From Clostridia bacterium (GTDB lineage Bacteria; Bacillota; Clostridia; Oscillospirales; CAG-272): 64,000 nt of DNA. The position numbers and the translations under genes were made by a program. How positions within the stretch are numbered: the first letter of the stretch is position 1; the number at the start of each line of letters is the position of its first letter. The stretch is from contig JAQXHN010000028.1 of NCBI GenBank assembly GCA_029007295.1, positions 16,496 to 80,495 on the forward strand. The letters are read 5' to 3'. Below the pieces are notes generated by a model. The model saw nothing but the letters and a program-made list of their open reading frames with translations, was not told the origin of the DNA and did not search any database. Shown in pieces: positions 1-64,000 of this stretch.

Positions 1-603
1 TTGCCCCTGATTACGGGAATACAAAGAGTTTTTTCGTAGAAATTCGCATAGATATCGAGCATTCTCAGCGTTTCTTCCTCTGCGTCCTCGGCAGTTGCGT
101 GCATTGTATGTCCCTCCTGCCACAGGAACTCTCTTGAACGCAAAAACGGTCTTGTAGTTTTTTCCCAACGAACTACGTTGCACCACTGATTGTAGAGCTT
201 GGGCAAATCTCTGTACGATTTAATAATATTGGCATAATGATCGCAAAACAGGGTTTCCGAGGTGGGACGGACGCAAAGACGCTCAGCCAGAGGCTCGGCT
301 CCGCCGTGAGTAACCCAGGCAACCTCTGGAGCAAAGCCCTCGATATGCTCTTTTTCCTTATTTAACAGCGATTCCGGAATGAACAAAGGCATACATACGT
401 TTTCGTGTCCGGTTGCCTTGAACTGTGAATCGAGAATTTTCTGAATATTTTCCCATATGGCATAGCCATAGGGGCGAATGATCATACAGCCCTTGACGGA
501 GGAGTAGTCAATCAAGTCCGCTTTTTTAACAATGTCGGTATACCACTGAGCAAAGTCATCGTTCATCGAGGTTATTGCCTCGACCATTTTTTTATCGTTA
601 GCC
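1..603 (-). CDS. proS: Prolyl-tRNA synthetase, N-terminal part (runs off the window edge)
   Basis: Reverse-strand frame from ATG at 603 reads [55 protein letters not shown]...[57 protein letters not shown], typical class II ProRS; absent from the ORF track because it is open at the edge. Confidence 0.93.
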
Positions 604-666
604 ATTTTGAGTTGCCTTTCTGAATTTCAATAAAAATAACTATAACATATAATTATGAATAATTTG

Positions 667-3342
667 TTACATATAGCTGTTTATATACATTTGTTCGTAG
701 TGTTTTTGTTCCTTTTTGCGGTAATTTCTTTCAAATATGCATACTGTGGCGAATATTAATACTGCAAAAGCCGAAACGGTCAAGCCCACGGTAAAGCATT
801 TTGGGTTGTAACACAGCTCGATTTCGTGAGTGCCCTCGCTCAGATTTGCCGAAATCAAAGCGTTGGCGGTTTTGATAATAGGCGTAACCTTGCCGTCTAC
901 CTTGAGAACCCAGCCCTCGTCGTAGGGAATGGTTGTGAAAAGCGTCGTCATACCCTTTGGCATTGTAATATTACCGTACAGGCGTGTTGACGAATGCTCC
1001 GTAATGTTAAAGTTGCCCTTTTTCAGAGCTTCAAACGTTGAACGGTACAAATCCTCGTCGAGCGAAGCAAAGTAAAAGTCGCTTGATTTGTCAATATAGA
1101 GATTTTCTTCGGTCAAAGACAGCGTTACATTCAGCTTTCTTCCGGCCTCATACTTGCCTAATTCAACTATTCTGTCTGTTTCGTTTCCGAAGAAGGTTCC
1201 TTTAGGGGAGCCGTTGACATATATATTTACCTCTCTCGGATAATCGGACGGTATAAACATATATACCGTTTTATCGTCCGGAGCAGTTATTGTATATGTT
1301 ACCTGCGCCGATTCTTCCGAAGCTTCGGCGGTGTATTTTGTATGACCCTGAATGGAGGAATTAATGACGTTTTCCGTTTTGGTTTCTTCAATTTCGATTT
1401 TTCTGAAAAGCTCGACGGTAGAGTCTTTTCCGACGAAAGCTCCGACCATTTTGTTCATTAATTCAAACGGAGTTACAAAGGAGTCGATTTTGAAATTCGT
1501 ATTTATCTCCTTTGAGGACGCAAAGGCTACAGACAGCGAATAGGGATTGTAATATGCGTATGTTGAATTGCTCTCGTCGCTTGCGTAAAGCTCGTATAAA
1601 TCATTCGGATACATCGAATTGTAAATGATATATTTCAAGCCCAAGATGGCGTCGGAGACAGGGGTTCCTCCGAGGTATTCCGACCAGTGCGACTTCGATG
1701 AATAGCCCATTTGATTTAAAAATTTAATTTGAGAGGCGTTTAGAGTGGAGGTCGAGTTTGACAGACCGTTTATGCCGAGCGAAAAGTTGTCGTTTGTTTT
1801 TCTGTGAGAGGTTTTTTCCATTCGGTAAAAGGAAGTATCCTTCGATTTGACTTCGTCTACAATATCACGATATTGAGAAAGGAAGGACTGATAGGAGGTG
1901 CGCGAGCTTATTGTGACATCGTTGTCAAGGGCATTGAGATTGAAAAGCCCTGCGGAATATGTTTCCACCAATACAATAACGCATAGGATCAAAGCACCGC
2001 CCTTTCCGAGATATTCGTGCTTAACGGGATGGAGTGCCACAAGGTAAATCAGGACAAGCCCTGCGGAAATCCAAATACACGTAAGATCCGGCGTATTTGT
2101 AAATTTCATCTGCTGAACAATGAAAATAAGCACGCAGACCGACGCCGCAATCGCCGTTATTATCCGATAGTCAAAGTCTTTTATTTCACAAAAAGCACGG
2201 TAGGAGAAAACCAGCATGATAAAAACAAGCATAAAGCTGTATCGGTAATTCAGCCAGTTTGGGCGCTGAAGTCCGTGCCAAATAATATCTACGGTTGACG
2301 CCGCCATGGAAAAGCACAAAATACCTACCAGAACTCCGCCCCATATCTTTTCCCTTGCCTTTACCTTTTTTGAAAGAAAATACAGCGGGAACAAAAGGAG
2401 CGTAAGCATTCCGCAATATACAATAGGCAGTCCCTCGGGACGGACGGTGTCGTATGAGCCGAAGAGGAATTTTGCGAAAAACTCAAAGAAGGTGAATTTG
2501 GGTGCGAAGGTAAAGTCGGTTTTCTGGAATGTGTTTTTTCCGAATTGAAGCGATGTGTATGTCGGCATTAAAATCCACGCCGCCATAGCGCAGGCAATCA
2601 AGGAAAAGAAGCCTATTCGTAATAACGATTTAATAAAATGAGCCTTCTCGCCGTAAAAATTGTTTGAAATGCCGTCGTTTCTCGAGAAATAATAGTAGAA
2701 GAAATAAAGCACGACCCATATGCAAACCATATATCCGATATAGAAGGTTGCGCTTACGCACAGATACAGCGTTATTACAAAGAGCTTGTATTTTCTTTCG
2801 GAAATCAGCTTTTCAATGCCGAGAGTAATAAGCGGCAGATATATAAGTGCGTCAATCCACATGATATTATGTCCGTAAACAACGGCATAGCCGCAAAGGG
2901 CATACAGAGTTGAGAAAATGACCTTTGCAATTTGAGCTCCTTTATGCGAACGGTGCAGATAATACGCCATTGTAAGACCGCATGCGCCGCATTTCAGCAG
3001 CTCTATCACAAAAAGCGCTTCCGTAATATTTTCTTCGCGAAATAAAGCAACTATCAAAGAGAACGGGCTGGCCAGATAATATGCAAAAATTCCGAGGAAC
3101 TCGCCTCCCATGGCTCTTGACCACGAATACAGTATACTTTGGCCGCTGTGAATGATTTTGCGAAGCCCCTCAAAAAAGTATACATACTGACCGTTTAAAT
3201 CGAGCACCAGAACAGATGATTCGCCAAAGGGATAACAGCTCAGCGCCGCCTGAATTAACAATAATACCACCGTCGGCACAAAAAATGCCGCAATTAAAGT
3301 CGGGTAATCGGCGTCGGCAAGCCATGCTTTAATTTTTTTCAT
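667..3342 (-). CDS. YfhO-family multi-pass membrane protein (putative glycosyltransferase)
   Basis: 891 aa, many TM segments, N-terminal DLNGQYVYFFEGLRKII and a C-terminal beta-rich domain ending in GWVLKVDGKVTPIIKTANALISANLSEGTHEIELCYNPK, characteristic of YfhO. Confidence 0.88.
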   Translation of the reverse strand: MKKIKAWLADADYPTLIAAFFVPTVVLLLIQAALSCYPFGESSVLVLDLNGQYVYFFEGLRKIIHSGQSILYSWSRAMGGEFLGIFAYYLASPFSLIVALFREENITEALFVIELLKCGACGLTMAYYLHRSHKGAQIAKVIFSTLYALCGYAVVYGHNIMWIDALIYLPLITLGIEKLISERKYKLFVITLYLCVSATFYIGYMVCIWVVLYFFYYYFSRNDGISNNFYGEKAHFIKSLLRIGFFSLIACAMAAWILMPTYTSLQFGKNTFQKTDFTFAPKFTFFEFFAKFLFGSYDTVRPEGLPIVYCGMLTLLLFPLYFLSKKVKAREKIWGGVLVGILCFSMAASTVDIIWHGLQRPNWLNYRYSFMLVFIMLVFSYRAFCEIKDFDYRIITAIAASVCVLIFIVQQMKFTNTPDLTCIWISAGLVLIYLVALHPVKHEYLGKGGALILCVIVLVETYSAGLFNLNALDNDVTISSRTSYQSFLSQYRDIVDEVKSKDTSFYRMEKTSHRKTNDNFSLGINGLSNSTSTLNASQIKFLNQMGYSSKSHWSEYLGGTPVSDAILGLKYIIYNSMYPNDLYELYASDESNSTYAYYNPYSLSVAFASSKEINTNFKIDSFVTPFELMNKMVGAFVGKDSTVELFRKIEIEETKTENVINSSIQGHTKYTAEASEESAQVTYTITAPDDKTVYMFIPSDYPREVNIYVNGSPKGTFFGNETDRIVELGKYEAGRKLNVTLSLTEENLYIDKSSDFYFASLDEDLYRSTFEALKKGNFNITEHSSTRLYGNITMPKGMTTLFTTIPYDEGWVLKVDGKVTPIIKTANALISANLSEGTHEIELCYNPKCFTVGLTVSAFAVLIFATVCIFERNYRKKEQKHYEQMYINSYM

Positions 3343-3526
3343 ATGAAATCACCTGCTTTATATTTTTTTCCAGTTTTTCTCTCGGAATGATCATGTCCCG
3401 TTCGCAGCCAAGGCAAACAACACGAATATCCGAGCCTATCCTTTTCACCCGAAATCGGTTGTTTTTGCACGGGTGCGGCTTTTTCATTATTAAAATGTCG
3501 TTTACAGCTATTGATGGAAAATTCAT
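3329..3526 (-). CDS. DUF951 family small protein
   Basis: ILIMKKPHPCKNNRFRVKRIGSDIRVVCLGCERDMIIPREKLEKNIKQV matches the DUF951 pattern; start likely at MNFPS rather than the longer ORF-track start (3577); overlaps the YfhO start. Confidence 0.8.
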   Translation of the reverse strand: MNFPSIAVNDILIMKKPHPCKNNRFRVKRIGSDIRVVCLGCERDMIIPREKLEKNIKQVISYEKN

Positions 3527-3604
3527 AGTAATCTCCGAAAACAGTAATTCATCGTAATTATAACATATATTTTCCAAAATATAAAGAATATTTACAAAAT
3601 TATT

Positions 3605-3633
3605 TTGACATATCTTTTAAGATATGTTAAAAT
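3605..3633 (+). promoter_or_regulatory. Sigma-A-type promoter for ruvCAB with internal palindrome
   Basis: TTGACA (3605-3610), 17-nt spacer, TAAAAT (3628-3633); palindrome ACATATCTT-TT-AAGATATGT at 3608-3627. Confidence 0.7.
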
Positions 3634-3678
3634 GCTATTATCTATAATTATGTGTAAATATACCGAACGGAGAATAGC

Positions 3679-4170
3679 TTGATAATACTCGGAATAGACC
3701 CGGGCTATGCCATTGTCGGCTACGGAGTCATTGAATATAACGCTTCAAAATTCAGAGTTATCGACTACGGTGCGATAACAACTCAGGCAGGAACACCTGC
3801 GGCGCAAAGGCTTGATATAATATACGGCGCCCTCGGCAAATTGATAGAAAAAACGAAGCCGGAGGTTATGTCGGTTGAAAAGCTGTATTTTAATACGAAC
3901 GTTACGACCGCAATACGCGTAGCAGAGGCAAGAGGCGTAATTATGCTCTGTGCGCAAAGGCACGGCGTTTCTGTTGCAGAGTATACTCCGCTTCAGGTAA
4001 AGCAGGCTGTCGTAGGGTACGGAAAAGCCGAGAAGCATCAGGTTCAGCAGATGGTCAAAATGATGCTTAATCTGAAGGAAATTCCCAAACCCGATGATAC
4101 CGCCGACGCTCTGGCTATTGCTGTTTGTCATGCTCACTCGGGATTTTCCCGTGCGTTGGGATTAAATTAA
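3679..4170 (+). CDS. ruvC: Crossover junction endodeoxyribonuclease RuvC (TTG start)
   Basis: ILGIDPGYAIVGYGVIE...EKLYFNTNVTTAIRVAEARGVIML...DDTADALAIAVCH; followed by ruvA and ruvB. Confidence 0.96.
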   Translation: MIILGIDPGYAIVGYGVIEYNASKFRVIDYGAITTQAGTPAAQRLDIIYGALGKLIEKTKPEVMSVEKLYFNTNVTTAIRVAEARGVIMLCAQRHGVSVAEYTPLQVKQAVVGYGKAEKHQVQQMVKMMLNLKEIPKPDDTADALAIAVCHAHSGFSRALGLN

Positions 4171-4188
4171 AGGAGAGGAAACGGAAAA

Positions 4189-4794
4189 ATGCTTCATCAT
4201 CTTACGGGAGAGCTTTTCGAATGCGGTATTTCCCACGCCGTAATTGAATGCGGCGGGGTAGGATATTATCTCAATATCTCGGGAAATACAGCGTCGAAGA
4301 TAAGCTCAAAAACAGGAGAAAAAGTAACGCTGTACACCTTTATGAGGGTCAGCGACGATGCGGTTGATTTGTTCGGCTTCGACTCCGAGCAGGAGCTTTC
4401 CGTATTCAAAATGCTTATCTGCGTTTCGGGAGTGGGAGCAAAGTCCGCGATATCCGTTTTGTCTAATATGACTCCGGAAAAATTTGCAATGGCAGTATCC
4501 GCCAAGGACGCAAAATCCATTGCAAAGGCACAGGGAATAGGTCAAAAGACGGCGCAAAGGATTATTCTTGAATTAAAAGACAAGGTTGCGGGAAATATTC
4601 CGACAGAAAATGAAACGGCGTATGACGAGGCTTCAAACAGCGATGCAGGTAAAATAGGTGATGTAATTGATACGCTACTTGTATTGGGATATACAAGAAG
4701 AGAGGCAATGTCTGCCCTTACGGGAATTGATTCGGAGAATCTCTCGCTTGAGGAGATTGTAAGATGCGCCTTAAAGAAGCTAGCGAAGAATTGA
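4189..4794 (+). CDS. ruvA: Holliday junction branch migration protein RuvA
   Basis: VGYYLNISG...GVGAKSAISVLS...AKAQGIGQKTAQRIILELKDK; synteny. Confidence 0.96.
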   Translation: MLHHLTGELFECGISHAVIECGGVGYYLNISGNTASKISSKTGEKVTLYTFMRVSDDAVDLFGFDSEQELSVFKMLICVSGVGAKSAISVLSNMTPEKFAMAVSAKDAKSIAKAQGIGQKTAQRIILELKDKVAGNIPTENETAYDEASNSDAGKIGDVIDTLLVLGYTRREAMSALTGIDSENLSLEEIVRCALKKLAKN

Positions 4795-4802
4795 GGGTAT
4801 AA

Positions 4803-5876
4803 ATGGATAACGAATATTACGGCGGCGAATATGATTACGAAAACAGAATAGTTTCGTCCAGAGAAAATCCCGGCGAGAATGACAGCGATAATTCGATAAG
4901 ACCTAAAACAATAGAAGAGTATATCGGTCAAAAAAAGGCAAAGGACAATTTAAAGGTGTACATCGAGGCGTCCAAGCTTCGCTCAGACACGCTTGACCAT
5001 GTTCTTTTGTACGGTCCTCCCGGACTCGGAAAAACCACGCTTGCCTGTATTGTTGCAAATGAACTCGGCGTTAATATACGTGTAACCAGCGGACCGGCAA
5101 TAGAAAAGGCGGGGGATTTGGCGGCTTTTCTTACAAATCTCGGCGAAGGTGATATTCTGTTCATTGATGAAATTCATCGGCTTAACAGAAGCGTAGAAGA
5201 GATTCTTTATCCCGCAATGGAGGATTACTCTCTTGATTTGATTGTGGGCAAGGGACCGAGTGCAAGGAGCTTCAGAATGACATTGCCTCGCTTTACTCTG
5301 ATAGGAGCGACAACAAGAGCAGGTCAGCTTTCGACGCCCTTGCGCGACCGATTCGGAATCACATTAAAGCTTGAGCTTTACAATACCGAGGAGCTTGCTT
5401 CTATAGTAGCAAGAAGTGCGAGTATTCTCGGCATTGCAATAAACGAAGGAGGAGCCGTCGAGATTGCAAGGCGTTCAAGGGGGACGCCGAGAATCGCAAA
5501 CAGACTGCTTCGGCGGGTGCGTGATTTTTCGCAGGTCAACGGAGCTGAAGAGATCGGCTTTGAGGAGGCGGACTATGCTCTTTCAAGGCTTGAAATAGAC
5601 GGACTCGGACTTGACAGTTTAGACAGGCGTATGCTCGAAACCATAATTAAAATATACGGGGGAGGTCCCGTCGGACTTGAGACCCTTTCGGCTACGGTAG
5701 GCGAGGAAGCGGTAACTATAGAGGACGTGTACGAGCCGTATCTTATGCAGCTCGGATTTTTAGCAAGAACACCGAGAGGAAGGTACGCTACAAAGCTTGC
5801 GTACGAGCATCTCGGAATAGCCTTTACGGGAAATACTCCCTCGGGTCAGCAGTCGCTTTTCGACATAAAGCAATAA
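4803..5876 (+). CDS. ruvB: Holliday junction DNA helicase RuvB
   Basis: [60 protein letters not shown]. Confidence 0.97.
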
Positions 5877-5897
5877 CTTGAAAGGTAATTTTACACA

Positions 5898-6770
5898 ATG
5901 TGGTGTGCAGATAATTGGCAAGATTATACACTGATAGACACATCCGACGGCGAACGGCTTGAAAGCTGGGGAAAATACAGGGTTATTCGACCTGACCCGC
6001 AGGTGATTTGGAAGAATGAAAAAAAATCCGCCGAATGGAAAAACGCCGACGCAATATATTCCAGAAGGGGCGGCGGCGGCTCCTGGGCGGTTAATCTCCT
6101 TCCCGAAAAGTGGAATATCGAATATAAAAATCTCGGACTGAAATTTCAAATAAAGGCAATGGGATTTAAGCACATGGGCCTTTTTCCGGAGCAGGCGGCG
6201 AATTGGGATTGGTTTTCCTCTCTGATAAAAGAAGCAGGCCGTCCGATTAAGGTGTTGAATCTGTTTGCTTATACGGGCGGCGCTACGGTAGCCGCCGCAA
6301 AGGCGGGGGCAAGTGTTACGCATGTTGACGCTTCAAAGGGAATGGTTAGCTATGCAAAGGAAAACGCTGCGCTGAACGGACTTTCCGAGCATCCCATAAG
6401 GTACATTGTTGACGATTGCAGAAAATTCTGCGAGAGGGAACAAAGAAGAGGAAATCTCTACGACGCCGTGATTATGGACCCCCCTTCTTACGGAAGAGGA
6501 CCCGGCGGACAGGTATGGAAATTGGAAGAGTGCATCTATGATCTTGTAAAGCTTGCCGCAAATCTGCTCTCCGACAAACCGCTGTTCTTTCTGTTAAATT
6601 CATATACGACCGGTCTTTCGGCGTCTGCAATGGGATATATACTCGGAAGCTGTATTTCAAAAAAATGTGCAGGCAGGGTAGTTAGCGACGAGCTGGGACT
6701 TCGTGTAAAGGAAACAAATATGCCTCTTCCGTGCGGCAGTGCTTCAAGGTGGACTTGTAATGAACGATGA
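5898..6770 (+). CDS. Class I SAM-dependent methyltransferase (RlmI-like catalytic domain)
   Basis: VLNLFAYTGGATVAAAKAGASVTHVDASKGMVSYAKENA (motif I) and DAVIMDPPSYGRGP (motif IV). Confidence 0.82.
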   Translation: MWCADNWQDYTLIDTSDGERLESWGKYRVIRPDPQVIWKNEKKSAEWKNADAIYSRRGGGGSWAVNLLPEKWNIEYKNLGLKFQIKAMGFKHMGLFPEQAANWDWFSSLIKEAGRPIKVLNLFAYTGGATVAAAKAGASVTHVDASKGMVSYAKENAALNGLSEHPIRYIVDDCRKFCEREQRRGNLYDAVIMDPPSYGRGPGGQVWKLEECIYDLVKLAANLLSDKPLFFLLNSYTTGLSASAMGYILGSCISKKCAGRVVSDELGLRVKETNMPLPCGSASRWTCNER

Positions 6771-7659
6771 GATAATAAGAACGGAAAATCTGTCCTTTGC
6801 CTATCCGACAGACAACGAAAAAAATAAAATTTACGCCCTGAAAAATATCAATCTTACCGTGCGCAAGGGCGAGTTTGTCGCCATACTCGGAAGAAACGGC
6901 TCGGGAAAATCAACCTTGGCGAAGCTGTTAAATTTAATTCTTATTCCGAACGAGGGTAAAATTTATATCGGTGATACACTGTTAAATGAAGATATGAGCG
7001 AGGAAGAAATTATTTCTCTTCGCAGAAGAATAGGTATGGTATTCCAAAATCCCGACAATCAGCTTGTAGCAACCGTTGTCGAGGAGGATATAGCGTTCGG
7101 ACCTGAGAATTTGGGTATTGCTCCGAAGGAAATAAGAAAAAGAGTCGACGACGCTCTAAAAACCGTAGGGATGTCAAAATTTGCAAAGCATTCGCCTCAT
7201 CAGCTTTCCGGCGGACAAAAGCAACGGGTTGCGATAGCGGGAATACTTGCAATGATGCCGGAATGTATTATTTTTGACGAATCAACGGCAATGCTTGACC
7301 CAAAGGGAAGGCATGATGTAATGGAAACCGTAGAGAAGCTTAACCGAAAGAACGGATTAACCGTAATTACTATAACGCACAACATGGAGGAGGCAGTCAG
7401 AGCGGACCGGATTATTGTAATTGACCAAGGTGAAATCGTTAAGGAGGGAACCCCTAAGGAGGTTTTTTCCGATGTTCCTAAAATGCACTCGATAGGACTG
7501 ACTGTGCCGCAGCCCGCTTATCTCTGCTACTGTCTTAAATCCAAGGGTATCGATATGCCAAACGGAATACTGACGGAAGAAGAATGTGCAGACGTAATCT
7601 GTAATTTAATGAAAGCAAATCAAGGAAAATATGACGGAAATATCCACAGTACAAAATGA
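6760..7659 (+). CDS. ecfA1: Energy-coupling factor transporter ATPase EcfA1
   Basis: GRNGSGKSTLAKLLN, HQLSGGQKQRVAIAGILAM, FDEST; followed by a second ATPase and EcfT. ATG at 6760 preferred over the ORF-track start 6739. Confidence 0.92.
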   Translation: MNDEIIRTENLSFAYPTDNEKNKIYALKNINLTVRKGEFVAILGRNGSGKSTLAKLLNLILIPNEGKIYIGDTLLNEDMSEEEIISLRRRIGMVFQNPDNQLVATVVEEDIAFGPENLGIAPKEIRKRVDDALKTVGMSKFAKHSPHQLSGGQKQRVAIAGILAMMPECIIFDESTAMLDPKGRHDVMETVEKLNRKNGLTVITITHNMEEAVRADRIIVIDQGEIVKEGTPKEVFSDVPKMHSIGLTVPQPAYLCYCLKSKGIDMPNGILTEEECADVICNLMKANQGKYDGNIHSTK

Positions 7660-8527
7660 AAACATAATAGAGCTTGAAAATGTCTCCTACATATACGGCA
7701 AAGGAACCCCTTTTGAAAAAAAGGCGCTGGATTCATTCTCGGCAAAGCTTGAACGGGGAACGGTTACCGGAATTATCGGACATACGGGCTCCGGCAAATC
7801 TACGCTTGTTCAGATGCTGAACGGACTCATTAAGCCGAGCGAGGGGACGGTGAGGTTTTGCGGCCGAGATATTTGGGAAGACCCGAAGAAGCTAAGAGAG
7901 CTTCGCTTTAAAATAGGACTTGTGTTTCAGTATCCGGAGTATCAGCTTTTTGAAGAAAGCGTCAGAAAGGATATAGAATTCGGTCCGCGGAATATGGGAC
8001 TTTCCGAGGAAGAAATAAAAAAAAGAGTGCTAAAGGCGGCAAGCTTTTCCGATATCGATATTTCACTGTTGGATAAATCTCCCTTTGACCTTTCGGGTGG
8101 ACAGAAAAGAAGATGCGCCATAGCGGGCGTTATGGCGATGGAGCCGGAGGTGCTTATTCTTGACGAGCCTGCGGCCGGACTTGACCCGTACGGCAGAAGC
8201 GAAATATTCAACGGAATAGTTTCTTACCGAAACGAAACGGACAGTACGGTAATAATAGTCAGCCACAGTATGGAGGATATAGCCAAATACTGCGACAGGA
8301 TACTTGTTGTTTCGGACGGCAAAAAAATACAGTACGGTACAAGGGAGCAAATTTTCGCCCATCCGGACACCCTTTGTTCGATAGGGCTTGATATTCCGAG
8401 GATAACCAAGCTTGTGTCGATTCTTTGCGACAGGGGAATTGACATACCGCGGGATATATTTACCGTGGAGAGAGCCGTGAACGAGCTTCTTCCTCTCCTT
8501 TCCGGAAAGGAGAGAGCGGATGATTAA
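7631..8527 (+). CDS. ecfA2: Energy-coupling factor transporter ATPase EcfA2
   Basis: GHTGSGKSTLVQMLNGL, FDLSGGQKRRCAIAGVMAM, LILDEPAAGLDP. Confidence 0.92.
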   Translation: MTEISTVQNENIIELENVSYIYGKGTPFEKKALDSFSAKLERGTVTGIIGHTGSGKSTLVQMLNGLIKPSEGTVRFCGRDIWEDPKKLRELRFKIGLVFQYPEYQLFEESVRKDIEFGPRNMGLSEEEIKKRVLKAASFSDIDISLLDKSPFDLSGGQKRRCAIAGVMAMEPEVLILDEPAAGLDPYGRSEIFNGIVSYRNETDSTVIIVSHSMEDIAKYCDRILVVSDGKKIQYGTREQIFAHPDTLCSIGLDIPRITKLVSILCDRGIDIPRDIFTVERAVNELLPLLSGKERADD

Positions 8528-9347
8528 AGACATTACGTTGGGACAGTTTTTTCCGGGTGATTCCGTTATTCACAAAGCGGACGCAAGAGTGAAGGTGATT
8601 TTGTGTATTTTCTACATCGTTATGATTTTCTTTGCGAAGAGCGCCGCGTCCTATTTGTTTCTGATACTGTCGTCGGTTACTTTTATTTTAATGTCGCACA
8701 TACCCTTTAAAACAGTGCTTCGCTCATTTCGGGCATTAATATTTATTATTGTTTTTACCTCGGTTATTAATTTGTTTTGGACTAAGGGCGAGGTTCTTTG
8801 GGTTCATTTGGGAGCAATTAAAATATACCGCGAGGGTGTGATTCAGGCCGTTAAAATGGTCGTCAGACTTGCCTGTCTTCTTTGTACAAGCGGTGTGATA
8901 TTATCGTATACAACATCGCCGATTGCCCTGACGGATGCTTTGGAAAGACTGTTGTCACCTCTGAAAAAAATCCGTGTGCCCGTACACGAATTTTCGATGA
9001 TGATGACAATAGCGCTGAGATTTATTCCTACCCTTGTCGAGGAAACGGATAAGATAATGAGCGCTCAGAAGGCAAGAGGCGCCGACTTTTCAAGCGGCGG
9101 TATTATTGCGAGGGTAAAAAGCCTGGTTCCCGTCCTTATTCCGCTTTTTGTGTCTGCATTTCGCCGTGCGGACGAATTGGCGGTTGCAATGGAATGCAGA
9201 TGCTATCACGGCGGAAAGGGCAGGACAAGAATGACGGAAATGCATTTAAAGCCTATGGATTTTGCACTTATTGCGCTGTTTATCGCTTCAGGCGCGGGAA
9301 TAATATTGCTGAACTACATACACTTATCGTTATACATACCGATTTAA
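8520..9347 (+). CDS. ecfT: ECF transporter transmembrane component EcfT
   Basis: Multi-TM protein with coupling motifs KARGADF and ADELAVAMECRCY; follows ecfA1A2. Confidence 0.92.
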   Translation: MIKDITLGQFFPGDSVIHKADARVKVILCIFYIVMIFFAKSAASYLFLILSSVTFILMSHIPFKTVLRSFRALIFIIVFTSVINLFWTKGEVLWVHLGAIKIYREGVIQAVKMVVRLACLLCTSGVILSYTTSPIALTDALERLLSPLKKIRVPVHEFSMMMTIALRFIPTLVEETDKIMSAQKARGADFSSGGIIARVKSLVPVLIPLFVSAFRRADELAVAMECRCYHGGKGRTRMTEMHLKPMDFALIALFIASGAGIILLNYIHLSLYIPI

Positions 9348-9359
9348 AGGAGTGAAATT

Positions 9360-10115
9360 TTGAATTACCTGCTGACCGTGTCATATATAGGAACAAATTA
9401 TTGCGGTTGGCAGTACCAGCCGAACGCAAGAAGCGTGCAGGAATGCTTTCAAAACGCAGTTGAAGATTTGTTCGGAAAAAGATTTCCGGTGACCGGGTGC
9501 TCAAGAACCGATTCCGGAGTCCATGCAAAGGGATTTTTGTGTACGGTTAAGACCGACGGCACAGAGAGCCCAATAGATTCTGACAAGCTTCCCATGGCTC
9601 TTAACGTGCGTTTGCCACAGGATATTTCCGTAAGAGAAGCGGAGGCGGTGCCGGACGCTTTTCACCCAAGATATAATACCTACGGTAAAGAATACAGGTA
9701 TATTTTTTACGACGGCAAATGCAGAAATCCTTTTTTGCAAAACAGGGCTTGGCAAATTTGTCACAGGCTTGACGAAAGCAAAATGAATTCTGCGGCAAGG
9801 CTGTTTTGCGGAGAACACGATTTTTCGTCTTTTTGCTCGGTCGGGACCTCCGACGACAACCATGTAAGGACTGTTTTTGAGTCCAATGTCGCAAGAGAAG
9901 GCGAAACCGTTGTTTTTCGAGTTACAGGAAACGGATTTTTATATAACATGGTGCGAATTATGGCGGGTACGCTGTATGATGTTTCAAGGGGTAAAATAAA
10001 CGAAAGCGACATATCCCGTGCGCTAAAATGCGGTAACAGAGCTTCCGTAGGTATGACGGCGCCGCCATACGGACTATATCTTGAAAGGGTACTGCGAAAG
10101 CCGTTCGGAGAATAG
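9360..10115 (+). CDS. truA: tRNA pseudouridine(38-40) synthase TruA
   Basis: VSYIGTNYCGWQYQPNARSVQ...GCSRTDSGVHAKG...NGFLYNMVRIMAGTL. Confidence 0.95.
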   Translation: MNYLLTVSYIGTNYCGWQYQPNARSVQECFQNAVEDLFGKRFPVTGCSRTDSGVHAKGFLCTVKTDGTESPIDSDKLPMALNVRLPQDISVREAEAVPDAFHPRYNTYGKEYRYIFYDGKCRNPFLQNRAWQICHRLDESKMNSAARLFCGEHDFSSFCSVGTSDDNHVRTVFESNVAREGETVVFRVTGNGFLYNMVRIMAGTLYDVSRGKINESDISRALKCGNRASVGMTAPPYGLYLERVLRKPFGE

Positions 10116-10120
10116 AAAAT

Positions 10121-11371
10121 ATGAAAAAAAACAAAAAATTACCCAAAGTCGAAACCGGCGGGGAATTAGTAATTAATCCCAAGGTAAGACCGGAGCCGAA
10201 TGAATATTTACTTGAGATATCGAGGAAAATAAAGCTATGCAAAATTCTTGTTATTCTCTTTACCGTAGTATTTATGTGCGGAATGATATTTATTTTCAGA
10301 AGCGATATTACTCTTGAAAATTACAGGTATTTAATTCGTTTCTTTTCGTCGGACGGGGATTATAACGGAGATTACAGAACTATATATTTCGATTCGGCGT
10401 CTACATCCTCCATAGGGATATTTAACGGCGACCTTGTAACCGTGTCGACGAACGGTATCAACCTTTACAGCATGAAGGGCAATAACACACTGACGGAAAA
10501 TCTGTCATATTCAAATCCTATGATAGATACACACGGGAAATATTTGGCGGTTTATGATCTCGGTGGTTATTCGTTCGAGCTTCTGAATAATTTTTCCGTA
10601 CTGTACAGCGAGACCTTTGATTATCCGATTTCACTTGCGAAGGTTTCAGAGGACGGAATGTTTGCGCTTGTAACAAAATCGCTGGAGTATCAGTCGGTCG
10701 TCAATCTCTATGACCATAATTTTCGTCTGCTGTCCAGAATTTACAAGGATAAATATGTAATGGATTTGGATATTTCACACGACGAATCGGAAATACTTGT
10801 CGTATCTGCTTATTCTGAAAACGGAATCTACTGCTCCGAGGTAATGATAGGTCAGCCGTATGTTTCGGAATCGGAGTCCACAGCGGTTTTGACTAACGAA
10901 TTTGCGCTTTCATGCAATTATTTTGCCGACGGCTCATATTGCGTCATGACCGATAAGGCTCTTCATTTTTATAACGACGATAATCAAGAAACGGGAAATT
11001 ATCAATTCGGAAATATAGTTCCCACCAAATTTGAAGCAACCGAAAATAATGTAATTATATCTTACAACAAGAATATTGTCGGCTCGGAAATGGGAATATT
11101 CATATTTGATGAAAAGGGAGAGATTAAGTCCGAATATACCGTCCCCGACAGAGTTCTTGATATAGCCTGTTACAAGGACGATTTCTTCATTCTTTGCGCA
11201 AAAAATATTAACCGTTTGAATGTTAAGTCAGATGAAATTCAGTCATATCCCATTACCGGCGGCAGTACGAGAATATTTGTATGCGACGACGATACGGTAA
11301 TTGTAGGATATACTAATATGATAGAAGCGCATTCTGTTTCTAAAATGTTTAATGAAAAAGCAGGAGGATAA
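10121..11371 (+). CDS. DUF5711-like membrane-anchored beta-propeller protein
   Basis: One N-terminal TM (KILVILFTVVFMCGMIFIF) then repeated beta-strand blocks; placed before a CvpA-like gene. Confidence 0.65.
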   Translation: MKKNKKLPKVETGGELVINPKVRPEPNEYLLEISRKIKLCKILVILFTVVFMCGMIFIFRSDITLENYRYLIRFFSSDGDYNGDYRTIYFDSASTSSIGIFNGDLVTVSTNGINLYSMKGNNTLTENLSYSNPMIDTHGKYLAVYDLGGYSFELLNNFSVLYSETFDYPISLAKVSEDGMFALVTKSLEYQSVVNLYDHNFRLLSRIYKDKYVMDLDISHDESEILVVSAYSENGIYCSEVMIGQPYVSESESTAVLTNEFALSCNYFADGSYCVMTDKALHFYNDDNQETGNYQFGNIVPTKFEATENNVIISYNKNIVGSEMGIFIFDEKGEIKSEYTVPDRVLDIACYKDDFFILCAKNINRLNVKSDEIQSYPITGGSTRIFVCDDDTVIVGYTNMIEAHSVSKMFNEKAGG

Positions 11372-11373
11372 AA

Positions 11374-12078
11374 ATGGGTATTATTATTGATTTTATTTTA
11401 ATCGGTATAATTATTATTTCTGCAATTCTCGGTTGGAAAAGGGGCTTTTTCCGTTCGATTATGAAATTCGGCTCCGTAATAATTGCCGCTGTAGGCTCAT
11501 ATTTTCTGAACGGCGTATTTTCTTCGTTTTTGAAAAGCACGTTTATTATGCCGAAGATTTCGGAGTATATTTACAAATCCTATACTAAGATTTTCGGCGG
11601 AATGTCGCTTTCGGAGCTGTTTTCGGAGATGCCGGAATACTTTTCCAAGTGGCTCGACTCATATTCCGGCGTTGAAAAAGCAAAGGTTTGGTACTCCGGC
11701 ACGGCCAAGGCAAGCGAAAAAGGACTTTGCAATTCGTTAGCTGAGCCGATAGCGGAAAAAATATCGACGGTTACGGCTTATATTCTGGCTTTTATTGCGA
11801 TATTAATTGTGATCAGAATCATATGCTTTGTGGTTGACAGATTTTTGTCATTGCCTGTTCTTAACGGCGTAAATAAGCTGTTCGGACTGATATTCGGTAT
11901 TGCGACGGGGCTTATCGTATCCTGGATATGCGCCGAGGTGCTTCGCTTGGGAGTACCGGAGCTTGCAAAAATATACCCCGTATTTCAAGGGGCGGAACAA
12001 AGCAGTGTGTTTTTAACCGTTCTGTGCAGCTTCAATCCGTTAACGATATTCGACGTCTTCAAGTCAAAAATAAAATAA
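11374..12078 (+). CDS. CvpA family membrane protein
   Basis: IIIDFILIGIIIISAILGWKRGFFRSIMKFGSVIIAAVGSYF; typical CvpA N-terminus. Confidence 0.83.
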   Translation: MGIIIDFILIGIIIISAILGWKRGFFRSIMKFGSVIIAAVGSYFLNGVFSSFLKSTFIMPKISEYIYKSYTKIFGGMSLSELFSEMPEYFSKWLDSYSGVEKAKVWYSGTAKASEKGLCNSLAEPIAEKISTVTAYILAFIAILIVIRIICFVVDRFLSLPVLNGVNKLFGLIFGIATGLIVSWICAEVLRLGVPELAKIYPVFQGAEQSSVFLTVLCSFNPLTIFDVFKSKIK

Positions 12079-12101
12079 ATTTTTTAAAAGGATAAATTAT
12101 A

Positions 12102-14447
12102 ATGCAAATGTGTTCAAGATGCCATAAAAGGGTGGCAGTTGTGTATATATCTCATATGGTTGACGGAAAAATGGTAAACGACGGACTTTGCATGAAGTGT
12201 GCAAAGGAGCTTGGAATACAGCCGGTCAACGATATTATAGAAAACATGGGGCTTTCCGAGGAGGACATAGATAATATGTCCATGGAGATGGATAACATGC
12301 TGGAGCCTTCTGAGGACAGCGAACCCTCGGAGGCGGGCGACGAATCCGAAGGAAGAGCGCCGAGCGTCGATTTTAACAAAATATTCGGGCAGATGAAGCT
12401 TCCTCCGTTTATGCAGGGAATTAAGGGAGGGGCGGGCTCTAACCCGAACGACCCGAAAGCCGGAAAAGCAAAGGGTGCCAAAAACGGTAAACAGCAAAAG
12501 GATGAGGGCAGAAAGTTCATAAATCTTTACTGCATGGATTTGACGGCAAAGGCAAGACAGGGAAAGCTTGATAAAATAGTCGGCAGAGACAGGGAAATTT
12601 CCCGTATGATGCAAATTCTGTGCAGAAGGCAAAAAAACAATCCCTGCCTTATAGGAGAACCCGGCGTCGGTAAAACCGCAATAGCCGAGGCGCTCGCACA
12701 GAAAATCGCAAACGGAAGCGTTCCCTACAGATTAAAGGATAAAGAGATTATGCTCGTGGACCTTACCGCCCTTGTTGCCGGAACACAGTTCAGAGGTCAG
12801 TTTGAGAGCAGAATGAAGGGACTTATTTCCGAGGTTAAAGCTCTCGGAAATATTATCCTTGTTATCGACGAGGTGCATAGCATAGTCGGTGCGGGCGACG
12901 CAGAGGGCTCAATGAATGCCGCCAATATTTTAAAGCCCGCCCTGTCAAGAGGCGATGTTCAGATAATAGGCGCCACTACATTGACCGAATACAGAAAATA
13001 TATCGAAAAGGATTCAGCGCTCGAAAGAAGATTTCAGCCAATTATTATTGAGGAGTCTTCCGTTGCCGATACTGTTGAGATTTTGGGCGGAATAAAGAGC
13101 TATTACGAAAATTTCCACGGTATATCGGTTCCTTTTGAAACCGTTAGAAGGGCAGTTTATCTCTCGGAAAGATATATTACGGAGCGGTATTTGCCCGATA
13201 AGGCTATAGACCTGCTTGATGAAGCGTGCGCACATCTTGTCTTGAAAACACCCGTCGTAGGACAGTGTGCGGAGCTGAAAGCGGAGCTTGAAAAAACGGA
13301 AAGGGAAAGAGCGGAGCTTGAAGCGCAGCCGGACCCGGAGGATCCTAAGGAAAGCGAAGAAAGGTATAAAAAACTTGCAGACCTTAAGGTGAAGGAAATA
13401 GGCGACAGACAGCGCCTTTGCGAATTAGAGGAGGAAAGAGCCAAGGTGTTCCTCTCTACCTCCGAATTGGCGGATGTTATTGAGATATGGACGGGCATTC
13501 CGGCAAGCAATATAACAGAACATGAATTCGGCAGGATAGACCGTCTTGCAGACAGATTGAAATCGAGAATTGTAGGTCAGGACGAGGCGGTTGACGCAGT
13601 AGCGAGAGCGATAAAGCGTTCAAGGGCGGGTATTTCCTATAAGAGAAAGCCGGTGTCGTTTATTTTTGCGGGACCTACGGGAGTCGGAAAAACGGAGCTT
13701 GTAAAAACGCTTGCCTCGGACTTATTTGATTCTCCCGAGTCGCTTATCAGGCTCGATATGTCCGAGTTTATGGAAAAGCACAGCGTATCGAGAATTATCG
13801 GTTCTCCTCCGGGGTATGTCGGATATGACGAAGCGGGACAGTTAACCGAGAAAATCAGAAGAAAGCCGTACTCCGTTGTCCTTTTCGACGAAATCGAAAA
13901 GGCGCATCCGGATGTACTGAACGTACTGCTGCAAATTCTCGACGACGGCAGAATAACCGATGCGCAGGGCAGATGCGTCAGTTTTGAAAATACAATAATC
14001 GCAATGACGACGAATGCGGGCTCTCAGACGGCGACAAATGCGGCGGGCTTCGGCGCAGATCTTGACGTTCTCGATTATGACAAAACAATGAAGGCGCTGT
14101 CGGATTTTCTGCGTCCCGAATTTATAAATCGCGTAGATGAAGTAATATCCTTCCATTCGCTTACCGAAGAAAATTTCGTTGCTATAGCAAATATTATGCT
14201 CTCCGACCTTAAAAAGGTTATGGAGGATAAAGAAATTGAATTCGGCTTTACCGACAGAGCTGCAAAGCTTGTTGCGTCAAAATCATATTCGCGCAAATTC
14301 GGCGCAAGAAATATGAGAAGATATATAGAAAGAAATATTGAGGATAAAATAGCGGATAAAATAATATCCTCTTACGAAAATGCAATTCATTCCATTTCGG
14401 TGGATGTTGCCGAAAACGGGCTGGAGCCGTTAATTATTTGTAACTGA
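12102..14447 (+). CDS. ClpE-like AAA+ unfoldase with N-terminal CxxC...CxxC zinc finger
   Basis: [38 protein letters not shown]; two AAA+ modules ([30 protein letters not shown]); short middle domain; NAAGFGAD near the usual ClpP-binding loop position. Confidence 0.88.
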
Positions 14448-14461
14448 ACAAGAGGGAAAGT

Positions 14462-17254
14462 ATGCAAAAGCGTTGGTATAACCTTACAACAGAGCAAATC
14501 GCAGAACAATTGAATACCGACACTGAGGCAGGGCTTTCCGCCAAACAAGCAAGAAAGCGACTCTCGGTTTACAAGGAAAACGACGCTTTTATTATGCCGG
14601 AAAATTCCTTTTCGTCATATGTAAAGGCTGTTTCAAAGGACGTTACCGGTTACATGATGATAGCGTCCGCCGTCATGGCGGTAATATTTTCCGAAGAGGT
14701 CAGCGCCCTTGTGATAATTGCTCTGATCCTGCTTAATTTTGTTTCTGCGCTGTTATTCTACGGAAACAGTGCGAAAACACTGCACAATATGGCAAAGTAC
14801 GCTTCTCCCATGTCAAGGGTAGTGCGGGATTCACAGCTTACGCTGATAAATCAGCGAAAAATCGTTCCCGGCGATATTATTGTGCTCGGAGCCGGAGATA
14901 TTGTACCGTGTGACTGCAGAATTATTTCGTGCGATAATTTTTTCTGTCTTGAAAAAAATCTGACCGGGGTTTCCTCGGAGGTGCAAAAGGACCCGAAGCT
15001 TATATACGGCTTAAATGTCCGTGTTGAAAATCAGAAAAATACAGCGTTTGCGACGTCTCTTGTGACTAAGGGTACAGCTACGGCAATCGCCTGCGAAACA
15101 GGCAGTAATACATACGCCAATGAAATTAACGCAAGGCCGGAAATAATAACTCACGATAATCTTGACATTATCAGGGCAATGAAAAAATACAGCACGTCAT
15201 GGGGCTTGACCATGCTGTTTATGATTCTTGTGCTCACCGGTCTTGACTTAATTCTCGGACTGAAAACACGGAGTCTTTTTGATATTTTTATCAGCGGCTT
15301 ATCCCTTGCCGTAGCGGCCATGACGGAGATGTATGCGGTATTCGGATATTTCGTTATCGCTCACGGACTTAATTCCTCCATCAGAAAATACGGAAAGGTT
15401 ATCAGCGGAGCGGCGATAAAAAACGTTGAGCTTTTACCGAAAATCAAGGATATTACAACGCTTATAGTACCGAAAAAGGGAGGCTTTTTTGCAAAAACGA
15501 CCGCCCTTGAAATGCTTTGGTGTCAGGATACGCTTCATAGGGCGGACGAGAGAAATTTGCTTAGATACTGCGACAGGCTGCTGAAGCTGGCAATGCTTTC
15601 ATCAGGCTATAACGGAGCAAACAGAGATGTGTTGAAAAATCCTGCGAACGACGCCTGCGCTATAGTATCTGCGTCAGAAAAGCTCGGTCTGGACAGAAAT
15701 ACAGTCGGTACGGAAAATCCGTGTCTTGACTATACGCAGATTGAGCTTGCGGAGCAGCAATGCGATTTGTCTCTTGTAGCCTATGACGACGACATATATG
15801 CTCTTGCAAAGGGAGACGCAAAGCGTCTTTTGTATAAATGCTCAACCTATTTTGATGATAATCAGGAAAAGCCGTTAACCGAAAAGGAAAAAAAGCGTAT
15901 ATCGGATACGATAGACAATATTACCGAAAAGGGCTATCGGGCTCTCGGAATAATTTCTCGTAAATCGGACATATTTCTTGCCGGAGGCGTTGATTCCGAG
16001 CTGTGCGACTGGAACTTTGAGGGCTTTGTCATTATGCTTGACGTTATGCTTCGCGGAGCAAAGGAAACCGTAGAGCTTTGCCGGAAGAATAATATAAAGG
16101 TTATGATGCTTTGCGACGAAACGGGAGAGCAAAACAGAGTGTACGCAAAAAGATTGGGATTAATAAGCGAGGAGGGCGGCGTATCGGACGGTGTTTTGAC
16201 GTCTAAGGATATGTCTTCGATGTCCGATTATGAGTTTTCCGAAAAGCTTTCGGGTTACGCTCTGTTAGAGGGACTTACGTTTCTCCAAAAGAAGCTTTTG
16301 ATTTCGCACCTTCAGAAAAAGGGTGAGGTTGTCGGTTATCTTGCAACCGAGCTTGATGAAACAATACTTCTGAAAAAGGCGGACGTAGGCTTTACCGGTG
16401 CGCTTGCCCTTTCGGACGGTGCATCTTCGATAGATTTATGTATGAACGATTCGCCCGTGTATATTCACAATAAAACGGATAATCCCGCCGGCTGCGAGGC
16501 GTTGAAATTCATTTGCGATGTATTGGTATCTCCGCCCGAACGGAAATTCGGCGGCTTTAACGGCATGGTATCTGCGGTTATGGCTTCAAAGAACATCTAC
16601 CGAAACATAAAGAAAACAATAAAATATCTGATCGCTTCACAGCTTACAAGATTTCTCATTGTGCTTTATTCTGTCGTCGCCGGATATTTCGGAATAAACG
16701 GTACGCTCAGAATGTTGACCTCGCCCCAGGTCCTTTTCTCGGGCTTGATTTGCGATTTTGCAGTTGTTGTCGCTATTGCGTTTCAAAGGAGAAATAACAT
16801 TTCTTCCGCATGTGATATCAGCGTCACGGAGCCGTCAAAATCCGTTCTTAACAAGCTTTCTCCCATTTTACTGTCCGTAATATGGACGGTATTAATTGTG
16901 ATTTCACCGATAATAATTTCCGCTTTTTCAATAAAAATGACAAGTGAGGAAATAACCTCAACGGTGTTTGTTTTATATATTCTGTCTCAGATTATAGTAG
17001 CATGGGAGATTATAATCGACGGCTCTGCGTTTCGGCTTAAAAAAGGTATAAACAAGGCAATGGCTGTGATATCGCTGTTTGTCGTGCTTTTTACCGCTGC
17101 ATTGAACATTCCGTTCTTCGGCGCTCTGTTTGACTATGTGACGCTGAACCCGGCAGAATGGATTTGTATAGCTGCCATTTTGACGTTGCTGTTTGCTCTG
17201 ATTGAATTATTTAAGCAGATAAGACGCGCCGTAACGGTACGCTTAGGCAAATGA
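14462..17254 (+). CDS. P-type ATPase-like protein lacking catalytic motifs (putative pseudo-ATPase)
   Basis: P2-type architecture (cation-ATPase N-terminal domain, PGDIIVLGAGDIVPCD actuator, TM blocks) but DKTGT reads PKKGG, TGES reads TGVS, TGDGVND reads LATELDE, IPEGL reads MTEMY; ORF intact for 930 codons. Confidence 0.85.
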   Translation: MQKRWYNLTTEQIAEQLNTDTEAGLSAKQARKRLSVYKENDAFIMPENSFSSYVKAVSKDVTGYMMIASAVMAVIFSEEVSALVIIALILLNFVSALLFYGNSAKTLHNMAKYASPMSRVVRDSQLTLINQRKIVPGDIIVLGAGDIVPCDCRIISCDNFFCLEKNLTGVSSEVQKDPKLIYGLNVRVENQKNTAFATSLVTKGTATAIACETGSNTYANEINARPEIITHDNLDIIRAMKKYSTSWGLTMLFMILVLTGLDLILGLKTRSLFDIFISGLSLAVAAMTEMYAVFGYFVIAHGLNSSIRKYGKVISGAAIKNVELLPKIKDITTLIVPKKGGFFAKTTALEMLWCQDTLHRADERNLLRYCDRLLKLAMLSSGYNGANRDVLKNPANDACAIVSASEKLGLDRNTVGTENPCLDYTQIELAEQQCDLSLVAYDDDIYALAKGDAKRLLYKCSTYFDDNQEKPLTEKEKKRISDTIDNITEKGYRALGIISRKSDIFLAGGVDSELCDWNFEGFVIMLDVMLRGAKETVELCRKNNIKVMMLCDETGEQNRVYAKRLGLISEEGGVSDGVLTSKDMSSMSDYEFSEKLSGYALLEGLTFLQKKLLISHLQKKGEVVGYLATELDETILLKKADVGFTGALALSDGASSIDLCMNDSPVYIHNKTDNPAGCEALKFICDVLVSPPERKFGGFNGMVSAVMASKNIYRNIKKTIKYLIASQLTRFLIVLYSVVAGYFGINGTLRMLTSPQVLFSGLICDFAVVVAIAFQRRNNISSACDISVTEPSKSVLNKLSPILLSVIWTVLIVISPIIISAFSIKMTSEEITSTVFVLYILSQIIVAWEIIIDGSAFRLKKGINKAMAVISLFVVLFTAALNIPFFGALFDYVTLNPAEWICIAAILTLLFALIELFKQIRRAVTVRLGK

Positions 17255-17257
17255 CTA

Positions 17258-17286
17258 TTGACTGTATTAACAAATTGTGGTATAAT
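17258..17286 (+). promoter_or_regulatory. Sigma-A-type promoter for the glycosyltransferase cluster
   Basis: TTGACT (17258-17263), 17-nt spacer, TATAAT (17281-17286), 38 nt before the ATG at 17324. Confidence 0.75.
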
Positions 17287-17323
17287 ATTTTATTATCTGT
17301 TGATATGATTTTTAGAGGGAAAA

Positions 17324-18364
17324 ATGAAGAAAATATGCGTTTTGGGAAGCTTTGACGAAAAATCCGCATTTGACGGACAAACAATAAAAACTCTTGAGAT
17401 TGTAAATTCCCTTTGCAAAAAATACGGTGATGACCGAGTAATGAAAATCAGTTATCACAATATTAAAAACAGCAAGCTTAAGCTCTTATCCGCAGTGTAT
17501 AGGGGCTTTTCGTTGTGCGAAAATGTTGTAATTATTTCAAGACACGCTTCCATCGGTACGCTTGTAAAAATATGTACTTTGATTAACAGGTTTTTCAAAA
17601 GACCGATATATCAGATTATGATAGGAGGTCTTTTGCCGGACGCAGTGAAGGAAAAGCCCTCTCTTAAAAACGTCCTGAAAAAGCTCAATTATGTGTTTGT
17701 CGAAAGCGAAGTGCAGAAGAGTAATCTTGAAATTCAAGGAGTATCTAATGCGGTTTGTATGCCGAACTTTAAGGATATGCGGCTCTATACAGAGGCGGAG
17801 CTTAAAAAAGACTTTACGAAGCCGTATCCTTTGGTATTTATGTCGAGAGTTACCGAGGTAAAGGGTATAGGCGAGCTTATCGAAGCGGTCAGAGAAATAA
17901 ACCGCAATGAAGTGAAATTCACACTCGATATTTACGGGATGATAGACGAGGATTATTCGGATACCTTTTCGAAATTGAAAAGCGAATTTCCCGAGTATAT
18001 CAGATATTGCGGAATATGCGAGCCGCACAAGACGAGCGAGGTTTTGCATAATTACTTTTTGCATGTGTTGCCGACAAGAAATCCGACGGAAGGTCAGCCC
18101 GGCTCTGTCATTGACGCATTTTATGCAGGCGTGCCCACATTGTGTGCGGTTTGGACGTACAGTGCGGATATGATACCGGAGGGCGTGTGCGGCGAATCCT
18201 TCCCAAAGGGCGACTATGAAAAAATGAAGCAGATGCTCCTTGCATATTACGATAATCCGGACAGAGTATATTCTATGCAGGAGGGTGCGTTGAAGGAAGC
18301 CGAAAAATACTCTCCCGAGGCAATAATGAACATTCTCTATGAAAAGGCGGACGATTTCAGATGA
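17324..18364 (+). CDS. Glycosyltransferase family 4-like protein
   Basis: PLVFMSRVTEVKGIGELIEAV...PTRNPTEGQPGSVIDAFYAGVPTLC. Confidence 0.82.
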   Translation: MKKICVLGSFDEKSAFDGQTIKTLEIVNSLCKKYGDDRVMKISYHNIKNSKLKLLSAVYRGFSLCENVVIISRHASIGTLVKICTLINRFFKRPIYQIMIGGLLPDAVKEKPSLKNVLKKLNYVFVESEVQKSNLEIQGVSNAVCMPNFKDMRLYTEAELKKDFTKPYPLVFMSRVTEVKGIGELIEAVREINRNEVKFTLDIYGMIDEDYSDTFSKLKSEFPEYIRYCGICEPHKTSEVLHNYFLHVLPTRNPTEGQPGSVIDAFYAGVPTLCAVWTYSADMIPEGVCGESFPKGDYEKMKQMLLAYYDNPDRVYSMQEGALKEAEKYSPEAIMNILYEKADDFR

Positions 18365-19527
18365 AGCGTATAGCCATGGTTTCATACGATTTGAGAAGCG
18401 GAGGAAGCCAAAGGGCGGCAAGCGAGCTGACTATGGCTTTTAAGGACAAATACGAATTTTACTATATCGTATTTGACGCCGATGAAATAAGCTACAAAAT
18501 TAATGCAAAGCTGATTGATTTGAATTATCACTCAAGCAAAAACAAGGCAAAAAAGGTTCTGAACACATTTTTAAGGGCGAGGGGCATTGCCAAGACGGTT
18601 AAAAAATACAATATTGATACGGGAATGGCGTTTACACCTATTGCCAACCGAGCGCTTCGTTTTTCCGGCGTAAAATGCAGAAAAATCGCCGCATGCAGGG
18701 GATATGAGCATTTAGCGCTGGCGACCCCGGAGTATCACGCCTGCTGCGACAAAGGTTGTGAGATCCTGTTTAATTCCGATGAATCATTGCAGTATTATCT
18801 TAAAAAGTATCCTCAGGACAGGGAAAAATGCAAGACAATTCAAAACCTTATAGACTGTACCAAAATCAAGGAAAAGTCGGCTCTCGATTTGCCGGAAGAG
18901 GTGAAAAAATTTTACGAAACTCACAGGACGGTTTCAAATGTGGGTATTTTTTCAAGGCATAAGGGACATTGGAATCTTCTAAAGAGCTTTGAAATACTCA
19001 AGGAAAGGGTGCCCGACGCCGGACTTGTCCTTATCGGACACGACGGAGCAATAGAAGAGGATATTAAAAAAATGGTGTCCGAAAACAAATACGCCGACGA
19101 TATTTTGCTTATCGGCTATTCGGACAATCCGTTTATGTATGTCGCAAAAAGCGACGTTTATGCATTATCGTCCACATCGGAGGGCTTTCCGAATGCTCTT
19201 GCCGAGGCCATGTGTCTTCGGAAGGTTTGTGTTGCGACTCTTTGTAAAACGGGTCCTCTTGAGCTTCTTACCGACAGCACGCAAAATACGGAATTGACGG
19301 ACTACGCAGTGCTTGAAAACGGCATTGCAACGCCCGTAATGGATGAAAAACCGGATTTTGATTATTCAAATAAAAATGAATCGCACATAATTTTTGCATC
19401 GGCCCTGGAAAGAGCCCTGACAGATACAAAGCTGAGAAAAGCTCTTTCCGTAAATGCCGAAAAGCGTGCTTTGAAGTTGGATAAATCCAATATTATGAAA
19501 GAGTACGAGAGCTATCTTGACAGATAA
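18361..19527 (+). CDS. Glycosyltransferase family 4 protein
   Basis: DLRSGGSQRAASELTMAF...GIFSRHKGHWNLLKSFEIL...STSEGFPNALAEAMCL. Confidence 0.87.
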   Translation: MKRIAMVSYDLRSGGSQRAASELTMAFKDKYEFYYIVFDADEISYKINAKLIDLNYHSSKNKAKKVLNTFLRARGIAKTVKKYNIDTGMAFTPIANRALRFSGVKCRKIAACRGYEHLALATPEYHACCDKGCEILFNSDESLQYYLKKYPQDREKCKTIQNLIDCTKIKEKSALDLPEEVKKFYETHRTVSNVGIFSRHKGHWNLLKSFEILKERVPDAGLVLIGHDGAIEEDIKKMVSENKYADDILLIGYSDNPFMYVAKSDVYALSSTSEGFPNALAEAMCLRKVCVATLCKTGPLELLTDSTQNTELTDYAVLENGIATPVMDEKPDFDYSNKNESHIIFASALERALTDTKLRKALSVNAEKRALKLDKSNIMKEYESYLDR

Positions 19528-19537
19528 GGAATAAAAA

Positions 19538-20833
19538 ATGAAAAAAATTCTTTTCATAACATATAATTTTGCGCCCCGTCAGAGCGTAGGCTCAATAAGA
19601 CCGACAAGGCTTGCAATGTATCTTGCAAAAATGGGTCATAAGGTTGACGTAGTGTGCGCAAAGGAATACGGAATGCTTGACCATTCTATGGACGAGGTTT
19701 TCGATTATATCGGTACAGTTGAAAAAATCACTCATCCGCAGATGAACGAAAAGAACATCCCGCTGAATACACCGCAAAAGCAGCCGACGTCCAAACAAGC
19801 CTCCAAAATAAAGAAGCTTCCCCTTGCGGATAGGGTGAAAAAGTCTTTATTTGAGGTAAAGAAGATAAAGATGGCAAAGGAATTTGCGGATAAATTCGAG
19901 GATATCGTAAAAAACGATATCGACAGATTTTCCGAATATGACACCGTAATCACCACCTACGGTCCTCTTGAAAGCACCTATTGTTCTTTTGTTATGAAAA
20001 AATATTTTCCGAACGTGCGCTTGGTTTCGGATTTTCGGGACCCGATGACCTTTGCCGATTACGGATATCCGGCAAACCTTATAAGAGCTCGGGTACAAAA
20101 AAAGGTGTGTGAAATTTCCGATGCGCTTGTTTCCATTTCAAAGGGGACTTATGACGAGATTTTTACAAAAGAAGCATATCGAAAAAAAGCCAAGGTTATT
20201 TATAACGGCTACGATATATCGGACATTCCGAAGAATAAAAACAACTATGACGGTCAGTATTCGTTTCTTTGTCTCGGTACAATGTATCACGGGAAAAGAG
20301 ACGTCAGCGTTCTCTTTAAGGCGTTATCCGAGCTTTGTAAAGAGGGAAATATTGATGAAAAGGATATAAAAGTAAATTACGTAGGCGGCCATTTTGATAT
20401 TCTGAAATCTCAGGCCGAGCGCTACTCCCTTGAAAACGTATTAAGCAATCGGGGGTTCGTGACGAGAAGCGAGTGTATGGCAATGCAGACAGAAAGCAGA
20501 AATCTGCTTCTCCCTAACTGGAATTTTCACAACGCCAAGGGCGTTTTAACCGGAAAGTTTTTTGAATATATGGTTACCGGGCGTCCGATTATCTCTATAG
20601 TATGCGGCGATACCCCTGACAGCGAAATATCGGAATTAATCGAACGGTACGGATTCGGCTTTTCATACGAGCAGGCAAACGACAAAGAGGATTACGAAAA
20701 GCTGAAGCAATATTTACTGAATGATTATAAAAGATATAAGCAGGGGCTTGACTGTGAGATAATTCCGAGCGATGACGCCGTTTCGGATTTTAACTATGAA
20801 AAAATTACGGAGCAATTTGAGAAGTTAGTATAA
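19538..20833 (+). CDS. Glycosyltransferase (GT4-like)
   Basis: ILFITYNFAPRQSVGSIRPTRLAMYLAKMGHKVDVVCA...GVLTGKFFEYMVTGRPIISIV. Confidence 0.82.
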   Translation: MKKILFITYNFAPRQSVGSIRPTRLAMYLAKMGHKVDVVCAKEYGMLDHSMDEVFDYIGTVEKITHPQMNEKNIPLNTPQKQPTSKQASKIKKLPLADRVKKSLFEVKKIKMAKEFADKFEDIVKNDIDRFSEYDTVITTYGPLESTYCSFVMKKYFPNVRLVSDFRDPMTFADYGYPANLIRARVQKKVCEISDALVSISKGTYDEIFTKEAYRKKAKVIYNGYDISDIPKNKNNYDGQYSFLCLGTMYHGKRDVSVLFKALSELCKEGNIDEKDIKVNYVGGHFDILKSQAERYSLENVLSNRGFVTRSECMAMQTESRNLLLPNWNFHNAKGVLTGKFFEYMVTGRPIISIVCGDTPDSEISELIERYGFGFSYEQANDKEDYEKLKQYLLNDYKRYKQGLDCEIIPSDDAVSDFNYEKITEQFEKLV

Positions 20834-20846
20834 GAGAAGGTAAAAA

Positions 20847-21956
20847 ATGAAAAAGAAAATTTTGCTGGTTTTCGGTACAAGACCGGAAGCGATAAAAATG
20901 TGTCCCTTGGTTCTGGAGCTGAAAAAGCGGGAAGAACTTGAAACCGTAGTATGCGTTACGGGTCAGCACAGACAAATGCTCGACGCCGTTCTCGGTGCGT
21001 TTCGGGTTGAGCCGGATTATGATTTATCCATCATGAAGGACAAACAGACTCTGTTTGACGTTACGACCGGTATTCTCAACGGCATGGGAGAGGTTTTGAA
21101 GAAGGAAAAGCCTGATGTTGTTCTTGTACACGGAGACACTTCAACGTCGTTTTCAACTGCGCTTTCCTGCTTTTATTTGCAAATTCCGGTAGGACATGTA
21201 GAGGCGGGACTTCGCACATATAATATTTACTCTCCGTTCCCGGAGGAATTTAACAGACAGGCGGTAAGTATTATCTCAAAGTACAATTTTGCGCCTACGG
21301 ATTTAGCCAAGCAAAATTTGTTAAAGGAGGGAAGAGCCGCAGACAGTATTTTTGTCACCGGCAATACCGCAATTGACGCTTTAAAAACCACAGTCAGGGA
21401 GGATTATACTCATCCTATGCTGGAGTGGGCAAGCGATTCAAGGCTAATTATGATAACCGCGCACAGAAGAGAAAATTTAGGCGAGCCGATGAAACAGATG
21501 TTCCGTGCGATAAGAAGAATTATCGACGAAACGCCGGACGTAAAAGCCGTTTATCCCATTCACTTGAATCCTGTTGTAAGAGAAGCCGCAAACGAAATTT
21601 TTGAGGGCGACGACAGAATCCGTCTGATTGAACCCTTGGATGTTCTTGATTTTCATAATTTCCTCGCAAAGAGCTATCTGATTTTAACGGACAGCGGCGG
21701 TATTCAGGAGGAGGCTCCCTCCCTCGGAAAGCCCGTGCTTGTAATGCGAGATACCACGGAGCGTCCGGAGGGCATTGCGGCAGGTACGCTGAAGCTTGTA
21801 GGAACGAGCGAGGAGTACATATACGAAAGCTTCAAGCTTCTTCTCACAAACAAGGACGAATACGATAAGATGAGCCGTGCGTCAAATCCGTACGGCGACG
21901 GGAATGCCTGTCGCAGAATTGCGGATATACTCTGCCAAAAAGAAGTCAATTATTGA
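20847..21956 (+). CDS. wecB: UDP-N-acetylglucosamine 2-epimerase (non-hydrolyzing)
   Basis: VFGTRPEAIKMCPLVLEL, CVTGQHRQMLD, HGDTSTSFSTAL, VGHVEAGLRT, ITAHRRENLG, DSGGIQEEAPSLGKPVLVMRDTTERPEG. Confidence 0.96.
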   Translation: MKKKILLVFGTRPEAIKMCPLVLELKKREELETVVCVTGQHRQMLDAVLGAFRVEPDYDLSIMKDKQTLFDVTTGILNGMGEVLKKEKPDVVLVHGDTSTSFSTALSCFYLQIPVGHVEAGLRTYNIYSPFPEEFNRQAVSIISKYNFAPTDLAKQNLLKEGRAADSIFVTGNTAIDALKTTVREDYTHPMLEWASDSRLIMITAHRRENLGEPMKQMFRAIRRIIDETPDVKAVYPIHLNPVVREAANEIFEGDDRIRLIEPLDVLDFHNFLAKSYLILTDSGGIQEEAPSLGKPVLVMRDTTERPEGIAAGTLKLVGTSEEYIYESFKLLLTNKDEYDKMSRASNPYGDGNACRRIADILCQKEVNY

Positions 21957-23437
21957 AAAAACGAACGGATGCCTGTATGGATAATTGTAAATATTTTCGT
22001 ACAAAAACTAACCGAAAATCGGAAATGAAAAAGAATACGGAGTCAGACAACAATCAAGCCGTTCACGGTAAATATTTTGCGCAAAAGAAACAAATCAAAA
22101 CAAAGCGAAGCGTTTTTTCCGAAAACACTTCTTACGAAAGCAGCAATACGGCTTCCGAATATGTTATTGCGGAGGCTTCAAATGCGGAAAAAGTAAGAAA
22201 CAGCGTATTAACCCCGATTTTGCATTTGCTTATCGGAATATATTTTCTGATACTTCATATTTTTGAATATTCTCAATATGTTGTTCTGACTCAGGTAATG
22301 TTTGCGTTGATTTTCGGTTTGACGGTATTAAATATATTTGTCTCGGGTATTAAGCTGAGGATTAGAGTTCCCGATATTCTCGTTCTTTTGTTTTACCTGT
22401 ATACAACGCTGTCGATATGCTGGACCGAAAGCGATGTCGGTGTGCAGGACTATTTTGTAAGGCTTACATTGCTGATTAGCTTGTACTATGTATTCCGATT
22501 TAATATATATTCGGCGTCGGATATCAGGATGATTTTAAAATCTGTTATGATAGGAACCGTTGTTTTCTGTCTTTACATGATTATTTATTATTCTCCGTCG
22601 GTGATTTTTTCGTCATTGATAAGCGGAGGGCGCCTCGGAAGCGAGATTAACCAAAAGAATTCAATCGGAATATACTGTTCGGTGACCAATACCGTAATAC
22701 TGTATTTTGCGCTGTACGAGAAAAAAACAAAATATCTTTTCATGTTCCCCGTAACATTATTAATACAGTTTGTGTGCGGTTCAAGAAAAGGCTTCGTTTT
22801 GTTTTTCGTCGGAATGTTTATGATACTGTTTTTCCGTTCGGGCAGAAAGAAGGCATTATTTATTGTTGTGACTGCCGTCACGGCGATTGTATTCGTTAAT
22901 ATTTGTTATGCCTACGAGAGCAGTAATATCTTTTTCCGCCGTATGACTCAGCTGTTTTCCGTGTTGTTTTCCGATGAAAGCGCCGGAGATAATTCGGCGA
23001 TTGTCCGTAAGAGAATGATGGAATACGGATGGGAATTATTCCTGAAAAAGCCGGTTTTCGGAGGCGGCACACTCGCATTTGAATATCAGTATTCACTGTT
23101 ATACGGCGCGAGAAGACCTCCTCACACAACGTATCTTCAGATATTGGTTGCATACGGCGCAGTTGGATTTTCATTATTTTACGGTTCATTTGTGTACGCC
23201 TTAAAAAACTTTTTTACGGCAATGAGGAACAGGAAAAAAATGGCCGTTGTGCTTTTGACCTTAGCTTTTATTTTCCTGATAAACGATTTCGGCGCAAATA
23301 TGCTGACAAGCAAATATATGTATATTTTCTTGGCCATTTTCGTATCATATTGTGATATCGTCAAAGAAAATGAAAGTGAATTGGAAACCGAGGATAATAT
23401 GAAAATAGGATATAAAAGGTCCAAATATATTATTTAG
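21953..23437 (+). CDS. O-antigen ligase / polymerase (Wzy-like) family membrane protein
   Basis: Multi-TM, with a large loop containing KKPVFGGGTLAFEYQYSLLYGARRPPHTTYLQILVAYGAVGFSLF, typical of the O-antigen ligase family. Confidence 0.82.
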   Translation: MKKRTDACMDNCKYFRTKTNRKSEMKKNTESDNNQAVHGKYFAQKKQIKTKRSVFSENTSYESSNTASEYVIAEASNAEKVRNSVLTPILHLLIGIYFLILHIFEYSQYVVLTQVMFALIFGLTVLNIFVSGIKLRIRVPDILVLLFYLYTTLSICWTESDVGVQDYFVRLTLLISLYYVFRFNIYSASDIRMILKSVMIGTVVFCLYMIIYYSPSVIFSSLISGGRLGSEINQKNSIGIYCSVTNTVILYFALYEKKTKYLFMFPVTLLIQFVCGSRKGFVLFFVGMFMILFFRSGRKKALFIVVTAVTAIVFVNICYAYESSNIFFRRMTQLFSVLFSDESAGDNSAIVRKRMMEYGWELFLKKPVFGGGTLAFEYQYSLLYGARRPPHTTYLQILVAYGAVGFSLFYGSFVYALKNFFTAMRNRKKMAVVLLTLAFIFLINDFGANMLTSKYMYIFLAIFVSYCDIVKENESELETEDNMKIGYKRSKYII

Positions 23438-23475
23438 CTTACAGAGCAAATCATTCGGCATAATAAAAAATAAGA

Positions 23476-23516
23476 AGTAAATCCTATATTTTTCCAAAAA
23501 CAGGATTTACTTTTCT
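23476..23516 (+). terminator. Rho-independent-like terminator after the polysaccharide cluster
   Basis: AGTAAATCCT...AGGATTTACT stem followed by TTTTC. Confidence 0.65.
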
Positions 23517-23557
23517 AATTGTAAAATGATATTTTTCAGTAAATTATACCAAAATGC

Positions 23558-23586
23558 TTGTATTTTCGGCTTATATATGATACAAT
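23558..23586 (+). promoter_or_regulatory. Sigma-A-type promoter for the kinase-like gene
   Basis: TTGTAT, 17-nt spacer, TACAAT; upstream of ATG near 23641. Confidence 0.55.
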
Positions 23587-23631
23587 AGTTAAAATACAGT
23601 CAATAATGTTTGAAATGTGTACATATAAGGA

Positions 23632-24741
23632 GTGAATTTTATGACCCATTTAAAACTTAAGGAAGTATGCGAAAAATTTGCAGTTGAAGGCGAATTTCAC
23701 TCATTTGAGCAGATTAAAAGCGGTAATATCAATCAAACCTACTTAGTTAATTATATAAGAGACGGAATTAAAAAGCCTTATATAATTCAGCAAGTGAATA
23801 CATACGTATTTAAAAATCCCGAGCAGGTTATGAATAATATCGCTGCCGTAACCGAGCATATCAGGAAAAAAATCAAGGAAACCGGTATTTCCGCAAAGAG
23901 ATATGTTTTGCATTATCTGCACACAACCGAAGGGAAGTCCTATTGGTACGATTCCGAAAATAAATTCTGGAGAGGCTACCGATTCATTGACGAATCCGTA
24001 ACTTATGACGCAAGCGATGACCTTAATGTAATGGAGCAGGCGGGAATAGGCTTCGGACGTTTTCAAAAATATCTTGCCGATTTCGACGCTTCGGTGCTTT
24101 ATGAGAGCATTCCCGATTTCCATAACACCGAAAAGCGTTTTGACCGCTTGTTCCGTGTTGCCTCCGAGGACCCGATGAACAGGGCAAAGGATGTTAAAAA
24201 AGAGCTTGATTATTTAGAATCCCACAGGGAATTATCGCTTTCGCTCTGCAATATGCTGAAAAACGGCGAACTGCCGCTTAGGGTAACGCATAACGACACA
24301 AAGATTAACAATGTTATATTTGACAAGGCGACAAATCAGTCGCTGGCCGTAATAGACCTCGATACGGTTATGCCCGGACTGTGCGCATACGATTTCGGAG
24401 ACGCTATCCGCTTTGGAGCAAACGATACCATAGAGGACGACCCCGATTTGTCGAATATTAACCTTAATCTTGAAAAGTTTGAGGCGTATACTAAGGGCTT
24501 TATCGGAACGATTCGCGACAGCCTTACAAAAAAAGAGCTTGAAACCATGTACCTCGGAGCCTACGTTATGACCGTTGAGCTTGTTGCAAGATTTATGACG
24601 GACTATCTTGAGGGAGACGTATATTTCAAATTAAATTATCCGGAGCATAATCTTATCCGAACAAGGGCTCAGGACGCTCTTGCAAGAGATATGGAAAACA
24701 AACTCGACAAAATGTCAAATATTGTAAGCAGATATTATTGA
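23632..24741 (+). CDS. Aminoglycoside phosphotransferase-fold kinase, N-acetylhexosamine 1-kinase (NahK)-like
   Basis: SGNINQTYLVNY...YIIQQVNTYVFKNPEQVMNNI; catalytic VTHNDTKINNVIFD and AVIDLDTVMPGLCAYDFGDAIR. Confidence 0.78.
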   Translation: MNFMTHLKLKEVCEKFAVEGEFHSFEQIKSGNINQTYLVNYIRDGIKKPYIIQQVNTYVFKNPEQVMNNIAAVTEHIRKKIKETGISAKRYVLHYLHTTEGKSYWYDSENKFWRGYRFIDESVTYDASDDLNVMEQAGIGFGRFQKYLADFDASVLYESIPDFHNTEKRFDRLFRVASEDPMNRAKDVKKELDYLESHRELSLSLCNMLKNGELPLRVTHNDTKINNVIFDKATNQSLAVIDLDTVMPGLCAYDFGDAIRFGANDTIEDDPDLSNINLNLEKFEAYTKGFIGTIRDSLTKKELETMYLGAYVMTVELVARFMTDYLEGDVYFKLNYPEHNLIRTRAQDALARDMENKLDKMSNIVSRYY

Positions 24742-24779
24742 TTTTTCAAAAAAATTTAAAAGTTGTTGTTGAAAAATAC

Positions 24780-24811
24780 AGCCCGATGATATACAATATC
24801 ATTGGGCTTTT
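24780..24811 (+). terminator. Rho-independent-like terminator
   Basis: AGCCCGATGATAT-ACA-ATATCATTGGGCT followed by TTTATTTTTATTT. Confidence 0.75.
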
Positions 24812-24832
24812 ATTTTTATTTAGGTGGATTAT

Positions 24833-25573
24833 ATGAAACTGATTGATATGCATTCCCATATTTTACCTGAGGCGGATCACGGCTCGGACAGCGTGGAAAC
24901 ATCAATTGAGCAATTAAAAAGAGCGAGAAAGGCAGGAGTATCGGTTATTCTTGCTACGCCTCATTTCTATTATCATAGCGATAATATTGACGACTTTCTT
25001 ATCCGTCGCGAAAAATCATACCGCAAGCTGAAAAAGGCGATGTCTGAAAACGGCCTTGACGATATTCGGATTTTTTTGGGGGCGGAGGTAAGGCTTGAGG
25101 TCGATTTATTAAAGGAAACAAGACTTTCAAAGCTGTGCATCGAGGGAACGAACAAGCTTCTGCTTGAAATGCCGTTTGACATGAAGTGGACCGAATGGAT
25201 TTACAATTACGTCTTTGAGATAGCGGTAAAATATAAGATAAAGCCGATAATAGCACATATAGACAGATACGAGGACAAGCCTGCCAAAAGATTGATTGAT
25301 ATGGGGCTTGAAGCTCAAATAAACGCATCGTCGCTTTGTCGTTTTTCAAGTCGTATGAAGATGATGAAATATGTAAAAGGCGGAGCTGTAAAATACCTCG
25401 GAAGCGATGTTCACGGTCCGAAATCTCCCGAATACAACGAATTTGAAAAGGGAGTTAGGATTCTCGGTAAATATGCCGATGACATTATGTACAACAGCGC
25501 AAGAGTCCTGGGTTTAGCGGACAGAGCCGAGGAAAACGGCGAAAAGAATATAGGCGGCGGACTGATTTTTTAA
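24833..25573 (+). CDS. CpsB/CapC (YwqE)-type PHP-family tyrosine-protein phosphatase
   Basis: LIDMHSHILPEADHGSDSVETSIEQLKRARKAGVSVILATPHFY...PIIAHIDRY...YLGSDVHG. Confidence 0.87.
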   Translation: MKLIDMHSHILPEADHGSDSVETSIEQLKRARKAGVSVILATPHFYYHSDNIDDFLIRREKSYRKLKKAMSENGLDDIRIFLGAEVRLEVDLLKETRLSKLCIEGTNKLLLEMPFDMKWTEWIYNYVFEIAVKYKIKPIIAHIDRYEDKPAKRLIDMGLEAQINASSLCRFSSRMKMMKYVKGGAVKYLGSDVHGPKSPEYNEFEKGVRILGKYADDIMYNSARVLGLADRAEENGEKNIGGGLIF

Positions 25574-25588
25574 TAACGGAGTAGGAAA

Positions 25589-27022
25589 TTGAAATATCCG
25601 AGTCTTGTAATTTTAGATAAAGCGGCAGGGAAAATGTCAAGAGATGTGACGGTCGATTTAAAGCTTGATTTATTTTTATCCGAAAATACGCTTGACATTA
25701 TGACAAATCTTGTCTGTGAAAAATGTATTGCCGAAAGGCAAAAGATATTTGCGTCTTTGAATTGCGACGCAGCGTTTGAGCATATGGCAAAGCTGCACGA
25801 GCTTTCAAAAAAGCTGTGCAATACGATAAAAGCATATGAGGAAATAGAAAAAGAAAACTCAAAAAAGGCGGTTTTTGTTTCCGTATGCCGTTTGTATACC
25901 CAATTTTGTGACGAAGCGTCAAAGCCTATGGCGTCAAAGCTCGGGGAAAGATTTTCCGAATATTTTTCCGAAATACGTAACGGCGAATTTGTTTTGTTCG
26001 GCGATAAAACAAATTCATTATATAACAGAATAAAAAAAATACTGAGAGTCGGCGCAGTTGTAAACAGCGACGGCGCAAGCTTTGGCTTTGATACGCAGGA
26101 AAGCTTTACGGATATACTCAAAAGAGCCTACATGGCTTTCTGTCCCGAAAAAATAAGCGCAGCTTCAGCCGGTGATTACTGTTTTTCCTTTACCGAAGAG
26201 TTGTTAAAGTCGGATGAAAGGCTATGCGAGGAGATTAACGATTTTTACAAAGAATACGGCGCCTTTGTCGATTTGAGTATTGCCGAGTATAAAGGCGAAA
26301 CAGGGTTTTATCTTGATATTCATTCGCTTATCGGCAGAATTAAAAAAGAAAGCATCCCTGCGGTAATGCCTGTATTTACGGACGTTGCGGGAATTACAGC
26401 GGATGATGTTTACGATTTTACCCTGATTGCAAAAAATGAGAAAAGGATAATTCCAAACAATATCCGGCTGAGCGAGGATATGAAATTTTGCTTTTTGCAG
26501 GGCGCAAATGGAGGCGGAAAGACAACATATCTTCGTTGTATCGGGGCGAATTTGCTTTTGGCGCTTTCAGGTTCGTATGTATTCGCAAATAGGTTTGAGG
26601 TATGCGCCTTTGACGGAGTCTTTACGCACTTTCCGAGAGACGAGCGTTTTGAGCGCGGAGGAAGATTGTGCGACGAGGAAGCGAGACTCGATTTAATCGT
26701 TAATACCGAAACGAAAAAGAATATAGTACTGCTGAATGAAACCTTTTCCACAACAACTCAGGAGATATCAATCAAAAAGACGGCGGACTTGGCGCACAGG
26801 CTGAAAGCAAGCGGTTTTGCGGGAGTATATGTAACGCACTGCGATATTTCCGAAAACTGCGATATTCCGGTTATGTGTGTGCTTGTTGACCCGAATAATG
26901 AAAATGAGAGGACGTATAAGGTGGCTTTTAAGGGGGAAAAAAGCTCTTCGTTTGCGCTTGATATCCTAAAAAAATACTCACTGGATTATTCCTCTCTGTG
27001 CGAAAGGTTCGGTGAAATATGA
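25589..27022 (+). CDS. MutS-family ATPase-domain protein (paralog 1)
   Basis: GANGGGKTTYLRCIGANLLLALSGSYV (MutS-type Walker A) and NIVLLNETFSTTT...GVYVTHC. Confidence 0.82.
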   Translation: MKYPSLVILDKAAGKMSRDVTVDLKLDLFLSENTLDIMTNLVCEKCIAERQKIFASLNCDAAFEHMAKLHELSKKLCNTIKAYEEIEKENSKKAVFVSVCRLYTQFCDEASKPMASKLGERFSEYFSEIRNGEFVLFGDKTNSLYNRIKKILRVGAVVNSDGASFGFDTQESFTDILKRAYMAFCPEKISAASAGDYCFSFTEELLKSDERLCEEINDFYKEYGAFVDLSIAEYKGETGFYLDIHSLIGRIKKESIPAVMPVFTDVAGITADDVYDFTLIAKNEKRIIPNNIRLSEDMKFCFLQGANGGGKTTYLRCIGANLLLALSGSYVFANRFEVCAFDGVFTHFPRDERFERGGRLCDEEARLDLIVNTETKKNIVLLNETFSTTTQEISIKKTADLAHRLKASGFAGVYVTHCDISENCDIPVMCVLVDPNNENERTYKVAFKGEKSSSFALDILKKYSLDYSSLCERFGEI

Positions 27023-28464
27023 TTCTGTCGCTTTTATATCAAACGCCTGAAGCGTTAGGAGAATCCGCTTCTATTTATGATTTATCCGTTGACAAAACGG
27101 TAAAGCGTATTTGCAAAAGCTCAAGGAGGTGCGATTACTTTCTTAAAATTTTACAGTCGCCTCTCCGAAAAACAGAAAATATTGAATACAGACGTGAAAT
27201 AATTGCGGATTTTGAGAATAATGAAAATTTAGCGGAGCAGCTTCGTCTTGCCGTGACAAGATACGATAAATTAAAATCCGACTGGCTGGAAATGAAGAGC
27301 GGCGCTTCGGTTTCCTCATTTGACGTGTCGAACGATGTTCTGCTTGAGCAGGTGTACTCTTCCTTAAAGGTAACCGCAATGTTTCCGAACACCGTGGTGT
27401 CTCTGTACAGAACAATATCGGATGTGCTGTCGGGTGCCGAGATAAAATCCCGAGGTCTTAGCGGAATTAAAAAGCATTGCGATAATATGCTCGAAAACGA
27501 ATATTTTTCCGATGTGTGCAAGGTTGCGTCAAATTTTCTTTACAACAGCGCAAAGGACTATGATTTTGAGATTATCGCCTCCTTTGACGATTGCCTTTGC
27601 AGTATCGAGCCTTCCGTTTGCGGAATTAATCCCTACAGACCGAAGAAAAAAAATTCCTTTTTCGGATTAAAAAGGTCAAAGGACGAAAAGCATCCTCATT
27701 CATTGAACAGCTCCTCGTCTGACGAGGCAAAAGGAATTCTATGTCAGGCACTTATTCACACAGACGAATTATTGTATAAGATTACGGAAAGCGTTTATGA
27801 GAGTCTTTACGGTATCTCCTATGAAATGGATTTTTATCTCGTTGCACTTGACATTTGCGATTTCATAAAAAATACAGGATACGAATACTGTTATCCGACC
27901 CTTACCGATGAGCCTGTCCTTTGTGCGAACGGGCTTCGAGATATTTACCTTGCGTCGGACGAGGAAACACCGGTCGTTTTTCCCGTAGATGTCAGTATGC
28001 GCAGTGAAAAATCGTCGCTCATTGTCACGGGAGGAAACGGAAGCGGTAAAACAACGTTTTTAAGAGCTGTGGGCGCACTGCAGCTGTTTGCGCAGGCGGG
28101 TCTTCCCACACTGTGCAAGGATGCGATAATCAGCGCAAGAAGCGGTATTTTCACCCACTTTTCCTCAAAGGAAGAAGAATTCCGTCAAAACGACCGAAGC
28201 GGAAGATTTGAATCGGAGGTTTCCAAGGTGGCGCAAATTATCAACTCGGTAACGCCGAACAGCCTTATCCTTTTGAATGAAACCTTCCAAACAACATCGT
28301 ACAGAGAGGGAAGCGACGCAATAATCAACATTTTGAAGGCGCTATCCAAAATAGGAGCGCAGTATATTTTTGTAACGCATCTGCCGGGCGTTGCTTTGGC
28401 GTTATCCGGGGAAGCAAAATCGCTTTCCGCACAATGCGAAAACGGCAGGTTCAAAATTAAATAA
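27019..28464 (+). CDS. MutS-family ATPase-domain protein (paralog 2)
   Basis: GGNGSGKTTFLRAVGALQLFAQAGLPTLC and SLILLNETFQTTSYREGSDA...YIFVTHLPG; overlaps paralog 1 by 4 nt. Confidence 0.82.
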   Translation: MILSLLYQTPEALGESASIYDLSVDKTVKRICKSSRRCDYFLKILQSPLRKTENIEYRREIIADFENNENLAEQLRLAVTRYDKLKSDWLEMKSGASVSSFDVSNDVLLEQVYSSLKVTAMFPNTVVSLYRTISDVLSGAEIKSRGLSGIKKHCDNMLENEYFSDVCKVASNFLYNSAKDYDFEIIASFDDCLCSIEPSVCGINPYRPKKKNSFFGLKRSKDEKHPHSLNSSSSDEAKGILCQALIHTDELLYKITESVYESLYGISYEMDFYLVALDICDFIKNTGYEYCYPTLTDEPVLCANGLRDIYLASDEETPVVFPVDVSMRSEKSSLIVTGGNGSGKTTFLRAVGALQLFAQAGLPTLCKDAIISARSGIFTHFSSKEEEFRQNDRSGRFESEVSKVAQIINSVTPNSLILLNETFQTTSYREGSDAIINILKALSKIGAQYIFVTHLPGVALALSGEAKSLSAQCENGRFKIK

Positions 28465-28477
28465 GAAATGCAGCGAA

Positions 28478-28660
28478 ACGGGGCTTTTGCAAATTTTGCA
28501 AAATTAAAAAGGAAGTGGGTGAGAATCCCACACGAGCACGTCACCGTGAAGATGAGCAAAAATTCACTTGATGCCGCAACATCATTCTACAGTCATTGGG
28601 CAAAATGCCCGAGAAGACGAATTTTTGTGCTATTTGTCAAAGTCGGGAGACTTGCCCCAT
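28478..28660 (+). ncRNA. Cobalamin riboswitch (AdoCbl/MeCbl class not determined)
   Basis: AAAAAGGAAGTGGGTGAGAATCCCACACGAGCACGTCACCGTGAA followed ~95 nt later by AAGTCGGGAGACTTGCCCC, matching the B12-box AGYCAGGAGACCTGCC pattern; GGGGC/GCCCC can close P1. Confidence 0.87.
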
Positions 28661-28704
28661 ATTTCACATAATACGCGAGCGCCGTTGGGATAACCGTGTG
28701 AAAT
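28661..28704 (+). promoter_or_regulatory. Long-range hairpin after the aptamer (possible P13 / expression platform)
   Basis: ATTTCACA (28661-28668) is complementary to TGTGAAAT (28697-28704); no U-tract follows and an RBS lies shortly downstream. Confidence 0.5.
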
Positions 28705-28742
28705 TTCGCAGTATAAATAATATTTATAAGGAGACAAAAACT

Positions 28743-29171
28743 ATGAAAAATCAATTTAAAAGATTTGTCGGCGTGCTTTGCCTGCTTGTTACGGTTGCGG
28801 TCGTAATAACGGCGTTTGTTTCGTGCGGCAATAAGCAGGAATCACTGAACGGGGCGCAAACCGACGCTCAAACGGTATCGGAGAAAAAGACTGTATATGT
28901 CACCGTTACCGACGACAGGGGCGAAAAAACGGAATTTACAATCGAAACGGATAAAAGGACGCTCCGCGAGGCGCTTGAATCAATTAATCTTGTGCAGGGC
29001 GAAGAGAGTGAATACGGTCTTTATGTTAAGGTCGTAAACGGCATTACCGCCGATTACGATAAGGACGGAGCATATTGGGCGTTTTACAAGGATAAGGAGC
29101 TTCTTAACACAGGTGTAGACAGCACGTTTATTTCCGACAAGGATAATTATGAAATTGTCTATACCAAATAA
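28743..29171 (+). CDS. DUF4430 (transcobalamin C-terminal-like) lipoprotein
   Basis: Lipobox VVITAFVSCGN; TLREALESINLVQGEESEYGLYVKVVNGITADYDKDGAYWAFYKDKELLNTGVDSTFISDKDNYEIVYTK matches the DUF4430 pattern; ATG at 28743, upstream ORF-track extension is riboswitch. Confidence 0.85.
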   Translation: MKNQFKRFVGVLCLLVTVAVVITAFVSCGNKQESLNGAQTDAQTVSEKKTVYVTVTDDRGEKTEFTIETDKRTLREALESINLVQGEESEYGLYVKVVNGITADYDKDGAYWAFYKDKELLNTGVDSTFISDKDNYEIVYTK

Positions 29172-29174
29172 AAT

Positions 29175-29711
29175 ATGAACAAAAAGCTTAAAGTAACGGC
29201 AAGGCAGATTTGCATTTTTTCCATGCTCGGCACGATAATGTTTTTGTCAAAGCTGGTTTTGGAATTTCTGCCTAACATTCATATGCTCGGTATGCTTACT
29301 ATGGTATACACCTTGGTGTACAGAAAAAAGGCCTTGATACCGATTTACATTTATGTGTTCCTTAACGGATTATATGCAGGCTTTAGCTTATGGTGGGTCC
29401 CGTATCTTTATATTTTCAGCGTACTGTGGCTTGTTACTATGCTTTTACCTAAAAAAATGCCATTGCGGGCGCAAATTACGGTATATCCCGTCGTTTGCGC
29501 TTTGCACGGGCTTTTGTTCGGCGTGCTTTATTCGCCTTTTCAGGCTTTGATTATGCGTCTTACCGTGAAGCAAACACTGGCATGGATTGCGGCGGGTTTT
29601 TTTCCGTTTGACGTCATTCATGCAATAGGGAATTTTCTGTTCGGGATGCTGATAGTGCCGCTTGTAAAGTTATTAACTCTCCTGGAGAGTAAAACAGCAA
29701 TAAAAAACTAA
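29175..29711 (+). CDS. ECF transporter substrate-binding (S) component-like membrane protein
   Basis: ~178 aa, about 6 hydrophobic segments, N-terminal TARQICIFSMLGTIMFLSKLVLEFLPNIHMLGML; downstream of a B12 riboswitch and DUF4430 gene. Confidence 0.75.
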   Translation: MNKKLKVTARQICIFSMLGTIMFLSKLVLEFLPNIHMLGMLTMVYTLVYRKKALIPIYIYVFLNGLYAGFSLWWVPYLYIFSVLWLVTMLLPKKMPLRAQITVYPVVCALHGLLFGVLYSPFQALIMRLTVKQTLAWIAAGFFPFDVIHAIGNFLFGMLIVPLVKLLTLLESKTAIKN

Positions 29712-29723
29712 TTGAGGAAAACT

Positions 29724-32177
29724 ATGAAAAGAACATTATCGCTGATTATGTCTGTAATTTTGTTAATTACGGCTATTCCGTTTCTCTCGTTTTCAATTAA
29801 TGCGATAAGAGAAATATCTCCGATCATGAAGTATTCGGACGTTACTATAGGCACATGGTATTATGCCGCCGTAAAGCAGGCGTTTACCGATGGATACATG
29901 ACGGGCATTGACGAGAAGCATTTTGCGCCGAACAACAAAATTACAAGAGCGGCATATGCCACGGTGCTCTCGAATATTTCCGGCGCAGTCAGCGACAGGT
30001 ATTTCTCGGAATCCGATTTGGACGATGTGGAAAGCGGTAAGTGGTACACTAAAAGCATTAACTGGGCGATTGAAAATAATGTTATGAGCGGTATAGGAAA
30101 TAACAGATTCGGCACCGATTCTTACCTTACCCGCGAAATGCTTATTTTGTCGTTATATTCCCTTGCCGAAAAGGGAGGATACGATACGGTGAATATCAAG
30201 GATAATGCGCTCGACGCCTATTCAGACGTGTCCGAATTGCATAATTGGGGCGAAATGCGCAAAGCGATGAAATGGGCTGTTTCATTGGGTATTATCACGG
30301 GCAAGGGAGGAAAGCGTCTTGCACCCGGAGATACGGCGACCAGAGCCGAAACTGCGCAGATTATAATGAAATTTCTGAAAACGGCAGTTGAAAAGCCCAA
30401 TCTTAAAATCACAATTAACGGTACCGATATTTCGGAATACAAAATAGTCTGCTCCGCAAATGCAACCATAACCGAAAAATATGCGGTTTCCGAGCTGAAA
30501 AAATACATATACAGAACAAACGCCGTTATTCTTCAGTCGGTAACGGACGAGAATACGCCCGGAGAGCATGAAATAATCATTGGTAAAACAAATCGCGAGG
30601 GCACAACGGTCAGCGTTGACAGAGCTTTGTTTAAAACGGAGGAAGCAACGCTTATTAAAACCGAAGCCGGCTCGCTTGTTATTGCGGGCGGTGGCGACCG
30701 GGGTACAATTTATGCCGTATATGAATTTCTTGAAAAATATCTTGATTGGAGATTCTATACCGAGGATTACGAGCTTTGCAGAAGCGACAGAAGTGTGATT
30801 GACGTTTCCGATGTAAACGATATTCAGCACCCCTCGTTTGAATACCGCGACGTTCACATGATGACGTATACAATGCAGGATATTGCGGTAAAACGCAGGG
30901 TAAACGGACCCTATCACAGATTAATTAATGAAAATAAAGGCGGACAGATTTCCGTTTGCGGCAACGACTCCTATTTTGTTCATACCTTGAATAAGCTGTA
31001 CGGGATCGACGACGAATACAGAAACGCCTGCACGGCCGTTACCGAAAGCAATATAGATATATATATGAACGCCATTGAGAAGGTCATTGCAAGCGATCCA
31101 TCGTCCAAAATTATATCCGTTTCGGCGTGCGATTCCCAGGGCGCCTGGTGCAGATGTGCGGACTGCAAAAAAATGGAGGCGGAATATCCCGACAGATATG
31201 ACAGATGGATTGTATTTATAAACGCTATCGCAGACAGATTGAAAAGCTCCCATCCGGATATGAAGCTTCTCACGCTTGCATATCTTGACAGCTACAATTC
31301 GACGGGAAAAATTTCTCCCCGTGAAAACGTTCTTTTAATGGCTTGTCCGATAGACGGAAGCATGACCCTCGATATTTCGGATACAGAGAATGAAAAAACA
31401 AAGCGATGCTTTGAAAATTACTCAAAGCTTTGCAAAAACGGCAATTTATATGTTTGGGAGTATCCGGTAACGCTTTCCGATTCAATGGTCGGCGTTCCCA
31501 ATGTCTATAATATAATTAATCATCTGAAATTCTACCATTCGGTCGGAGTCAACGGCGTTTTTATGGAGGGAAGGTCGCTTATGGAAATGTCCTCCTCGTC
31601 GGGAAGAATAGTCGGATGGGAAAACGACGGCGAATTCGGAAATTTAAAGGCTTATCTTGCGTCGAAACTTTTATGGAATGCCGATTTGACGAGCGAAGAA
31701 ACGGAAGCGCTGATTGTAGAATACATGCAGGACTACTATGGCTCCGAATGGGAAACGGTTTACAATTGCTTTAAAATGCTCGCTTACTATTCCGATAAGA
31801 TGGATTTCTCGCTTTCGATATTTGATCCAAATACCGAAAGACTGATTTGCGGACTTTATACTACAAAAGAAATAAGAAAGATGTCGGAGGCAATCGAAAC
31901 AGCCTTGGAAAATGTTTATGATAAAAAGAGCTATGACAATCTTTCTATTCTCAGTGTTATGTTTGACGCTATGGTAATAAACAGACTGTGGGATATTTAT
32001 TATCGCTCAAGCAATTCCGAAGATCGGAATTATATTATCTCGGTGAATGAGCGAATGTACAAAAAAATGGTGAAATACTACGTATATCCGAGATATTTAT
32101 CTTACACAAATGCGTATAAAAATGAAACCGTATTCTCAAACAAAATAGCAAAATATCTTATTAAAGAGGGAAAATAA
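29724..32177 (+). CDS. Secreted protein with N-terminal SLH repeats and DUF4838-like domain
   Basis: Signal peptide; SLH repeats (YSDVTIGTWYYAAVKQAFTDGYMTGIDEKHFAPNNKITRAAYATVL ...); then GREHEIIIGKTNREG-like and SVSACDSQGAWCRCADCKKMEAEYPDRYDRWIVFINAIADRLKSSHPDMKLLTLAY typical of DUF4838. Confidence 0.8.
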   Translation: MKRTLSLIMSVILLITAIPFLSFSINAIREISPIMKYSDVTIGTWYYAAVKQAFTDGYMTGIDEKHFAPNNKITRAAYATVLSNISGAVSDRYFSESDLDDVESGKWYTKSINWAIENNVMSGIGNNRFGTDSYLTREMLILSLYSLAEKGGYDTVNIKDNALDAYSDVSELHNWGEMRKAMKWAVSLGIITGKGGKRLAPGDTATRAETAQIIMKFLKTAVEKPNLKITINGTDISEYKIVCSANATITEKYAVSELKKYIYRTNAVILQSVTDENTPGEHEIIIGKTNREGTTVSVDRALFKTEEATLIKTEAGSLVIAGGGDRGTIYAVYEFLEKYLDWRFYTEDYELCRSDRSVIDVSDVNDIQHPSFEYRDVHMMTYTMQDIAVKRRVNGPYHRLINENKGGQISVCGNDSYFVHTLNKLYGIDDEYRNACTAVTESNIDIYMNAIEKVIASDPSSKIISVSACDSQGAWCRCADCKKMEAEYPDRYDRWIVFINAIADRLKSSHPDMKLLTLAYLDSYNSTGKISPRENVLLMACPIDGSMTLDISDTENEKTKRCFENYSKLCKNGNLYVWEYPVTLSDSMVGVPNVYNIINHLKFYHSVGVNGVFMEGRSLMEMSSSSGRIVGWENDGEFGNLKAYLASKLLWNADLTSEETEALIVEYMQDYYGSEWETVYNCFKMLAYYSDKMDFSLSIFDPNTERLICGLYTTKEIRKMSEAIETALENVYDKKSYDNLSILSVMFDAMVINRLWDIYYRSSNSEDRNYIISVNERMYKKMVKYYVYPRYLSYTNAYKNETVFSNKIAKYLIKEGK

Positions 32178-32189
32178 TTATTATTTCTA

Positions 32190-32218
32190 TTGATTTTTAT
32201 TCGTTTGTATGATATAAT
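32190..32218 (+). promoter_or_regulatory. Sigma-A-type promoter for the ferredoxin gene
   Basis: TTGATT (32190-32195), 17-nt spacer, TATAAT (32213-32218). Confidence 0.7.
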
Positions 32219-32250
32219 GTGGTAGTCTATTTTTTACGGAGGTACTTAAA

Positions 32251-32421
32251 ATGGCTTACAAAATCAGTGATGACTGCATAGCTTGCGGTGCTTGCGCTGC
32301 AGAATGCCCCACAGAAGCTATTACCGAGGGTGACAACAAATACGTAATCGACGCTGAAAAGTGTGTGGATTGCGGAACCTGCGCCGGTGTATGTCCGGTA
32401 GAAGCTCCCAAGGCTGAATAA
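32251..32421 (+). CDS. 2[4Fe-4S] ferredoxin, 56 aa (not in ORF track)
   Basis: MAYKISDDCIACGACAAECPTEAITEGDNKYVIDAEKCVDCGTCAGVCPVEAPKAE; two CxxCxxCxxxCP motifs. Confidence 0.96.
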   Translation: MAYKISDDCIACGACAAECPTEAITEGDNKYVIDAEKCVDCGTCAGVCPVEAPKAE

Positions 32422-32440
32422 TTCGGAAAGCTGAAACAAG

Positions 32441-32469
32441 GGCAGGTAAGACCTGCCTTTTGTTGTTTT
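32441..32469 (+). terminator. Rho-independent terminator after ferredoxin
   Basis: GGCAGGT-AAG-ACCTGCC followed by TTTTGTTGTTTT. Confidence 0.85.
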
Positions 32470-32473
32470 ATAT

Positions 32474-33217
32474 ATGAATAAATGCTATACGGAAAAAACC
32501 ATTGAAATAAATCTTAATATAAAGCTTACCCAACGCTCCGATATGCTTTCGTTCGGCAGCGACGCAGTTTTGATTTCTGCGTTTGCGGCAAGCTTCGGAA
32601 AGGGCAGGGGCGCCGATTTCGGGGCAGGCTCCGGAGTGATTTCCCTTCTTTTAGCAAAAAAGAATCACATAACCGGAATTGAAGCCGTTGAGAGAAATGA
32701 ACTGCTTATTCCTCTTATCGAGAAGAATATTCTGCAAAACGGTATCGATAAGGTGAAACCGGTTTTAAGCGACGTCAGGGAATACGGTGAGCGTGGGCTT
32801 GACTTTATTGTTTCAAATCCGCCTTATTTGCCTAAAGGAAGCGGCATAGAAAATTTATTTTCCAACAATAACGACGCAAGACGGGAAAATAACGGCACAA
32901 TATCGGATTTTGTATCTTCGGCTTCAAAGGCGTTAAAGCAAGGAGGACAGTTTTTCTGTATTTACCGTCCCGAAAGGCTGTGCGATTTGATTTTTGCTAT
33001 GAAAAGCAATAAAATAGAGCCGAAGCGCATTATCAATGTTTATCATACGGTACAAAGACCTCCCTGTCTTGTTATGGTAGGAGGAGTAAAGACGGGAAAA
33101 AGCGGAGTTAAAATTTCAAGACCGCTTGTCCTGTTTAATAACGACGGCACGAGAACCGGGGATTCGGACTCGGTGAATAATAATTTAATGCTACCGGAGG
33201 ATATTTTCAAAAATTGA
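32474..33217 (+). CDS. tRNA1(Val) (adenine(37)-N6)-methyltransferase-like SAM methyltransferase
   Basis: SDMLSFGSDAVLISAFAASFGKGRGADFGAGSGVISLLLA and DFIVSNPPYLPKG; adjacent to rsmI. Confidence 0.85.
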   Translation: MNKCYTEKTIEINLNIKLTQRSDMLSFGSDAVLISAFAASFGKGRGADFGAGSGVISLLLAKKNHITGIEAVERNELLIPLIEKNILQNGIDKVKPVLSDVREYGERGLDFIVSNPPYLPKGSGIENLFSNNNDARRENNGTISDFVSSASKALKQGGQFFCIYRPERLCDLIFAMKSNKIEPKRIINVYHTVQRPPCLVMVGGVKTGKSGVKISRPLVLFNNDGTRTGDSDSVNNNLMLPEDIFKN

Positions 33218-34119
33218 CCGGGAAAATGAATGATATTTTGAGCTTTTTCTCCGACGGAGAAGAAAAAAATAAAACTGAAAAAGGCGTATTATACCTTGTT
33301 GCGACTCCTATCGGTAATATCTCGGACATTACCGTAAGGGCACTGAAGGTGCTTTCAGAGGTGGATTTTATTGCGGCAGAGGATACAAGAAACAGCGGTA
33401 AGCTTTTGTCCCTGCTCGGTATTTCAAAGCCGTTTGTCAGCTATCACGAGCATAATAAGAGAGAAGCGGGGGATAGGATTTTGAAACGCCTTAAAAACGG
33501 AGAAGCCTGCGCCCTTATAACCGATGCGGGAACTCCGGCTGTCAGCGACCCGGGGAACGAAATGTGTATCCTTTGCGCCGAAAACGGAATAAAGGTCACT
33601 GCGGTGCCCGGCTGCTGTGCCGCAATTGATGCGCTGTGCGTTTCTGCACTGCCGACAAGACGCTTTGCTTTTGAAGGCTTTTTGCCGACTGCGTCAAAGG
33701 AAAGAAGGCGCCGTTTGTCTTATATTCGTGACGACGACAGAACATGCGTATTATATGAAGCGCCCCACAGAATAAAGGAGACGTTAGAAGAGTTACTTTC
33801 CTTCCTCGGAGACAGGAAAATATCCTTATGCCGAGAGCTTACAAAATTAAACGAGGAAGTTATGCGTACAACCCTTTGCGACGCCGTGGAATATTTTAAG
33901 GAGCACTCTCCGAGGGGCGAATATGTAATTGTAATTGCACCGGGAGAGGCAGAAAAAGCCTGCGTGCCCGATGCAAAGGTCTTGTTTGACGAGGTAAATC
34001 TGTTATGTGATTCCGGTATTCCGCCTAAGGAAGCAATGAAGGCGGTAGGAGAAAAGTATAATATAAATAAAAACGAGGTATACAGAGCCGTTCTTGAATT
34101 TAAAAAGCAACACGGCTAA
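33214..34119 (+). CDS. rsmI: 16S rRNA (cytidine(1402)-2'-O)-methyltransferase
   Basis: LYLVATPIGNISDITVRALKVLSEVDFIAAEDTRNSGKLLSLL...LITDAGTPAVSDPG. Confidence 0.95.
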   Translation: MTGKMNDILSFFSDGEEKNKTEKGVLYLVATPIGNISDITVRALKVLSEVDFIAAEDTRNSGKLLSLLGISKPFVSYHEHNKREAGDRILKRLKNGEACALITDAGTPAVSDPGNEMCILCAENGIKVTAVPGCCAAIDALCVSALPTRRFAFEGFLPTASKERRRRLSYIRDDDRTCVLYEAPHRIKETLEELLSFLGDRKISLCRELTKLNEEVMRTTLCDAVEYFKEHSPRGEYVIVIAPGEAEKACVPDAKVLFDEVNLLCDSGIPPKEAMKAVGEKYNINKNEVYRAVLEFKKQHG

Positions 34120-35000
34120 CCGATAATTTTATCAAGCTCGTAAATAAGACGCTTTTTCTTATCTTCGCATAGCTCGCATAGGGGGAGTCTGAGCATACCG
34201 CTGTCCGTTCCCAAATATGCCATTGCGGCTTTTACGGGAATCGGGTTAATATCGGAAAAAAGAGCCGAAATCAGCGGCATCAGCTTTAATTGCATTTCTG
34301 TTGCTTTTTCTGTATTTCCTTGCTTGTAATATGTGTATATTTGCCTTGTTTCTTTCGGCAGAATATTTGCAATTACGGAAATACAGCCGATACCTCCGAG
34401 TGACAGCGTAGGAAGAAGCATTTCGTCGTTCCCGCAGATAAAGTCCATTTTGTCTCGGTAACAGGCGCACAAATTTGCGAATTTTACAATGGAGGGCGAC
34501 GCCTCCTTTGAAGCGTAAATAAGCCCGTCATTGCAAAGCTGTGAGTAAACATAATCCGAAATGTCAACGCCGGTTCTTGACGGAACATTATAAAGGATTA
34601 TCGGCAGTGATGAAGCCTCTTCGATTTTACGGTAGCTCCGAAGCAGCCCCTCGTCGTTCGCTTTGTTGTAGTAAGGCGTTACTACAAGCAAGGCGGACGC
34701 ACCTTTTTCCATTGCTTTTTTTGACATTTCGCATGCGTGGTTTGTGCAGTTTGAGCCGCTTCCCGCAATCACGGGTATTTTTCCCGAACAGTAGGAAACG
34801 GCGCATTCGATAAGACGAATATGCTCGCTGTCGTCAAGGGTCGGCGCTTCGCCTGTTGTTCCCGCTACACAAACGGCGTCAACGCCGGAATCCAGCTGAA
34901 ATTTTAACTGTTGTTCAAATAGCTTATAATCAATTCCGTTTTCGCAAAACGGAGTTATCAGTGCCGTTGCGACACCTTCAAATATTCTTTTATTAATCAT
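34116..35000 (-). CDS. dapA: 4-hydroxy-tetrahydrodipicolinate synthase
   Basis: [17 protein letters not shown]...[14 protein letters not shown]...[16 protein letters not shown]...YASKEAS. Confidence 0.94.
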
Positions 35001-35022
35001 TTTTTACCCTTCGGAGACAAAT

Positions 35023-36075
35023 ATGATAACTAATAAATTACCCGAAACAAATTTAAAAAGAAGCGATTTTTTTTATGATTTACCGCAGGAGCTGATTGCA
35101 CAAACGCCGCTTGAGGTTCGTGATTCATCCAGGCTTCTTTGCGTTGATCGCAAAAGCGGTAATTACGAGGACAAAATATTTCGCGACATAATTGATTATT
35201 TTAATTCGGGCGACGTTCTTGTAGTAAACGATTCAAGAGTTATTCCGGCAAGATTGTACGGAATAAAGGAATCAACCGGTATAAAAATCGAAATGCTGCT
35301 TCTTCGTGCAAGAGAGCTTGACACATGGGAGGTGCTCTTGCGCCCCGGAAAAAGAGCAAAGCCCGGTACTACCATTGTATTCGGAGATGGGATACTTCGT
35401 GCCGAGGTTATTGATATTGTCGAGGACGGAAACAGGATAGTGAAGATGCACTATTGCAAAAATGACAATATTTACTCCATATTTGACAAAATCGGACAAA
35501 TGCCTCTGCCCCCGTATATTACCGAAAAATTGGAGGACAGGGAAAGGTATCAAACTGTTTATTCACGTGAAAAGGGCTCTGCTGCGGCACCTACGGCAGG
35601 CTTGCATTTTACAAACGAGCTGTTGGATAAAATTAAGAAAAAGGGAGTTGACGTTGTCCCGGTTATGCTTCATGTGGGCTTGGGAACTTTCCGCCCGGTG
35701 AAGGAGGATAGAATTACGGACCATATTATGCACAGCGAGTTTTTTTCTGTTTCGAAGGACAGCGCAAACAGGATCAATAACCGTAAAGGGAGGCTGATTG
35801 CCGTGGGAACAACCTCCTGCCGAACTCTGGAAAGCGTTTGCGACGATAACGGCGTTGTACACCCCATGTCGGGCGATACCGGAATTTTTATTTATCCCGG
35901 ATATAAATTTAAATGCGTTGACGCCTTGGTTACAAATTTTCACCTGCCGGAAAGCACGCTGTTAATGCTGGTTTCCGCCTTTTCGTCAAGAGAAATAATG
36001 ATGAACGCATATAAACATGCAGTTGAGGAAAAATACAGATTTTTCTCATTCGGCGATGCGATGTTTATCTCGTGA
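35023..36075 (+). CDS. queA: S-adenosylmethionine:tRNA ribosyltransferase-isomerase
   Basis: [26 protein letters not shown]...[14 protein letters not shown]...[20 protein letters not shown]. Confidence 0.96.
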
Positions 36076-36092
36076 CAATATATAAATATTTT

Positions 36093-36130
36093 TATGCACC
36101 CTGAAAATTACTTATTTTCAGGGTGCATGT
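36093..36130. terminator. Bidirectional-looking hairpin terminator between queA and the phage-like island
   Basis: TGCACCCTGAAAATtacTTATTTTCAGGGTGCA long near-perfect inverted repeat. Confidence 0.65.
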
Positions 36131-36205
36131 CATATTCGATTGGGTATTCGGTTATTTTGGTTTTATCAGCTTAAACATCGCAATGTTTTCGAATAATCCT
36201 CTCAC

Positions 36206-36724
36206 TCACCAGCTGAAGGTAACGGTATAGTCGCCGACAGGCAAGCTGTTTTTCCCCGTGCTCATTTTTGCAACGATATCTCCGTCGGCATTGCATCCTA
36301 CCGTCATTGTCGACGGTGCTCCTTCGCTTATCGGCGAAGTCATGGCGCCGCCTCCGGCAGTACCGGAGGAAAGATTACAGCGGGAGCCGTAAAGACCGCT
36401 TCCGTACATTCTGTTTCCAACAAAAACAGAGCATACTCCATCCGCTTCAAGATTATCCGTTCTTAAAACAGTAATAAGAGCATTGGTATCGTTATAATGC
36501 GCCGCAACATCGGAATCGCCCAAGACAATCGGAGTTGCGGTCGTTGTGATGGGAGCGCTTAAAGAAACTTTAAAAATTTTTCTGTCCTTAGAAGACGTCG
36601 CAAGCTTTTCTATTTCCGAAATAAACCCTGAGGGAAATTAAAGCTTCTGCGTAATACCGCCCTTTTGACGTATAGCTTCGGCAACGCTTGTTAAGGCTTC
36701 ACTGCTTATCACAAAGCTTGACAT
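36206..36724 (-). pseudogene. Phage tail-like structural gene interrupted by an in-frame TAA
   Basis: From ATG at 36724 the frame reads MSSFVISSEALTSVAEAIRQKGGITQKL*FPSGFISEIEKLATSSKDRKIFKVSLSAPITTTATPIVLGDSDVAAHYND...; stop codon at 36638-36640; the ORF-track 105-aa fragment is the in-frame remainder. Confidence 0.7.
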
Positions 36725-37711
36725 TCAGAAGCTCACCCCCACCGCCGAAGGCAAAGCATTTATTACGGCACCTACTAAATCGACATCGGGAGGATTTTCC
36801 ATACCGCCGTCATTTGTCCACGAAATAACCCCCGACTTTGAAATGCCGGGCGTGTAGGTGACGCCACTGTCGCCGTTTGCTCCTTTTTCTCCCTTAATGC
36901 TGTAACGGGTGATTGTTTCTTCGCCTGGCGTTCTTCTATCGCTGAAAATAATGTCACCCTGTTCGTAGGTTTCACCATTGTATGTGACAGTGCCGCAAAT
37001 CAGGCAGAATCCGGTAGAACCTGAAATTCTTCTGTGCCAATCGAGAAACTGTCCTAAGGTAGAAACAGCTCTAAATGGTTCTCCTTTATCGCCTTTATCT
37101 CCTTTATTGCCTTTAAAGCATGTAACAAAGCTCCATACGCTGTTTGAACCGTTAATGCTTATGCACTTATATACGTTAGAGGTGTCTAAGTTAATATATT
37201 GCATACCTACCGAGGCTTTTTGTATTTCTGCCGGTATTTCTTCACCCGTACCGTTTATTTGGGTTCCGAACAGCCATTGTGATTTTGCCAGCGCGCACAC
37301 AACCTGTTCCGGGATAGTCGGGGTGGGTGTTTCGCTGTTTATGGAATTAAGAGGAGCGCCGGGATAAAACTCAATGCGAGCCTTAGCCGTTGTAGCCCGT
37401 TGAATAACGGTATTGTCGACAATTGCGATTCCTATTACAGAAACAAGCATAAATCCGTTAAAGTTGTCGTCCGAGGATAAAACCTCCGGGGCAACGTCAC
37501 ATATATAATAATCCTTCTCCTCATTTAGCAGGACTTCGTATGAAAGACCGTTGCGGTTTTCAAATACAGCTGTTTTTGTAAGGCCGCTCCAGGTATCGTC
37601 AAATCTGAACTGCGCCGAATAAAGCCCGATTGTGTTAGAAGCTATTTCATTGGTATCGGTTCTTTTTATAGTTTGACGGTTTATTTCGAACTGTAAGTTT
37701 ATTTTATTCAA
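36725..37711 (-). CDS. Phage tail fiber/baseplate (BppU-like) protein with short collagen-like repeat
   Basis: N-terminal MNKINLQFEINRQTIKRTDTNEIASNTIGLYSAQFRFDDTWSGLTKTAVFEN...DYYICDVAPEVL resembles BppU-type N-termini; GNKGDKGDKGEP and IKGEKGANGDSGVTYTPGIS. Confidence 0.7.
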   Translation of the reverse strand: MNKINLQFEINRQTIKRTDTNEIASNTIGLYSAQFRFDDTWSGLTKTAVFENRNGLSYEVLLNEEKDYYICDVAPEVLSSDDNFNGFMLVSVIGIAIVDNTVIQRATTAKARIEFYPGAPLNSINSETPTPTIPEQVVCALAKSQWLFGTQINGTGEEIPAEIQKASVGMQYINLDTSNVYKCISINGSNSVWSFVTCFKGNKGDKGDKGEPFRAVSTLGQFLDWHRRISGSTGFCLICGTVTYNGETYEQGDIIFSDRRTPGEETITRYSIKGEKGANGDSGVTYTPGISKSGVISWTNDGGMENPPDVDLVGAVINALPSAVGVSF

Positions 37712-37892
37712 ATCGTTCTCCTATACATAATTTGTATTTGCCCTTTGCGGTGGAAAAGGGCGAATATGAAAAAGAACAGACTTTGTAGATAATAAATCTA
37801 CAGATATGATACAATAAAAATTGTATTTTGTCAATAGCTTTTTTAAAAAAGAACAATAATCCGAGAAACAAGCTCAGTTTTTTTGCAAAATA

Positions 37893-37927
37893 AAAAAATG
37901 CTCCGAATAATTGCTTCAGAGCATTTT
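37893..37927 (-). terminator. Terminator hairpin downstream of the GDSL hydrolase
   Basis: AAAAAAATGCTC...GAGCATTTTT inverted repeat just after the stop codon. Confidence 0.65.
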
Positions 37928-37932
37928 TCATA

Positions 37933-38985
37933 TTAATCCTCGTTAAAAACGGATAACAGATACTGAGCGTGCAAGCGGTGAAAGAAATCATTCGGATGAT
38001 TAACATTATTTCCCGTAAGGTCGATAAATCTCTTGCGCGTCAGCAATTTTCTTTGGAAATCGGTTATATTGCAAACGGCAACACCCTGTCTCTCCATTGC
38101 AACAATGGGCTTTTCAAAGCTCGGCTGGTTGCCGTAAAATCTACATTTTTCACTTGACAAAAGCTTATTCGGCAGGCATTCCGAGATAACGATGAACTCG
38201 CATTCCGAAGAGAAGCTCCTAATTGCCGATACGGTCTTTGACAGGTTATCAATAACCTTTTCCGCAGGAGTACCGGAGTCGTTTGCGCCGAAAGCGAGCA
38301 CGCATAAATCGGGATTAAAATCTTTTACAAGCTTTTCGGCATTATCAAGACCCCATTCGGAATTCATTCCGCCTTTTGACGGGTTGTGATATGAAATATC
38401 AGCCGAATAACGGATCCTTAGCCCCTCGGTGAACAATTCCGAATAGGGGGGGCAAAACGGCTCTATGCCGGTGAATTTTGTGGCGTTGGCGCCTACGCTG
38501 ATACTGTCTCCGTAAATGCAAAGGGATAGGTGACCCTCGCTCAGTTTTTTATGTGATTCAGGCAAAAGGGAAGCCGAGGAGCGAGGCTTTAATTTTAAAG
38601 CGGACTTGTTTTTTGCCTTATAGGTTATGCTTATCTGTCTCTTATGGAAAAATGTTTCTTCGTAGAAAAGAACATTGCCCTTTTCCATCGGAAACGAATG
38701 ACCCTCGACGGGATTTTCGGGATATAATTCGTCATCCGTAAACGAGAATATTCTGCTGTTATCGGTTAAAGTTATTTTGTTACCCTCAAAAACAAAATCC
38801 CTGCCGTATTCGTATTCGGTTAATTCTGTTGCGGATTTTACGGAAATAATTTCGTCAATATCGTAAAGTAAAGGTGCGGCGGCCTTTCCCAAAGAGTCCC
38901 TTACAAACATGACGGATTCCGAATAAACATAATCGGTATCCCATACAGGAATTAACGCCTTTTCAATATCAAATCCGCTCATCAT
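37933..38985 (-). CDS. SGNH/GDSL-type esterase
   Basis: LCIYGDSISVGANATKF (block I), LAFGANDSGTPAEKV (block III), NHPNDFFHRLHAQYLL (block V with D..H). Confidence 0.85.
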   Translation of the reverse strand: MMSGFDIEKALIPVWDTDYVYSESVMFVRDSLGKAAAPLLYDIDEIISVKSATELTEYEYGRDFVFEGNKITLTDNSRIFSFTDDELYPENPVEGHSFPMEKGNVLFYEETFFHKRQISITYKAKNKSALKLKPRSSASLLPESHKKLSEGHLSLCIYGDSISVGANATKFTGIEPFCPPYSELFTEGLRIRYSADISYHNPSKGGMNSEWGLDNAEKLVKDFNPDLCVLAFGANDSGTPAEKVIDNLSKTVSAIRSFSSECEFIVISECLPNKLLSSEKCRFYGNQPSFEKPIVAMERQGVAVCNITDFQRKLLTRKRFIDLTGNNVNHPNDFFHRLHAQYLLSVFNED

Positions 38986-40076
38986 ACATTAAAACGAAAG
39001 AGAACGACGTCGCCGTCTCGCATAACATAATCCTTGCCCTCCGAACGAATCAGCCCTTTTTCTTTTGCAACATTCATTCCGCCGCAGGCAATCAAATCCT
39101 CGAACGAAATAACCTCGGCGCGGATAAATCCGCGTTCGAAGTCAGTATGTATTTTTCCCGCCGCTCCCGGCGCTTTGGTACCGTTTGTTATAGTCCAGGC
39201 ACGAACCTCCTTAGGACCTGCCGTAAGAAAACTGATAAGTCCCAGCAGAGAATACGATTCCTTAATCAGCTTTGAAAGACCGCTTTCCTCGATTCCGAGC
39301 TCCTGTAAAAATTCGGCTTTGTCGGCGTCGTCAAGCTCGGCAATCTGAGCTTCAATATCTGCGCAAACGGGAATTACTCTCGCACCCTCGGTTGCGGCAA
39401 GCCGGCGAAGCTTCAGCACCGCCTCGTTATCTTCCTTGCCGACCTCGTTTTCGGATATGTTGGCAATATAAAGAACGGGCTTATATGTAAGGAGTCGTAC
39501 TTCCTCCATTACGGCTGCTTCGTCCTCGGAAAAATCGAGACTACGCACTGTTTTTCCTTCATTTAAGGCTTCCATGACTCTTTGGAAAAGAGCGAGGGAG
39601 GAAGCGAGCGATTTGTCGCCCTTCATATCCTTTTGAACCTTGTCTATTCTTCTTCCGAGCGTTTCAATATCGGCGAGTATCAGCTCCATATTTATTGTTT
39701 CGACGTCTCGCAGGGGATCAATGGAACCGTCAACATGAATAATATTATCATTTTCAAAACAGCGAACGACGTGGACTATTGCGTCAACCTCACGGATGTG
39801 GGACAAAAATTTGTTACCGAGACCCTCTCCCTTAGAGGCTCCCTTTACAAGCCCCGCAATGTCAACAAATTCTACTATAGCGGGGGTGTATTTTTCGGGG
39901 CTGTACATTTTTGCAAGCTCGTCAAGACGCTCATCCGGAACGGCAACAACGCCCACGTTGGGCTCTATTGTACAGAACGGATAATTCGCCGCGTCTGCGC
40001 CTGCATTTGTAATAGCATTAAACAGCGTACTCTTACCGACGTTAGGTAAGCCGACAATTCCGAGTTTCATTAGCAT
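38982..40076 (-). CDS. ychF: Redox-regulated ATPase YchF
   Basis: [40 protein letters not shown]...[17 protein letters not shown]. Confidence 0.97.
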
Positions 40077-40268
40077 TTGCTCCTTGTTTTTCTACATTAC
40101 AAGATATTATATTACAAAATGTACAACAATACAAGACAAAAATAATTTATTTTAAGAAAAATGCTGATATTACAATGATTTTTGCTAAAATTCACAATTT
40201 ATTAACCAATTCTTATCAAAGAGTGTTATAATTTAGATAAAGCATTTTTTCTACAGCGGAGGTTTGTA

Positions 40269-40958
40269 ATGGGTACAAAAATACTTGTAATAGATGACGA
40301 GATGAATATTTGCGAGATAGTTCGTACTTATTTTGAAAAGGAAGGCTACGAGGTTAAAACCGCAAATGACGGTGTTGAAGGAGTCAGCTATTTCAAAATG
40401 TATGAGCCGGACCTTGTATTACTTGACGTAATGATGCCTAAAAAGGACGGTTGGCAGGTTTGCCGTGAGATTCGCGAAATCTCTTCAAAGCCTATTATAA
40501 TGATCACCGCAAAGGATGATGTGTTCGATAAGGTGCTCGGACTTGAGCTTGGGGCAGACGATTTTGTTGTAAAGCCCTTTGATATGAAGGAGCTTTCCGC
40601 ACGTATGAAAGCGGTATTGCGCCGTTATTCTGCGCATGATAATCAGAACGATGAAGAGGTTATTAAGTTTGATAATATTGAAATCAGCCTCCAGAAATAT
40701 GAATTAAAGCTCAACGGAAAGAGCGTTGATATTCCCCCTAAGGAGTTAGAGCTTCTTTATTTCCTCGCTTCGAATTATAACAGAGTATTTACGCGCGACC
40801 AGCTCCTTGATAAGGTGTGGGGATTTGATTACCTTGGCGACTCAAGAACGGTTGACGTTCATGTAAAGCGTCTTCGCGAAAAGCTTGAAGGCGTCAGCGA
40901 CAAATGGATCCTTAAGACCGTTTGGGGCGTCGGATACAAGTTCGAGATTATTTCATAA
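40269..40958 (+). CDS. OmpR-family response regulator
   Basis: ILVIDDEMNICEIVRTYFEKEGYEV...DLVLLDVMMPKKDGW...winged-helix SRTVDVHVKRLREKL. Confidence 0.93.
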   Translation: MGTKILVIDDEMNICEIVRTYFEKEGYEVKTANDGVEGVSYFKMYEPDLVLLDVMMPKKDGWQVCREIREISSKPIIMITAKDDVFDKVLGLELGADDFVVKPFDMKELSARMKAVLRRYSAHDNQNDEEVIKFDNIEISLQKYELKLNGKSVDIPPKELELLYFLASNYNRVFTRDQLLDKVWGFDYLGDSRTVDVHVKRLREKLEGVSDKWILKTVWGVGYKFEIIS

Positions 40959-41032
40959 GTCACTTAGCTTAAAATAAATAAATTCGGTGTGGGCGGACGG
41001 AAATGTTCGCCCACATATTATTGAGGTAGCTA

Positions 41033-42496
41033 ATGTTTAAGAGCGTTTTTTCAAAATATATAGCAGCCTTTATGCTGATACTCGTGACTTGTCTTCTCAG
41101 TATCGGGGTGGTCATTATTTTTGTATTTACACAGTATACGGTAAACACAAAAAGCACTATTGTTGACCGTTGCTCCGAAAGCGTGCTGGAATATTTGCAA
41201 ACAAGAAACGTAACAAACGACGAAGACGGCTTTGAATATGTAATTAATCGGGAGTATGACTCGCTGAACAGCTTTTTGTCCAGCTTGACATTTCTCGATG
41301 ACGAGCTTGTCATTTTTGTTTGTGACATCAAGGGTGCGGTTGTCAACTGCTCGGACGTACCCTACGGCACATTAAAAAACGATATTCCCGGACAGCAGCT
41401 TCAGAAAATAAATTCCTCGGATTCGAAAATCAAGGTTGATTTTTATGATGTATTTGATGCCGATTATCTGTGCTATGCGACTCCCATAATCGGTAAGGAC
41501 TTAAAAAATATAGGCTCGATATGCGTTTGCACCTCATCCGCTACAATGACAAGAATGGTAACCAATGTTGTCAGGGTAATGGGCATATCAATGATTGTCG
41601 CTACTTTAGTGGCACTCGGAGCGATTTATTATATCAGCCGCAGAATAAGCGCACCGCTTAAAAAAATGAGTGAGGCGGCAAAAAAATTCGCCAAGGGAGA
41701 TTTTGAGGAGCGCGTTCCCGTAACAGGAAGGGATGAAGTTGCAAAGCTTGCGATTGCCTTTAATAATATGGCAAACAAGCTCGACGATATTGAAAATCAG
41801 CGGCGTAGCTTCCTTTCCAATATAGCACACGATTTAAGAACGCCCATGACAACAATTTCAGGATTTATAGATAATATTTTGTCCGGCGCCATCCCTGTTG
41901 AAAAATATGACTATTATCTTGGAGTTATCGGTAAGGAAGTGAAAAGGCTTTCAAGATTGGTCAGTCTGCTTCTTGATATTACAAGAATCGAATCGGGTAC
42001 GAGAAAATTTATTTTTGATTCTGTAGATGTATGCGAGATTGCAAGACAGGTGCTTATTTCCAATGAGCAACGACTTGAGGAAAAGAAACTCGACGTTGAA
42101 TTTGTATGTGACAACGAAAATATATATGTTAATGCCGACACTGACGCTATTCATCAATGTATATACAATATATGCGATAATGCAATAAAATTCTCAAAGG
42201 AGGGCGGTAAATACCGTATTTCCATAGAAACAAATGACAAAAAGGTCTATGTTTCCGTATTTAACGAGGGGGTAGGAATTGCAGAAAGCGAATTGCCTCA
42301 TATATTTGACAGATTTTACAAGAGCGATAAAAGCCGCGGACTTGATAAAACCGGTGTGGGATTGGGGCTTTATATAGTTAAGACGATAATAAACGCACAC
42401 GGCGGAGATATTTGGGTCAAGAGTAAGTACAAAGAAAATTGCGAATTTGTATTTACGCTTAATTTAGCGGAAAAAAAGCCAAACAAATTAAAATAA
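41033..42496 (+). CDS. HAMP-domain sensor histidine kinase
   Basis: Two TM segments, HAMP (ISRRISAPLKKMSEAAKKFAKGDFEERV), H-box FLSNIAHDLRTPMTTISGFID, N/G boxes GVGLGLYIVKTIINAHGG. Confidence 0.93.
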   Translation: MFKSVFSKYIAAFMLILVTCLLSIGVVIIFVFTQYTVNTKSTIVDRCSESVLEYLQTRNVTNDEDGFEYVINREYDSLNSFLSSLTFLDDELVIFVCDIKGAVVNCSDVPYGTLKNDIPGQQLQKINSSDSKIKVDFYDVFDADYLCYATPIIGKDLKNIGSICVCTSSATMTRMVTNVVRVMGISMIVATLVALGAIYYISRRISAPLKKMSEAAKKFAKGDFEERVPVTGRDEVAKLAIAFNNMANKLDDIENQRRSFLSNIAHDLRTPMTTISGFIDNILSGAIPVEKYDYYLGVIGKEVKRLSRLVSLLLDITRIESGTRKFIFDSVDVCEIARQVLISNEQRLEEKKLDVEFVCDNENIYVNADTDAIHQCIYNICDNAIKFSKEGGKYRISIETNDKKVYVSVFNEGVGIAESELPHIFDRFYKSDKSRGLDKTGVGLGLYIVKTIINAHGGDIWVKSKYKENCEFVFTLNLAEKKPNKLK

Positions 42497-42621
42497 TTTG
42501 CGTTTGACCATAATTTATTTACAAAGTAAGTTAGTATTTGAAAAAAACTTTCGTCTATTTATTTATAAATTTGTGTTATCATAATTGTGTTGCAATTTAA
42601 GTTAATATTGAGGATAAATTG

Positions 42622-42792
42622 ATGATAAGTAATTCTACGAAGAATGCTACTCCGTGTTACGGCGGTGTTGACAGAATCGACTATGAGCGAATGAATCATA
42701 TTCGAGAGATAAAAAAACGCGCAAAGTATATAATAATTGCTCTGGCGGTATTTCTTCCCTCGTTTATAGGTATATTTTTATTGATTAAATGA
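42622..42792 (+). CDS. Small putative single-pass membrane protein, 56 aa (not in ORF track)
   Basis: MISNSTKNATPCYGGVDRIDYERMNHIREIKKRAKYIIIALAVFLPSFIGIFLLIK; basic segment followed by a C-terminal TM helix. Confidence 0.55.
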   Translation: MISNSTKNATPCYGGVDRIDYERMNHIREIKKRAKYIIIALAVFLPSFIGIFLLIK

Positions 42793-42852
42793 AAGCTGAG
42801 TTCACTTTCAGACCTTAGTCGACAGCTTTTGAATAAGAAAATATTTTAAATC

Positions 42853-42887
42853 GCATCGGTACTGAGTGCAGTACCGGTGCTTTTTTT
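42853..42887 (+). terminator. Rho-independent terminator
   Basis: GCATCGGTACT-GAGTGC-AGTACCGGTGC followed by TTTTTTT. Confidence 0.88.
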
Positions 42888-42987
42888 GTCTTTGGCTACA
42901 ATAAAAGAAAAAGTATGCCTTTCATATTTGAAAAACATACTTTTTTCTTTTTCAGTTATTCGGCAATGACAGCTGTATGCCGATAAA

Positions 42988-43896
42988 TTATTTTTTCATT
43001 TTGATAATTCCGAAAGCGCTGCCCTGCTTTCCGCCCGAAAGGAGATACTCCTTATATTTTCTGCGCAGCAATGTGTCCTCGGGAAGCCTGTCGTAGCATT
43101 TTGAAGAGGTCTCGAATGTATTGAAAACTCTCCATAGGTCGTTTGAATGTGTAACTGCGTCTAATCTTACGAAGGAAAACAGATTCATAAATTGCACTAT
43201 TCCGGATTTTTCCGGAAGCCACTCGCGGTGTTTTTCAAAAAGAAGCCAGGAATCGCACCCGAAAAAAACATAATCCTTATCTTGAAACATATTACCGAAA
43301 TATTCGACTGCCATTCTAAGAGACGCTTTGACTTCCTCGATTTTCAGCGGACCTGACGAAGGAATATGCATATCGATAAAAAGCTCTCCGGCTTTAAGCT
43401 CATAACGACCGTCAAGTGTTTTTATATCCTCGGCAACGTATGCGGGTTGATACTGGATTCTTCCGAGCGCAAGACGTTTTAGATAATAGAAATCCGGAAA
43501 CCATCCGCCGGCAAAGGTTCCCCAAATACCCTTGCAGTTATAGCATTCGAAAAGCTTGCAGCGCAGATCGTCCATGGCGTTTCGCCACAAATCGTGCGAT
43601 AAACCTGCTTTTTCGTAAACCTCCTCAAGATGCTCTGCAAGGAGAATGTAAAAAAGTAAATCTATGGACTCGTAGGGGAAATCCGTCAGCGTTTTTGCAT
43701 ATGCGGTCATTTCCTCGTAATGCTCTGTGGGATCGGGAACCTTATCGGTGTTGTAATCCGAGATGGATTGCTCAAACATTCTTGATAAGGAGTCGTTATC
43801 TTCAACAAAATCCGCAGCTTTAATCAGAGCTTTCGTTGCTTGTTCGGGGTAGTTAAACGATTCGCAGAATTTTTTAACGTAGGTTTTGTTAAGCAT
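42988..43896 (-). CDS. GNAT-like (NAT_N / GNAT_C) acyltransferase-domain protein
   Basis: YEESIDLLFYILLAEHLEEVYEKAG-type region, FECYNCKGIWGTFAGGWFPDFYYLKRLALGRIQYQP and DMHIPSSGPLKIEEVKASLRMAVEYF resemble acyltransferase-domain proteins of this family; start MLNKTYVKK preferred. Confidence 0.65.
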   Translation of the reverse strand: MLNKTYVKKFCESFNYPEQATKALIKAADFVEDNDSLSRMFEQSISDYNTDKVPDPTEHYEEMTAYAKTLTDFPYESIDLLFYILLAEHLEEVYEKAGLSHDLWRNAMDDLRCKLFECYNCKGIWGTFAGGWFPDFYYLKRLALGRIQYQPAYVAEDIKTLDGRYELKAGELFIDMHIPSSGPLKIEEVKASLRMAVEYFGNMFQDKDYVFFGCDSWLLFEKHREWLPEKSGIVQFMNLFSFVRLDAVTHSNDLWRVFNTFETSSKCYDRLPEDTLLRRKYKEYLLSGGKQGSAFGIIKMKK

Positions 43897-43897
43897 A

Positions 43898-44983
43898 TTA
43901 CCACCGGATAAGCTCTTCATGACCTGTTTCGGCCGATTTATATACAGCGTCTATTATCTTCATCATCTTCAGACCTGCACTTGCGGGAGCACGGCATTCA
44001 ATGGAGGGGTCGAGGATGCAATCAATGAAATGCTTTGTTTCCCGGCTGAAGCTTTCATGGAAGTCAAAACCGCTCTCGGCACTCAGCTCAACATTAGCAA
44101 GTCGACCCTCAACCACGGAGCACAGAGTCATCTTGCTGCCGACGCGTGCGCCGCCTTTCGAGCCGAAAATTTCTATCGACGTATCATCCGAGACCGTCTG
44201 ATTTAGCTCAAACGACACCTCGGCGGTGAGCACGGTACCGTTTGAAAAACGAATCATAGCGCTTGCGAGGTCTTCAATATCGCATTCAACGTCTTTGTCT
44301 GCTCTCGAAGCGACGTATGAAACGCTGTCTCTAAGCTCCGGTCTGCTTCCGAGCTTACGGAAGGTTGCGGCGTAAACCGAAACAGGACGGACATCTTCGC
44401 CGAGTATGAAGCACATTAAGTCTATTATATGAACGCCGAGGTCAATAAGAGGACCTCCTCCGCTTCGTTTTTTGTCAATGAACCAGCCGCCGGGAGCACC
44501 GTGACGGCGAAGATTTTTTACCTTTGCATAGTATATGTCTCCGAAAAAGCCGTTTTCGTTAAACTCCTTAAGAAGCTTACAGTCGTCTCCGAAACGGCGA
44601 ACAAAACCGATTTGCAAATGCTTTCCGCTTTCCTCCTGAGCACGAATCATATCGGCGGCAAGGGAGGCGTTTACGGACATCGGCTTTTCGCACAGGACAT
44701 GCTTGCCTGCCTTAAGCGCCGCAATCGCACAAAGCGCATGAGTATTGTTCCATGTGCAAACGCTTACGGCGTCAAGCTCCTCAAGCTTAACCATGTCTTC
44801 AACGTCGGCAAATGTTCTGCCTTGCGGATCAACTCCGAATTCACGAGCCATTTCCTCGGCCTTATCTATTTCAAGGTCACAAAAGGCGTATATTTCAACC
44901 CTGTCGTCCTTACTGTAGGATCTTAAATGTGTGCGAGCAATATTTCCGCATCCTATAATACCGATTTTTACTTTCTTATCCAT
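43898..44983 (-). CDS. Gfo/Idh/MocA family oxidoreductase
   Basis: KIGIIGCGNIARTHLRSY...VLCEKPMSVNASLAADMI...GGGPLIDLGVHIIDL. Confidence 0.93.
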   Translation of the reverse strand: MDKKVKIGIIGCGNIARTHLRSYSKDDRVEIYAFCDLEIDKAEEMAREFGVDPQGRTFADVEDMVKLEELDAVSVCTWNNTHALCAIAALKAGKHVLCEKPMSVNASLAADMIRAQEESGKHLQIGFVRRFGDDCKLLKEFNENGFFGDIYYAKVKNLRRHGAPGGWFIDKKRSGGGPLIDLGVHIIDLMCFILGEDVRPVSVYAATFRKLGSRPELRDSVSYVASRADKDVECDIEDLASAMIRFSNGTVLTAEVSFELNQTVSDDTSIEIFGSKGGARVGSKMTLCSVVEGRLANVELSAESGFDFHESFSRETKHFIDCILDPSIECRAPASAGLKMMKIIDAVYKSAETGHEELIRW

Positions 44984-44984
44984 A

Positions 44985-45827
44985 TCAGTCCTTGTATACC
45001 TCGTTTATAATATTTTCAAGATATTTGTATGTGTTTACGATTCCGGGATCGTTATCGCCGCCTATCTCTCTTTCAATGGTGACGAAGGAATCATAGCCAA
45101 GCTCCTTCAGCTTTTCAAACAGAGCTTTGAAATTAACCTTTCCCGTACCAAGCTCAACCTCTCTGCCAAGCTCTTTGCCGTTAGTAGGATAAAATCCGTC
45201 CTTTGCATGCAAATTACGGACATACTTGCCCAGAATATCGAGTGCGTCAACGGGATTTGCCTTTCCGTAAAGAATGAGATTTGCGGTGTCAAGATTTACA
45301 CCGAGATTGTCAAGTCCTACTGTTTCAAAGCAGCGAAGCATGGCGACGGGTGTTTCCTGACCTGTTTCGAAAAGAAGGTACTGTCCGTTATCCTTACAAT
45401 GCTGAGCAACGATGCGAACAGCGTCACAGAAATCATAGAAATTCTGCTCGTACGGATTTTCGGGAATAAAGCCCATATGAGTTACTACGTCCGTGAGTCC
45501 GAGTTTTTTTGCAAAGTCCGCACCGTCGCAGAGATTCTTTATTCGCATTTCTCTGTACTCCGGAGGAATAAGACCGAGAGTTTTCTGACCCTCGTAAAAG
45601 TTCCAGACTCTGGGTCCTTCCCATCCGCACCAAAATGCGGAAATCGTGATATCATATTCTTTTACGCATCTTTTGATAAGCTCGGCGTTTTCGTTTGTCC
45701 AAAGTGCGGGACACCAAGAAACAAGCTGGCAAGAGCTTATTCCGTTATTTCTAAGAAAGCGAAACTTGCTTTCTATGTCGGTACCTATTTCATCGTATCT
45801 GACGCATGTTCCTATCTTCATTATCAT
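44985..45827 (-). CDS. Sugar phosphate isomerase/epimerase (AP endonuclease 2-like TIM barrel)
   Basis: LLFETGQETPVAMLRCFETVGLDNLGVNLDTANLILYGKANPVDALDILGKYVRNLHAKDGF...VTIEREIGGD. Confidence 0.9.
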   Translation of the reverse strand: MIMKIGTCVRYDEIGTDIESKFRFLRNNGISSCQLVSWCPALWTNENAELIKRCVKEYDITISAFWCGWEGPRVWNFYEGQKTLGLIPPEYREMRIKNLCDGADFAKKLGLTDVVTHMGFIPENPYEQNFYDFCDAVRIVAQHCKDNGQYLLFETGQETPVAMLRCFETVGLDNLGVNLDTANLILYGKANPVDALDILGKYVRNLHAKDGFYPTNGKELGREVELGTGKVNFKALFEKLKELGYDSFVTIEREIGGDNDPGIVNTYKYLENIINEVYKD

Positions 45828-46040
45828 TCTCCTTTAAGATGGGGTTGTGTAAAGTATAGCATATGTGTATTGAAAATGTCAACAAATATAAAATCAAAAA
45901 ACAATAAAAAACACAAGACGAAAACTATCATCCCTTTATTCTGGCAGGGTTGATTTTTAAAAGGGATGAGATATCGGTAATATATGTGTTTTCAATATTT
46001 TGCGCCGTAAGAAAGACGCTTTGGCACGGCTCTGAATAAG

Positions 46041-46074
46041 AATGCGGCGAGAAGCCCGACAGGCTCGCCGCATT
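46041..46074 (-). terminator. Hairpin downstream of valS (probable terminator)
   Basis: AATGCGGCGAG...CTCGCCGCATT perfect 11-bp stem; U-tract weak. Confidence 0.5.
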
Positions 46075-46134
46075 CATTAATATGTGCTTATTCAATGCTC
46101 ACATGCGTATATGCCTTAATATTCGGTTATTGTG

Positions 46135-48774
46135 TCAACGAGGAAGCTTTTCAAGAGCCTGTTCGATTCCGGCAAGCGTATCCCGGTATCCTGCAAGCTT
46201 CTTTCTCTCGCCCTCTATAACGGTGGCAGGAGCCTTTGCAACAAAGCCTTCATTTGACAGTTTTCCTTCAAGACGCTTAATTTCGGCTATGTTCTTATCT
46301 CTTTCCTTTGTCAGGCGTTCACGCTCTTTTGCAAAATCAATCATTTCGGCCAGCGGAATATAAATCGTTGCGGAGTCAGTTACAATCTGAACTGCGTCGG
46401 CTTCGTCGCACTTTTCGCAAACGGTAACGCCCGAAGCGCTTGCCAATTTTTCAAAGAACGGGAAGGTTGTCTCGTTAAATGCTCCTTTATGCTCCGTCAC
46501 GATGAAGATATGAGCCTTTCTTGAGGGCGGAACATTCATCTCGTTTCTTCTAACACGGATAGCTCGGATTGCCGTTATTACTCTCTCCATTTCTCCCGCT
46601 TCGTTGTCAAATGCAAATTCGGCGTTCTGAGTCGGCCAGTCGGAAATCATGATGCTTTCGCCCTCGTGCGGGAGGGTCTGCCAGATCTCCTCGGTGATGA
46701 ACGGCATGAACGGGTGCAGCAGCTTTAGAGTGTTTGAAAGAACATATGAAATAACCTTTTGTGTCGTCAGCTGTCCCTCGGACAAACGAGGCTTTGCGAG
46801 TTCGATATACCAGTCGCAGAACACGTCCCAAATGAAGTCGTAAAGCTTTGCGAGTGCGACGCCCAGCTCATAATTGTTAATGTTATTTGTAACCTCGCCG
46901 ATTAAGCTGTTGTACTTCGTTAGAATCCACTTGTCCTCGATGTTCATTTCGTCCCTGTCGGGAAGCTCGATTTTGTCCAATGTAAGATTCATCATAACGA
47001 ATCTTGCGGCGTTCCAAATTTTATTGTTAAAGTTGCGGGCATTTTCGATTTTATCATCGGAATAACGCATATCGTTTCCGGGAGAGTTGCCTGTAGCGAG
47101 TGCGAAGCGCAGAGCGTCGGCGCCGTATTTCTCAATCTCCTCAAGGGGATCGATACCGTTACCGAGTGATTTTGACATCTTTCTACCCTGAGAGTCGCGA
47201 ACCAGTCCGTGAATGAATACCTTCGGGAAGGGAATAGCCTTGTCGATTTCCTTGTCCTCCATGGTGTCAAGACCCATAAATATCATTTTCGAAACCCAGA
47301 AGGTAATGATATCGTACGCTGTTACAAGCACGCTTGTTGGGTAATACCTCTTCAAATCCTGAGTATCCTCGGGCCAGCCGAGCGTTGAGAACGGCCAAAG
47401 TGCGGAGGAAAACCAGGTATCGAGCACGTCTTCTTCCTGACGGATATTTTTCGAGCCACACTTTTGACACTTGGTAATATCCGTTTCGCTGACGTGGACT
47501 TCGCCGCAGTCCTCACAGTAATATGCGGGGATTCTGTGTCCCCACCAAAGCTGGCGGGAAATACACCAATCGTGAATATTTTCCATCCAGTTGAGGTAAA
47601 TTTTTGAAAATCTTTCGGGAATGTATTCAATATTTCCGTTTTTAACGGCGTCGATAGCCGGCTTTGCCAGAGGCTTCATCTTAACGAACCACTGCCTTGA
47701 AGCCAAAGGCTCAATGACGCTTTTACAACGGTAGCAGTGAGCGACATTGTGAGACAGCTTCTCAACCTTAACAAGATATCCTTGCTCTTCAAGGTCGGCA
47801 ACAACCGCTTTTCTTGCCTCGTATCTGTCCATACCCTGATATTTGCCGCCTGCCTCGGTGATCTTGCCTTCCTCATCAATAGCGAAAATCTGTGGCAAGT
47901 CATGGCGAAGACCAACCTCATAGTCGTTCGGGTCGTGGCAGGGCGTAATTTTAACGCAACCCGTACCGAAGTCCATTTCAACATATTCGTCTGCAATTAT
48001 CGGAATTTCTCTGTCTGTTAAGGGCAGACGAAGGGTTTTTCCGACTAAATGCTTATATCTTTCATCATCTGGGTGGACTGCAACCGCAGTATCGCCGAAC
48101 ATTGTTTCGGGTCGGGTTGTTGCGATAGTCAGATACCCATCGCTTCCTATAATGGGATAACGAATGTGCCAAAAGCCGCCTTCCAGCTCCTTATATTCAA
48201 CCTCGGCGTCGGAAAGCGCCGTGTTACAGTGGGGACACCAGTTTGTTATGCGAAGTCCTCGGTAGATGAGCTTTCTGTCCCATAGGCGAACAAATGTCTT
48301 TTTTACTGCGGCAGACAGAGTCTCGTTCATTGTAAACGCTTCGCGGCTCCAGTCGCAGGAAACGCCCATTTTTTTCAACTGAGTAACGATTCTTCCGCCG
48401 TACTGTTCCTTCCATGCCCACACAAGCTTCAGAAATTCCTCTCTGCCGATATCGTGTCTTGAGAGTCCCTTTTCTTTGCGGAGATTTTCTTCAACCTTAA
48501 TCTGTGTTGCGATACCTGCGTGATCGGTGCCGGGAATCCAGAGCGTGGAATAGCCCTGCATACGCTTTGCCCGAACGATAATATCCTGTAACGTATCGTT
48601 TAATGCGTGACCCATATGAAGCTGTCCCGTAACGTTCGGAGGCGGAATAACAACCGAGAACGGCGGCTTATTTTCATCAGGGTCGGGCTTGAAAAAGCCG
48701 TTTTCTTCCCAAAAGGAGTATAGTCTTGCTTCTATTTCTTTAGGCGAATAAGTTTTGTCGAGTTCTTTTTTCAT
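46135..48774 (-). CDS. valS: Valyl-tRNA synthetase
   Basis: [20 protein letters not shown] (HIGH), [18 protein letters not shown] (KMSKS), C-terminal coiled coil. Confidence 0.97.
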
Positions 48775-48834
48775 CCTTTTTTCCTTTCTTGGTTTTATCT
48801 TATTGTTTATTTAACTTAGTCGGTAAAATAAAAA

Positions 48835-49060
48835 GCGTCCTGAAAATCAAAATTTTCAGGACGCCAAAGCGCGGTACCACCTGAATTCATTTACAAAAAG
48901 TAAATGCACTCTCTCCCTTTAACGAAAGGGAGCATCGGTTAAGCTCTGCGGTAACTTCGCGGTACGGTGTCGGGGATTCACAGCGTCTGCCCCGTCTCTG
49001 AAACACGGTATCATCCGTTACTACTCCGCTTCACAGCTCAAGGATTATAATACCATAATC
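48835..49060 (-). promoter_or_regulatory. T-box leader of valS (transcription attenuation type)
   Basis: Minus strand contains AGGTGGTACCGCG (T-box) followed by terminator GCGTCCTGAAAATTTTGATTTTCAGGACGCTTTTTATTTT; upstream stem I-like sequence ending CGCGAAGTTACCGC (possible GUU Val specifier). Confidence 0.88.
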
Positions 49061-49079
49061 CGATATATTTTGTCAAGAT

Positions 49080-50594
49080 TTATTTTTCAATAAAGCAGGC
49101 AAGCTTCGGAACTTGTTCCTCTCCCTTCAGCCAAGCTCTGTGGCTTTCATCGAGGAATATCGAACGGAAAAGCTCGATATACATAAGCTTCATGTAATAG
49201 TGAATTTCATAGAATTCATCGTCGAACTCCAAATCCCTGTAATATGGAGATTTCTTCGCAAATTTCTTAACATCGTCGAAGTCGATATCGCCTATATAAA
49301 GCGTACGAAGCTCTGTTGCGCCCGGTTTTTTGGACATTTCGCTTGTTACGAATTCGGGCAGGCGTTCATATATTACCTCCTTGTGATAGGATTTCTTTTT
49401 GTCGCCCTTCTTTACAACATTCACACATGTATCGACAACCTCGCGGCGAAGATAGGGATATTCGGCTTCTATGCCGTAGTGATTGAGCATGATTCCGCTT
49501 TTTTTGTTTATCTTGCAGCATGCAATTTCGTAAATATCACGGTAAGGAATAAGAGCCTTGCCCTCTTCGAGAGCCTTTTCGACTTCTCTTGTCCTGTTCT
49601 GCTTTGCTTCCTCGTATTCCTCGGGATACCAAAATTCATGGTCGGAAACCTGATCGGCGCACTCGCCTAAAACAATTCTGTCGGGACTGTCCTTTTTTGC
49701 AAGATTTGCAAGCGCATATTGCAGAAATATGCCGTGCTCGTATATAGCCCCCTCCAAAATCGAAACAATTTCCGGATAGCAATTGAAGGTGTCACCGTCA
49801 ACAAGCGCAGATTTTAAATCGACATTGCCGTAATATTCTGCGATTTCCTTTGAACGGGCGATTTCATTCCAGCCGATAGCTCCTCCGATACAGTAGGAGG
49901 TAACTCTTTCGCCCTCGGGAATATGCTTGCGAACGTGATGCATTAACATGTTTGTGTCAAAGCCACTTGACAAAGGAGAAGCAAGCTTACCGTATGTGAA
50001 GCTTTTAACAACATCGTCAATCGCATTGTCGTACATATCGTGGTTGATTTCTCTGAAATTAAACGTATCCACAATATTCATGCACCGAATGAATTCATAT
50101 TCGCCGGTCGTTGCATCAACTTTTAAATAGTGCTTTCCGGGGATTTTGTTAATGCCGGAAACGATAGTATGCTCGCCGTCGACAAAGCCCTTTTGTAAAA
50201 ATATCTTTATGCCGTAATCATCAAATGAAAAAGCCTCATTGAAATAAAGAATTATACTCTTAATGTCATTTGAAATAACGGTTTTTGAATCCTTCTTGCA
50301 AATATAAACAGGGAAGCAGGAATTAAAAAAGTCCGTAAAAACAAATACCTTATCTTTATTTGTGTCGATTATTCCGACGGCGCCGGAGCCGTCGATTTCC
50401 CTGTACATATTTTCACCCGTTTCACGGTATAGTGAATGATAATCATTCGGCTCGGCTTTTTTGTTGTCAACATAAAGCGAACCCATATAAAAAGCCGTGA
50501 TACCTTTTTCCGTGTACGGCTCGTTTAAAAGAGCAACATCCCTCTCGATTGATTTTGTTTTTGAATCAATGATTATCCTGAAATGTTTTTTCAT
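49080..50594 (-). CDS. Asparagine synthetase-like protein with non-Cys N-terminus
   Basis: PLSSGFDTNMLMHHVRKH (PP-loop-like SxGxD), LGECADQVSDHEFWYPEEY, AEYPYLRREVVDTC; N-terminus MKKHFRIII lacks the Cys2 nucleophile. Confidence 0.75.
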   Translation of the reverse strand: MKKHFRIIIDSKTKSIERDVALLNEPYTEKGITAFYMGSLYVDNKKAEPNDYHSLYRETGENMYREIDGSGAVGIIDTNKDKVFVFTDFFNSCFPVYICKKDSKTVISNDIKSIILYFNEAFSFDDYGIKIFLQKGFVDGEHTIVSGINKIPGKHYLKVDATTGEYEFIRCMNIVDTFNFREINHDMYDNAIDDVVKSFTYGKLASPLSSGFDTNMLMHHVRKHIPEGERVTSYCIGGAIGWNEIARSKEIAEYYGNVDLKSALVDGDTFNCYPEIVSILEGAIYEHGIFLQYALANLAKKDSPDRIVLGECADQVSDHEFWYPEEYEEAKQNRTREVEKALEEGKALIPYRDIYEIACCKINKKSGIMLNHYGIEAEYPYLRREVVDTCVNVVKKGDKKKSYHKEVIYERLPEFVTSEMSKKPGATELRTLYIGDIDFDDVKKFAKKSPYYRDLEFDDEFYEIHYYMKLMYIELFRSIFLDESHRAWLKGEEQVPKLACFIEK

Positions 50595-50667
50595 ATGCCT
50601 GTTCCTTTACCTATTAAAATTGTATGTATTATAACATACATTTTACGAAAAATAAACAGTTAATCTA

Positions 50668-52008
50668 TTATTTTTTGCTTTTTTTGTTTATTTTCATCTG
50701 TGTAATATTGCGGATTTTTTTGTCAACGATACGACCCTTCTCGTCCTTGCGGACAAAGGGGGTATTTTTGATCTCTATGTCGCCTGATTTAATAAGAGCC
50801 ATTTTTGTCAGGGTCGGACCGATGAGCTCATATATTAGAACGGCAAAAAGAGCAATGTTACGAATTAAAGCGCCCTCAAGCTCAAATCCCGGCGTTGTAG
50901 ACGCCTGAAGCGACATACCGATTGCGACGCCGGCCTGAGGAAGAAGCGTTATGCCGAGATATTTGCATACCGTACCGTCACAGTGAACGGCTTTTGCGCT
51001 CGCATAGGAGCCGATGTATTTTCCGGCGGAACGGGCAATCATATAGACAATTCCGATACCTACGATAGCAATATCGGAAAAAACAGAAAGCTCAAGCTCC
51101 GCTCCGGACAGCACGAAGAATAATACAAACAGAGGAGCCGTCCATCTGTCAACACGTTCCATCATATCGGAAGAAAAATCACATAAATTGCAGAATACGG
51201 TACCGAGCATCATACAAACCAACAAAGAGGAGAATCCGATTTTTACGGTGCCTATTTCAAATTCCATCATTGAAAGCGCAACCGTGAGAATTACAAATGT
51301 AATTGAAAGAGCCATTCTTTTTGAATTGGAGTGGAACATTTTTTCGGCGAATGAGAAGATTATTCCCATTACCGTACCGAGCAAAAGAGACAGTACAATC
51401 TCAATAACGGGATTAAGAATTACTGACACCAAATCAAAAGCACCGCTTGTCAGCGCCTTAGCTATTCCGAAGGAAATTGCAAACACCATAAGACCGACGG
51501 CGTCGTCAAGCGCGACTACCGGTAAAAGAATTTCGGTAAGCTTACCCTTTGCCTTATATTGCCTTACAACCATCAGTGTTGCGGCGGGAGCGGTAGCCGT
51601 TGCAATGGCGCCGAGCGTGATTGCGACGGAAAGCGTTATTTTTTCCGGCATCGCAAAGTGAAGAGCGATAAGCACTATGTCGACAAGCACTGCCGCAAAA
51701 ACGCCCTGAACAATACCGATTACGGTTGCCTGTTTTCCGATTTTCTTTAACTGCTCAAGACGGAATTCGTTTCCTATTGTAAAAGCAATAAAGCCTAACG
51801 CAACCTCGGAGAATATTTTATAATCCTTGACATTTTCCATGGAAATGAATCCGAGTCCGGGAACGCCCAGAAGTCCCAAGCAAAAGGGGCCGATAAGAAT
51901 TCCCGCAACAAGATAGCTCGTTACTGCAGGAAGCTTAAGCAGCTTTGCAACTCTGGAAAGAGCAAGACCTGCGATCATTGCAACCGAAAGGGTTAATAAC
52001 TGTGTCAT
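50668..52008 (-). CDS. Cation:proton antiporter (CPA2/Na+/H+ exchanger family)
   Basis: LLKLPAVTSYLVAGILIGPFCLGLL, LGFIAFTIGNEFRLEQLKKIG, PVVALDDAVGLMVFAIS. Confidence 0.87.
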   Translation of the reverse strand: MTQLLTLSVAMIAGLALSRVAKLLKLPAVTSYLVAGILIGPFCLGLLGVPGLGFISMENVKDYKIFSEVALGFIAFTIGNEFRLEQLKKIGKQATVIGIVQGVFAAVLVDIVLIALHFAMPEKITLSVAITLGAIATATAPAATLMVVRQYKAKGKLTEILLPVVALDDAVGLMVFAISFGIAKALTSGAFDLVSVILNPVIEIVLSLLLGTVMGIIFSFAEKMFHSNSKRMALSITFVILTVALSMMEFEIGTVKIGFSSLLVCMMLGTVFCNLCDFSSDMMERVDRWTAPLFVLFFVLSGAELELSVFSDIAIVGIGIVYMIARSAGKYIGSYASAKAVHCDGTVCKYLGITLLPQAGVAIGMSLQASTTPGFELEGALIRNIALFAVLIYELIGPTLTKMALIKSGDIEIKNTPFVRKDEKGRIVDKKIRNITQMKINKKSKK

Positions 52009-52042
52009 TTTTTCGCCTTCTTTGTATAATTATGTTTACATA

Positions 52043-53467
52043 TTATTTGTGTTGCTGCTGCGTCAAAGTTATATTTGCAGCAATCACCGCACACTGACCC
52101 CGGGTAAGGGGAGAATACGGTGAAAATTCAGTATCCGACGTGCCAACGGATATTTTGTTTTTGTACGCCCACTTTACTGCGTTGATTTCGACCGGGGAAA
52201 GCAAAGCAACATCGGAGAACGGGAGCTCGGTATCTGAAATATCTTTATTATCCGAAAGAGCGTACAGCGTAGTTATCAAATCAAGTCTTGAAACCGTTTC
52301 TTTTCCGAGAAGCTCGGGACAATGCTCCTTTGCATACATTCTCGACGCCGAATACCACCTTCCGTCTGTTTTATACTGTGAAAGGTCTATGTTTTTCAGC
52401 CTTGCCGTTATAAGGCAGGCCATGTCCGATGAAAGCGGTAAATCAGGCGAGAAAGCCGAAAGGGAGGTGCCCTTCATTATATCGGTGCCGAAGCAGTAAT
52501 TTGCATACGGCGTATACCATTTATTGCGGGGAAGATCGGTAAATGACGGTTCCGAAGAAAATTTCAAGCCGTTTTCCTTGCAGAATTTTTCAAGATAATC
52601 ACCCTTTCCGAATAAAATGGCGTTATAGGTCAGGTAAAATGCATCGCTGTCTATTTCGGTCACATTTTCGGGAATATGTACGCAAAGAAGAGTGTCGCAT
52701 CTTGAAAATGCGGCGTATTCTATCGCTTTACATTTTTCGGGTATATATATTTCCCTAATTGAGGAGCATCCGTCAAAAGCGGAATCCTCGATAGCTTCTA
52801 TGCTGTCGGGAATATAAACATACCCGAGCTCGGAGTCCTCGTAGAATACTGCGCCGCCGAGGTATTTAAGAGAATCGGGAAATTCAATATGCTTCAGCGA
52901 ATGACACTTATAAAAGGCGCAGTCGCCGACATATTCAAGTCCCTCGGGAAGAGTTACTGTTTTGAGCGAGTCGCAGAAGTAAAAGCTCCATTTGTCAATT
53001 TTTCTTATCGTTGTCGGAAATACAACGGTTTCAAGCTCAAAACACTTGTAAAACGAGCTTTCACCCACCGTCTCAAAGCCCTCGGGAAATTCAATTTTCG
53101 TAATGCGCGAGCCGCTGAAAACAGACGTGCCTATGCTCTTTAACGATTTACCCAAATCAATTTCGCATAAATTTCGGTCGGAATAAAACGCCAAAGAGTC
53201 AATCCTTTCCACGGGAGCGGTAATTTTTACGGTTTTTAAATCCTCCCTGTGGGAAAATGAATTAATCGGAATGTACGAAATGCTCCCCGAAATAATCAAA
53301 TGCTCTATTTCATATGCATTAAAATCAGTTGTTTCTAAAGCATTTTGCGTAGAAACCGTCATGGTTTTTGTTGTATTGTCGTATGACAGTTCATCATTTG
53401 CGCTTACGTTAAGCACCGGTTGAAGGAGTAAAACAATTGAGATAATTGCCGTAAATATTCGTTTCAT
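52043..53467 (-). CDS. Secreted BspA-type leucine-rich repeat protein with C-terminal SLH-like repeats
   Basis: Repeated LRR_5 units (IDKWSFYFCDSLKTVTLPEGLEYVGDCAFYKCHSLKHIEFPDSLKYLGGAVFY...) then FTDLPRNKWYTPYANYCFGTDIMKG and SLH-like C-terminus. Confidence 0.83.
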   Translation of the reverse strand: MKRIFTAIISIVLLLQPVLNVSANDELSYDNTTKTMTVSTQNALETTDFNAYEIEHLIISGSISYIPINSFSHREDLKTVKITAPVERIDSLAFYSDRNLCEIDLGKSLKSIGTSVFSGSRITKIEFPEGFETVGESSFYKCFELETVVFPTTIRKIDKWSFYFCDSLKTVTLPEGLEYVGDCAFYKCHSLKHIEFPDSLKYLGGAVFYEDSELGYVYIPDSIEAIEDSAFDGCSSIREIYIPEKCKAIEYAAFSRCDTLLCVHIPENVTEIDSDAFYLTYNAILFGKGDYLEKFCKENGLKFSSEPSFTDLPRNKWYTPYANYCFGTDIMKGTSLSAFSPDLPLSSDMACLITARLKNIDLSQYKTDGRWYSASRMYAKEHCPELLGKETVSRLDLITTLYALSDNKDISDTELPFSDVALLSPVEINAVKWAYKNKISVGTSDTEFSPYSPLTRGQCAVIAANITLTQQQHK

Positions 53468-55830
53468 GCTGTTCTCCTGAAGATTTTATTAAAGGCCTTA
53501 ACCGTCTTGTCAAGCAACCACCGGCATGAGAAAATTATCGGTACCGCAAGCATCAAAAATACCGCAAGGACGAGTGATGAGCCTAAGGAGAGCGGAACGA
53601 TTTTGAATAAACGGGGAAAAGTAATAACGGCAAAAACAAAAATGACAGGCATCGCAATCATTATCGCTGTGCGAAGCTTATTGAACGGCTTGCAAACAAA
53701 ATACAGATTAAGCATTCCCACAAAGCCTATCAGAATTTCGCAAACCGTAGATATTTCGTCATCCGGTATATTGAATGCAATCTGGAAAAGGACTGTTCCC
53801 ACCAATACAAACAATATGCAAAGCGCCGCAGGCAAAGCCCTGTACATAGCGTTTTGTAAAAATTTACCCTGAATAATTGATTTGTTGGGTTCAAGCGCCA
53901 AAAAGAAGGACGGAATGCCTATGGTTGTCATGTTGACAATAGTGAGATTTGCAGGCGTTATGGGATAGGTGAATACCGCAAATATGGAAATTACGGCAAA
54001 TAAAATGGAAAATATGTTTTTCACAAGATAAAGGGACGCCGACCGTTCGATATTATTGATAACCCTTCTTCCCTCGTCAACAACAAAGGGAAGAGAGGAA
54101 AAATCGGAATTCAGCAGAACAAGATTTGATACCTGAGCTGCGGCGTCGGAGCCGGACGCCATGGCGATAGAGCAGTCCGCTTCCTTTAATGCGAGAATAT
54201 CGTTTACGCCGTCTCCCGTCATTGCCACCGTTTTTCCCGCCGCTTTTAACGCACGGACTAATATTCTCTTTCTGTCGGGAGTAACTCTGCCGAATACCGT
54301 ATATTCGGTTGCGGCCGAACGAACGGAGTTGTCATCCGGCAGGGAGGAAAGGTCGACGGCGTTTTCTGCGCCCGGAATTCCGGCTTGTTTTGCCGCGGCG
54401 CATACGGTCGAGGGCGCATCGCCGGAAATTACCTTTATGTTTACCCCTTGCTTTGTAAAGTAATTAAACGTTTCCTTTGCATTTTCTCTTACGGCATTGA
54501 GAAGTGTAACCGCACACAGAACTTCAACAGAGGAAGGGTTTAATTTATCGGGAGCGACCGACGACAGAGTTTTTGCGAACAGCAAGACACGGGAACCGTC
54601 GTCGGCAAGGGGGGTGATATCCTCCTCATATTCGCAAAATCTGTTCTTCAGAATAAACTCGGGGGCTCCGATAATGTATGAAGTACCGTTTTTGAAGGTT
54701 GCGGCGCTGTATTTGTATTTTGAGGAGAACGGTACCGTTGACAGTGCGCTTTGCACGTTTTCTTTACCGAAATAATCGCTTAGCGCTTTCATTGTGTCAT
54801 TATCGGCGTTTAGATTTCCCACAAGCTCGCCTATCTTGTCCGATAATTCCTCTTCGGACATACCGCAAAGGGGGTGAATACCCGTAACCTTCATTTCCGG
54901 TTCGGTAATTGTACCTGTTTTGTCAACGCAAAGCGTGTCCACCCTTGCAAGCGTTTCAATGCAGGACAGCTCGTGAACAAGAGTTTTCTTTTTTGCCAAA
55001 CGCATAACGCCGACTGCAAGAGCAACGCTGGTTAAAAGATAAAGCCCCTCGGGAATCATTCCTACAAGTGCGCCGGCAGTGGTGGAAACAGCGGTTTTAA
55101 GCGTTTCTCCGTTCCGGAGGTTTCCCATAACCATAAAGAATCCTATAGGGATGATAATGATACCGATTACAAGAACAAGTCTTGAAAGGGAGCGCATCAT
55201 TGCGCCCTTGGTATTGCCCTTCATTTTCTTTGCGTCCTGCGATAGCTTTGATACGTAAGAATCGTCGCCGACAGCGGTTAATTCGGCATAGCATGAGCCG
55301 GATACGACAAAGCTGCCGGACAGCAGGGTTGAGGATCTCGACTTGGTTATTTCATCGGATTCGCCTGTAATCAGCGACTCGTTTACGGAAATTTCACCGC
55401 TGAGCACCTTGGCGTCGGCGCAAATCTGATCACCTGCGCCGAGTATTACAGTATCTCCGAGCACAAGCTCGCTGACGGGGATATTTTTCTGAACGCCGGA
55501 GCGGATAACCTTAGCCGTAGGAGAATTCAAAAGGGAAAGCTTGTCCAGCGTTCTTTTCGAGCGAAGCTCCTGTATTATACCGATAACGGAGTTGACAATG
55601 ATAACTAAAATAAACGTCAATTCCAGCAACGAGCTGCCGACTGCGATCAGCGCAACCGCAATAATTGCAAAAATCAGATTAAAATATGTGAAAACATTTG
55701 TCAGAATAATCTGCTTCACCGATTTCGAAGGAGAAGACGATGAAATATTGACATCGCCATTTGCAATTCTGTTTTCCGCTTCGGCTTCGGTTAAGCCTTT
55801 GTATTTCGAAGTGTCGGGTAATTTTGTCAT
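53464..55830 (-). CDS. Cation-translocating P-type ATPase, catalytic motifs intact
   Basis: LITGESDEI, LCVDKTGTITEPEM, MTGDGVNDILALKEADCSIAM, GMIPEGLYLL. Confidence 0.93.
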   Translation of the reverse strand: MTKLPDTSKYKGLTEAEAENRIANGDVNISSSSPSKSVKQIILTNVFTYFNLIFAIIAVALIAVGSSLLELTFILVIIVNSVIGIIQELRSKRTLDKLSLLNSPTAKVIRSGVQKNIPVSELVLGDTVILGAGDQICADAKVLSGEISVNESLITGESDEITKSRSSTLLSGSFVVSGSCYAELTAVGDDSYVSKLSQDAKKMKGNTKGAMMRSLSRLVLVIGIIIIPIGFFMVMGNLRNGETLKTAVSTTAGALVGMIPEGLYLLTSVALAVGVMRLAKKKTLVHELSCIETLARVDTLCVDKTGTITEPEMKVTGIHPLCGMSEEELSDKIGELVGNLNADNDTMKALSDYFGKENVQSALSTVPFSSKYKYSAATFKNGTSYIIGAPEFILKNRFCEYEEDITPLADDGSRVLLFAKTLSSVAPDKLNPSSVEVLCAVTLLNAVRENAKETFNYFTKQGVNIKVISGDAPSTVCAAAKQAGIPGAENAVDLSSLPDDNSVRSAATEYTVFGRVTPDRKRILVRALKAAGKTVAMTGDGVNDILALKEADCSIAMASGSDAAAQVSNLVLLNSDFSSLPFVVDEGRRVINNIERSASLYLVKNIFSILFAVISIFAVFTYPITPANLTIVNMTTIGIPSFFLALEPNKSIIQGKFLQNAMYRALPAALCILFVLVGTVLFQIAFNIPDDEISTVCEILIGFVGMLNLYFVCKPFNKLRTAIMIAMPVIFVFAVITFPRLFKIVPLSLGSSLVLAVFLMLAVPIIFSCRWLLDKTVKAFNKIFRRTA

Positions 55831-55851
55831 ATTAAATTCCTTTTTATGATT

Positions 55852-56940
55852 TCAATAATTTTTATTCTGCTTAATACTTACGATATCTATTTCCTTTAAC
55901 AGCTTTTCGTTAAGCGTAACATCGCTTTCAACGATTTTATCAATATCTGAAAAATATTTATCTGTTGTGCAGTTTGAGTAAATATCCGTCAGGGTGTAGT
56001 TCGAAGACAGTTCGGTATACAAAGGCGTCTTCAAGCAAACCATAATATATACGGTTCCGTCTTTTTCGGCTCTTGCATACTCGCCCTCGCTCAGCTTCAT
56101 AGCGCATGTCACTATGTCCTTGCCGTAGCTGTTTACATCGGATTTGCAAATAAGCATTCCTTTCTCAAACGACGAATAGTCTTCGTCGGAAAATTCCTTT
56201 ACCTCGTCGTAGGTCGCCCCGTTTTCGAGAGAGGAAATGACGTTTTTCTCAATCGCTTTCTTTACATCGACTTCCTTTTCGGAAAGCTCTTTCATTGCAA
56301 TGTCGCCGTTTTCGTCGTAAGTGTAATCGCCGTTTTTATCGAGAACGGGAGCTTTTTTTGTATATATTGTAACAAATCCGATTGCACGGTAGTTTTCTTT
56401 CAGATAATCGTTCAAATCACTGACATCGGGAGCCTTTTCGCCTTCGTTTTCATACATGTACGAGTAGTAGGCCTCGCTTTTTGTTTGCAATACCTTAATT
56501 TTTCGAAGGGTGTCGCGGTCAATAGAATATTGTGACAGCGCTTCGTTTAATTCCTGTTCGCTGTGAGTTTTAAGCAAATCGCCTATCTCGTTATCTATTT
56601 CTTCGTTTGCCTTATCCGAAAGCGTCAGACCTTTATCGTCAAAGAGCTTTGCCGAAACAAGCGTACGGGATATGTTGTCGAGAATGTAATCCTCGATATA
56701 GCTTTGATAGGTTACCGTTCCGTTTTCGGTCTCGACCTCGGTTTTCCAAAAATCCTGTGTGTCGAAGCCCTTGTTGTAGGTTTCAAGAAACGACGCCTTG
56801 TAGGTTGCTGTAAGATAAGTGTACATTCCCTTATCTATTTTGAGCTTTCCGACAGACAGCACGGCACCGTCCTTTTCGGAGCATGAAACCGCAAACAAAA
56901 GCAAGGCAAGTATAATTAAAACAGAAAAAAGTCTTTTCAT
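55852..56940 (-). CDS. Lipoprotein, PrsA/SurA-like foldase candidate
   Basis: Lipobox LLLFAVSCSE; helical SurA-like N-terminal region; located after mfd. Confidence 0.6.
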   Translation of the reverse strand: MKRLFSVLIILALLLFAVSCSEKDGAVLSVGKLKIDKGMYTYLTATYKASFLETYNKGFDTQDFWKTEVETENGTVTYQSYIEDYILDNISRTLVSAKLFDDKGLTLSDKANEEIDNEIGDLLKTHSEQELNEALSQYSIDRDTLRKIKVLQTKSEAYYSYMYENEGEKAPDVSDLNDYLKENYRAIGFVTIYTKKAPVLDKNGDYTYDENGDIAMKELSEKEVDVKKAIEKNVISSLENGATYDEVKEFSDEDYSSFEKGMLICKSDVNSYGKDIVTCAMKLSEGEYARAEKDGTVYIMVCLKTPLYTELSSNYTLTDIYSNCTTDKYFSDIDKIVESDVTLNEKLLKEIDIVSIKQNKNY

Positions 56941-56949
56941 AAATAACCC

Positions 56950-59900
56950 TTATGCGTTTATCATATTCAAATAATCAATAAGCAATTCACAGCCTTCTTC
57001 GGGCAGATACTTGGGATTTGCAAGGCGAAGCGTAACATACGGCGGCGATGAAACATTGATTAACAGCTTTCCTCTCTTTTTGCCTGCCAAAGCGCTCCAA
57101 ATTTCGTATTCGAGCTTGACAGGATAGAAGGTGAGTGTTTTTTCCCTGTGTACTATTTTCTTTATTCCCGCCTTTGAGCCGAGCGAACGCAAAAGCGAAA
57201 CCGACAGTAAAGAATTCGCACTCGCCGGCAGCTCTCCGTATCTGTCGCGAAGCTCGTTTGCAACGTCGTCTCTGTCTCGGTCGTTTTCAATTGCTGCAAT
57301 TCTTCGGTATGCGTCAATTCTGCCCGCCGAGCTCTCAATGTAATTCTCCGGAAGATAAGCGTTGAAGTGAATGTCCATATTGCATTCGGGCTTTTCGGGA
57401 GGAGCCTTTTCGCCCTTTTGCTCTTTAATTGCATTTTCCAGTATTTTCATGTATAAATCGTAGCCGACGCTTTCAATGTTTCCGTGCTGCTGAGAGCCGA
57501 GAAGATTACCGGCTCCTCTGATTTCAAGGTCGCGCATTGCTATTCTGAAGCCCGAACCGAATTCGGTATAGTCGCGAATAGCGCTCAGTCGCTTTTCGGA
57601 TATCTCGGTCAGTACCTTGCCTTTTTTGTACGTGAAATATGCATAGGCTCTTCTTGAGCTTCTGCCTATCCTTCCTCTGATTTGGTGTAGCTGAGACAGC
57701 CCCATTTTGTCGGCGTTCTCTATTATCAGTGTGTTTGCGTTCGGAATATCTATTCCTGTTTCTATTATGGTGGTGGAAATCAGAATATCTATATCGCCCG
57801 TTACAACATCTCGCCAGATGTCGGACAATTCCTCCTTGTCCATCTGACCGTGGGCAACGGCGATTTTCGCATCCGGTGCAAAGGAGGCGACCCTGTCTGC
57901 TACCGAATTTATATTGTCTACTCTGTTGTACAGGTAAAAAACCTGACCTCCTCGGCGTAATTCGGAATTTACAGCCTCCTTGATTATCCTTTCGTCGTAT
58001 TCCAAAACGTAGGTCTGTACGGGAAGCCTCTCTCCCGGAGCCTCCTCCAAAACCGACATATCTCGGATACCGCTCATTGCCATATTAAGCGTTCTCGGAA
58101 TCGGCGTAGCCGTCAGGGTAAGAACGTCGGCGTTTGTTGCGAGCTGCTTCAATTTTTCCTTTTGTGCAACGCCGAAGCGCTGTTCCTCGTCTACAATTAC
58201 CAGGCCCAAACGGCGAAACTCAATATCCTTTGACAGTATTTTATGTGTGCCGATTACTATGTCAATGTCTCCTCTTTTAAGTCCCGACACTGCTTCTCTT
58301 GTCATTTTGGCGTTGCAAAATCTGGACAGCATTGCAATTTTAACAGGGAAGCCCCTCATTCTTGCTGTAAATGTACGGAAATGCTGCATTGCGAGAATTG
58401 TGGTAGGCACCAAAACCGCTACCTGTCTTGAGGAGCATACCGCCTTGAAGGCGGCTCGCAGCGCAACCTCCGTTTTTCCGAAGCCCACATCGCCGCAAAG
58501 GAGTCTGTCCATGGGCACGGGTCTTTCCATATCGCTCTTTATTTCGGAAATAGCCTGTAGCTGTCCGTCGGTTTCCTCGTATTCGAATTCGCTCTCGAAA
58601 GCCTGCTGCATTTCATCGTCTTTTTCGAACGCTATGCCGGGCTTTGCCATTCTTTCGGCATACAGCTTTATTAAATCCTTTGCCATATCGGTTGCGGCTT
58701 TTTTTGCCTTTGCCTTTGCCTTAATCCATTCGCTGCCGCCCATTTTTGAAAGCTTAACGAGACCCGAATCTGTGTCTGCGCCGATATATTTCGTAATTGA
58801 ATCCAGCTGGTCGCAGGGAAGATACAGCACGTCCTTGCCGGCGTATTTTATCTTTACGAAATCCCGTCTTGCACCCTCTAAGGTAAGCGCTTGTATTCCG
58901 AGGTACTGACCGATTCCGTGATTTTCGTGAACAACCAAATCCCCTTCCGAAAGATCGGTAAACGAAGCGATTCTCTCGCCGGGCGATACCTTATGACGGC
59001 GACGTTTTGCCTTTCTTACGGAGCCCGAGGACGCAGAGCCGATGGTGTACGCCGATAAAACCGCAGCATGAGCTACGGGCAATTCAAATCCGGGGAAATT
59101 TATACCTGACAAAATAAGCGGATGACCGTAAACGGGCTCCCCACTGCGGATTGCCGATATTCCGCGCTCGTCAAGATAAGCTGAAATCTGCTTTGCCGCC
59201 ATTTCGTTTTCGCAGAGAATAACGGTATCGTAGCCTGCTCTTAAATATGTCGCCACGTCCTCAAACAAAAGCTCGGGCTTATCCGAGTATGAGGGAGTTT
59301 GCTTGGATATGAAATTGTAAAGACCCGACGCTTTTCTCGGCGAGGAGCTTGTCAAAAACGTATCGCAAATGATTCCCGGGCGCTTTGACATAAAATAATC
59401 CAGGTAATCGCATCTTAATCCGTAGTCGCAAAAGTCAGGATCGACTCCCTGAGTTAAAAGCTCCTTTATATCCTCGTCCATTCGCCATTCGTAGCCTTTA
59501 ATTCTCTCGCTCTGGGCGTTCTGCTCATAAATAATGTAAAGCGAATTTTCGGTGAAATAATCGAGCAAGCAGCACCGTTCGGGATAAATAAAGCTTATAT
59601 ACTTATCGACAGAGCGCAGAAATCTTCCGGATTGCAGTTCTTCAATCTCGGAGCGCATTGTCTGAATATTTTGAGGATTTTTGCTCTTTGAAATCCTGTT
59701 TAAGATATGCTCTGTCAAGTCTGACCTTTTTTCGTCGGTTATCAAAACCTCGAGAGCGGGGATTAACGTAACGCTGTCAAGAGATTCAAAACGCCGCTGA
59801 GTCATTATGTCAAAGCTCGAAATACTGTCAAGCTCGTCGCCGAAAAACTCCATTCTCACGGGGTACTGCTCGGAAGCGGGGTAAATATCGAGAATACCGC

Positions 59901-60444
59901 CGCGCAAACTGAACTGACCCGGGGCGTCAATCTGCTCCGTTCTGGCATATCCGTTTGACGAAAGAAATTTTGACAGGGAGTCGGTAGAGTATTCCTCTCC
60001 CGGTGTGAATTTCATAAAATTACGCTTTAATACCTCCGGCGGGCAGGTATATTGAAGGGCGGCGTCCGCCGTTGTGACGATTAAGCCCTTGTATTCGCCG
60101 GATAACTGACAAAGTACGGATAATCTGTCATATTCGAATTCGTGCGACGACGTCATCTGATGGAACATAAAGTCCCTTCTCGGATAAAACATTGCGTCGA
60201 TACCCAAATTAAAAGCAGTATCGCAAATTCTGTTGGCGGTTTTCTCGTCTTGAGCTATCAGCAAGGTAGGACAGGAGCCGGATTTTGACAATTCAAATGT
60301 AAGCGCCGACCTTGCGCCGTCGCAAAGCCCCGTTACAATAACGGGATATTTGTCCTTATCCGGACCCTTTCCGGCTTCTTCCAAAAGCGCCGAAATTATT
60401 CTTTTATATTCGGTTTCCTTTTTTATAAGTTCGGAAATATTCAT
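56950..60444 (-). CDS. mfd: Transcription-repair coupling factor Mfd
   Basis: DLVVHENHGIGQYLGIQALTLEGARRDFVKIKYAGKDVLYLPCDQLD, DRLLCGDVGFGKTEVALRAAFKA, VIVDEEQRFGVAQKEKLKQL, GNLLGSQQHGNIESVGYDLY. Confidence 0.97.
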   Translation of the reverse strand: MNISELIKKETEYKRIISALLEEAGKGPDKDKYPVIVTGLCDGARSALTFELSKSGSCPTLLIAQDEKTANRICDTAFNLGIDAMFYPRRDFMFHQMTSSHEFEYDRLSVLCQLSGEYKGLIVTTADAALQYTCPPEVLKRNFMKFTPGEEYSTDSLSKFLSSNGYARTEQIDAPGQFSLRGGILDIYPASEQYPVRMEFFGDELDSISSFDIMTQRRFESLDSVTLIPALEVLITDEKRSDLTEHILNRISKSKNPQNIQTMRSEIEELQSGRFLRSVDKYISFIYPERCCLLDYFTENSLYIIYEQNAQSERIKGYEWRMDEDIKELLTQGVDPDFCDYGLRCDYLDYFMSKRPGIICDTFLTSSSPRKASGLYNFISKQTPSYSDKPELLFEDVATYLRAGYDTVILCENEMAAKQISAYLDERGISAIRSGEPVYGHPLILSGINFPGFELPVAHAAVLSAYTIGSASSGSVRKAKRRRHKVSPGERIASFTDLSEGDLVVHENHGIGQYLGIQALTLEGARRDFVKIKYAGKDVLYLPCDQLDSITKYIGADTDSGLVKLSKMGGSEWIKAKAKAKKAATDMAKDLIKLYAERMAKPGIAFEKDDEMQQAFESEFEYEETDGQLQAISEIKSDMERPVPMDRLLCGDVGFGKTEVALRAAFKAVCSSRQVAVLVPTTILAMQHFRTFTARMRGFPVKIAMLSRFCNAKMTREAVSGLKRGDIDIVIGTHKILSKDIEFRRLGLVIVDEEQRFGVAQKEKLKQLATNADVLTLTATPIPRTLNMAMSGIRDMSVLEEAPGERLPVQTYVLEYDERIIKEAVNSELRRGGQVFYLYNRVDNINSVADRVASFAPDAKIAVAHGQMDKEELSDIWRDVVTGDIDILISTTIIETGIDIPNANTLIIENADKMGLSQLHQIRGRIGRSSRRAYAYFTYKKGKVLTEISEKRLSAIRDYTEFGSGFRIAMRDLEIRGAGNLLGSQQHGNIESVGYDLYMKILENAIKEQKGEKAPPEKPECNMDIHFNAYLPENYIESSAGRIDAYRRIAAIENDRDRDDVANELRDRYGELPASANSLLSVSLLRSLGSKAGIKKIVHREKTLTFYPVKLEYEIWSALAGKKRGKLLINVSSPPYVTLRLANPKYLPEEGCELLIDYLNMINA

Positions 60445-60445
60445 G

Positions 60446-61066
60446 TTAGTTAAACTTACTCATTGCTTTCTGTGTTTCGCCTTTAAGAAGTAATATTACC
60501 GCTTCGTATGTGTTTTCTATCACGCTGTAGAAGCTCTCCCGGTCGTTTTTGGGTATCTTGCCGAGCACCCAATCAACCATATCAGTTCCGTCGGGCTTTG
60601 CGCCCACGCCGAGACGGATTCTCGGAAAATTCTCGCTTTTGAGCATTTCGATTATGTTCCCGAGTCCCTTTTGACCCCCCGACGAGCCCTTTGTTCTTAT
60701 TCTCATTTTACCGACGTCGAGGTTTACGTCGTCGCTTATCACAATGATGTTTTCCGTAGGAATTTTATAATAGCGAGCCGCTTCCGATACCGACTCTCCC
60801 GATAAATTCATATACGTTTGCGGTAACATAAACAGCGTATGAACCCCGTCAATAAAAGCATCCCGTGTCAACGCCTTAAAGCGAAGCTTGTTAATTGTAA
60901 ATTTTTCTTCTTGAGAAATATACGAAAGCGCCATAAACCCGGCGTTATGCCGAGTCATTGCGAATTTTTCGCCCGGGTTTCCGAGCCCGACTACCAAATG
61001 TGTTATCGGTTCGGTCCTATCCCCGTTCTTTGCTATTTTCTTGAAAATGTCAAAAATATCCGCCAT
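60446..61066 (-). CDS. pth: Peptidyl-tRNA hydrolase
   Basis: LVVGLGNPGEKFAMTRHNAGFMAL...PQTYMNLSGESV...IVISDDVNLDVGKMRIRTKGSSGGQKGLGNII. Confidence 0.96.
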   Translation of the reverse strand: MADIFDIFKKIAKNGDRTEPITHLVVGLGNPGEKFAMTRHNAGFMALSYISQEEKFTINKLRFKALTRDAFIDGVHTLFMLPQTYMNLSGESVSEAARYYKIPTENIIVISDDVNLDVGKMRIRTKGSSGGQKGLGNIIEMLKSENFPRIRLGVGAKPDGTDMVDWVLGKIPKNDRESFYSVIENTYEAVILLLKGETQKAMSKFN

Positions 61067-61321
61067 AAATTCACCTTTTCCGAATTTTAACGCAAAAACG
61101 GTGCGATAGAATATTCCATCGCATAATACAGATGATATTATATACTATATTTATTAACTATTCAAGACTATTTGCTCAAAATAGGGCTTCTATTAAAACA
61201 AATATGGTTAAAAAATTGTAAATTTTACCCTTTTTCTATGGAAAGAAAAAATGAATAGTGGTATAATCGTTTAGTATCACAAATTATTTATGAAAGATAA
61301 AATATTCGGAGGTATAATTAA

Positions 61322-63955
61322 ATGAGCAAAAAGTATGTATATCTCTTTACCGAGGGAAATGCGGATATGCGCGAGCTTCTCGGCGGTAAGGGAGCAAACC
61401 TTGCAGAGATGACCAATATCGGTCTTCCCGTTCCGCAGGGCTTTACAATTACGACAGAGGCTTGTACACAGTATTATGAGGACGGCCGCAGAATCAACGA
61501 TGATATTCAGGCTGAAATCATGGAATATATTAAGAAGATGGAGGATATTACCGGCAAGAAGTTCGGCGATAAGGAAAATCCCCTTCTCGTTTCCGTTCGT
61601 TCGGGTGCGCGTGCGTCCATGCCCGGTATGATGGATACCATTCTTAACCTCGGTCTTAACGAAGAGGTTGTTAACGTTATTGCGGAGAAATCCAACAATC
61701 CCCGTTGGGCTTGGGACTGCTACAGAAGATTTATCCAAATGTACTCCGATGTCGTAATGGAAGTCGGCAAGAAGTATTTTGAGCAGCTCATTGACAAGAT
61801 GAAGGAAGAAAAGGGCGTTAAATTTGACGTTGAGCTTACGGCAGACGATCTCAAGAGTCTCGCTAACCAGTTCAAGGCCGAGTACAAGAATCAGCTCGGT
61901 TCCGATTTCCCGGACGATCCCGTTGAGCAGTTAATGGGAGCGGTTAAGGCAGTATTCCGTTCATGGGACAACCCCAGAGCGAACGTTTACCGTCGCGATA
62001 ACGATAGTCCTTATTCATGGGGTACGGCAGTTAACGTACAGATGATGGCGTTCGGTAACATGGGTGACGATTGCGGTACAGGCGTTGCATTTACCCGTGA
62101 CCCTGCAACCGGCGCTAAGGGACTCTTCGGCGAATTTCTTACAAACGCACAGGGAGAGGACGTTGTTGCAGGTGTTCGTACGCCTATGCACATTTCCGAG
62201 ATGGAACAGAAATTCCCCAAGGCATTTGCTAAGTTTACAGAAGTATGCAAAACTCTCGAAGATCACTACCGTGATATGCAGGATATGGAATTCACCGTTG
62301 AGCACGGCGAGCTCTTTATGCTTCAGACCCGTAACGGTAAGAGAACTGCTCAGGCGGCTCTCAAGATCGCCTGCGACCTCGTTGATGAAGGCATGAGAAC
62401 CGAAAAGGAAGCAGTAGCGATGATTGATCCTCGAAATCTCGATACGCTTTTACATCCTCAGTTTGACGCTAAGGCGCTTAAAGCCGCAACACCTATCGGT
62501 AAGGGTCTGGGCGCTTCTCCCGGTGCGGCTTGCGGTAAGGTTGTATTCACCGCAGAGGATGCGGAAGCATGGAAGGCAAGAGGCGAGAAAGTTGTCCTTG
62601 TTCGTCTTGAGACATCTCCCGAGGATATCACTGGTATGAAGGCTTCTCAGGGAATCCTTACGGTTCGCGGCGGTATGACAAGCCATGCGGCGGTTGTTGC
62701 GCGCGGTATGGGTACATGCTGTGTTTCCGGTTGCGGCGATATCAAGATGGATGAAGAAAATAAGAAGTTTGAGCTCGGTGGAAAGACATTCGGCGAAGGC
62801 GACTTTATTTCTATCGACGGTTCTACTGGCAACATCTACGACGGCGCTATCCCGACCGTTGACGCTACCATCGCAGGTGAATTTGGTAGAATAATGGGCT
62901 GGGCAGACAAGTACAGAAAGCTTAAGGTCAGAACAAATGCAGACACTCCTCGCGACGCAAAGAAGGCACGCGAGCTCGGCGCAGAGGGTATAGGACTTTG
63001 CCGTACGGAGCATATGTTCTTTGAAGCAGACAGAATTGCCGCCTTCAGAGAAATGATTTGCGCAGATGCAGTTGAAGAAAGAGAAGCGGCTCTTGCAAAA
63101 ATTCTTCCTATGCAGCAGGCAGACTTTGAAGCGCTCTATGAGGCGCTTGAAGGCACACCCGTATGTATCAGATTCCTTGATCCTCCGCTTCATGAATTCG
63201 TTCCTACAGAAGAGGAAGACATTGAAATGCTCGCCGCCGCTCAGGGTAAGAGCGTAGAGTCTATTAAGGAGCTCATCGCATCTCTCCATGAGTTCAACCC
63301 GATGATGGGTCACAGAGGCTGCCGTCTTGCGGTAACATATCCCGAAATTGCCAAGATGCAGACAAGCGCAGTAATCCGTGCGGCAATCAATGTTCAGAAG
63401 AAGCACCCCGATTGGAATATTGTTCCCGAAATAATGATTCCGTTGGTAGGTGAAATCAAGGAACTTAAGTTCGTTAAGAAATTTGTTGTTGAAACCGCAG
63501 ATAAAGAAATAGCAGACGCAGGAGTTGATCTCAAGTATCAGGTTGGTACAATGATTGAGATCCCCCGTGCGGCGCTTACAGCAGATGAGATTGCCAAGGA
63601 AGCCGACTTCTTCTGCTTCGGTACCAACGACCTTACGCAGATGACATATGGCTTTAGCCGTGATGACGCCGGTAAGTTCCTCGGCTCATACTACGACTCC
63701 AAGATTTTTGAAAACGATCCTTTTGCTAAGCTTGACCAGGTCGGAGTAGGAAAGCTTATGAAGATGGCAATTTCTCTCGGTAAGCCTGAAAATCCGAATC
63801 TCCATATCGGAATTTGCGGTGAGCACGGCGGAGATCCCTCTTCGGTTGAATTCTGCCACGAAATCGGACTTGATTACGTATCATGTTCTCCTTTCCGTGT
63901 GCCGATCGCTCGCCTTGCCGCAGCACAGGCAGCAATTAACGAAAGTAGGAAGTAA
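61322..63955 (+). CDS. ppdK: Pyruvate, phosphate dikinase
   Basis: GGKGANLAEMTNIGLPVPQGFTITTEAC, LTVRGGMTSHAAVVARGMGTCCVSG, GIGLCRTEHMFFEADR, FGTNDLTQMTYGFSRDD. Confidence 0.98.
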   Translation: MSKKYVYLFTEGNADMRELLGGKGANLAEMTNIGLPVPQGFTITTEACTQYYEDGRRINDDIQAEIMEYIKKMEDITGKKFGDKENPLLVSVRSGARASMPGMMDTILNLGLNEEVVNVIAEKSNNPRWAWDCYRRFIQMYSDVVMEVGKKYFEQLIDKMKEEKGVKFDVELTADDLKSLANQFKAEYKNQLGSDFPDDPVEQLMGAVKAVFRSWDNPRANVYRRDNDSPYSWGTAVNVQMMAFGNMGDDCGTGVAFTRDPATGAKGLFGEFLTNAQGEDVVAGVRTPMHISEMEQKFPKAFAKFTEVCKTLEDHYRDMQDMEFTVEHGELFMLQTRNGKRTAQAALKIACDLVDEGMRTEKEAVAMIDPRNLDTLLHPQFDAKALKAATPIGKGLGASPGAACGKVVFTAEDAEAWKARGEKVVLVRLETSPEDITGMKASQGILTVRGGMTSHAAVVARGMGTCCVSGCGDIKMDEENKKFELGGKTFGEGDFISIDGSTGNIYDGAIPTVDATIAGEFGRIMGWADKYRKLKVRTNADTPRDAKKARELGAEGIGLCRTEHMFFEADRIAAFREMICADAVEEREAALAKILPMQQADFEALYEALEGTPVCIRFLDPPLHEFVPTEEEDIEMLAAAQGKSVESIKELIASLHEFNPMMGHRGCRLAVTYPEIAKMQTSAVIRAAINVQKKHPDWNIVPEIMIPLVGEIKELKFVKKFVVETADKEIADAGVDLKYQVGTMIEIPRAALTADEIAKEADFFCFGTNDLTQMTYGFSRDDAGKFLGSYYDSKIFENDPFAKLDQVGVGKLMKMAISLGKPENPNLHIGICGEHGGDPSSVEFCHEIGLDYVSCSPFRVPIARLAAAQAAINESRK

Positions 63956-64000
63956 TTTTGACCTGATTTCAAGGGTAAATCAAAGCTCTTTTGTGCGAGT

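Follow-up and report, generated by a model that had tools for sequence, protein, structure and literature searches.

A single phosphorylated aspartate is the defining feature of P-type ATPases, a textbook class of enzymes. Adaptors of the ClpC and ClpE unfoldases, such as McsB, bring substrates to the unfoldase, and it is this role that is proposed below for a degenerate P-type protein. The nearest precedents for such a protein are human TMEM94 (ERMA), whose status is disputed, and the alveolate guanylate cyclase PfGCbeta with its degenerate P4 domain. Neither a phosphorylation cycle nor ATPase activity was found for TMEM94 in a 2025 study (PMC12134183), whereas a 2026 paper names it the ER Mg2+ ATPase (PMC13322241). 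In PfGCbeta, a degenerate P-type domain has been kept within a signalling protein (PMC6592433). No precedent for a bacterial P-type pseudoenzyme was found in the open-access literature searched.

The locus described here lies in a 64,000-nucleotide stretch of DNA (the window) and encodes a protein that is best read, from its sequence, as a pseudoenzyme derived from a P2-type Ca2+-ATPase (Table 1). It is very probable that the pump cycle has been lost and the fold retained under selection.

Table 1. Features of the pseudo-ATPase locus, with positions counted from the first base of the window
Feature	Position	Strand	Basis
DUF5711 protein	10121..11371	+	
CvpA-family membrane protein, borders clpE across most of the order's families	11374..12078	+	
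ClpE-like AAA+ unfoldase, 14 bases upstream of the pseudo-ATPase	12102..14447	+	domains and Cys pairs
Pseudo-P2-type ATPase of 930 aa, next gene after clpE	14462..17254	+	sequence and profile matches
Actuator (A) domain, best-conserved soluble domain	14798..15157	+	Pfam E1-E2_ATPase in 14/14
TGVS at A-domain TGES position, residues 168-171, dephosphorylation Glu lost	14963..14974	+	
TM4 MTEMY at PEGL position, residues 287-291, Pro lost	15320..15334	+	alignment
TM4 ion-site Glu289, retained within MTEMY	15326-15328	+	alignment
PKKGG at DKTGT phosphorylation site, residues 337-341	15470..15484	+	alignment
MLCDE at MITGD position, residues 549-553	16106..16120	+	alignment
LATELDE at TGDGVND Mg2+ hinge, residues 627-633	16340..16360	+	alignment
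TM5 Arg730, in place of ion-site Glu of Ca2+ pumps	16649..16651	+	alignment
TM6 Gly761 (Asn in pumps) to Asp765 (ion-site Asp kept)	16742..16756	+	alignment
Sigma-70-like promoter candidate, 11/12, TG-extended, right after the pseudo-ATPase	17258..17286	+	consensus match only

A P2-type reading frame and its altered motifs

The 930-codon frame contains no internal stops, and the P2-type relationship proposed in a sequence-only reading of this DNA was upheld, the protein being Ca2+-ATPase-like. Pfam matches to E1-E2_ATPase, Cation_ATPase_N and Cation_ATPase_C lie above the Pfam cut-offs, and the best sequence matches are PMR1-type and LMCA1-type Ca2+-ATPases, far under the curated cut-offs. The HAD Hydrolase Pfam model found no match in the window protein and was absent in 13 of the 14 aligned members. 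Since the Pfam P-type cut-offs are passed, although no NCBIfam cut-off is reached, automated annotation would probably call the gene a cation-transporting ATPase, a label that would mislead metabolic models. An AlphaFold2 model based on 14 sequences (pLDDT 80, pTM 0.78) predicts a full P-type fold, in which the A, P, N and membrane domains are arranged canonically; Foldseek E-values reached down to 2.4e-43, and the top TM-score among the matches listed was that of hSPCA1 in the CaE1 state (0.77/0.79).

PKKGG, TGVS, LATELDE, MTEMY and MLCDE had all been read and placed correctly, each standing in the canonical motif column of the alignment with intact pumps. The accompanying claim that every catalytic signature is replaced holds for DKTGT, TGES and TGDGVND but is slightly too strong as a total. 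Indeed, the change from IPEGL to MTEMY does not remove the TM4 Glu, as the Glu of PEGL is retained; the TM6 Asp and the Lys-Gly of KGA persist as well. Another P-type ATPase of the window (53464-55830), put forward as an internal control, does keep DKTGT, TGES, PEG and GDGxND, but is of a different, shorter subtype (788 aa); the Ca2+-ATPase-type ORFs of relatives are better controls. With the phosphorylated Asp, the Mg2+-binding hinge Asp and the dephosphorylating Glu all gone, the normal E1P/E2P cycle is impossible by known chemistry. The P2A Ca2+-ATPase ion site is also incomplete, with TM5 Asn replaced by Gln, TM5 Glu by Arg and TM6 Asn by Gly.

Motif loss and selection across relatives

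Searches covered 59 relatives and then 297 genomes of the window's family (f1). Full-length relatives with long intact frames were found in dozens of genera; those in the aligned set share 22-34% identity with the window protein. When the stretch 3' of clpE was read in 80 more genomes of the order, P-type-like ORFs without DKTGT were seen there in two further families, f17 (5/6 genomes) and f20 (5/6), so that the arrangement is known from three families of one order. Apart from f1, the remaining families yielded no such ORF, and DKTGT was carried by none of the ORFs at that position. Beyond the order, the best 29 class-wide matches read outside f1 all keep DKTGT, a comparison that more divergent cases could escape. 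Named relatives are mostly MAGs called Clostridia, Clostridiales or Oscillospiraceae, several of them from the guts of deer, buffalo, horse and probably rabbit. One record is named Colimorpha enterica, a genus put in Bacteroidales by NCBI; this label is likely a case of mislabelling or contamination. A phage origin was also considered and rejected, the matches listed being weak (21-22% identity) and to unannotated Listeria and Enterococcus records.

The unbiased comparison of motifs is that between P-type ORFs adjacent to clpE and those located elsewhere in the first 160 loci. DKTGT was present in 0 of 49 distinct ORFs directly after a ClpE-like gene versus 79 of 81 elsewhere, and GDGxND was likewise found in 0/49. 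Both DKTGT-less ORFs of the second group sit at contig ends: in L059 the end of a clpE-type gene, cut by the contig, directly precedes the ORF, and in L020/L045 the ORF itself is cut at its start.

A pseudo-ATPase set (n=62), comprising f1 members picked mainly by their position after clpE and P-type-like ORFs from clpE regions, was compared with 62 reference intact pumps picked for DKTGT and GDGxND, whose 62/62 for these motifs is by construction. DKTGT occurred in 0/62 members of the pseudo set, and the phosphorylation-site Asp was present in two, neither inside DKTGT. The hinge GDGxND/TGDGVND was equally missing (0/62; first hinge Asp in 2/62), whereas TGES was found once (its Glu in 6/62) and PEGL once, the helix-breaking Pro of TM4 being lost in 59/62. 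Out of six catalytic core residues, each sequence retained 0 to 3. The number of columns conserved at 80% or more was 67 in the intact pumps and 11 in the pseudo set for the P domain, as against 31 and 22 for the A domain and 22 and 12 for M5-M6.

Some copies deviate in length or context. ORFs of 1073-1237 aa were found at L033:8619-11840, L034:8022-11330, L058:8001-11714 and L060:8001-11696, the first two with C-terminal extensions, and two f1 genomes carry deviant post-clpE copies of 1155 aa (L191:3985-7452) and 684 aa (L194:1314-3368). A 444-aa fragment near a contig end (L066:8001-9335), also missing the motifs, differs from all other copies in having no clpE within the preceding 8 kb.

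The former ion site has been remodelled in a lineage-dependent manner. The TM4 Glu is retained in 50/62 sequences of the pseudo set, with Asp in 7 more, and the TM6 Asp in 51/62, including 51/52 in f1. Within f1, TM5 bears Arg or Lys in 51/52 sequences, where pumps mostly have Glu, and TM6 has Gly in 51/52, where pumps have Asn; a conserved E-R/K-D trio thus occupies the site. In 51 sequences a basic TM5 residue is paired with an acidic TM6 residue, and 11 have neither, the pair being neutral in f17 and f20. This split mostly tracks the tree (f1 versus f17/f20), with one extra joint loss in f1, and so amounts to about two events; the charge covariation is only suggestive.

In a first tree, a branch with 100% support sets every intact pump apart, and a mixture-model tree of 30 rows split pseudo-ATPases from intact pumps with 100/100 support; long branches and odd composition were flagged, and the root was assumed among pumps. 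Family-by-family losses need not be invoked, as the pseudo rows all fall beyond one branch; nevertheless, given the long branches, independent losses in f17 and f20 are still conceivable. Pairwise NG86 dN/dS ranged from 0.04 to 0.24 for the pseudo-ATPases, values that indicate purifying selection but are rough because most dS exceed 1; the closest pair (dS 0.59) gave 0.04, and clpE gave 0.03-0.16. Thus, the catalytic residues were lost within one clade that evolves under purifying selection.

These results bear on the claim that the fold has been kept under selection for a non-pumping role, which is well supported by the shared losses, the low dN/dS and the recurrence of the arrangement in many separately assembled genomes. 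A decaying pseudogene, for which dN/dS near 1 would be expected, or an assembly artefact has nothing in its favour beyond the motif losses themselves; with dN/dS far under 1, long intact frames across dozens of genera, a single clade and recurrence in independent assemblies, this explanation is ruled out for practical purposes.

Linkage to clpE

Among the 92 f1 profile hits with clpE listed, 91 immediately follow clpE in the same orientation, the single exception being on another contig. The block conserved upstream in f1 ends with DUF5711, CvpA and clpE, followed by the pseudo-ATPase; the genes before DUF5711 are, in our reading, ecfA1-ecfA2-ecfT and a truA-like gene. A ribosome-binding-like AGAGGG precedes the pseudo-ATPase start, and the next transcript may begin at the promoter-like site listed in Table 1. 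The upstream protein has two AAA modules, N-terminal Cys pairs and a GF loop of the ClpP-binding type, and has no Clp_N match among those listed; its modules and Cys pairs suggest the name ClpE. Elsewhere in the window, the minus strand encodes an ordinary 891-aa YfhO-family membrane protein (667-3342; Pfam 9e-185).

Genes of the clpE type occur throughout the order, with a CvpA-like ORF upstream in most families sampled and DUF5711 often further upstream, and in about 20 other families clpE occurs without the pseudo-ATPase. As the CvpA-clpE pair is present in most families, the pseudo-ATPase seems to have joined this old pair later. The one paper found in the open-access literature to feature CvpA, ClpE and an operon is a Comamonas genome report. 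In at least one f1 genome (G020, L192) a different gene follows clpE, so the pseudo-ATPase was lost or moved there, and in another genome (G007) an intact Ca2+-ATPase-type gene (L035:5884-8670) is the divergent neighbour of the pseudo-ATPase. A change in ClpE tracking the presence of the pseudo-ATPase was considered and rejected: only five modest group-specific substitutions separate families with and without it, and the GF/GY loop is present in all. With ClpE so alike across families, no matching interface was found. CtsR and CIRCE sites, searched for as signs of heat-shock regulation, gave none above chance.

Proposed role and comparison with known systems

The loss of motifs in all clpE-adjacent copies and their retention elsewhere, together with the clpE linkage, suggest a partnership between the pseudo-ATPase and ClpE, and the linkage, which the sequence-only reading did not notice, favours an adaptor or receptor role. 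That the protein is a non-pumping membrane component acting with ClpE is given an even chance on the basis of gene order, which speaks for linkage rather than contact. Against it stand the roughly 20 families and at least one f1 genome in which ClpE manages on its own, and the failure to find a matching interface in ClpE. The cytosolic unfoldase would partner with the membrane protein encoded just downstream, which most likely would serve as a receptor or adaptor that directs ClpE, and with it ClpP, to substrates in the membrane or envelope, or alternatively would relay a membrane signal to ClpE; ATP hydrolysis would be supplied by ClpE. Instead of carrying Ca2+, the E289-R730-D765 trio probably locks the membrane domain into a single state or acts as a sensor of charge or protons. 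A more tentative proposal, less likely than not, is a machine for membrane quality control in bacteria, spanning three Clostridia families, with the phosphorylation-dead pump as receptor or docking platform and soluble ClpE as motor.

Given the polar membrane residues kept, the protein may instead act in transport or sensing without ClpE. The protein could be a non-pumping cation or proton sensor, in which the E-R-D site protonates or binds an ion and shifts the A domain, the ClpE link reflecting co-regulation only. The near invariance of the TM4 Glu, TM5 Arg/Lys and TM6 Asp in f1 and the joint change of the TM5 and TM6 charges are consistent with this, as is the reliance of P3A proton pumps on an Arg in TM5 and an Asp in TM6 (PMC10654040). 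However, the neutral pair in f17 and f20 shows that these charges are inessential to the whole group, and the constant clpE linkage is left without explanation, so that a sensor of this kind is rather unlikely. Passive or unconventional ATP-driven movement through a transporter or channel without phosphorylation would agree with the retained helical membrane domain and polar residues, but is improbable in view of the dismantled ion site, in which the TM4 Pro is mostly lost, TM6 Asn has become Gly and TM5 Glu has become Arg.

Just as improbable is a regulatory role in which the protein heterodimerises with one of the cell's intact pumps: the window's genome has other DKTGT-bearing P-type ATPases, one intact pump gene divergently adjoins the pseudo-ATPase in G007, and MgtA is reported to be a dimer (PMC10925321), but intact pumps are mostly unlinked and the constant neighbour is clpE. 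Handling of membrane helices or lipids, a function put forward for the eukaryotic P5A and P4 ATPases, would make the adjoining ClpE the motor, and P-type folds with non-ion cargo do exist (P4, P5A; PMC10654040, PMC11541931). Nevertheless, TM4 is without the helix-breaking prolines by which the canonical binding site is shaped, and this option is the least probable of the functional roles considered.

A non-pumping partner of ClpE, the preferred reading, suggests that an old pump has been given a new job. A widespread prokaryotic clade without the phosphorylated Asp would be a natural test of what the P-type fold can do without catalysis, and would bear on the disputed case of TMEM94, while the constant ClpE link makes the proposed role concrete and testable.

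The best sequence and structure matches are the P2A Ca2+-ATPases LMCA1 (PDB 6zhf, 9euq), PMR1/SPCA1 and SERCA, with which the pseudo-ATPase shares domain order, fold, the A-domain core, the TM4 Glu and the TM6 Asp. Unlike them, it is without DKTGT, TGES, TGDGVND and the PEGL Pro, has Arg for the TM5 Glu and Gly for the TM6 Asn, and its P domain has been largely released from constraint. TMEM94 resembles it in combining a P-type-like fold with the absence of TGES, but is eukaryotic and has no known Clp link. PfGCbeta, also eukaryotic, differs in that its P4-ATPase domain is fused to a cyclase. Known ClpC/ClpE adaptors are, to our knowledge, soluble and unrelated in sequence to the pseudo-ATPase.
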